A stretch of 30,742 bases of DNA from a virus. The stretch's first letter is position 1; each line of letters begins with the position of its first letter. Location of the stretch: positions 1 to 30,742 of the IMG/VR virus record IMGVR_UViG_3300027868_000022; one strand, 5' to 3'. Below, in pieces: positions 1-30,742 of the stretch. The position numbers and the translations under genes are program-made. The notes beneath the pieces were generated by a model, which did no database searches, was not told the origin of the DNA, and saw nothing but the letters and a program-made list of their open reading frames with translations.

Positions 1-22
1 GATCTCTCGCTGAAGCGAAACA

Positions 23-433
23 CTAACGAACTTCCAGCAGGTCTATCTCAGACTCGATATCTATCAACTGATTGTTGATGGAGTTGAGTGTCTTGCGATC
101 TGATTCCCTGGCGTCCCCTCCCTCGACAATCCTACGTAATTGGAACTCCGCTGTCCTAAGTTGTGCGCGAGTATTCTTCAGTGCGTCCAGTCGCCGGTTC
201 TGTTCATTGATATCCGTAGTATCTTGCAACACTCTTAATCCACGAGTGATTGCTTGCTGTCCAGCCTCTAGTGACTCAACCCGTTCTTCCAATGCTTCCC
301 CCGCTTCGGCCGACATGAAATTACTTTCCGCCCACAACAGAAACACTCCCCAACCCATCGCACCAATGAATGCAGTGGCGATAAGCACTTGATACCAATC
401 TGCAATATGTTCCTTAAACGCCTTGGTGTTCAT
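23..433 (-). CDS. Membrane-anchored coiled-coil protein (136 aa), unknown function
   Basis: One strong hydrophobic segment lies at about residues 14-34, preceded by a short charged N-terminus. The rest is a highly charged, Glu/Arg/Leu-rich stretch (about 45-135) that looks like a continuous coiled coil. This single N-terminal helix plus long helical tail fits an inner-membrane spanin or a small tail or lysis accessory protein, but no diagnostic motif is present. The ATG overlaps the stop of the upstream gene (ATGA), so it is translationally coupled at the end of the structural operon as seen here. I infer a membrane-associated role; a lysis role is only a guess based on topology and late position. 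Confidence 0.75.
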   Translation of the reverse strand: MNTKAFKEHIADWYQVLIATAFIGAMGWGVFLLWAESNFMSAEAGEALEERVESLEAGQQAITRGLRVLQDTTDINEQNRRLDALKNTRAQLRTAEFQLRRIVEGGDARESDRKTLNSINNQLIDIESEIDLLEVR

Positions 434-636
434 GCTACTCCATTCACCTTTGAGATTCCTGCTACCGCGATACCATTTATTTTTGAGGGATCGGTTGCGC
501 CGATTATCTTGCCTGTCCAGCCAGCCCCTGCCGCTGCTTGATCCTCATTAACATACGGCCCAGCGGGGAGTTTGTATTCGTCAGTCCCATCCTCCAGCAC
601 ATACGGTCCAGCAGGTGCCTTCCAGTCTCTAGCCAT
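430..636 (-). CDS. Small phage structural-type protein with repeated motifs (68 aa)
   Basis: Unrecognised by function. The N-terminal half carries two copies of an AGPYV-x-ED motif (about residues 10-16 and 25-32). The C-terminus carries a short repeat of the type KINGIAVAGISKVNGVA. Such Lys/Ile-Asn-Gly repeats recur at the ends of short phage tail-associated proteins, so I infer a minor virion or tail-tip component. The ATG shares its A with the TAA of the preceding gene (TAATG), and its own stop overlaps the next start. Small size and low complexity limit confidence in function, not in its being a gene. Confidence 0.7.
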   Translation of the reverse strand: MARDWKAPAGPYVLEDGTDEYKLPAGPYVNEDQAAAGAGWTGKIIGATDPSKINGIAVAGISKVNGVA

Positions 637-2003
637 TACGTCACCACTATAAGCGGATCAACATAAAGCGCATCAGTTGTTACACTTGCTCTACCGAAGC
701 ATAATCTAACGCGGAAGGGACCTACTTGGCCGGGTGTGCAAGAACCGCGTAAGATATGCATATTAGCAAACGGCGCGGTCCCTCCAGACCAAGTACTACC
801 ATCTGCCGCGTCATGTGGATTTGCCGCAGTAGCGAAGGGGGTAGCCCTGGCTGTCGTTATCAGATCATACAGTGCGTTGCCTGCTGCACCGAAATATTCT
901 AACTCAAGCCATAACTCATCATTGTTGTAGTCTCCACCATCTGTAGCGGTTTCGTTAGCAATATAAATATCAACTGTCTTGGCTGCTGTGGAATCAAAAT
1001 ATCCGGTAATCCAAGGAGTGCGGAATGGGAATGCCTCATCACACCATTGAGTAGTGACAATTTTCCATGAGTTAGAACTACCCCCGGTTCTCGTAACGTC
1101 CGGTTGCTCAAACAAAGACCCAGGCAGTTTCTGTTCTTCCCCCGTCTCTGCATTGTTAGCAACATAATCCATTTGCAAATGCATCCCTGCGTACTGCTGT
1201 ACGCCGGAACCAATAGTGCTTACATTGGAATGCACCTGACAACCAACAAAAGACGCTGTGCCAACTTCATCAATTAATTGCGTAACAAAGTTTGTGGGTG
1301 TGCCGCCTATACTACTCGTATCCAACCCAGATACATTAGCATTAGGAGACGCATTAAGACCTATTATTCGTGCGGTAAGCACTGTATTAGAACCTATTGC
1401 ACAATCCTGTAATTCGCAAATTCCCCCAGCAAGAAGCATTGATTGTTGATTGGTAGAAGTTGCTGTAGAAGCATCAAATTGACAACTTTGAAGCACTAAA
1501 CTATTGGCAATTTCGGACGCCCCGATAAGTAGGTTCTCACCATCATCGTATTCAAATTTACAATCCTTCGCATAAAACGAATCTTCTTCAACATCAGGAA
1601 TTATTTGTAAATTTTGACCAGCACTGAGGTACACCCCATACATCGCCCAACAACCCCGAAACGAAAAATCATCACCAATATTCGGCGTTTTCTCTTGTGC
1701 GGCGGTTGCTTTTTTATAATTCTCTATCACGCCATCGTCTACAGACAAAAGATTTAGCGCGAGAGATAAGTGCAGGCCATTATTAATAATCTTATCACCC
1801 GCCCCATAGGTGTGAGTGGATAGGTCCGAAATTAAAATGAAGTCTCCCGCAACCGGCGCAGTGGTTGCCGCCAAAGCAGTTTCAATGCTGGCGTAATAAT
1901 TTGCAGTGCCTAATCCTGCGAAAGTTCCTGTTTGCTGAGTGGCATATCGCCCCGTATCGGTTGTAGAAGTCCCGGTATCTTTGACATAGTAGTACGCTGC
2001 CAT
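636..2003 (-). CDS. Putative tail or receptor-region structural protein (455 aa)
   Basis: A Thr/Ser/Ala/Asn-rich protein with many short beta-prone stretches and no charged helical segments. The central part (about 110-260) has regularly spaced Cys, Asp and Gly turns reminiscent of a right-handed beta-helix, as in phage surface proteins. The C-terminal third (about 300-455) looks like a separate beta domain. I chose the ATG at 2003 because it overlaps the upstream stop (TAATG); a TTG three codons earlier also exists. It lies between other fibre-like genes, so I infer a virion surface role, but I do not recognise a specific family. Confidence 0.75.
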   Translation of the reverse strand: MAAYYYVKDTGTSTTDTGRYATQQTGTFAGLGTANYYASIETALAATTAPVAGDFILISDLSTHTYGAGDKIINNGLHLSLALNLLSVDDGVIENYKKATAAQEKTPNIGDDFSFRGCWAMYGVYLSAGQNLQIIPDVEEDSFYAKDCKFEYDDGENLLIGASEIANSLVLQSCQFDASTATSTNQQSMLLAGGICELQDCAIGSNTVLTARIIGLNASPNANVSGLDTSSIGGTPTNFVTQLIDEVGTASFVGCQVHSNVSTIGSGVQQYAGMHLQMDYVANNAETGEEQKLPGSLFEQPDVTRTGGSSNSWKIVTTQWCDEAFPFRTPWITGYFDSTAAKTVDIYIANETATDGGDYNNDELWLELEYFGAAGNALYDLITTARATPFATAANPHDAADGSTWSGGTAPFANMHILRGSCTPGQVGPFRVRLCFGRASVTTDALYVDPLIVVT

Positions 2004-2542
2004 TATTCCCAATCCTCGAAAGTATCAAGAAAAGAGATCAAATCGGCATGATGCAAGTACACCTTGTTCAACCGATTGTTCATAGCAACCAATTGCGGGT
2101 TGGTGATGTCGAGGAAATTACGAATTTGCGCGTTGGTTAAATTAGCTTTCATCCAATCAACCAAAGGCTTTAATACAATCGCCAGAAAAATAGCCTTTTC
2201 TCTTCTTGCTGGATCATCCGATTTACCCGCCCGCATCATTTTGCGAATAAGGTACTTGGCAATTTTCTTATCTGTGGAATGTATCGGATTTTGCACCACT
2301 GACAAAGCATCCTCACCACGCATCACTCTCTTTTCTGATCTTATCAGTTCACCCTCATCTAACTGATCTTCCAACCGTGCCGCAACAACTATTAAATCCG
2401 CCACCTCATCAAAAGCAGCACCACCGACTATCTTGCGAATGTGGTGCGTGCGACTCACATGGTCAGTAAAAAGATAGCGCAACTCACGTCTAGTAGGTGT
2501 GTGCAGTGTATCCTCAATTATTGCACTGGTGACTATACTCAT
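2003..2542 (-). CDS. Hypothetical helical phage protein (179 aa)
   Basis: Largely alpha-helical and charged, with His-rich patches near residues 28-37 and near the C-terminus. It ends in an acidic, aromatic tail (FEDWE). No catalytic motif or membrane segment is visible. It starts with an ATG overlapping the stop of the fibre-like gene upstream (ATGA) and its own TAA overlaps the next ATG, so it is embedded between two fibre-like genes. That position fits an assembly factor or minor structural protein; I do not recognise it. Confidence 0.75.
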   Translation of the reverse strand: MSIVTSAIIEDTLHTPTRRELRYLFTDHVSRTHHIRKIVGGAAFDEVADLIVVAARLEDQLDEGELIRSEKRVMRGEDALSVVQNPIHSTDKKIAKYLIRKMMRAGKSDDPARREKAIFLAIVLKPLVDWMKANLTNAQIRNFLDITNPQLVAMNNRLNKVYLHHADLISFLDTFEDWE

Positions 2543-4686
2543 ATTTCTATATACGTCCCATCGGGATCAAAATTAAGTACGGTGGTGCTTTGCGCCCACC
2601 CAACAATTCTTACAATTGCACTAGCCGTTACTGGTGCAGTTGCAGTAATGTTGTTCTTTGTCTCACTGATGTAATACTCTGAACCTTGAGTCAAGCCAGT
2701 TGTTGTATAACTCCCTTTCACCAGAAACTTACCAGTAGCATCAGCCGCTATGGTCGCCATTGCAATTACCAACTGACCCTTGGCTGTGGCAACCGCACTG
2801 GCATCCGTCTCCCACATCTTGCCATCCGATTTGAGATAGCACAGATCGCCATCGACTACCGCTTCACCAGCAGTGAACTCCTGCGTGATTTGATACCCTA
2901 CCGGTGTAGTAGAGTTGCCTCCCTTAATCTCCAGGACAAGATTGGTCCCGTCAAAGAAAGCGGAACAATCATTACCCGCGCCAAAGGTGAGAGAACCCGC
3001 CGCATTGGTGGCAGTTCCATCTACGTCTACCTTAAGTATCCCGCCGGTCGTTACGTTCGACGTTCCGTTGTCGATAGCGCCGAAGTTCGCGGTTATCGAA
3101 CCTGCGTCTAAAGCACCTACCGTTACCAGATTGGCAGCGGTTGTTATCGCGGCTTGTGTAGCTTGGGTCGTGGCTGTATCAGGCGCGAGTCCAGCAATTG
3201 TGCCTACTGTTGCTGCCTGTAGATTAGCAACTTCCGTGGTGGAGGAAACAACAAATGGTGCAGTGCCGGTTGCAATATCAGATATGAACTGAGTGCCAGT
3301 AATGGTGAACGCGCCGACATCCCAGTTTGCACTGAGAGGTATGGTGCCATTCGCTAGAAGATCGCCAGCACCGGCAGCCGTCCATGATAACTGTGCGGCA
3401 CCATCCGTCTTTAAAACCTGACCATTAGTGCCATCTGCCTGCGGCCACTTCAATCCATCCAGTATAACGTCGCCGGTTGTATCAGGCGTGACAGCAATAT
3501 CAGCACCCGCAGCGGATACAATGGAATTGCCATTGACATCCAGATTACCGCCTAACTGTGGCGTAGCATCTGCCGCCACACTAGCTATTCCGCCACCAGC
3601 TTCCAGATCAACCCATGCTGCACCCCGGAATATCTCCGTGGTTCCTGTTGTGGTGTTGACCCTGAGTGCGCCTTCATTGGCTAATCTCTGCGCAGTAGTC
3701 CCTTGTGGTATCTCCACACCACCCGTACCAGGAAGTATCGGATCATCCGCGATACCTACGGTGAAAGTTCTTGATGCGGATATATCCTGCGCACCTTCAG
3801 CAACAGTCGTCTCATTCGCCGTTGCAGCAATGGTTATGGTGACGCCGGTATGATCTATATGTTCGTTCGCTACAAAATCAGAAAACCCATCGTGAAACGC
3901 GCCACCAGAATAAATAAGCGTACCATCGGCATCCGGTAAGGTGACTGTTCTTGCTGCCGTTGCACTGTCTGTAATAGTAGTGGTAACGCCTACGCCTGCA
4001 TCAGAATCCAATACGATCTGATTGGTATCAGCCGTTAAATTGAGGGAGGTTAATGTGCCAACACCCGCTGCTAAAGTCCCCGTGGTGGCAAAGGTGGACG
4101 CACCAATATCAATATTGCCGAAATTGGCAGTAATCGAACCTGTGTCCAAAGCGCCAACGGTAACGAGCGAAGCATCACCGGGATAAGCGGTACAGTTGCT
4201 TAGATTGCCACTGGCAGGAGTGCCTAAGACGGGTGCCGTAAAGGTCTTGTTCGCTAAAGTGACCGCATGATCCTTGAAAACGAATTCATCCGCAGCCCCT
4301 AATAATGGGAGAGTGACGGTTCGATCAGCAACCAACTCATTAACAGCAACCACATATTGATGATCTGCTGAAGTGTCATTGATCTGTGGAGTGGTTAGAA
4401 CGGGACTTGCCAGCACCCCTACAGTCGTTACCTGTGCTGAACCTGTCCAGTCATCCAAACCATCGGGTGAGACGGCCCTGGTTGCGTCTGTACCGGTGTT
4501 TGTCTCCGCCCCCGTGGCAATCTCTATAATGCCTTCCGCAGTCGTTGTAGCGGCATCTGGAGCCATGCTGGTGCGTAAGTTCGCACGGGTTATCCGCTTC
4601 GAGACTAAAGCATCGTTTACATATAGTTCATCCGAGTCAGCAAGAGTCGTTACCGCCGCCAATGTGGATAGTTTACTTGATGCCAT
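2539..4686 (-). CDS. Tail fibre-like protein (715 aa)
   Basis: Very rich in Thr, Ala, Gly, Asp and Val with almost no Cys, typical of trimeric phage fibres. It contains fibre-type units such as TVTLPDADGTLIY (about 247-259), QLGGNLDVNGN (about 377-387) and DGTNGQVLKTDGAAQLSW (about 418-435). A 23-residue segment beginning LVTVGALD at about 175 is repeated nearly exactly at about 520. The last 120 residues form a distinct domain (GDLCYLKSDGKMWETD) resembling small beta-barrel decoration modules. The ATG is clear; the 58-aa repeat protein is just upstream in the operon. The role is inferred: host-contact fibre or other surface appendage. Confidence 0.85.
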   Translation of the reverse strand: MASSKLSTLAAVTTLADSDELYVNDALVSKRITRANLRTSMAPDAATTTAEGIIEIATGAETNTGTDATRAVSPDGLDDWTGSAQVTTVGVLASPVLTTPQINDTSADHQYVVAVNELVADRTVTLPLLGAADEFVFKDHAVTLANKTFTAPVLGTPASGNLSNCTAYPGDASLVTVGALDTGSITANFGNIDIGASTFATTGTLAAGVGTLTSLNLTADTNQIVLDSDAGVGVTTTITDSATAARTVTLPDADGTLIYSGGAFHDGFSDFVANEHIDHTGVTITIAATANETTVAEGAQDISASRTFTVGIADDPILPGTGGVEIPQGTTAQRLANEGALRVNTTTGTTEIFRGAAWVDLEAGGGIASVAADATPQLGGNLDVNGNSIVSAAGADIAVTPDTTGDVILDGLKWPQADGTNGQVLKTDGAAQLSWTAAGAGDLLANGTIPLSANWDVGAFTITGTQFISDIATGTAPFVVSSTTEVANLQAATVGTIAGLAPDTATTQATQAAITTAANLVTVGALDAGSITANFGAIDNGTSNVTTGGILKVDVDGTATNAAGSLTFGAGNDCSAFFDGTNLVLEIKGGNSTTPVGYQITQEFTAGEAVVDGDLCYLKSDGKMWETDASAVATAKGQLVIAMATIAADATGKFLVKGSYTTTGLTQGSEYYISETKNNITATAPVTASAIVRIVGWAQSTTVLNFDPDGTYIEI

Positions 4687-4687
4687 A

Positions 4688-4864
4688 TTAACCCTCTAAT
4701 AACAAAGCGTCGGTTCCGCCGGTTTCCAGTAAAAGCGCATCGGTCCCCCCGGTCTCCAATAAAAGACTCCCTGCAGGAGACACAATAATCGGTTGCTCAC
4801 CCCCAAGACCCGCTATGCCTATTCCAGCAAAACCAATGAGATAATTCGGAAGGAAGGGAGGCAT
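4688..4864 (-). CDS. Small protein with LLLETGGTDA tandem repeats (58 aa)
   Basis: A short gene filling the gap between two larger ones. The ATG shares its A with the TAA of the upstream gene (TAATG). After a hydrophobic Gly/Ile-rich N-terminus (about 8-22), the C-terminal half is a decapeptide LLLETGGTDA repeated twice and followed by LLLEG. Leu-rich repeats of this style are frequent in small phage virion-associated proteins. At DNA level the repeat is an imperfect 30-bp tandem unit. Its position beside the fibre-like gene suggests a minor virion protein; the exact function is unknown. Confidence 0.65.
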   Translation of the reverse strand: MPPFLPNYLIGFAGIGIAGLGGEQPIIVSPAGSLLLETGGTDALLLETGGTDALLLEG

Positions 4865-6612
4865 TAGGGTATTAACACATCGAAAATTTGCGCATCGGGC
4901 CGAACCTTTGTAGCGGGTTCTTTCACCCCGAACCTATCGCTTACTTCTTGTGAGATAATGGCGGAATATGCCACTGTCCTTCTAGGAACTATCGGCGTGT
5001 TTGGGTTGTATCCAGATAATTCTTGCAATAGTTTCTTGCGTTGCCCACCAGCACCCCTAAGAAAATCAAATGTAGATCGTGCAATACTTACTCGCATTGC
5101 CGCTCTTGCCAGTTTATGACCAAACATAAAGACAGCACCTAATCTGCTTAAATCCACATCAGGAATTGATAATTGCCCCTTAACTCCCAGTTTTTCCGTT
5201 GCTCTGGAAATTTTCGCCAATTTATCAGCGGCTGTTTTGGAAAATGGCGCAAGTTCTTTTATGAGGCTAGGATTGTTTTTGATGCTTTTATCGTAATTGG
5301 CGAGAAACCTATTGAAGTTTGGCGGTTCGCTCATCAATGGTTCAATCACATCGAACAAATATTCCTGTCTAAGCGCAGTAATCTCTGGACTGTCTTCGCC
5401 AAGAATCTCTTTTAGTTTTCTTACAACTAATGCCGCTTCTTTTTTAGCATTGACACTAGAAGCACCAATTATCCATGACTTGACTTGTTCAGGCGTTGTT
5501 TCCCTCTCTACCAATTGACGTATCGTTTTAATATCTCTGAAATTTGCTCTGAATTTCGTATTGCTTGCTCTTGCTGACTTCCATGCCTGCAATGCTTCAG
5601 GATCACCTAATATCATGTCCTGATTAAATTGCCCGTCCAGAAACTCATCCAGTTTTGATTTAATAATATTCAACGCCGCATTTTGGCTAAGGTCTGTTTT
5701 AGGGGGTCTGGTATTATTCAATCGTTCTCTGAATTTAGATATTGCATTTAATTTTATGCGCGTGCCTACTGGCAAATTTGCCATTGACTCTATTTCACTT
5801 AGCCTATCTGTAACAAAAGACATTCGTTTCAAATCTCGACTAGAAAGAGCTAATCTAGTTGTTAAATTTAACTCTTCAAACGAAGCCGCCCTTACGCTTG
5901 CGTTTGTTCCTCTAGCTTCCGTGAATAAAGCATCGTTTCTGTTTTTTGCTATGGTGAATTTTTCTATAAGACCTGCTTGAAGTTCCTGCACCCCGGCACT
6001 CTTTACGTCAAAAGTTCTATCCTTCCCAGCTTCGGCAATTTGAAGTCTAATGTCATGGGAACCTAAATCTATCCCCATAGCATTTGCTTCCTTTTCTACT
6101 TTCTTGATTGCCCTGTTTATTTTTATTTTGTTTGGAACCCCCGTTTTTATACCAAACAGCATGGGCAATGTCAGTATCGCCGTTTTAACAGCAGTTTGCG
6201 CTATTGGGTTGCCCGCACCAGCTATTTCAGCAAAACGAGTAACGGCGTCATCTAAAACCTGGAACGGTGCTGCTATTGCTTGACTTGTACGCTGTCCAAT
6301 AGCAGTTTTTGGTTGAAAGGTCAGTTCTTCCCTGACTCTCTCAATAGCCTGCGGTCCAGTTTCGCCACCAGGGGTCAACGCCGCGTCAATACCGAATAAT
6401 CCCGCGATAGGTTCCGCCAACATACCTGTACCAATCTGTAAGGCAGTCTCACCCAAACCTTCCGCCTCTTCCAATGGACCTCCGAATTCTGAAACCGTAG
6501 GTGTTTGAACTTGCGCCTGACGCAATCGAGCCAACTCCTGTTGTGCTTCACTCCCTTGTTGCCCTTGCGTTTGACGCAATCTTTGCAGTTCTAACAAAGC
6601 CTCACTCGGCAT
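4864..6612 (-). CDS. Putative DNA-ejection / internal virion protein (582 aa)
   Basis: The N-terminal 40 residues hold two similar LxxLRQxQ-type heptads (LQRLRQTQ, LARLRQAQ). A hydrophobic Gly/Ala/Pro-containing region follows (about 50-75 and 135-160) and could insert in a membrane. The remainder is a long, mostly helical, charged domain. A large, helical, partly hydrophobic protein beside two other Ala/Gln-rich helical proteins and downstream of a gp10-like gene matches the layout of the P22 injection proteins (gp7, gp20, gp16). I infer a role in passing DNA across the envelope. No muramidase motif is visible. Its ATG lies within the end of the upstream gene (11-bp overlap). Confidence 0.7.
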   Translation of the reverse strand: MPSEALLELQRLRQTQGQQGSEAQQELARLRQAQVQTPTVSEFGGPLEEAEGLGETALQIGTGMLAEPIAGLFGIDAALTPGGETGPQAIERVREELTFQPKTAIGQRTSQAIAAPFQVLDDAVTRFAEIAGAGNPIAQTAVKTAILTLPMLFGIKTGVPNKIKINRAIKKVEKEANAMGIDLGSHDIRLQIAEAGKDRTFDVKSAGVQELQAGLIEKFTIAKNRNDALFTEARGTNASVRAASFEELNLTTRLALSSRDLKRMSFVTDRLSEIESMANLPVGTRIKLNAISKFRERLNNTRPPKTDLSQNAALNIIKSKLDEFLDGQFNQDMILGDPEALQAWKSARASNTKFRANFRDIKTIRQLVERETTPEQVKSWIIGASSVNAKKEAALVVRKLKEILGEDSPEITALRQEYLFDVIEPLMSEPPNFNRFLANYDKSIKNNPSLIKELAPFSKTAADKLAKISRATEKLGVKGQLSIPDVDLSRLGAVFMFGHKLARAAMRVSIARSTFDFLRGAGGQRKKLLQELSGYNPNTPIVPRRTVAYSAIISQEVSDRFGVKEPATKVRPDAQIFDVLIP

Positions 6613-7855
6613 TTTGCAATCTCCGGAATTCCTCTTTTTCTGCGGGGGTAAGTAAATCCCACCCTTCTAAATCTTCTGCTTTTTTACCCTGTGGAGAAAT
6701 AGAAGAACCCGGCAATTGACTTATTCCAAGGTCGCCCTGGAACTCAACCTTGCCTTTATTGCGCACATTGAAATCCGTTATAAATCCCCGAGCCGTCCTA
6801 TTCGCTATATCGCGCAAAGTCGTCTCAAACGCACGCGGATCTGAGGATGATCCGCCTAATTCGCGCACTCCTGCTCTTACGTCTGCCTCTGTTATTTTAC
6901 CCCCTGGATCAGCCGCTTTAGCACGTTGATAAGCTAGAGAAGTCACAATAGCTTTCATCCTCACATTCTGGATGCCTAAGCTATCGAAGTCTTTTGCATA
7001 TGTTGTCGGATTAACTACGTCTAACTTAATACCGAATTGTTTAGCAGATGCCTTTACTTCTTGTTGTAACGTATTGGTTAATGAAGCTGCACCGGCAAGG
7101 AATGTATTTATATTCGGATTCTTTTCAAGAAGTGTAAGCGCCTCCCCTACCGTACCTATAAAATTCGTAGCCGTTACTTCCGCTGTTCTTAAAGCCGTCT
7201 CTTCGCCCTTGCCTAGCTGCAAAGTCCCCGCTGCGATATCTGATTCAGTAGTGCCAGTTTTGAAACCGGCGATTTGATCTAAAGCCAGCATCCCTTCCGG
7301 TGGGAACGGTTGGACGATACCGTTTTCATCAATTTCGGCGTTCATATTATCTTGGATAAAACTGCGCACAGCCTGATTTTTAATACCACTCAGCTTTAAT
7401 GTCCCACTGCGCAATTGCGCAATCACTTTCTGCATAGACTGTTGGAATGCCTTTACTTCCCTGTCCTGCCCCCTTGTCTTCATCTGGTCTAAACCAGACG
7501 CTAACTGGAGAATTGACGATCCAAATTCCTTACTAACGCCAAATGCGCCAATAATTGCGCCTTGCATATCTGGATTGTTTGCAAATTTCCCACTTTCGGT
7601 AAGGAACTTTTGCATGAATTGCTGTTGAACTTTGGCTTGCTCTTGCTTTATATCCTGCGCACCCTGCAACCTCCCTTCCTGCTGTTCCAATACAGAAGTT
7701 CTACGTTCATTTAAAGCATTAGTCTGTTGCTGTTGCTGTTGATTGGCCTCAAACTGCTGTTGCTGTTGCTGTAACGCCAACCCCTTGAGATACAATTGGG
7801 CAATATTGTTTCCACCTTGCGGTAACTGAACAGGTTGAACTACTGGAAATGCCAT
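6602..7855 (-). CDS. Gln-rich coiled-coil virion protein, probable ejection protein (417 aa)
   Basis: The N-terminus has two poly-Gln runs (about residues 29-46), followed by a predicted coiled coil to about residue 90 (Gln/Glu/Lys-rich). The middle is helical (FMQKFLTESGKFANN and onward) and the C-terminus ends in a charged helix. Gln-rich helical proteins in this operon position are typical DNA-ejection or internal head proteins; P22 gp20 is the closest positional analogue. The ATG at 7855 stands alone, 16 bases after the preceding gene's stop. Function is inferred from composition and position only. Confidence 0.7.
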   Translation of the reverse strand: MAFPVVQPVQLPQGGNNIAQLYLKGLALQQQQQQFEANQQQQQQTNALNERRTSVLEQQEGRLQGAQDIKQEQAKVQQQFMQKFLTESGKFANNPDMQGAIIGAFGVSKEFGSSILQLASGLDQMKTRGQDREVKAFQQSMQKVIAQLRSGTLKLSGIKNQAVRSFIQDNMNAEIDENGIVQPFPPEGMLALDQIAGFKTGTTESDIAAGTLQLGKGEETALRTAEVTATNFIGTVGEALTLLEKNPNINTFLAGAASLTNTLQQEVKASAKQFGIKLDVVNPTTYAKDFDSLGIQNVRMKAIVTSLAYQRAKAADPGGKITEADVRAGVRELGGSSSDPRAFETTLRDIANRTARGFITDFNVRNKGKVEFQGDLGISQLPGSSISPQGKKAEDLEGWDLLTPAEKEEFRRLQNAE

Positions 7856-7871
7856 AATAATTACCTACTGG

Positions 7872-8789
7872 TTACACCGGGATTGGAGTGCCGGAAGAGG
7901 TTGGCGGTCTTGAAGCAAACAAAGCGAGATTGCCCAAACTGCCTAATTGATTAAAAAAGTTCGCATCAATAGCACCAAGATTGGCCGCTGTCTGGCCTGC
8001 CGCTTGACCGAACCCAAGTGCATTATTCGACAAAGCATTTGCTGTATTCAATCCCAACTGCGCCTGCTGATTTGCGCCTTGCGTAAAGATATTGGCTAGA
8101 GAATTACCCTGATTTTGAGCGACATTGGCAAGACCCTGCCCAAGATTGAGATTCGTTTGCCCGAGATTTGCACCAGTCCCAAACAAACCACTTGCCAAGG
8201 TATTCTCAGCATTAGCTCCGAACTGGGCAAAGTCCTGCAACTGTCCAACTCTCTGTCCAAAAAAGTCTGCACCGAACAAAGCCGCTCTCTCTGCCTGTTG
8301 GGTAGAAAGTTTCTTCCCTACCGCAGTATTCTCTATCCCTCGGATACCGGTCTGGAATGAAGGCAGACTCGTCAGTTTTGAGATATCAAACGGGACCAGA
8401 TTGCCTTTCGAGTTAGGAATCGCCAGCATCGAAGCAATTTCGTTCTGCGCGAAACGCCCCTGTTTGATTGTCGGCTGTAAGACCCTGTTTGCCCTCTGCG
8501 CGAATTCTCTCTGCACCGCAATAGAAGCGTTCGTTGCTTGCAACAATGCGTTTGACGCTATCTTGGCCGCTTCAATAGTTGCTGCCGCTGCCGCCTCATT
8601 ACCAGCAGCAATAAGACCAGCAGCCTCTACATTGGCTGCGGCAATTAACTGATCCGACTGAATCTTTGCATCACTGATGGCTTGTAACGATGCTTGCTGA
8701 CCCCCACGGGATGATCGTCGAGATAAAATACCTCCCAGTAAAGTAGCACCACCCGCGATTGCTAGTCCTGTTCCTGTTGCAATAGCCAT
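7872..8789 (-). CDS. Probable DNA-ejection protein, P22 gp7-like by position (305 aa)
   Basis: A hydrophobic Gly/Ala stretch at residues 4-22 resembles a membrane-insertion or glycine-zipper segment and is followed by RRSSRGG. An Ala-rich helix spans about 30-100 (repeated AAxxEAA patterns). The C-terminal half is made of Asn/Gln/Gly/Leu repeats such as GLFGTGANLGQTNLNLGQG. This architecture is common in podovirus proteins ejected with the DNA. It is the first of three consecutive helical genes, which supports an ejection-protein trio. The start ATG directly abuts the upstream stop (TAA then ATG). Confidence 0.75.
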   Translation of the reverse strand: MAIATGTGLAIAGGATLLGGILSRRSSRGGQQASLQAISDAKIQSDQLIAAANVEAAGLIAAGNEAAAAATIEAAKIASNALLQATNASIAVQREFAQRANRVLQPTIKQGRFAQNEIASMLAIPNSKGNLVPFDISKLTSLPSFQTGIRGIENTAVGKKLSTQQAERAALFGADFFGQRVGQLQDFAQFGANAENTLASGLFGTGANLGQTNLNLGQGLANVAQNQGNSLANIFTQGANQQAQLGLNTANALSNNALGFGQAAGQTAANLGAIDANFFNQLGSLGNLALFASRPPTSSGTPIPV

Positions 8790-9215
8790 TTATATACCCT
8801 TCCAATATGTTCTTTCTGAAAAGCGATATCCCATCCTTCCGTAATATTCAGCCATGTCATCTTTGATATCTATCATGCCAAATGCCTTTGCCCCCATCTC
8901 CATTGCAATCAATTCCGCCTCGACTAAAAGTTCTTTCCCTACACCGGTTTTTCTTGCCTCTGTATTCACCCACCAAAATAATTCCTGCCCAACCAAAGTT
9001 CCTAAAAAACTGTCACAAACGACAAAACAAATAACACCATTGATGCCATCTACATCACTCACTAAAAATACAACGGTTTCTTCCCTGATGGCATTTTCAA
9101 GAAACTTCATAGCCTTGTCTAAATTTGTTGGGAATGGCGCATTAAGATAAGATAGAAACTCTTCTCCCATCTGTCTTAATACCGGAATATCTTCTACTTT
9201 TGCCCTACGCAGCAT
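8790..9215 (-). CDS. GNAT-family N-acetyltransferase (141 aa)
   Basis: The fold signature is clear. The N-terminus LRRAKVEDIPVL is a standard GNAT opening strand and helix. The central strand ELFWWVNTEARKTGVGKELL holds the acetyl-CoA pyrophosphate loop (R-K-T-G-V-G-K), and the C-terminus YYGRMGYRFSERTYWK is the usual last helix and strand. It would transfer an acetyl group from acetyl-CoA to an amine; the acceptor is unknown. I prefer the ATG at 9215, since the longer form needs a TTG. GNAT-like genes occur among podovirus virion and ejection genes, so a structural or regulatory use is possible. It overlaps the upstream gene by 11 bases. Confidence 0.85.
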   Translation of the reverse strand: MLRRAKVEDIPVLRQMGEEFLSYLNAPFPTNLDKAMKFLENAIREETVVFLVSDVDGINGVICFVVCDSFLGTLVGQELFWWVNTEARKTGVGKELLVEAELIAMEMGAKAFGMIDIKDDMAEYYGRMGYRFSERTYWKGI

Positions 9216-9507
9216 TGATAACCGCAATCTTATCCGAAGGATTACACGGTCTGGTTACATAAATACCTGACTTCAAAAACGCGCCACTCGCCGTTGTTGC
9301 AGTCGGCGCGGCCCCAATGGCAATAAACGCATCTTCCGTGGAAATGATAGTCACAATCGTAGTGGCATTGCTAAAAGCAGCACTCAATTGTGAAGACGTG
9401 GACATTGATACCAAATGCGAGGTTCGTACATCCAGCATAGGAACGTATGTATCGTCTATTGGATGTTTAACTAAACCCCTGGATTCCGTAATACTGACCC
9501 ATGCCAT
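9205..9507 (-). CDS. Hypothetical phage structural-region protein (100 aa)
   Basis: Small Thr/Ser/Ala-rich beta-type protein without recognisable motifs. The start is set at the ATG at 9507 (MAWVSITES), because a GAGG ribosome-binding site sits seven bases upstream and the preceding gene ends just before it; a longer reading would overlap that gene by 70 bases. It lies between the gp10-like and GNAT genes. Possibly a minor virion or tail component; unrecognised. Confidence 0.7.
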   Translation of the reverse strand: MAWVSITESRGLVKHPIDDTYVPMLDVRTSHLVSMSTSSQLSAAFSNATTIVTIISTEDAFIAIGAAPTATTASGAFLKSGIYVTRPCNPSDKIAVINAA

Positions 9508-9508
9508 A

Positions 9509-9886
9509 TCAAAACCTCGTTGCTTTAATCTTGTATACCTTTGGCTGAACTTTTGCCCCGCTCGCAGTAAAATTACCAAACCGAATAGTTACCTGATCCG
9601 TTGCGCTGGAATATGCACCAATGATCATGGCAGAACCACTAGCCTTGGAAGGTTCGGCAATTGAAATCAAATCATCAGGAACAACGCCTTTAACCGTCCT
9701 TTCTTTATTGGTTATCGAACTCGCCACGGCAGTAAAGGTTGATGTGAAACTGATAAAGAAAGTCCTGGTCTGGCGCAACGAATCATCATGCAAACGAGTC
9801 AACCACTGCGCTAATTGTGGCAGTCCCTTCTCTTCCAATTCCTCGAAAGGGATGCGTGATACCCTGGACTTGGCAATCTTGCTCAA
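9509..9886 (-). CDS. Hypothetical phage protein (125 aa), TTG start
   Basis: No family recognised. It has a charged N-terminus (EELEEKGLPQLAQWL) and a Ser/Thr-rich C-terminus. The only plausible early start is TTG at 9886, preceded by an AAGG-type ribosome-binding site and overlapping the gp10-like gene's stop (TTGA). The coupling and spacing support it as real. The position next to the DNA-stabilisation gene suggests a tail-machine accessory. Confidence 0.65.
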   Translation of the reverse strand: MSKIAKSRVSRIPFEELEEKGLPQLAQWLTRLHDDSLRQTRTFFISFTSTFTAVASSITNKERTVKGVVPDDLISIAEPSKASGSAMIIGAYSSATDQVTIRFGNFTASGAKVQPKVYKIKATRF

Positions 9887-11277
9887 AGCATCCCTTCTTC
9901 CACTTGCATAATGGAATCAGTTAAGGTTGTCTCAACATCACTCGCTACCTCCACCTGGAATATCCTTTCCTTGCTTGAACCTAATCTGCTGAACCCTACG
10001 CGCTCCATCCTGTTACCGATACCGCCTAACGTGTGTTCCTGGAAATTTGACCATACATGTCCACGATCATCTGAATAACTCAACCTTACCTTGGGGTCTT
10101 CACTTCCCGCCTTACCCACCCCTACCGCCATGATCAATTCCAGATAACTGTAAACAATGCTGTTTCGACTTGAGATCAAGTTCGGCCCCATTCTCTTCTT
10201 TACCGAATGAACGCCGTTATCCTGAAAAAGCGTATCCTTCAGTTGATAGATGTTCCCGTTGTAATGATCAGATATCAGATACCGCCCATCGAAATGCACA
10301 AAATACTTACCCGTATGCCTGCGCTTTGCTCCCATTGGATGCCACGCCTGCCATTCGTGCCACTGTCCCTCTTCAGCATCAAATATCCAGGTTGCGTTTC
10401 CTGAAGGAAACTGAAATACCAGGAATTGCCCTAATCCCGGAAACTTGAAACTCCACGCAGTTGCGTCCGAAATCTTCTCGTAACTCTGCCACTCTTTTTC
10501 TATAACGGAATTACTTATCCTCTGCACCGCAAACCCCTGCGTCTTAACCGCTATCCTTCCAACTTCTCCTGAATCTGCCAGCCATGCAACATTGTTATCG
10601 AACTTGGTCAATGTCTCCGGTGCCGCTATTCCATAATCCTGAAATGCACTTCTGTTGGGATTCCACGGGAAAGCCTCGCCAGAATAAAACCATACCTCCA
10701 ATGATCTTTCCCCCAACATCCACAGATCGTTCCTGTTGACCAAAACCGCCTCCACTTTATCTGGAGACTGCTCTATGGTCGCAAACTCGCCGGCCCAATT
10801 GATTGCATCGAAGGGATTAGTCGCTTTGTAAAATTCGGCTGAATCCCCCTTAATGACTCCGAAAAAGCCATTATCAAACAAAGCATGATGGGGATTATTG
10901 GGTAGCCCGGTAGCAACAATTAGTTTACTCCCGTCCCATACATACCCTTCCTTGCCATCTGTGAACAAAGCCTCGTTCCCATCAAACCCACTGGAAGCAA
11001 TCTGTACCGGCCCAATGTCAGTGGCTAACTCTCCAATTTTAGTAGCAAAACCCCCTTTGGACACACTATAGACTTCCGTAGCGGAGACAACCAAAAGAAC
11101 GTCTTTGTGATGTTCCCAACCTCGTATCGGTCCCTCTCCGGTGACTGTCCAGGTGTCATATCCTGGTTTCGCTCTTAATGTATTTCCTTTGGGGAACCAG
11201 TTCACACATCGTTGTTGCTCTGCCAGAAGAAAGGTATTGTCATACGTCTTCCCAATGAACGGAGCAGGAATACTCAC
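9883..11277 (-). CDS. P22 gp10-like packaged-DNA stabilisation / tail hub protein (464 aa)
   Basis: Matches the phage stabilisation protein family: similar length to P22 gp10 (472 aa), an N-terminal strand leading to CVNWFPKGNT, a YDTWTVTGEGPIRG-type blade, then repeating beta blades with WFYSGEAFPWNPNRSAF (about 197-213), a Trp/Phe-rich IEKEWQSYEKISDATAW segment, and a final beta domain with YSDDRGHVWS. In P22 this protein plugs the portal channel after packaging and carries the tail needle. GTG start at 11277 overlaps the upstream stop (GTGA). It lies downstream of the gp4-like gene in the same operon, as expected. Confidence 0.8.
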   Translation of the reverse strand: MSIPAPFIGKTYDNTFLLAEQQRCVNWFPKGNTLRAKPGYDTWTVTGEGPIRGWEHHKDVLLVVSATEVYSVSKGGFATKIGELATDIGPVQIASSGFDGNEALFTDGKEGYVWDGSKLIVATGLPNNPHHALFDNGFFGVIKGDSAEFYKATNPFDAINWAGEFATIEQSPDKVEAVLVNRNDLWMLGERSLEVWFYSGEAFPWNPNRSAFQDYGIAAPETLTKFDNNVAWLADSGEVGRIAVKTQGFAVQRISNSVIEKEWQSYEKISDATAWSFKFPGLGQFLVFQFPSGNATWIFDAEEGQWHEWQAWHPMGAKRRHTGKYFVHFDGRYLISDHYNGNIYQLKDTLFQDNGVHSVKKRMGPNLISSRNSIVYSYLELIMAVGVGKAGSEDPKVRLSYSDDRGHVWSNFQEHTLGGIGNRMERVGFSRLGSSKERIFQVEVASDVETTLTDSIMQVEEGML

Positions 11278-11630
11278 GTTGGGATGGTTCCATTATCTTG
11301 CAGTACTGAAATGAGATCATCCAGTCTGTCTTTGATATCAGGGACCGCATTACCCGTACCTTTATCATCCCTGACCTTATCCTTGCGTCCCTGAATAGCC
11401 GCCTTTTCCGCCGCTTCCGCCGCATTCGCCGCTTGTGTTTCTAAAGCGGTCCAGTTACGCAACGTCAGGGTGGCAAGATCAACGCGCCATTCTTTTCTGT
11501 TTATACGCTTTTCAACTACTGAAAGAACAGCCTGCCCAGGAGTCACTGCTGCAATAGCGTCTGCATCCACCTGCCGATCTAACGGACCACCAACAATCAA
11601 TCCGGTTGCCGATTCATATACGATAAACAT
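11274..11630 (-). CDS. Hypothetical protein, possible fibre-associated (118 aa)
   Basis: An N-terminal beta part (about 1-60) resembles the start of small tail-fibre-assembly proteins. It is followed by an Ala/Glu-rich helix (about 62-85) and a charged, Asp-rich tail ending IKDRLDDLISVLQDNG. It lies immediately after the tail-fibre gene (ATG abuts that stop), which is where fibre chaperones usually sit. No specific family is recognised, so the chaperone idea is inference. Confidence 0.65.
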   Translation of the reverse strand: MFIVYESATGLIVGGPLDRQVDADAIAAVTPGQAVLSVVEKRINRKEWRVDLATLTLRNWTALETQAANAAEAAEKAAIQGRKDKVRDDKGTGNAVPDIKDRLDDLISVLQDNGTIPT

Positions 11631-13133
11631 TTAAATCCCCCTCCCAAAATACCACCCTTGGGTGTCTATTTTTAATGTCTCTGCGCCGGCGGCATCCGGT
11701 TTGAATCCTACACTTTGCGAACCATCTGTAATGATGGCAGTAATATTGTCTTTTTCCTGATTACTGATCAAAGTATGGCCCGTCCCATCAACCTGACCCG
11801 TAGTCTCCCAATGCCAACCTGGAGTCGCGCTGGATTCAGCATATATTTGCGCACGTATGGCAAACTTCGGGATAGATAAAGTCACTGGCGTGAATGATGC
11901 GTCGGCCAAATTCGTTGCGGCAAGGTCTTCTATATCAGTTGCGTATACCACCATTTCTTTTTCATGGAAGAATTCCAGTATTTGATTGGACCCGTCTGTT
12001 CTAAATCCGAAAATACACCTGTCCGAACCGTTGTACCATCCATGCTTGGATTCAGACCAGGTTGGGGCCGTTGTCGAGTTTATAAACTCTGACGCAGTTA
12101 AGATATTCGTTCCCAATGTTACAACCTTAGAATCATCTATATAGAAATGATGTTGTTCACTGGCACCCAAATTAGTCGAATCACCATTCGATCCGCCTGA
12201 TCCGGCAGTAAATGTAATTAGAGAGTTCCAGGTTAATGTTTGATCAACCGTTCCGGCATGATGGTATGACCCGGCAGATATGGTAATTGCTGTAACTGAA
12301 CTAAAAGTGAACTGACTTCTTACAGCTTGCCCAGGGTAAGCACCAGCTAAAGTTGATGTGAGTTGATATAATTTGAGATTGTCAAACTGAGTGGTGAATT
12401 GCGTAGCATGTGCGTTGCCATAAACAATTAACTTGCCGTGTGCTGTCGTTGCAGGGGGGGTGGCGGAAAAAGCGACCTTCCTTGTCCACGAGGTTTCCGT
12501 AGTCCCGAGATCCCCACTATATAAAGTGGCTGTGGATATGGAGGATTGGTCCTTATCCAGCCAATTAATGTCTATCTTTGGATTAGCCGTTGCATTATTC
12601 GCAATAATGTCGAAATCAATAAGCAAATCCAACAACTCTTCAACAGCAAAAGCATCGGACGTTACAAACTCTTCGGAGTTTTGAGATAAAGTAAATTTTA
12701 GACTCGCCGCTCCGTGCGACTGATCTGCGATATCTCTGGTAATCAAAGCACCGGGGTCCGTCTCAGTCCAGTTCTTAACCGCTTCAGGAGGAGTCCCTGC
12801 GTTCTCGAAACTGGGGTTACTCAGCATATTCTCTTGTAGGTCCGCACTGGACGGACTGAGGTCCGCCCCTAGAAAGGAATGCGTATCGACGGCAGACCCC
12901 GAAGCATCAAGAATAGTCACATCATAGAGTCCATTCTCCAAAAGATAGATATCCGCTTTCCCGGCAGAATCCAAAGTGACTGGATTTGAATTCGTGGCAG
13001 TTAAGGAATAATTAGAAAAAGTGTTCTTGTCCGTGCTGGTTCCCGCAGCATCGAAGGCTACGGTCCCTAACGCATTGATCGTCCCATCCGCCTTTATGGA
13101 AGGAGTGTAAGTTGTGAAAAATACTCGCCTCAT
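11631..13133 (-). CDS. Tail fibre / tailspike-like protein (500 aa)
   Basis: The N-terminal 90 residues follow the phage head-binding pattern: a short strand, AGTSTDKNTFSNYS, then NSNPVTLDSAGKADIYL and a final strand DVTILDASGSAV. Next comes a carbohydrate-binding-like beta domain (about 105-260; NPSFENAGTPPEAVKNW). The C-terminal part (about 270-500) is Trp/Gly-rich. Such layouts belong to receptor-binding fibres. The start ATG overlaps the gp4-like gene's stop (ATGA). The fibre-assembly candidate follows directly. Receptor and any enzymatic activity cannot be deduced. Confidence 0.8.
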   Translation of the reverse strand: MRRVFFTTYTPSIKADGTINALGTVAFDAAGTSTDKNTFSNYSLTATNSNPVTLDSAGKADIYLLENGLYDVTILDASGSAVDTHSFLGADLSPSSADLQENMLSNPSFENAGTPPEAVKNWTETDPGALITRDIADQSHGAASLKFTLSQNSEEFVTSDAFAVEELLDLLIDFDIIANNATANPKIDINWLDKDQSSISTATLYSGDLGTTETSWTRKVAFSATPPATTAHGKLIVYGNAHATQFTTQFDNLKLYQLTSTLAGAYPGQAVRSQFTFSSVTAITISAGSYHHAGTVDQTLTWNSLITFTAGSGGSNGDSTNLGASEQHHFYIDDSKVVTLGTNILTASEFINSTTAPTWSESKHGWYNGSDRCIFGFRTDGSNQILEFFHEKEMVVYATDIEDLAATNLADASFTPVTLSIPKFAIRAQIYAESSATPGWHWETTGQVDGTGHTLISNQEKDNITAIITDGSQSVGFKPDAAGAETLKIDTQGWYFGRGI

Positions 13134-14074
13134 GGTCTTACCTCTCTACCATATGCCTGTTGGGACGTTCTCGGGGATGTTGAATATAAGGATCGTATCT
13201 CTAACAACGCGCTGCCTGCTTTGCTTTCAATAAGTTTCTGTCTCTTCTCCGGGATACCAAATTCAATGCCGATCTCAGAGGCTAAGTTCCATTTCAAGGC
13301 GCGGATCAATTCCTGCGGTATGTCCGGGTTGTCCGTTGATGCGTCAAAATCCTCGAATGGTCTGCGGAAATCGAACTTGACGACATCATGAAAATCGGTG
13401 GCCTGATAATTAAAATATATCCGCCCGTTGGTCAGCAACGGTTCGTAATGATACCGGGTGGGTTCGCCGGATTGGTTCTTATCGTAGATATTGTTATAGC
13501 GTTCCTTACTCATGTACGAGACTTCATCATCGAACCCTTCATGAAAGGCCAACGTCATACTGATCACGTCTACCGGACGGGGGATTTTGTCCGTATAGAC
13601 GAAGACAACGCCTGAAGTAGATAGCGTTGTGGTCAAAGTATCCGCCATGACCACTGTAACGGAATTCGATACAGAAGCAATGGTAGACCACTGCGTATTG
13701 TCGGAGACATTGATAACCCCAATATTCTGTCCTGCTGCCCACGGTCCGTTAGGGAGGACAACTTTAGTACTGCTGACCGTAGACTGCGCCGCTACCTCTG
13801 TATAACTCGTCGTCGCATGATCTCCGCTTGGCCCAACATCGTAAACCGTCTTGCTCTGCTCCAGGAAAAGGAATCCTTGTTTCGTGGTGAATAACTGCAA
13901 CCCCATGAAAGTGTTGTTCCAACTCTTCAACAACTCATTGAGAATTTCCGCGCACGTATCCGTATCGGTAGGTCGAGGGGTTTGATTGGGGTCAAGCCTG
14001 CCAATCCTTCTCAACGCTGCCTCGATGATTTGATCTCGTGAGACGTTGTAGTCAGTTGAACCCGAAGTCGCCAC
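13130..14074 (-). CDS. P22 gp4-like head-tail adaptor / tail accessory factor (314 aa)
   Basis: The N-terminus SRDQIIEAALRRIGRLDPNQ and the helix ILNELLKSWN are typical of gp4-type adaptors, as is the C-terminal PQELIRALKWNLASEIGIEFGIP. The middle has a beta insertion (about 75-160), making this longer than P22 gp4 (166 aa). In P22 the adaptor binds beneath the portal and receives gp10. Start: GTG at 14074 with a GAGG ribosome-binding site. It lies between the small Cys-rich gene and the fibre, with gp10-like further downstream, so the tail-machine set is complete but split from the portal by the sugar cassette. Confidence 0.75.
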   Translation of the reverse strand: MATSGSTDYNVSRDQIIEAALRRIGRLDPNQTPRPTDTDTCAEILNELLKSWNNTFMGLQLFTTKQGFLFLEQSKTVYDVGPSGDHATTSYTEVAAQSTVSSTKVVLPNGPWAAGQNIGVINVSDNTQWSTIASVSNSVTVVMADTLTTTLSTSGVVFVYTDKIPRPVDVISMTLAFHEGFDDEVSYMSKERYNNIYDKNQSGEPTRYHYEPLLTNGRIYFNYQATDFHDVVKFDFRRPFEDFDASTDNPDIPQELIRALKWNLASEIGIEFGIPEKRQKLIESKAGSALLEIRSLYSTSPRTSQQAYGREVRP

Positions 14075-14293
14075 CTAAATAGTCCTCACGTTACAATGCT
14101 TCTCATGGAAATAAATCCCCTTACCAATATACTTACTACAATGTCTACAATACCCCCGACCCAGTGTTTTTGGCGGCAGAGTATTCTCTGTCGTTAAATC
14201 AACCTTCGCCATTTTCATGTTTGCCAAATGAGCATTGGCAACCACATTCTTTTCCGCTTCAGCCTGTAGCTGGTGTGCTTGTCTGCGCCGCAT
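14075..14293 (-). CDS. Small Cys/His-rich, probable zinc-binding protein (72 aa)
   Basis: The start at 14293 is chosen because AGAGG lies about seven bases upstream. The N-terminus is basic (MRRRQAHQLQAEAEKN). The C-terminal 30 residues hold a C-x2-C pair (CRHC) and an H-x3-H-C group (FHEKHC), fitting one zinc site. It overlaps the glycosyltransferase end by 35 bases. Function unknown; possibly a nucleic-acid-binding or regulatory protein. Confidence 0.65.
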   Translation of the reverse strand: MRRRQAHQLQAEAEKNVVANAHLANMKMAKVDLTTENTLPPKTLGRGYCRHCSKYIGKGIYFHEKHCNVRTI

Positions 14294-14981
14294 ATTCCAT
14301 CCTCTGCTTAGTTGCAAACCATTCGTTTGAATACTGGCATCCTTCATACTCTTTAAAGTAAGGTCCACCTTCCGTGTAGTGAACCATAAAAGGCGCTGGA
14401 TCATAATCGGTGTAATTGACGAGATGATTCCACTTTTTATCAATGTTGCCTATCTCTCCCTCACACCACTCGAACTGGTGCAAACTCAACCCGGATGCAC
14501 GGTTGACATAGAACCTTGTAAGATTCCGGCACCGTTCGTTGTTGAACATCATCAGAGAAGACCAGTTCTTCTTTTCGTATTGAGTCTGCAACGCACCTAA
14601 AAACTTTGTCCTCTCCTTGGGGTGGTGATCGTGCTGGACGCACATCAAATCGTACTTCTCGTCTTTCGTCTGCCACAGCTTGTAGATATCCTCAAAGCAC
14701 AGGAAATCACAATCCATGAATATCGCCCATCCCTCGTAGTTGCAAAGGAACGGGACTAAAAACCGTGAGAACGAAAACTCCGTGGACTGCATCGGCAACC
14801 GTTCCCGGCTAAACCAACGGCTAACATGCGTCAACCTGATAGGAGTGATACTTACCGGATAAGTCGCCGTTTCCAGCAAAGAATGGCACAACACATGGTA
14901 TGCAACCGTTTCATTGGGGTCGTATCCGATAAATATTCTAACTGTATGCAACGCACTTCTCGCATATGGTCCCCGAAACAT
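14259..14981 (-). CDS. GT-A-type glycosyltransferase (240 aa)
   Basis: The fold begins at VRIFIGYDPNETVAYHVL, followed by an SRERLPMQSTEFSFSRFLVP segment and a DxD metal-binding motif, FMDCDFL (D90 and D92 in the long form). HYTEGGP near residue 200 is a conserved C-terminal element. This matches a phage and bacterial family of GT8-like sugar transferases using nucleotide-sugar donors; donor and acceptor are unknown. The start is uncertain: the ATG at 14981 overlaps the radical-SAM gene by 44 bases, and a TTG at 14951 would begin nearer the domain. Downstream of the other cassette genes in one operon. Confidence 0.85.
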   Translation of the reverse strand: MFRGPYARSALHTVRIFIGYDPNETVAYHVLCHSLLETATYPVSITPIRLTHVSRWFSRERLPMQSTEFSFSRFLVPFLCNYEGWAIFMDCDFLCFEDIYKLWQTKDEKYDLMCVQHDHHPKERTKFLGALQTQYEKKNWSSLMMFNNERCRNLTRFYVNRASGLSLHQFEWCEGEIGNIDKKWNHLVNYTDYDPAPFMVHYTEGGPYFKEYEGCQYSNEWFATKQRMEYAAQTSTPATG

Positions 14982-15882
14982 CCTTGATTAAATGCGCTTG
15001 GCGCAAGCGTTGAAACTTATCGGAGTTCCATGCATCCATGAATGAAGTCTGATTCAAGTCGCCCATCACCCATTGACCACCAGCATCGAAGCAACAGGCA
15101 CTTAAACCACCGTCTGATCGAACGTGACCTTCCGTGAAAGCACTCCAGCAAGGCAGCGGCTCCCTAAGCGCACCTATACGGCCCTGATTGCCCGCTGTTG
15201 GGCGATATCCCAGTTCCTCTTCCCGTTGTGTGGCAAAGGCCCCCATCGAATACAGGGGCAGGAAATAGGTCTGATCGACATACGGACGTACTCTCTCGTT
15301 CAGAACCTTTTCCATTTCATCGACCTGCACATCATCGTATTTGATGGAACTGGCATACAAACCCGTCTCATATCCGCCTCGATCCCTGATACCCCAGGCA
15401 TCTTTGATGTTCTCGAAAGCCTTTTCGTAATACCGTTTCTTCACCCCCATGATCTTCTCGAACTGCTTTAGATCATAAGCGTTGACCGACCACTTCAGAG
15501 AATCCAGACCGGCTTCCATGCAACGTTCAACCCATACCGCCGTGGCAAGAGAAGCGTTCGACGTTAAGAAGACATACGGGAATCCCAATGATTTCTTCAA
15601 ATACCCTATCGACTTGACCAGGAGTTCAGGATTCATGAAACTCTCGCCCAGGAAGAAACACCCTATTTCCTCGACGCCAGCTTCACGCATCTCCTTGCTT
15701 ATTCTTTTGAAGAAAGAGAAGTCCATGTCCTTCTTCGGTTGTTCCTCACGGGTCCGTAAAGCACAAAACCCGCACTTGTAATTACACCGTGGACTCAATT
15801 CGATCTTGACTGACTTCGGTGCCGGTAAATAAGACTGCCGGTGCGTTATTTTCGTTACCGCATCAATACGGTCTACTATCAT
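14938..15882 (-). CDS. Radical SAM protein with SPASM-like C-terminus (314 aa)
   Basis: The CxxxCxxC motif that binds the SAM iron-sulphur cluster is present at C33, C37 and C40 (PRCNYKCGFC), followed by a GE-type strand (FFLGESFMNP). The C-terminus has further cysteines (C245, C263, C264, C307, C310) arranged like a SPASM domain with auxiliary clusters. SPASM proteins often modify peptides, but other substrates exist; here the neighbours are sugar-related, so the substrate is unclear. ATG overlaps the methyltransferase gene's stop (ATGA). Radical SAM enzymes in a phage structural operon are unusual. Confidence 0.85.
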   Translation of the reverse strand: MIVDRIDAVTKITHRQSYLPAPKSVKIELSPRCNYKCGFCALRTREEQPKKDMDFSFFKRISKEMREAGVEEIGCFFLGESFMNPELLVKSIGYLKKSLGFPYVFLTSNASLATAVWVERCMEAGLDSLKWSVNAYDLKQFEKIMGVKKRYYEKAFENIKDAWGIRDRGGYETGLYASSIKYDDVQVDEMEKVLNERVRPYVDQTYFLPLYSMGAFATQREEELGYRPTAGNQGRIGALREPLPCWSAFTEGHVRSDGGLSACCFDAGGQWVMGDLNQTSFMDAWNSDKFQRLRQAHLIKDVSGTICEKCVAYS

Positions 15883-16382
15883 AATCTCCCCAATAAGAAT
15901 ATGTATTCTTTGTTGTGCAGGTTCTCAAACAGGATGATGGAAAACCTATCCCACAAAAGAGGCATCCACCATTCGTAAGGTTCTTGGATTAAATGCGCAT
16001 TCCGACCATCCGGTAAAAACTTCAACGCTGGACGTGAAGCGATACTGATTAATGCAATCTTCTTGGTTAAATCGGAAATATCATCAAGAACCTCTCTCAG
16101 AAATTCCTTTTCTATGTGTTCCATAACATCGGTACAAACCACAAAATCAGCCGGGACGGGACGCGCACTGTACCGAGGGACCGCAGGATCATAATTCTTG
16201 ACATATGGCCCCAATGCTTCGGCTAAAGTGGCCTTACCGCACCCATAGTCCAACACATCATTCGTTTTGTATTCCTTGCACAAGGAACCGACCATCGGGG
16301 CGAACTTCCTGCCACTCGTACCGTAATGTTCGTTTGACCGGTGTAGTTCCTCATTCTGGTTCCGGTAATATTCGGAGATCAT
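15879..16382 (-). CDS. Class I SAM-dependent methyltransferase (167 aa)
   Basis: Motif I, VLDYGCGKATLAEAL (about residues 43-57), binds SAM. The VVCTDVMEHIEKEFLREVL segment (about 80-98) is the motif II/III region in the methyltransf_11/23 style. It is short for the class and lacks an obvious target-recognition domain, so a small substrate or sugar is likely. ATG overlaps the upstream TPR-glycosyltransferase stop and its stop overlaps the radical-SAM start, so the three are tightly coupled. Confidence 0.85.
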   Translation of the reverse strand: MISEYYRNQNEELHRSNEHYGTSGRKFAPMVGSLCKEYKTNDVLDYGCGKATLAEALGPYVKNYDPAVPRYSARPVPADFVVCTDVMEHIEKEFLREVLDDISDLTKKIALISIASRPALKFLPDGRNAHLIQEPYEWWMPLLWDRFSIILFENLHNKEYIFLLGRL

Positions 16383-17857
16383 TGCGCTACTGCCACCAAC
16401 GGGACTTGTCCAGCAATGATGGACTTCCCGGTAATGACTTTAGAGAAATCACCCGTCTTCAAACACGCCGCTAATTTCTGCGCCGCGTAATTAATTGCCG
16501 GTTCCCACGTATCCCCTTTCTGTTGGCGGATCAAATCTACCGATTGATACCACGGGAAATCGCCGGTTACTCCGTATCTCCACGCAGGCGCATAAGGGGT
16601 AAGACATAGACATTGAACCCCCAAGGCACCGCAAATATGAATTGCAGTCTGACAAACGGAAATTACCAAGTCGAGGTTACAGACCAGGGCCGCGTAATGG
16701 TCCATATCCTTTGCTTCAGCAGCATCCTTCCAATGGATGATCCGTAACCCGGTTTCGGCCTTGAAAGCCATCACTTCTTCCTTGGCTGGCTGTGTGTACT
16801 GTAACGAGATAAAGTCCGCTTCCTGCTCGATAATCGACTGAAACTCGTTTAACCGAATGGTTCTCAGATCAACTCGGGTACTGGGTACACCCCCCTGCCA
16901 TGCGATGCCTATCTTTGGTCTGGCCCCAAGACTTTTAAGCCTCTTGGCATAATATTTCTTTAACTTAGGATCAGGAATCAGATAAGGCGTCCCAGGAATG
17001 TTCCCTTCAGAACGGTACAGGTTGCCGAAAGAACCAACCCCTAATTTGTAATCTACCGTCCTATCTCCTTTCCATTCAGAACCATCCAACCGGTTCGTTC
17101 CTATAACTTTACAATCTATCGAACGGTTGAATAATCCTTCCATTCTCGGAGTACACTCGAAAACCAACTCTGCTCCGGATTCCAACGCTGCAGCAAAACA
17201 AGTGGCGAATAAAACCTCGTCACCAATCCCCTGTTCCCCATGAATAGCAACCAAACCCTTTGCCTTACCATCCCACCACGGCGTCATTCCCTTTTTGGCA
17301 TAATTGCGCATGTTGGGAATATCACTTCCCGTTCCCTGGAAAACCCCGGCAAACCGCGCCTCATAAAGTGCGAATCCTTCTTTCCACTGCTGGAGTTCCA
17401 TTAAGGCTAACGATTTGTGCCACTTGGACTGTTGGTGTTCGGGATCAATCTCTAAAGCCTTGTTACACAACTCAATAGCTACTTCCGGCTCGCCCTCGTT
17501 GATATAACAACCAGCGCAATTAGACGGATAATCAGCACAATCGGGATTTATCTCCCAGGCTTTTTGGAAACATGCCGCCGCCTGTTCCTTGAAAAATTCT
17601 TTCTTGTAACTAATCCCTAAATTGTTCCACGCTTCCGGGAATTGGCCCATGTCTTCCAGACACTTTTCAAGCAGAATTATAGCTAATCCATTATTCCCTT
17701 TCTGCATGTTCAACGAACCTAGCAAATACAACAGTCCACTATTCGCTATTTGCCGGTTCAAAATTGCGTTGTATCTTTTCTCAGCCTCGATTAAATTTCC
17801 TTTTTCATGTAAGGCTTGCGCTTCACTATAAAGGTCTTTCCAATCGTATAGTTTCAT
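16379..17857 (-). CDS. TPR-repeat protein fused to a heptosyltransferase-like GT-B domain (492 aa)
   Basis: The N-terminal 170 residues hold four to five tetratricopeptide-like units (A-W-NNLGISYKK, AIELCNKALEIDP and similar). The second part (about 195-470) carries the hallmark blocks of TPR-linked glycosyltransferases: HGEQGIGDEVLFA (206-218), KIGIAWQGG (315-323), DLVISVCQTAIHICGALG (396-413) and PAWRYGVTGDFPWY (424-437). In many relatives the DLVISV block is followed by D-T-A; here it reads C-Q-T-A. It is the first gene after the terminator, with a GGGGGGAGA ribosome-binding site. The likely role is sugar transfer on a host or virion glycan; donor unknown. Confidence 0.85.
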   Translation of the reverse strand: MKLYDWKDLYSEAQALHEKGNLIEAEKRYNAILNRQIANSGLLYLLGSLNMQKGNNGLAIILLEKCLEDMGQFPEAWNNLGISYKKEFFKEQAAACFQKAWEINPDCADYPSNCAGCYINEGEPEVAIELCNKALEIDPEHQQSKWHKSLALMELQQWKEGFALYEARFAGVFQGTGSDIPNMRNYAKKGMTPWWDGKAKGLVAIHGEQGIGDEVLFATCFAAALESGAELVFECTPRMEGLFNRSIDCKVIGTNRLDGSEWKGDRTVDYKLGVGSFGNLYRSEGNIPGTPYLIPDPKLKKYYAKRLKSLGARPKIGIAWQGGVPSTRVDLRTIRLNEFQSIIEQEADFISLQYTQPAKEEVMAFKAETGLRIIHWKDAAEAKDMDHYAALVCNLDLVISVCQTAIHICGALGVQCLCLTPYAPAWRYGVTGDFPWYQSVDLIRQQKGDTWEPAINYAAQKLAACLKTGDFSKVITGKSIIAGQVPLVAVAQ

Positions 17858-17871
17858 TCTCCCCCCAAAGA

Positions 17872-17895
17872 AAACCCCCTCCGAAGAGGGGGTTT
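17872..17895 (-). terminator. Rho-independent terminator after the capsid/decoration genes
   Basis: A perfect 10-bp inverted repeat (arms AAACCCCCTC and GAGGGGGTTT) around a TTCG tetraloop on the minus strand, followed on that strand by TTTTC in the arm and tail. It lies 25 bases past the stop of the 146-aa gene. A second palindrome, GGGTTAACCC at 17911-17920, lies between the stop and the terminator. Presumably it limits transcription into the sugar cassette. Confidence 0.85.
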
Positions 17896-17920
17896 CAGAC
17901 TCATTGTTAAGGGTTAACCC

Positions 17921-18361
17921 CTATGAATCATCCATCGTGTAGAACACGGTAAAGCGATGCGTAGCGCTTGCCGATATGGCTATCGCTGCGACTGCTTCAA
18001 TCCATGCCCACTGTTGGATGGCGTTGTTGGTGAGACTCACCTTGATTGGCAACTTTATGCTGCCACGGTGAGGTGTTGTCACTGTAGATAGCGAAATGCT
18101 AGTCGATAAGGCCGACTCAGTGAGGGTGAAAGTATCAGAGATAGGCAACCGCAGACCCAATTTATAGGTCTGATTGGCCGCCGCATCGTCGATCCACCAA
18201 ATGTAATCGACGATGGTTGCTCCGTTTGGAACCTTAACCAGTTTGAAAACAGAACTTGCCGCGCCTGTGACGGCCGCTGCAATAACACCGGACTTGCACT
18301 GCATACCGGCGTGTACCGCTTTCACTTCTGAGGTCCACTCACTTGCTGTAAAAGTAGCCAT
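17921..18361 (-). CDS. Probable head decoration protein (146 aa)
   Basis: A Thr/Ala/Ser-rich beta protein with a short WIDDAAANQTYKLGLRLP segment and a C-terminal strand HRFTVFYTMDDS. No family name can be given. It lies 12 bases after the major capsid gene and ends just before a terminator, the typical place for a capsid stabilising or decoration protein. The role is inferred from position and composition. Confidence 0.75.
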   Translation of the reverse strand: MATFTASEWTSEVKAVHAGMQCKSGVIAAAVTGAASSVFKLVKVPNGATIVDYIWWIDDAAANQTYKLGLRLPISDTFTLTESALSTSISLSTVTTPHRGSIKLPIKVSLTNNAIQQWAWIEAVAAIAISASATHRFTVFYTMDDS

Positions 18362-18373
18362 AGTTAACCTCCG

Positions 18374-19453
18374 TTAAGGTGCTTCAGCATGAGACGCCAT
18401 CACGATGGTGCCAAAGTCGTTGCCGTTGAATTGCAACTTCTTTACCCCATAGATATGACCCGCCTTCACGCCGAGTTGATCGCCATAGTCGAACCGTTCT
18501 TCAAACCAGTTGAACGCATTGACACCACCTTTCCGCCCGATGGCGTAAGCCGCTGCCTGCGCACCCAGGAACACCGCACGGCGAACCGTGGTGGTGCTTG
18601 GCGCCAATGGGATGCGAGTGTTTTCAACAATAATAGTATTGTTGTATTCACCCAGTACCCGACCACCATTGAAGATACGGTTGTTCGTCTCACCACCTTC
18701 AACCCGCGCACGTTGCGTGTCGTACCAAGTTACCCTGGCCGCTGTCGCATCCGTCTTTAGACTGAAGATTTGGTTTGGATGTAATACAGCAACCCATCGT
18801 CTACCCCAAGGGGTAACCGGCATCCGAATTAACGGAACCGCGACAGTCGCCATATTGACCGCTTTGTCGATCATGGTGAGTTGGAAATTCGCGCTGCCTG
18901 ATTCCGAGGCCGAAAGCGAATTTTCCGTAGTGGCATCCAAGGGACCGAAGATGATCCTTGAATTCCCACTTGTGGTTGAAGCGGCAATGGTCGCCTGATT
19001 ACCGGTAAACTTGGTATTCGCTTGATCCGTGTTGCCTGCCACTTGATTTAAGAAAGCCGTGTCGAGACGATCCGCCGTCCAATCACGCAATCCATCAAAC
19101 GCCTCTTCGCGCACCGAGAACGGCACGCGTTGATCGTCTATTTCCCCACCAGACCTTACGGCATGGCGAAGCAGGTTGATGAATACGTCATCACTGAACG
19201 TTGTTAGCGCCTCTTCCTGACCTTCAAGAGTTTCGTTGCCCTGCCGACCATCACCGGACAATTGCATGCGCAGACCTATGCGAATACGATCACCAGCACT
19301 TTTACTCAACACGTCTTTGGTTTGGATAACCGAAGCGGACGATGGACCAGTCAGTAACCCAAAAAGGGTGTCTGACAAAGCCTCTCGATTAAGCCTCTTT
19401 TCCCAAACCTTGACGGTTAAAGGATGATTGACAGGATATGAAGTGTTAGCCAT
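18374..19453 (-). CDS. Major capsid protein, N4 gp56-like family (359 aa)
   Basis: Fits the DUF4043/N4-gp56 capsid family. The pattern is GDRIRIGLRMQLSGDG followed by ETLEGQEEALTTFSDDVFIN, and a central helical stretch SGGEIDDQRVPFSVREEAFDGLRDW. The C-terminus has ALQ-like beta strands and FNWFEERFDYGD. A well-spaced AGGAG lies six bases before the ATG, the strongest ribosome-binding site seen in this operon, as expected for the most abundant protein. Preceded by the scaffold gene and followed by the decoration candidate. Confidence 0.85.
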   Translation of the reverse strand: MANTSYPVNHPLTVKVWEKRLNREALSDTLFGLLTGPSSASVIQTKDVLSKSAGDRIRIGLRMQLSGDGRQGNETLEGQEEALTTFSDDVFINLLRHAVRSGGEIDDQRVPFSVREEAFDGLRDWTADRLDTAFLNQVAGNTDQANTKFTGNQATIAASTTSGNSRIIFGPLDATTENSLSASESGSANFQLTMIDKAVNMATVAVPLIRMPVTPWGRRWVAVLHPNQIFSLKTDATAARVTWYDTQRARVEGGETNNRIFNGGRVLGEYNNTIIVENTRIPLAPSTTTVRRAVFLGAQAAAYAIGRKGGVNAFNWFEERFDYGDQLGVKAGHIYGVKKLQFNGNDFGTIVMASHAEAP

Positions 19454-19632
19454 TTCATACTCCTGATAATTGAAAGAAAGTGTTTCGGATACGTCCGTCG
19501 CAAACCACTTACGCCGTGGCTAGGCTGAAACTACAATTAACGCCAGTAGTTGTGGCTGAATACTAAAGGTGGCCGGGGGGTTCCCTGCCAACTAGGGGGA
19601 GAAAGGGGTGCTAAATCGGCAGACCCCGACCA
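19454..19632 (-). other. Gap between scaffold and capsid genes
   Basis: 179 bases without a gene. It holds a short inverted repeat (AACTAC at 19529-19534, GTAGTT at 19546-19551), a GGCTGAA direct repeat (19523-19529, 19554-19560), and the capsid ribosome-binding site at its left end. No convincing promoter or terminator was seen. It may be a leader that sets capsid expression; weak evidence. Confidence 0.5.
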
Positions 19633-20415
19633 TTACCCCCCCTGAGCTGTTCTAATTTGTTCAGGGGTCAATGTGGCAAATTCTGCATCCGTCATCTTTG
19701 CCAGCGTTTCCATCGTTAACTCACCCTTGGGTGGCGAGCCTTTGGGGATAGTGCCAACATCTTGACCTTCCTTAATCGCTTCAATCCTCTCTTCAGCCTT
19801 GGCTGTGACCGGGATGTAACCCAGTTCCTTCGCCGCATCGTAAAGCCTGGAAGCTGCGTTCTCGTTTTGTGATAAAGCCGTCTGTGAGAACTGCATCGTC
19901 TCCATTGCAATCTGGTTCTGCGCCTGCTCCTGCGAATACCCCAGTTTGCCCAGTGAATTTAACCGGGTGGAGAAATAGTGATTCTTCGCTTCATTGTAAT
20001 CCGGCGTCTGCGCAGAGAATTGCGCTTCCTGAGAATTAAGCGTGTTTTGCAGATTGATGATGTTCAACTGCTCCCGAATGTCTGCATTCTCCTTTTGCTG
20101 TGCCGCTAAAGCCTCCTGCTGTTTGACTTCGGGGTCAACTTCGTCCTCAGTCCCCCACATCTTGTTCAATGTGGTAAGCCGTTCGTCTACACGGGCGAAC
20201 TTTTCCTCCATCCCGGACTTGTAATCGGTGAACTGCTGTTGCAATTCCTTTTTTTCGTGCCGTTCCCGGTCCATCGCCTGATGGATGGAATCATACTGTT
20301 CTTTTGCAACCGTCTCCGGTTCTGCTACCTCTTCTGCAACTTCTGCAACTTCACTGATCTCCTGGGCTATACCTTCCTCTTCCGCCATTTCCTTTTCAAA
20401 CTGGTCTTCGCTCAT
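19633..20415 (-). CDS. Probable scaffolding protein (260 aa)
   Basis: Strongly acidic N-terminus (repeated Glu/Ala, EVAEVAEEVAEPE), followed by a coiled-coil stretch (about 40-120) and a Gln/Asn-rich region (about 120-190). The C-terminus is a short LTMETLAKMTDAEFATLTPEQ helix typical of phage scaffolds that bind the capsid. Placed between portal and capsid genes, the usual position of a scaffold. Its ATG lies inside the portal gene's end (20-base overlap). Confidence 0.8.
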   Translation of the reverse strand: MSEDQFEKEMAEEEGIAQEISEVAEVAEEVAEPETVAKEQYDSIHQAMDRERHEKKELQQQFTDYKSGMEEKFARVDERLTTLNKMWGTEDEVDPEVKQQEALAAQQKENADIREQLNIINLQNTLNSQEAQFSAQTPDYNEAKNHYFSTRLNSLGKLGYSQEQAQNQIAMETMQFSQTALSQNENAASRLYDAAKELGYIPVTAKAEERIEAIKEGQDVGTIPKGSPPKGELTMETLAKMTDAEFATLTPEQIRTAQGG

Positions 20416-22243
20416 CTTTCTCCACCTTCAATCTGTTGGTCATCGCTTCAAATTCCTGTATGTCTATGCGTTCCCGGTCTCTGGAATCGGTCAATACTTC
20501 CTTAACCTGTTTGGTCGCATTCGCATCCACCCTTTCCTCGCGCTTCGCCTGAAGAATGAGATTCTCTTTCTCCAGCTTCTGAACTTGTTCCTGTAACTCC
20601 TGGATCGCCTGCGAATTGGCCTGGAATGCCTGCTTCCACTTGGTCGTCATACTCAACGGAAGCGGCATGTAATCCACAATCTCTGGAATCGGTGGGAAAC
20701 CGGCATTTATCAAAATGGGGAGAAGTTGCTGCAACGCTACCCACGCTTCCGTCTTGGAGTTGGGACTGTTTGGCGCATCATCGACAATCACGTCATACTT
20801 GACGTTCTCTTTCCGGGTTAGAGGTACGAACTGTTCGCCTTCCGGACCCACTACACGGATCAATCGTTCATCCGAGATATACCGCGCAATGAAATCAATC
20901 AATAATCTCCCATGCCTTTTCCGGTATCTCCGGAGTGAATCAAACATGATCGACAAAATCCCTAACGCCTGTTTGGTGCGTTGAAACTCAACAACACCAG
21001 CTTGCTCCCGATCAGCCAGACCTAAAAACTCCGGATTAACTCCCGAAACATCAGGAATGGCGGAAATCGCATACTGCATCAAACGATCAACATTGGCTGG
21101 AATCTGAAAACCGTTCTCGTGCTTGAGTTTGTTCAATCCCCCCACATTCAACTCAACCATCCCATCAGACCGGTTTATATCTTCCGCCGCCTTATCGGCA
21201 TTGGCAAAAGCGCCAGACTCATAAAACGTCACACCCTTGGGACTGGAATTGTAAATATGGAGAATCTGAGAGAAAAACTTGTTCGCCCACAACTGAGGAT
21301 CACGCATCCCACGCATCATCCCGTACCAAACCGTAGCCCCACTCCGCTTATCCCGCTTCCCGGTCATGCACTCGTAAGTGAATTTGTTAACCGGAATCTT
21401 TTTCTTCTCCAGTAGGGTCCGCGCCGCTACAAATGCCTGATAATAGACTTTGCGGAACTGCTTGACCCCTTCAATACCCTCTTGCAGTCTCCCGAACGCA
21501 TCAACCCCACGATCAAAAGACTCTAATTCGTACCACTGATACTGGATAACCTTGAATTCCCGGTTCTTCGGGTTGAAACTGAAAAACTCCCGCCCTTCAT
21601 AGTCTCTTTCACCAGGGTCCGCATTCTGCGGTTGATCCAACCCCTGTAAATCCCTCGTCTCCGGGATTAATTCCTTACCCGGCCATCTGGCCTTGACTTC
21701 ATCTTCCTTGACCCACTTCTCACGGCACAACCACGCCTTATCCTTCAGATTCCTTGCAGTTGCCGTTGTATCCCACCGCATTTCCAGGGGATCGGTTCTT
21801 TCTATCTCGATTTGGCCGTCCGGGTCTTCATCGAACACAGCGGACGTCTCGGTCCAACCCATCCCCATGATCAGCAATTCCCGGAAAGAATCGGATTCCT
21901 CATCTTCTGCATCGGCTAAATCCCTAACCCACTTCGCCGCAGCATTCCATACCTCAGTCTGCGCACCATCATCTAACGTCCGGGGGAGGTACGTCGCTTC
22001 CTGACGATTGACCACTTCACTGCCGGAAACTGCATCTATAACCTTCGCAACACGATTGAACGTGACAGCGGGACGTCCCTGCTCGTCCAGTTCCCCTTGG
22101 TCTTCTTCATCCCACTGGTGTCCGTTGTAGAAATCAAGGTCTAACCTGGCTTCCTGACGCCACGCCTCGATAACCGTGTCACTACCCTTGTACTGCTGCC
22201 AGATATGTTCTACCAGTTCTTCGTTCTTCAGGTTGAAGATCAT
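20396..22243 (-). CDS. Portal protein, P22-type (615 aa)
   Basis: The typical P22-portal start is present: DLDFYNGHQWDEEDQGELDEQGRPAVTFNRV is reduced here to the recognisable core YNGHQW, RPAVTFNRV and VSGSEVVNRQEA. The middle has the RWDTTATARNLKDKAWLC segment and the C-terminal half has a long helix LQEQVQKLEKENL (crown or barrel-like). It forms the dodecameric DNA channel at the capsid vertex. ATG overlaps the preceding small gene's stop (ATGA). Slightly shorter than P22 gp1 (725 aa). Confidence 0.9.
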   Translation of the reverse strand: MIFNLKNEELVEHIWQQYKGSDTVIEAWRQEARLDLDFYNGHQWDEEDQGELDEQGRPAVTFNRVAKVIDAVSGSEVVNRQEATYLPRTLDDGAQTEVWNAAAKWVRDLADAEDEESDSFRELLIMGMGWTETSAVFDEDPDGQIEIERTDPLEMRWDTTATARNLKDKAWLCREKWVKEDEVKARWPGKELIPETRDLQGLDQPQNADPGERDYEGREFFSFNPKNREFKVIQYQWYELESFDRGVDAFGRLQEGIEGVKQFRKVYYQAFVAARTLLEKKKIPVNKFTYECMTGKRDKRSGATVWYGMMRGMRDPQLWANKFFSQILHIYNSSPKGVTFYESGAFANADKAAEDINRSDGMVELNVGGLNKLKHENGFQIPANVDRLMQYAISAIPDVSGVNPEFLGLADREQAGVVEFQRTKQALGILSIMFDSLRRYRKRHGRLLIDFIARYISDERLIRVVGPEGEQFVPLTRKENVKYDVIVDDAPNSPNSKTEAWVALQQLLPILINAGFPPIPEIVDYMPLPLSMTTKWKQAFQANSQAIQELQEQVQKLEKENLILQAKREERVDANATKQVKEVLTDSRDRERIDIQEFEAMTNRLKVEKDERRPV

Positions 22244-22494
22244 TCTTGTTCAAAATCCTCTTCTTTCAACACCTTCACCCGGTCTTTGGATACAACCACC
22301 ATCCAACCATCCTTAGCCGAATACAACCGGGTCGCCGCATCCTTCCCCAGTGACTTGATCAAGGCTATTTCAACCTTTTTAGCATTCTCCTGATGCGCCG
22401 TTTTCTCCTTGGCGAGATTTTGCATAACTTCCGTTAAATGCGGAATCTTGACTTCCCTCAACTCCACATACAAATCAATTTCACTCTTTTTCAT
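22240..22494 (-). CDS. Small charged protein, paralog of its upstream neighbour (84 aa)
   Basis: Aligns along its length with the 86-aa protein at 22481-22741: MKKSEIDLYVELREVKIPHL versus MKQTDIDRLVDIKRVEWPKL at the start, an AxxKxLG-type block in the middle, and VxVxKDRVKVLKEEDF-like ends. Highly charged, helical, no cysteines. AAGGA lies eight bases before the ATG. Function unknown; it sits between terminase and portal. Confidence 0.75.
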   Translation of the reverse strand: MKKSEIDLYVELREVKIPHLTEVMQNLAKEKTAHQENAKKVEIALIKSLGKDAATRLYSAKDGWMVVVSKDRVKVLKEEDFEQE

Positions 22495-22741
22495 CGTAAG
22501 ATTCCTTATCCAGAATAGTTACCGTTTTCTCTCTGGCGCGAACCTCGACCAGAACACCGTTAGAAGTCTCCCATACCTTAATTTGTTCCCGCCCCAATTT
22601 GGCTACCGCCGTTTTTTCAAGATGATTCCATTCACCATCCAAGGCTTGCTTGTCCTTCTTCAATTCCTTGGACCGTACATCCAGCTTGGGCCACTCAACC
22701 CTTTTAATGTCTACTAACCTGTCAATGTCTGTTTGTTTCAT
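22481..22741 (-). CDS. Small charged protein, paralog of the next gene (86 aa)
   Basis: The start at 22741 is chosen for its GAGG ribosome-binding site seven bases upstream and because the alignment with the 84-aa neighbour begins exactly there; a longer reading would add 16 residues. Helical, Lys/Glu-rich, with a C-terminal beta part LVEVRAREKTVTILD. Likely from a tandem gene duplication. Function unknown. Confidence 0.75.
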   Translation of the reverse strand: MKQTDIDRLVDIKRVEWPKLDVRSKELKKDKQALDGEWNHLEKTAVAKLGREQIKVWETSNGVLVEVRAREKTVTILDKESYDEKE

Positions 22742-22898
22742 TTTGTAACCTCGGGTCTTTTCCCGGTTCCTTACTTTTAGGGTCGCCATACTTCAAACAA
22801 CACTCACGGCACAGCGTCTCAGTTTCCCAAAACATTTTATGTCTGCCATCACACCCACAGCACGCACAATTAAACCGGGATTTATATTTAGGATTCAT
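22722..22898 (-). CDS. Small Cys-rich, probable zinc-binding protein (58 aa)
   Basis: Contains CACCGCDG and LCRECC, giving two CxxC-type pairs that fit one zinc site, then a charged C-terminus. Its ATG overlaps the terminase stop (ATGA); an ATG four codons earlier (22910) is an alternative. Length and cysteine pattern are consistent with a small zinc ribbon that binds nucleic acid or a protein; not recognised. Confidence 0.65.
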   Translation of the reverse strand: MNPKYKSRFNCACCGCDGRHKMFWETETLCRECCLKYGDPKSKEPGKDPRLQNETNRH

Positions 22899-25402
22899 GC
22901 CGCCATCCAACTCCGTCTCCGAGTCTTGGGTTTATCATCATATCGCTGCCGTGCCGCCTCCTTTTTCGGAGTCAACAAATCATAGGCAAACAACCTCGTT
23001 GCATCGTACTGAAGCGCATCATGCGGATGCGAATAATCGTTCTTCTCCGGTTTCTCGGAAATCGTACCGGCTTTGTTCATCATCTTGCGGTAGAAATACC
23101 CACCCTTGAATCCCTTCCGCAAGACCTTGCACCGGGGGTGCATGACAAATCCATCCTTGCGTCCCATCGGCTTTCTGACCGCTTCAATTCTAATCCCAGG
23201 TTCCTGAGTCCCCGGTTCGATCATGATCCCCTTTGAACGGAGTATCTGGAAACAGGTTTTTTCATCGACCTGACTCCTTGCGTCTCCGGCAGGATCACCG
23301 AAATCCTGAAAGATGAAATCAGGATAATGCTGATTGCAGTAGGTGATTAAATCATCACTGAACCGGTCTACCGCAATATTGGTCCCAACGAATTCATCCA
23401 GAATCCGCCACTGGCCGGAAGGGTGCATCTGCGAGAACGTCACCGCTGGCGTATTGCCGTTCCAGTGCGGTTTGCCGCCTCGCCTCACATATAACGTGTG
23501 ATAAGGAACATTCAAACAATATATTCTTCCGTCATATTGCACCCTTCGGAAACTGCGCTTATGAAATTCTGCACGTTGGGCGTGTTTCTTAAATGTGATG
23601 GAATAACCGCCTTTATTCGTTATTACACGTGCCGTATTACCTTCCGCCATTACGCTTTGCTGCGGCGCAACCACACGAAGAGATGTATTCCATCCAACCT
23701 TTTGCGCCAACTCCTGCAACGCCCCTGCCATCGTCAGAGAGGTAGTAAAGATGGTGTGTTCTTCAACCCCGTTTCGCACTCGGATATGTCCATCACCAAT
23801 GGTATAAAATCGTATGAAATTGAGAATATGACTCGTCGGCATCTGCTTGATTATCGGATGCACATACTTAATACAGGCGCGCCCAAACGCATTGAGAAAT
23901 AACGCTAATTCAGGATCGTACAACCTCCACCCTGCCGCCTTCCCGCCATCCTTCCTGCGCCAATCCTTGCCGGTCTCCCTCAGAAGATCAGCAATTTCCC
24001 TGTTATTTTCCTTCTGATAAATAGACACCCGATTGCCGTCCGTGCAACCCTCACTGAGATATATACCCATGAAACCAGCAAATACTTTAGACGATATACC
24101 GAAATATTCCTTCTCCCGGTAATCAGGACTCCACTGCGAACATAAATCGACATAATGATGACCACTCATGTTTTCAGATAACCATTGCGCACTCGCCCAA
24201 TGCACCTTGTCAGGAGTATCGCGATACGTAAACGGAACCACATGTTCTGGCGTAACGCACATGTTCATCTCAGTGTTGGCCCATTCAAGCATTTCTCCCC
24301 TGTATGGACGATCAACCTTGAAATTAATATCCGTATATTCCATCAGCCCCGTATCCGGGTTCCGTGTAGCAACCTGGTCGAATACCTCATCAACATCCTT
24401 AAATAATTTCCACCCTGATTTGGTCAACACTTCCGTATCATCGGAATAACATAAACCAAAGTCCCAACCACGGCGAATCATCAACCCCTCCGTAACATCA
24501 AACTCCCCACAATGCACCGCATCGTCATACTCGGGATAAACCGGCTGTCCATCAATGATGAACCCATAATCCCCATGAATGTAGACTTTGATGTATTCAG
24601 ACTTCTTGCCGGCGGCCAGATTCTTGTAGTAGTCCTTTTTTAGATTGACTAGATTCTCAGCTTTGGGACTCAACCCCGAAGGTTGCTTGAACAACTCGTA
24701 CTTATCGTGCTTGCGACAAAAGGCAAACTCTTCATGCGTGAACTTGTTGAAGACCCGAACAGACGGTTCCCCACACTTCTTACCCGTCGAATCTTCGATG
24801 ATCTCAGTACAAACCCTGGATGTGTCCAACGACTCTTCAAAATGCCGGTACCACCAGGAATCAGTGTCAGGAGGATTGGTATCCATAATCACCCCATCCC
24901 AGGTACACCCCTCTTCCCGAAACGAAGGATACCGACCTACACGTCCCTGTATAGCCTCGAAAATAGCTTCAGGGACTTCCCTGGCTTCGTTCAACCACGC
25001 ACCCGTGTACTCCGTTGAAAGAAGGTTCTCGACCTGATCCGGCCTGTCTAAAGCACGGAAAAGTATCTCGATCTCACAATCCTTGAATCGCGTGATCTTG
25101 TATTCATGCTTCTGCGTGTGATACTTCCCGAAAATCCGCGGCGGGAACCAATCGTGAACCGTCCTAATGGTTGAATCATTCAACTGCGGATACGAATTCC
25201 GGATAACCGCCCAACGAGTCCTGCGTATCCCATCCGCCCCCGGTCGCTGTTCCATCCCCCGACGAATGATCTCCAACACACACCCCGAAGACTTGCCCGA
25301 CCCGAACGGACCCATGATCCCCCGAATGAACTTGGTGGAATCGGTGAATCGCTCTATCGTCGGGACCGGTCCATAATCGTACTCAATCTTCTTGTTCGTC
25401 AC
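22895..25402 (-). CDS. terL: Terminase large subunit with an intein (835 aa precursor, about 502 aa after splicing)
   Basis: The ATPase is shown by Walker A GPFGSGKS (residues 31-38) and the Walker B-like GAWLNEARE (134-142), where Asn stands before the Glu. The nuclease domain has the RuvC-like first Asp in RGWDFGL (D314), then FQDFGDPAG (D700, D703) and HPHDALQY (D795). Between D314's motif and the following TPAVTFSQ an intein is inserted. The extein join WDFGL-TPAV restores the standard terminase motif. Packages DNA with the small subunit and cuts concatemers. GTG start overlapping the preceding stop (GTGA). Confidence 0.92.
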   Translation of the reverse strand: MTNKKIEYDYGPVPTIERFTDSTKFIRGIMGPFGSGKSSGCVLEIIRRGMEQRPGADGIRRTRWAVIRNSYPQLNDSTIRTVHDWFPPRIFGKYHTQKHEYKITRFKDCEIEILFRALDRPDQVENLLSTEYTGAWLNEAREVPEAIFEAIQGRVGRYPSFREEGCTWDGVIMDTNPPDTDSWWYRHFEESLDTSRVCTEIIEDSTGKKCGEPSVRVFNKFTHEEFAFCRKHDKYELFKQPSGLSPKAENLVNLKKDYYKNLAAGKKSEYIKVYIHGDYGFIIDGQPVYPEYDDAVHCGEFDVTEGLMIRRGWDFGLCYSDDTEVLTKSGWKLFKDVDEVFDQVATRNPDTGLMEYTDINFKVDRPYRGEMLEWANTEMNMCVTPEHVVPFTYRDTPDKVHWASAQWLSENMSGHHYVDLCSQWSPDYREKEYFGISSKVFAGFMGIYLSEGCTDGNRVSIYQKENNREIADLLRETGKDWRRKDGGKAAGWRLYDPELALFLNAFGRACIKYVHPIIKQMPTSHILNFIRFYTIGDGHIRVRNGVEEHTIFTTSLTMAGALQELAQKVGWNTSLRVVAPQQSVMAEGNTARVITNKGGYSITFKKHAQRAEFHKRSFRRVQYDGRIYCLNVPYHTLYVRRGGKPHWNGNTPAVTFSQMHPSGQWRILDEFVGTNIAVDRFSDDLITYCNQHYPDFIFQDFGDPAGDARSQVDEKTCFQILRSKGIMIEPGTQEPGIRIEAVRKPMGRKDGFVMHPRCKVLRKGFKGGYFYRKMMNKAGTISEKPEKNDYSHPHDALQYDATRLFAYDLLTPKKEAARQRYDDKPKTRRRSWMAA
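23453..24451 (-). mobile_element. Intein with LAGLIDADG homing endonuclease inside terL
   Basis: Residues 318-650 of the precursor (333 aa), in frame. It opens with Cys318 (CYSDDTEVLTKSGW, block A); CVTPEHVV at about 382-389 is block B (T-P-E-H). Two dodecapeptide endonuclease motifs keep their acids: GIYLSEG (E451) and FYTIGDG (D537). It ends with IYCLNVPYHTLYVRR and HWNGN, so the last Asn is preceded by Gly rather than the usual His; +1 is Thr651. All splicing residues other than that Gly look intact, and both endonuclease acids suggest an active homing enzyme. Confidence 0.9.
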
Positions 25403-25965
25403 CGATTGGACCCTTGCCCCCGCGTCGGCCCAAACAGAGAATCCACCCGATCCTGGAACCCAAACAACTGATTTGGATTGACCTGGAGATTGTTACCCGA
25501 TACCCCGAACGTTTGCGGGAATTTCGCCACAGTTGACGCTACCCGACCCGGACTCAACTGCTGACCAGCAAACGAAGTCGGAAACACGTTTCGCGGTACA
25601 TTCTGCGGTACATTCGCCACATTCGGCACCCGCCCACCAAAATTAAAACCACCCGGAGTCTTCCCACTTTCCCCCACATTCGAGACCAAATTCCCCAATC
25701 CGCCCTGTTGATTGGGTTGATTCTGAAAACCCAAATTCTGGATATTCAATCCGTTACCTAATAATTGCTGCAAAACTTCCGGCGGAAGCGCACCTAATAA
25801 CTGCGCTAAAGTGATCTCAGACGGTGCCTCCTGTGGGACATTGGTCAAAGTCCCGCGTTGAGAAGATAACAAACTCCCCAATCCAGCACCCCCCAATCCA
25901 CCAACCAACGCACCCGGCAATCCACCAAACGCCAGACCCGCTAACGCACCTAATCCAAAAGCCAT
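25399..25965 (-). CDS. Gly/Leu/Asn-rich hydrophobic protein (188 aa)
   Basis: The first 35 residues are almost entirely Gly/Ala/Leu (GLGALAGLAFGGLPGALVGG), a glycine-zipper-like membrane segment. The rest is Gln/Asn/Pro/Gly-rich with repeated NVP/NV units (NVANVPQNVPRNVF) and no charged domain. It may be a membrane-interacting or disordered virion protein. TAATG junction with the upstream gene and a purine-rich GGAGAGGG ribosome-binding site. Its stop overlaps the terL GTG. Confidence 0.7.
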   Translation of the reverse strand: MAFGLGALAGLAFGGLPGALVGGLGGAGLGSLLSSQRGTLTNVPQEAPSEITLAQLLGALPPEVLQQLLGNGLNIQNLGFQNQPNQQGGLGNLVSNVGESGKTPGGFNFGGRVPNVANVPQNVPRNVFPTSFAGQQLSPGRVASTVAKFPQTFGVSGNNLQVNPNQLFGFQDRVDSLFGPTRGQGSNR

Positions 25966-26174
25966 TAGACCCTCTCCAATAATTGTAGAATCCGACCACG
26001 ATCCATCCGTTTAACCATCTGCGCAACCTGATCCGTCACCCAGGAACGATCCAATCCACGACTCGACCCAACTAAATCAACCGCCTCCCACCCATCAGCC
26101 TCTAAATACTCCAGGAAAACACGCTTCCGATCCTCCAACCTGAACTTGAAATCGAAATACCCTACGGTTTCCAC
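25965..26174 (-). CDS. Small hypothetical protein (69 aa), GTG start
   Basis: Charged, with an N-terminal aromatic strand (YFDFKFRLEDRKRVFLEYL) and a basic C-terminal helix (MVKRMDRGRILQLLERV). No family recognised. The GTG start lies inside the previous gene's last codons (13-base overlap) without a strong ribosome-binding site, so the exact start is uncertain. Part of the run of tiny genes upstream of terL. Confidence 0.6.
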   Translation of the reverse strand: METVGYFDFKFRLEDRKRVFLEYLEADGWEAVDLVGSSRGLDRSWVTDQVAQMVKRMDRGRILQLLERV

Positions 26175-26482
26175 GGCTGTACTACCGGGAAACCTCCCGT
26201 CGAATAAGGGTTCTGAACCGAATACGGACTGAACGGATTCCCATACTTCCCAAATTGATTGTTGATCGAATCCGGACTGAATTGACTCCCGTACCGCCCA
26301 AATGGATTCGATACAGAATTCGGATCAAACCGATTTGAATTCAAATTTCCTAAATACTTCCCATCCGCACTCCAAATCTGCACAGATTGACCACAAACCA
26401 CCAACGGGATAACCGCAAACACCAAAACCAGCAAACCACCGGCCACAAACGGCACCCACTCCCGAATGTTCCAAAGATTCAT
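26162..26482 (-). CDS. Secreted or membrane protein with NPFGRYG-type repeats (106 aa)
   Basis: The ATG at 26482 has GGGAG seven bases upstream. Residues about 9-31 are a hydrophobic signal or membrane segment ending VVCGQS. After that comes WSADGKYLGNLNSNRFDPNS, then tandem units of the kind NPFGRYGSQFSPDSIN. Such Tyr/Asn/Pro/Gly repeats occur in bacterial exported proteins of unknown function. A phage copy between the terminase genes suggests acquisition from a bacterium, perhaps a surface effect on the infected cell. Function not established. Confidence 0.7.
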   Translation of the reverse strand: MNLWNIREWVPFVAGGLLVLVFAVIPLVVCGQSVQIWSADGKYLGNLNSNRFDPNSVSNPFGRYGSQFSPDSINNQFGKYGNPFSPYSVQNPYSTGGFPVVQPWKP

Positions 26483-26511
26483 CACAATTCTCCCATATTA
26501 ACTGTCACAAA

Positions 26512-26721
26512 TTACGCACCCATCCGCCGACTACGACGCACCGGTTTCTTCAAAACCTTGATCCTGCTCCCTTTGAAATCACGTACTAACTTCCGACCAG
26601 TAGCCTTCATATCCTTCGCCCTGTCACCCGGATCACGCACCGCAGCCTTCCGACGCAAAACCTTCAACCGCTTCTCATTCGCAGCCATCCGCGCCTTCAA
26701 CCTCTGCTTCTCAGTCGGCAC
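26512..26721 (-). CDS. Small very basic protein (69 aa), GTG start
   Basis: About one third Lys and Arg (for example RLKARMAANEKRLKVLRRK), no acidic domain and no cysteines, which fits nucleic-acid binding or disordered packing. The GTG start shares its G with the TAG of the 14-aa peptide upstream (TAGTG) and has a strong GGAGG about eight bases away. Function unknown. Confidence 0.65.
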   Translation of the reverse strand: MPTEKQRLKARMAANEKRLKVLRRKAAVRDPGDRAKDMKATGRKLVRDFKGSRIKVLKKPVRRSRRMGA

Positions 26722-26765
26722 TATTTCTTCCTCCGACCACGACTCTTCGGACCCTTACAAGGCAT
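26721..26765 (-). CDS. Tiny basic peptide (14 aa) or leader peptide
   Basis: Reads MPCKGPKSRGRRKK. Its ATG overlaps the preceding gene's TGA (TGATG) and is preceded by GGAGGT eight bases upstream, one of the strongest ribosome-binding sites here. Its stop overlaps the next gene's GTG. The double coupling supports translation; its product may matter less than its coupling role. Confidence 0.45.
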   Translation of the reverse strand: MPCKGPKSRGRRKK

Positions 26766-26956
26766 CACAAATTACCTCCACGACGACACTCAAAACACTC
26801 CCGGTCCCGTCGATTCCACCACTGAAAATCACTCAAACCAAACCTCCTGTACCCCATCCAACGTCGATGACCAGTACACCAAATCAACCGCTTCGCGTGC
26901 ATCACCATCCGCCAATGACCAACCCATCGACTGTGCTGAAATGCCTCAAATACCAT
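26765..26956 (-). CDS. Small aromatic/Cys protein (63 aa), weakly supported
   Basis: Trp/Arg-rich with WCTGHRRW and a C-terminal CFEC pair, possibly one zinc site. A GGGG run lies seven bases upstream of the ATG and its stop overlaps the 14-aa peptide start, which favours it over longer readings in other frames. A later ATG at 26908 is possible. Not recognised. Confidence 0.5.
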   Translation of the reverse strand: MVFEAFQHSRWVGHWRMVMHAKRLIWCTGHRRWMGYRRFGLSDFQWWNRRDRECFECRRGGNL

Positions 26957-27308
26957 TGTATATCCCCGGTACTTTTCGTCTGAAAGCCGCAGTTTACACT
27001 AAAAATGACCGTCCATTTTAATCTACCCACCCAGTACCGGGAGGATAGATAGATGAATTGACCTGAGTTTGACCTGAATTTGACCTGAGATTCATGCGAA
27101 ACAGGTACACGTGAACGGGGGCGGCGGCTTTCCGGCCTTGCCCCGTCGCCGATATCCGAAAGCATGCTTTTTTGAACTGAAACCCCAGCAAACTAGCCAT
27201 TCTGGACCGCTACGCTACGCTGTCCCATGCTTGCCGGCACCATTGCGCATAACCGTTATTATGTTAAATTGAATTAGCACACATACCTATACATATCAAT
27301 AGGTTACG
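26957..27308. other. Non-coding stretch downstream of the terminase small subunit gene
   Basis: About 350 bases with no supported gene. It holds three 11-bp tandem repeats (27058-27090), a GC-rich stem-loop (arms around 27115-27120 and 27141-27146), a CGCTA repeat near 27212, and an inverted repeat ACCTAT/ATAGGT (27285-27290, 27299-27304) just after the stop. No run of T follows the hairpins on the minus strand, so they are poor terminators. A packaging site or structured RNA is possible. Confidence 0.6.
27058..27090. repeat. Three tandem 11-bp repeats (core GACCTGA)
   Basis: GACCTGA begins at 27060, 27071 and 27082, each preceded by TT, giving an exact 11-base period, about one helical turn. 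Such phased repeats usually bind a protein on one DNA face. They lie about 220 bases downstream of the end of terS, where packaging-recognition sites can occur. Confidence 0.8.
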
Positions 27309-27809
27309 CTATCCCACCGCTGGACTACCGTCCGTCTGCCCACTATCAGACACCAGTTCACCGTCAATCACGTCAATAGTGGGAGAACGGCGCTTTATCA
27401 CCAGTTCGATACCACCTAAATCCGCAACGCTATCTTTCCACATGCCGATATGTTTGCCATGTAGTTCGATACACTTCACTGCGCTGGCGTGGTTGCGGTG
27501 TTCCAAAGCGTCATCTTTTATCAATCTGAGATCGCGTAACACGTCTGCAACCCCATAATTTTCAACGTTTCCGCCGATCAAACCGTCTATAGCTGCCTTA
27601 ACTGCACTTTTCTGCACTAGCTCTACAGAACGTGTACCCACTGCGCTTTCGCCCCCGTTATATCCTGCAGCTTTAGCGCTTTGCACCCCGTTTCCACCGT
27701 TGTTGACGTAAGCAATGGCAAATCTAGCTTGTTTAGATGTTAGTCCGTATTTTTGCGCCACGTCTCGAACATCTCGGGTTAATGGTGCCGGCGCTGCGGG
27801 GGTGCTCAC
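27309..27809 (-). CDS. terS: Terminase small subunit (166 aa)
   Basis: The pattern YGLTSKQARFAIAYVNNGGNGVQSAKAAGYN (shortened here to LTSKQARFAIAYV and SAKAAGYN) and a following repeat of small helices is the Terminase_2 signature. The N-terminal helix-turn-helix binds the packaging site, the middle oligomerises, and the acidic, disordered-looking tail would contact the large subunit. GTG start overlapping the upstream stop (GTGA). Unusually it is separated from terL by about 1.9 kb of tiny genes and a non-coding stretch. Confidence 0.8.
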   Translation of the reverse strand: MSTPAAPAPLTRDVRDVAQKYGLTSKQARFAIAYVNNGGNGVQSAKAAGYNGGESAVGTRSVELVQKSAVKAAIDGLIGGNVENYGVADVLRDLRLIKDDALEHRNHASAVKCIELHGKHIGMWKDSVADLGGIELVIKRRSPTIDVIDGELVSDSGQTDGSPAVG

Positions 27810-27994
27810 ATCGTGATCTCTTGGCTAGCGGATTTAGTGTACTGGCGCTTCACTTCGGTTCCCGTTTCGGATTGGATTAGCAGATGGCGTAGTCTTTGGA
27901 CATAGTCACGTTGTTCATAGATGACAGTACCTTTGACTCTTGGTGCTCTGGTGTCATCCAGAGCGGTTACAACGTGTTTTAGTTTGAATTTCAT
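27806..27994 (-). CDS. Small hypothetical protein (62 aa), first leftward gene
   Basis: Basic beta-prone N-terminus (MKFKLKHVVTALDDTRAPRVKGTVIYE), then a helical part; no family recognised. AAGG lies about eight bases before the ATG. It heads the long leftward operon, directly after the divergent control region, so it is probably the first gene read from that promoter. Confidence 0.65.
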   Translation of the reverse strand: MKFKLKHVVTALDDTRAPRVKGTVIYEQRDYVQRLRHLLIQSETGTEVKRQYTKSASQEITM

Positions 27995-28090
27995 TTTCCC
28001 GGCCTTTTAAGCTTCGTCAGTTGTCCTCTAACGCACGATCTCATAGTGAGGTATAGGGTAGTGAGGGTGTATTTTGTTCATTTTCTCTCA

Positions 28091-28156
28091 TTTATCGGAT
28101 AAACGGTATGCTTTGGTACTTGCAATATCATTGTAATGGTACGACAATCATTGTTA
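28091..28156. promoter_or_regulatory. Candidate operator cluster
   Basis: TTTATC-G-GATAAA at 28091-28103 is a perfect palindrome. Further right, ATCATTGT occurs at 28127-28134 and 28147-28154, 20 bases apart (about two helical turns), each the right arm of an imperfect dyad (CAAT-ATC-ATTG; ACAAT-C-ATTGT). This is how repressor sites are often laid out. The binding protein is not identified. Confidence 0.45.
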
Positions 28157-28282
28157 ACGGAACTGATTGACAGGGAAACTATCCGCCGCACCGGGCAGGG
28201 ATTCTGAATACGCCACGTTCAACGGAAAGTCTGAAACGCCATTATGTAGAGTTATGGCGTAAATACTCCACAGTTTATAAGC

Positions 28283-28353
28283 GTGCGCTGTTTATGAGAC
28301 GGTGCACTCGCGTATTAACTGAACACCAACTGATTAACCACAATACCGGAGTA
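28283..28353 (+). promoter_or_regulatory. Intercistronic-type leader 1: TTATGAG hairpin and CCGGAGTA box
   Basis: A 9-bp stem with two G-T pairs (GTGCGCTGT, 28283-28291; ACGGTGCAC, 28299-28307) closes the loop TTATGAG. CCGGAGTA follows at 28346-28353, six bases before the ATG of the first rightward gene. It contains the Shine-Dalgarno GGAG. The loop is shared with leader 4. Confidence 0.65.
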
Positions 28354-28359
28354 TAAAAA

Positions 28360-28545
28360 ATGATCAAGACAACCAAAGAACAACGCGCCGCCCTTTGGCG
28401 CATCTTTAACCGTAAGACCGATACACCCCAATCCCTAACATATCGTCAATTTCGTAAAACTGTTGCCCCTGGGTTCGGTTATATCATGGTCCCTTGGGGC
28501 GGTATGTATCTTGGGATTGAGTTAGATGGATACACCCATTCCTGA
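28360..28545 (+). CDS. Conserved phage hypothetical protein (61 aa)
   Basis: Begins with a Lys/Thr helix (KTTKEQRAALWRIFNRK), then YRQFRKTVAPGFGYIMVPWGGMYLGIELDGYTHS, shortened here to YRQFRKTV and LGIELDGYTHS. This short family recurs in phages but has no assigned function. First gene of the rightward operon, after leader 1 and its CCGGAGTA box. Probably early or regulatory by position. Confidence 0.75.
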   Translation: MIKTTKEQRAALWRIFNRKTDTPQSLTYRQFRKTVAPGFGYIMVPWGGMYLGIELDGYTHS

Positions 28546-28556
28546 TAATAATCACA

Positions 28557-28564
28557 CCGGAGTA
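28557..28564 (+). promoter_or_regulatory. CCGGAGTA box 2 (no clear hairpin)
   Basis: Exact copy of the box, seven bases before the next ATG. The 12-base gap after the previous stop leaves no room for the hairpin module seen at the other copies; only a weak ATGG/CCAT pair lies upstream inside the gene. Confidence 0.7.
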
Positions 28565-28571
28565 AACAATT

Positions 28572-28775
28572 ATGAATTACATCAAATACCTAGAATCCGA
28601 AAACAAAAACAATGCAGCGCGTATCTGTGCCTTTGCGGCTACGATTCAAGATATACAGGAATACCTATTATCTGATAAGTTTTTTACAGATCCCACAGTG
28701 CAGACACAGGACATTTTAACCCGCCTTCAACAAGGGTTAGATCATTACAACATACTATTGGAGGTACGCCCATAA
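28572..28775 (+). CDS. Conserved phage hypothetical protein (67 aa)
   Basis: Mostly helical: YIKYLESENKNNAARICAFA, then YLLSDKFFTDPTVQTQDILTRLQ. The YLLSxKF and tVQ-xDIL-RL pattern is seen in small phage proteins of unknown function. Follows the first gene after a CCGGAGTA box and shares its stop with the J-domain gene's start (TAATG). Confidence 0.75.
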   Translation: MNYIKYLESENKNNAARICAFAATIQDIQEYLLSDKFFTDPTVQTQDILTRLQQGLDHYNILLEVRP

Positions 28776-29272
28776 TGTACTTCCAATCCTGCACTACAAC
28801 TGCCGAAGTTAAGACACTGTACCGTCGTTTGGCGATGCAACATCACCCGGACCGCGGTGGTAATAACGCGACTATGCAAGCCATCAATACTGAATACCAC
28901 GCTACGTTGTTACGTATGAGCGGCGAGACGGTAACCGGTACTGATGGCCGACAGCATACATACCACTACAATCAGACGACGGAGCAGTCCGTTATGGATA
29001 AGATCGGCGAACTGGTCGGCCTTGGTATGGTTGATGTTGAGATCCTGCTAATCGGTAGCTGGATCTGGATTACTGGCAACACCAAGCCATATAAGGCGCA
29101 ACTAGGCCACAACGGTGTTAAGTGTCGCTGGCATAGCAAGCGCGAAGCATGGTACTGGCACGTACCGTCAAAGCGCCGTCAACGTTTCAATAAAAGCGTA
29201 GATTTAAACGGATTGGCGCAAGCTTACGGATGCAAGTCTTTTGATTCTGACGAACGAAAAAAGGTGGCCTAG
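28775..29272 (+). CDS. J-domain (DnaJ-like) protein (165 aa)
   Basis: The first 55 residues are a J domain: LYRRLAMQHHPDRGGN contains the HPD tripeptide needed to stimulate Hsp70 ATPase, with helices on both sides. A second domain follows (about 85-155; GSWIWITGNTKPYKAQL, WYWHVPSKRRQR), which recurs with J domains in phage and mobile-element proteins. It would recruit host DnaK; the client is unknown. GGAGGT lies about nine bases upstream and the ATG overlaps the previous stop. Confidence 0.88.
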   Translation: MYFQSCTTTAEVKTLYRRLAMQHHPDRGGNNATMQAINTEYHATLLRMSGETVTGTDGRQHTYHYNQTTEQSVMDKIGELVGLGMVDVEILLIGSWIWITGNTKPYKAQLGHNGVKCRWHSKREAWYWHVPSKRRQRFNKSVDLNGLAQAYGCKSFDSDERKKVA

Positions 29273-29461
29273 ATGAACCTTAGCAACGCTGTGAAATTAA
29301 TGAAACGTAAAGCCAGACTTGATCCAGATAACGTCTATTTTGTTGTCTATGATCCAGACTGGCCTAACGATCGCAACGGCTACCACGTGGCCGATGAAAT
29401 TGACCTTGACACCTTTTACCAAGGTATCCCCGAATATTATATTTTGGATTCTTGCCCGTAA
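29273..29461 (+). CDS. Small acidic hypothetical protein (62 aa)
   Basis: Asp-rich with aromatic patches (VYFVVYDPDWPNDRNGYHVADE) and a C-terminal IPEYYILDSC. The start ATG directly follows the J-domain gene's TAG. Similar small acidic proteins occur in phage early regions. No function can be assigned. Confidence 0.7.
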   Translation: MNLSNAVKLMKRKARLDPDNVYFVVYDPDWPNDRNGYHVADEIDLDTFYQGIPEYYILDSCP

Positions 29462-29472
29462 GTTGATGAGTC

Positions 29473-29529
29473 TAGACTGCCTAGTAATAGGCAGTCTACG
29501 CGCATCAATCCCGATGCTATACCGGAGTA
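29473..29529 (+). promoter_or_regulatory. Intercistronic leader 3: GNRA hairpin, second hairpin, CCGGAGTA box
   Basis: Perfect 11-bp stem (TAGACTGCCTA, 29473-29483; TAGGCAGTCTA, 29488-29498) with a GTAA tetraloop. A second stem GCATC/GATGC (29502-29506, 29513-29517) follows. CCGGAGTA at 29522-29529 lies eight bases before the ATG. No T-run follows, so it is not a standard terminator. Confidence 0.75.
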
Positions 29530-29537
29530 ATCATAAA

Positions 29538-29780
29538 ATGAAAACTGAACAAGAATTATTGAACGAAGCCTATGCTGTACAAGATGCGTGTAATCTTTCC
29601 GGCGTTGTGCATTCTTTTTCGCGTGCTATTTCATCTTTACGTGAGATATCAGAATGCACAGATACAGACTATATCAATCAACACCTTATTTGCGTTTTAT
29701 ATGCTGATAAAATCGTTGACCTAGCACGTGCACGGTCCTCCCACCGTGTCAGTGAAGCATACGAGGCCGCCGGGCACTAG
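29538..29780 (+). CDS. Conserved phage hypothetical protein (80 aa)
   Basis: The ATG at 29538 is set by the CCGGAGTA box; a longer frame upstream has no such site and would run through leader 3. Helical with a Ser/Cys-rich middle (ISECTDTDYINQHLICVLYADKIVDL) seen in other small phage proteins. Function unknown. Confidence 0.75.
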   Translation: MKTEQELLNEAYAVQDACNLSGVVHSFSRAISSLREISECTDTDYINQHLICVLYADKIVDLARARSSHRVSEAYEAAGH

Positions 29781-29784
29781 GTTT

Positions 29785-29841
29785 GCAGTCTATCCCGTTT
29801 ATGAGACGGGATACGCGGCAATCCTGCCGTATACCGGAGTA
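29785..29841 (+). promoter_or_regulatory. Intercistronic leader 4: GCAGTCTA, TTATGAG hairpin, second hairpin, CCGGAGTA box
   Basis: GCAGTCTA (29785-29792) matches the 3' arms in leaders 3 and 5. An 8-bp perfect stem (TATCCCGT, 29791-29798; ACGGGATA, 29806-29813) holds the loop TTATGAG. CGGCA/TGCCG (29816-29820, 29825-29829) forms a second hairpin. CCGGAGTA is at 29834-29841, six bases before the ATG. Confidence 0.75.
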
Positions 29842-29847
29842 TTAAAA

Positions 29848-30354
29848 ATGCAATTTACAACTAAAATCGAACAAGCATGCGCTAATAAATCAGACGTCCG
29901 CTATTGCCTGCATGGAGTATTGATTGATCCTGATCACAAGGTAGCCGTGGCAACCAACGGCCAGATCATGGCAATTACCCCCGTGGATATCGAGGGCGAA
30001 CAATTGCAAGACCGGATTATGCCGCTGGAGTCCGTCAAGGCCGCACAGAAAAAAGAGTGTGGCTTCGAGTTAACAGACACCGGCGTCAAGGTTTCCAATT
30101 GCGAGTCCGTCTCGGATTTTAAATATGTTGATGGCAAGTTTCCGAATTACCGGGCCGTGATTGAACCTAAAACGGATAACTACATAGTCCTTAATGCGGA
30201 ACTATTAGTCAGACTGCAACGCGCCTTGACTGACAAGGGTCGTACGGATGCCGGAGTCAAGCTGTACATACCTGAAACCGCAGGAGACGGATACCGCGTT
30301 GAGTCCACAACGAATCCGGACAACTACGGCGTAATTATGCCTATGCGCGAATAG
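29848..30354 (+). CDS. Sliding-clamp-like (DnaN/beta-type) protein (168 aa)
   Basis: Reads like a shortened bacterial clamp: LHGVLIDPDHKVAVATNGQI (clamp strand with ATDG-type turn), DGKFPNYRAVIEP in the middle, and the C-terminal VIMPMRE, which matches the conserved VMPMRL end of DnaN. A full DnaN has three domains in about 366 aa; this protein has about half, so it could pair as a multimer or bind partner proteins of the host clamp. Preceded by leader 4. The start follows the CCGGAGTA box. Replication role inferred. Confidence 0.65.
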   Translation: MQFTTKIEQACANKSDVRYCLHGVLIDPDHKVAVATNGQIMAITPVDIEGEQLQDRIMPLESVKAAQKKECGFELTDTGVKVSNCESVSDFKYVDGKFPNYRAVIEPKTDNYIVLNAELLVRLQRALTDKGRTDAGVKLYIPETAGDGYRVESTTNPDNYGVIMPMRE

Positions 30355-30361
30355 CCAGTTA

Positions 30362-30418
30362 ACTGCATCCTAGCGATAGGGTGCAGTCTAGTGGCAAACC
30401 ACCACGTCAACCGGAGTA
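30362..30418 (+). promoter_or_regulatory. Intercistronic leader 5: GNRA hairpin, second hairpin, CCGGAGTA box
   Basis: An 11-bp stem with one G-T pair (ACTGCATCCTA, 30362-30372; TAGGGTGCAGT, 30377-30387) has a GCGA tetraloop. GTGG/CCAC (30391-30394, 30399-30402) is a small second stem. CCGGAGTA at 30411-30418 lies seven bases before the ATG. Confidence 0.75.
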
Positions 30419-30425
30419 TAAAATT

Positions 30426-30742
30426 ATGCCTTTCCTACAAGCATCGGAAACGAAAGCAATCCGTAACGCCATAAAGGCTAAATATCCCACCTTTAAATGG
30501 TCTATTGCCACAGTACATGGCACCACATTGTCTGTGCATGTTATGGCTGGACCGATCCGTTTCGACCAGGATAACTTCAACGTCAACCATTTTTGGATTG
30601 ATAGACAATTCAAAGATAAACCAACGGAGCGGCGTTTTTTTACCTATCTTTTGGATCTTATCCGGGAGGTTAAACCCTGCCGTACCGTTACCCACGACGG
30701 CGACTATGGCGCCGTTCCCAATTACTACATCCATATCGAAGT
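30426..30742 (+). CDS. Truncated gene resembling the LPD29 domain (at least 105 aa)
   Basis: Open from ATG at 30426 through the window end, so it is partial. The start MPFLQASETKAIRNAIKAKYP, shortened here to SETKAIRNAIKAKYP, followed by FKWSIATVHGTTLSVHVMAGP, resembles the LPD29 domain found in large phage and mobile-element polyproteins (an FP-x-KFSV, V-x-V-x-W-x-GP type pattern). Placed after the CCGGAGTA box of leader 5. Function of that domain is unknown. Confidence 0.7.
   Translation, partial: MPFLQASETKAIRNAIKAKYPTFKWSIATVHGTTLSVHVMAGPIRFDQDNFNVNHFWIDRQFKDKPTERRFFTYLLDLIREVKPCRTVTHDGDYGAVPNYYIHIE

Follow-up and report, generated by a model that had tools for sequence, protein, structure and literature searches.

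The leaders that precede several genes of the phage operon analysed here are a selected RNA element, conserved in shape, as supported by the covariation of their stems in relatives. By analogy with known systems and from structure modelling, we tentatively read them, with a confidence that falls slightly short of even, as conserved intergenic RNA in which an RNase III-type cut would generate capped mRNA units, combined with a phage-specific box that extends the Shine-Dalgarno (SD) sequence.

A repeated box upstream of start codons in the rightward operon

The window, i.e. the whole stretch of DNA analysed (30,742 bases), is a linear IMG/VR record and probably a fragment of a virus genome. A P22-type portal and the large terminase are encoded leftward, while a rightward operon of seven genes runs from 28360 to the contig end and includes a DnaJ-like protein gene (28775), a beta-clamp-like gene and, downstream of leaders, small genes of unknown function. 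Since this operon continues past the contig end, more leader copies may be missing from the record. Another locus (L024, 8.8 kb) has a portal identical to that of the record and is too small to cover the rightward operon.

The sequence CCGGAGTA is present in exactly five copies in the record, all of them on the + strand and 6 to 8 nt before an ATG, just as the original prediction had it, against a mean of 0.43 and a maximum of 2 in 100 dinucleotide shuffles. Three of the copies are enclosed in the 11-mer ATACCGGAGTA, which had also been pointed out. The boxes and the clamp gene are the following:

28346 to 28353, + strand: box 1, CCGGAGTA, 6 nt 5' of ATG 28360
28557 to 28564, + strand: box 2, CCGGAGTA, 7 nt 5' of ATG 28572, in a 26-nt gap without hairpin module
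29522 to 29529, + strand: box 3, CCGGAGTA, 8 nt 5' of ATG 29538
29834 to 29841, + strand: box 4, CCGGAGTA, 6 nt 5' of ATG 29848
30411 to 30418, + strand: box 5, CCGGAGTA, 7 nt 5' of ATG 30426
29848 to 30354, + strand: beta-clamp-like gene; in other phages, its relatives bear the same type of leader

Genes 28775 and 29273, which overlap or abut a neighbour, have neither box nor hairpin. The box is best read as an extended SD site acting independently of the hairpin, and the two are separable, since gene 28572 has the box and no hairpin, the clamp leader of L131-type records keeps the box and is devoid of hairpins, and the letters of the box change between phages while the shape of the hairpin is kept. 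In the L131-type records, the clamp leader and its hairpin-bearing neighbour share one box, and a promoter-like stretch replaces the clamp hairpins; judging from sequence, a sigma-70-like promoter appears to lie immediately 5' of the clamp. This layout is consistent with a role of the hairpins for internal genes and of the box for translation.

Hairpin leaders in the window

A common plan is seen in the leaders before the clamp gene and before its downstream neighbour: an upper stem of 10-14 bp (upper hairpin, HP1), a 1x1 mismatch, 2 bp, another 1x1 mismatch and a lower stem of 4-8 bp make up the long form, and 3' of the lower stem come a second hairpin (HP2), whose 5' arm is the 3' strand of the lower stem, the SD box and the ATG. 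In the window, hairpins are found 5' of boxes 1, 3, 4 and 5, with a second hairpin clear at boxes 3, 4 and 5, in agreement with the four stem-loops and three second stems originally described. Leaders 3 and 4 conform to the strict pattern, and leaders 1 and 5 do so loosely. Their parts are listed here (R1 is the covariance model described below):

28271 to 28321, + strand: leader 1 (gene 28360), from MFE folds, with upper hairpin 28283-28307 and loop TTTATGAGA
28271-28275 (CAGTT) and 28317-28321 (AACTG), + strand: flanks of leader 1, with 4 of 11 flank pairs in strict register, a loose fit to the common pattern
28263 to 28269, + strand: ATACTCC, complementary to GGAGTAT of box 1 (28348-28354) by sequence and in the MFE fold, in leader 1 only
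29462 to 29509, + strand: long form of leader 3 (gene 29538), from its fold (-31.1 kcal/mol), the unbiased flank test and rank 2 with R1
29462-29468 (GTTGATG) and 29503-29509 (CATCAAT), + strand: lower stem of leader 3
29473-29483 and 29488-29498, + strand: upper stem of leader 3, with GTAA loop, preceded from the lower stem by mismatch A.G, GT/GC and mismatch C.C
29502 to 29517, + strand: HP2 of leader 3, GCATC 29502-29506 with GATGC 29513-29517, overlapping the 3' strand of the lower stem (p 0.06 against shuffles)
29783 to 29821, + strand: long form of leader 4 (clamp gene 29848), from its fold, the unbiased flank test and rank 1 with R1
29783-29786 (TTGC) and 29818-29821 (GCAA), + strand: lower stem of leader 4
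29791-29800 and 29804-29813, + strand: upper stem of leader 4, preceded from the lower stem by mismatch A.G, GT/GC and mismatch C.C
29815 to 29830, + strand: HP2 of leader 4, GCGGCA 29815-29820, loop ATCC and TGCCGT 29825-29830 (p 0.01 against shuffles), covarying with four other phages
30354 to 30395, + strand: long form of leader 5 (gene 30426) in loose register, with lower stem GCCA 30354-30357 and TGGC 30392-30395
30362 to 30387, + strand: upper stem of leader 5, with GCGA loop, above a larger internal loop
30391 to 30402, + strand: HP2 of leader 5, GTGG 30391-30394 with CCAC 30399-30402, overlapping the 3' strand of the lower stem

In folds of 70 nt (-80 to -11), the leaders of ATGs 29538, 29848 and 30426 reached -31.1, -30.1 and -26.6 kcal/mol, values equalled by 0.05%, 0.15% and 0.7%, respectively, of the 70-nt windows of the record. 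The leader of 28360 is unremarkable in this measure (24%) because its hairpin sits further upstream; for this leader, the folds suggest ATACTCC as a possible long-range anti-SD. A stability scan of the record revealed no comparable leaders before the leftward genes, which use varied ribosome sites, as had been noted; a single leftward leader, the one before 17857, is as stable and turned out to be an intrinsic terminator. On the + strand, neither a U tract nor a terminator-like site was found in 28000-30742; sigma-70-like sites showed no excess in that region, and none lies within the leaders on this strand. Short upstream ORFs starting from the loops of leaders 1 and 4 were considered and dropped, as there are none in leaders 3 and 5.

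Relatives with a clamp gene

A blastn search with the 26-30.7 kb region gave no match in cultured phages, and single-protein searches with the clamp and TerS returned zero or one weak relative. Scanning for a loop-plus-box pattern yielded six matches, apparently due to chance. Most of 80 loci related by their portal are devoid of the system, and only L063 (record G001) combines the clamp with boxes: it has five copies of ACAGGGGAA before ATGs, on the strand opposite to the portal and most with a hairpin upstream, and one of the boxed genes is the clamp homologue, which a protein search of 50 records found in G001 alone. The alignment of the two clamp sequences led to 71 viral loci with a clamp gene, and the common plan is kept, with different sequences, in many of them. 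L145 and most G001 leaders consist of a single hairpin, with no lower stem.

Box letters vary among phages while the shape of the hairpin stays, and the box can be uniform within a phage, being AGGAGAAATGAGAA in L145 (8 copies), ACCTAGTGAGGGA in L117, AAAGGACAAT in L126 and L137, and TATAGGGG in L139. With the upstream regions of the other records as reference, about 10 records out of 70, one of them the window, stand out for box uniformity (p<=0.04; many of the records are short). Uniformity as a universal trait was rejected on these numbers; within-phage uniformity is real, not universal.

Covariation of the stems

In an unbiased test, the collection of upper stems near the clamp (minimum length 8 bp) came first, and their flanks were compared afterwards. 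The flanks of 55 dereplicated hairpins located 18-75 nt before an ATG formed 6.15 of 11 pairs, compared with 4.36 when flanks were swapped between hairpins (maximum 4.94 among 300 swaps), whereas for 107 hairpins located elsewhere the values were 3.86 and 4.12. From position 2, the pairing profile of the flanks was 0.75, 0.67, 0.40, 0.62, 0.65 and 0.69, where the dip is the second mismatch. With a cruder count, 42 tandem hairpins were found upstream of starts, against 10.8 in shuffles. An initial strand A-strand B test, run on short windows, gave a moderate signal (p<0.1 in 12 of 39) and has been superseded by the flank test.

Alignment A4 is composed of 18 homologous leaders, with window sequences excluded. 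In it, 97.2% of the cells are paired (98.6% in the lower part by itself) and 11 of the 18 pairs are compensated, with changes on both sides; RNAalifold recovers the fold on its own. All five covariation measures were above every one of 500 shuffles, and registers slid along the alignment fell to 30-52% pairing; shuffle tests are inflated by relatedness, but the slid controls retain that relatedness and yet fail. Covariation extends over both HP1 and HP2 in a set of six clamp leaders to which the window contributes two (11 of 18 pairs, 4 of 6 in HP2). HP2 is stronger than its shuffles, at p<=0.1, for 13 leaders out of 29, and for 15 out of 107 hairpins located elsewhere. Most of the mismatches are A.G and U.C, and the two core pairs between them are mostly CG/CG or CC/GG, with letters that vary (CG/CG, CC/GG, GU/GC).

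A search of relatives and a covariance model had been proposed together with the original prediction. The layout is present in many of the 71 clamp loci, and model R1, built from A4 and thus free of window sequence, placed leader 4 first (13.5 bits, E 0.13) and leader 3 second (9.1 bits, E 2.1) in the window, with weak E-values; the same alignment without structure (R2) listed neither of the two leaders there. The shape is common to the window and its relatives; leader by leader, the link is statistically weak. R1 had matches at E<=0.1 in 30 of the 40 clamp records, in most cases between one and three in each; some of these records belong to the training set, and many of the strong matches do not. 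In the fetched regions of cultured phages with a distant clamp (BcepC6B, Bcep781, pIS4-A, ZCKP8, Tbat1_6, XX1924 and AP-16-3), R1 gave no match at E<=1. A clamp scan of bacterial genomes hit mostly Betaproteobacteria and other Proteobacteria; these matches are taken to be largely host DnaN, and R1 found nothing near them. Rfam 15 has no match in the window region (E<=1) or in seven relatives (gathering threshold), and the leader element is apparently an undescribed RNA element.

The box is not genome-wide and structure is conserved in relatives, the two points on which the original prediction had said that it could fail. Its idea of a coordinated translational or RNA-processing signal is partly supported: the covariation favours a real selected RNA element, and a single signal finds no support, box and hairpin being separable.

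A proposed processing model and its alternatives

In the reading that we favour, a double-strand-specific endonuclease would act on the long form (about two helical turns, with two 1x1 mismatches around 2 bp); host RNase III is the most likely candidate, with the T7 early-region sites as the model. Cleavage would fall on the 3' side, within the mismatch region or close to it. The upstream mRNA would thereby keep HP1 as its 3' cap; the lower strands would part, HP2 would fold and cap the downstream mRNA at its 5' end, and the box would be exposed, the operon being converted into capped units that share one translation start signal. Since the long form is favoured over HP1 plus HP2 by a mean of 5 kcal/mol (by more than 1 in 29 of 32 leaders), HP2 would form only if strand A were taken away or kept apart, which such a cut would bring about. 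With the 5' part removed, predicted SD exposure goes up in 13 and down in 2 of 34 leaders; in the window it rises in leader 1 (0.10 to 0.75), leader 3 (0.08 to 0.54) and leader 4 (0.42 to 0.78), and drops in leader 5 (0.29 to 0.08). Both comparisons, of energy and of exposure, refer to leaders that had been selected by the presence of a lower stem, and shortening an RNA in any way tends to free bases. It is also conceivable, at appreciably less than an even chance, that the leaders represent an undescribed phage 'cut-and-cap' family, in which one strand would be half of a nuclease substrate and then a 5' protective hairpin, the other hairpin would protect the 3' end, and the whole would recur, with its sequences rewritten, between genes of beta-clamp phages.

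Of the options originally offered (repressor site, ribosome-recruiting structure, RNase site), an RNase processing site fits best, judged by analogy. A bistable regulatory RNA or protein site is possible but rather unlikely; here a phage or host protein, or a ligand, would bind the mismatched hairpin, tip the equilibrium of the two folds towards the long form or HP2 and in this way coordinate how the genes of the operon are translated. The mutually exclusive folds, the fairly constant mismatches and core, and the uniformity of the box within some phages would suit such a site, but the SD lies outside HP2, which leaves no obvious on/off state, the variation in core letters fits shape over a sequence-specific site, and the two folds are unbalanced by the 5 kcal/mol mentioned above. 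We consider it unlikely that the leaders are recombination cassettes like the PeSLs of T4-type phages, i.e. shuffled gene-plus-leader units with boxes made uniform by gene conversion. The small genes of unknown function after the leaders, the boxes uniform within and not between phages, and the modules of L145, which begin with GTATAATAC (10 copies vs 0.14 expected) followed by hairpin and box, point in that direction; however, compensatory changes in the stems maintain RNA pairing and not DNA homology, of which the diverged stems offer little, and the window leaders contain no promoter.

Stable intergenic hairpins, two of them in tandem, might also be elements acting on transcription along the operon, either intrinsic terminators or put-like antitermination hairpins. 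This we regard as very unlikely in view of the lack of U tracts and of + strand terminator calls in 28000-30742, and of the association of the hairpins with start codons and SD boxes, while they are missing between overlapping genes. That ordinary SD sites, alike by accident, coincide with chance hairpins is hardly tenable: GGAG is a common SD core, but five boxes stand against 0.43 expected, three leaders are within the top 0.7% of stability, and both the covariation in relatives (0 of 500 shuffles) and the flank test contradict chance hairpins.

Comparison with known systems

The kind of element to which the leaders belong, intergenic phage modules for mRNA processing and translation start, is already known. 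T7 early mRNA is divided at five RNase III sites (PMC4858673); in R1.1, cleavage by RNase III is confined to one strand by internal mismatches, and a stem of 12 bp can be enough (PMC8708148). Like these sites, which lie in the early operon of T7, the leaders are intergenic in a polycistronic operon and have a stem of about two turns with a mismatched or looped middle, and leaders 3 and 4 are mostly double-stranded hairpins of about 20 bp with central mismatches, as expected for a T7-type site. They differ in that two 1x1 mismatches flanking 2 bp take the place of the R1.1 loop, in the re-pairing of a lower-stem strand into HP2, and in the repeated SD box attached.

The nearest description of a repeated start box with upstream inverted repeats is that of SAS and ESAS in cluster K mycobacteriophages, where an SD-containing box lies a few nt before the ATGs of non-structural genes, mostly behind larger gaps (PMC3203893). 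ESAS are inverted repeats of fixed consensus upstream of a subset of SAS, for which RNA pairing was argued against and DNA-binding sites were favoured (PMC3203893). The window box resembles SAS in its distance to the start (6-8 nt) and its single orientation (+), but CCGGAGTA within ATACCGGAGTA deviates from the 13-bp SAS GGGATAGGAGCCC by more than the two positions tolerated; unlike ESAS, the stem letters of the leaders vary and compensate as RNA pairs.

PeSLs (promoter early stem-loops), according to a paper that cites them (PMC4503421), are repeated intergenic stem-loop cassettes before phage genes, to which the leaders are similar. L145, a different phage, shows a TATAAT-like box, a hairpin and a ribosome-binding site, in line with the early promoter that lies directly before the stem-loop of a PeSL; the window leaders differ in having neither promoter nor terminator tail. 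In T4, the RegB nuclease signal is at GGAG in the ribosome-binding sites of early genes, strong sites being GGAGRAYARAA, and RegB is inhibited by structure (PMC3014915). The five window boxes all have GGAGTA, and they differ from RegB sites in the T that follows GGAG, a position that calls for a purine.

This work describes a structured RNA without an Rfam entry. Its own covariance model recovers it from about 30 records of uncultured phages, at a place in the genome where phages are known to exert control over mRNA processing and translation. For SAS/ESAS, the function of which has been a question since 2011, it provides a counterpart that covaries. As a design it lends itself to testing, since the prediction is that a small intergenic element divides one message into separately capped and similarly translated units.

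The family of the window gene at 29848-30354 (+) is annotated as a RusA-like resolvase by PHROG 3007 and in several phage annotations, and as DNA polymerase III beta subunit by Pfam and in some records; similarity at the sequence level supports a short beta-clamp.

In the leaders of six viral loci sharing this gene (L117, L118, L120, L122, L130 and L148), the 5' strand of the lower stem frequently starts at the stop codon of the upstream gene (TAGTGCTCGAC). Given this arrangement, TAGTG/TAATG could allow restart of a short ORF running through the hairpin in several phages, an option absent from the L123 leader, which has TAATAC instead. In L145, a further locus with a relative of the clamp gene, GTATAATAC was found in 10 copies (0.14 expected) in the region 9000-12700, several of them followed by a hairpin, AGGAGAAATGAGAA and an ATG; these modules resemble PeSL cassettes, the promoter early stem-loops of T4-type phages.

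Two leftward features of the window were also recorded:

17865-17895 (-), strong intrinsic terminator, CCCCCTC TTCG GAGGGGG TTTTCTTT, immediately preceding the leftward gene that starts at 17857
22895-25402 (-), large terminase ORF, 835 aa, terminase match at residues 28-190

The terminase ORF also matches the thymidylate synthase family (residues 317-389) and contains a LAGLIDADG-like domain (residues 526-578). It looks like a terminase carrying an intein-type or homing-endonuclease insertion.

Candidate start-associated element in DnaJ relatives

Seven loci with relatives of the DnaJ-like gene (L005, L007, L008, L009, L011, L013 and L014) share a highly conserved element of around 50 nt, GAGCCAGATGCCAAAATAAGTCCGCAGGGCAGCGG and variants. 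Example copies, directly before ATGs, are:

L014:220-275
L014:770-822
L014:1155-1210

Group II intron pieces were also located near the DnaJ-like gene of one of these phage contigs:

L013:3589-3665 (-)
L013:5765-5910 (-)

No covering Rfam match to the element was obtained in L006, L013 and L014. Each phage has 2-4 copies, each immediately 5' of an ATG, and the DnaJ-like gene is among the genes preceded in this way. Differing from the leader element of the clamp phages, it is a candidate second start-associated RNA element.
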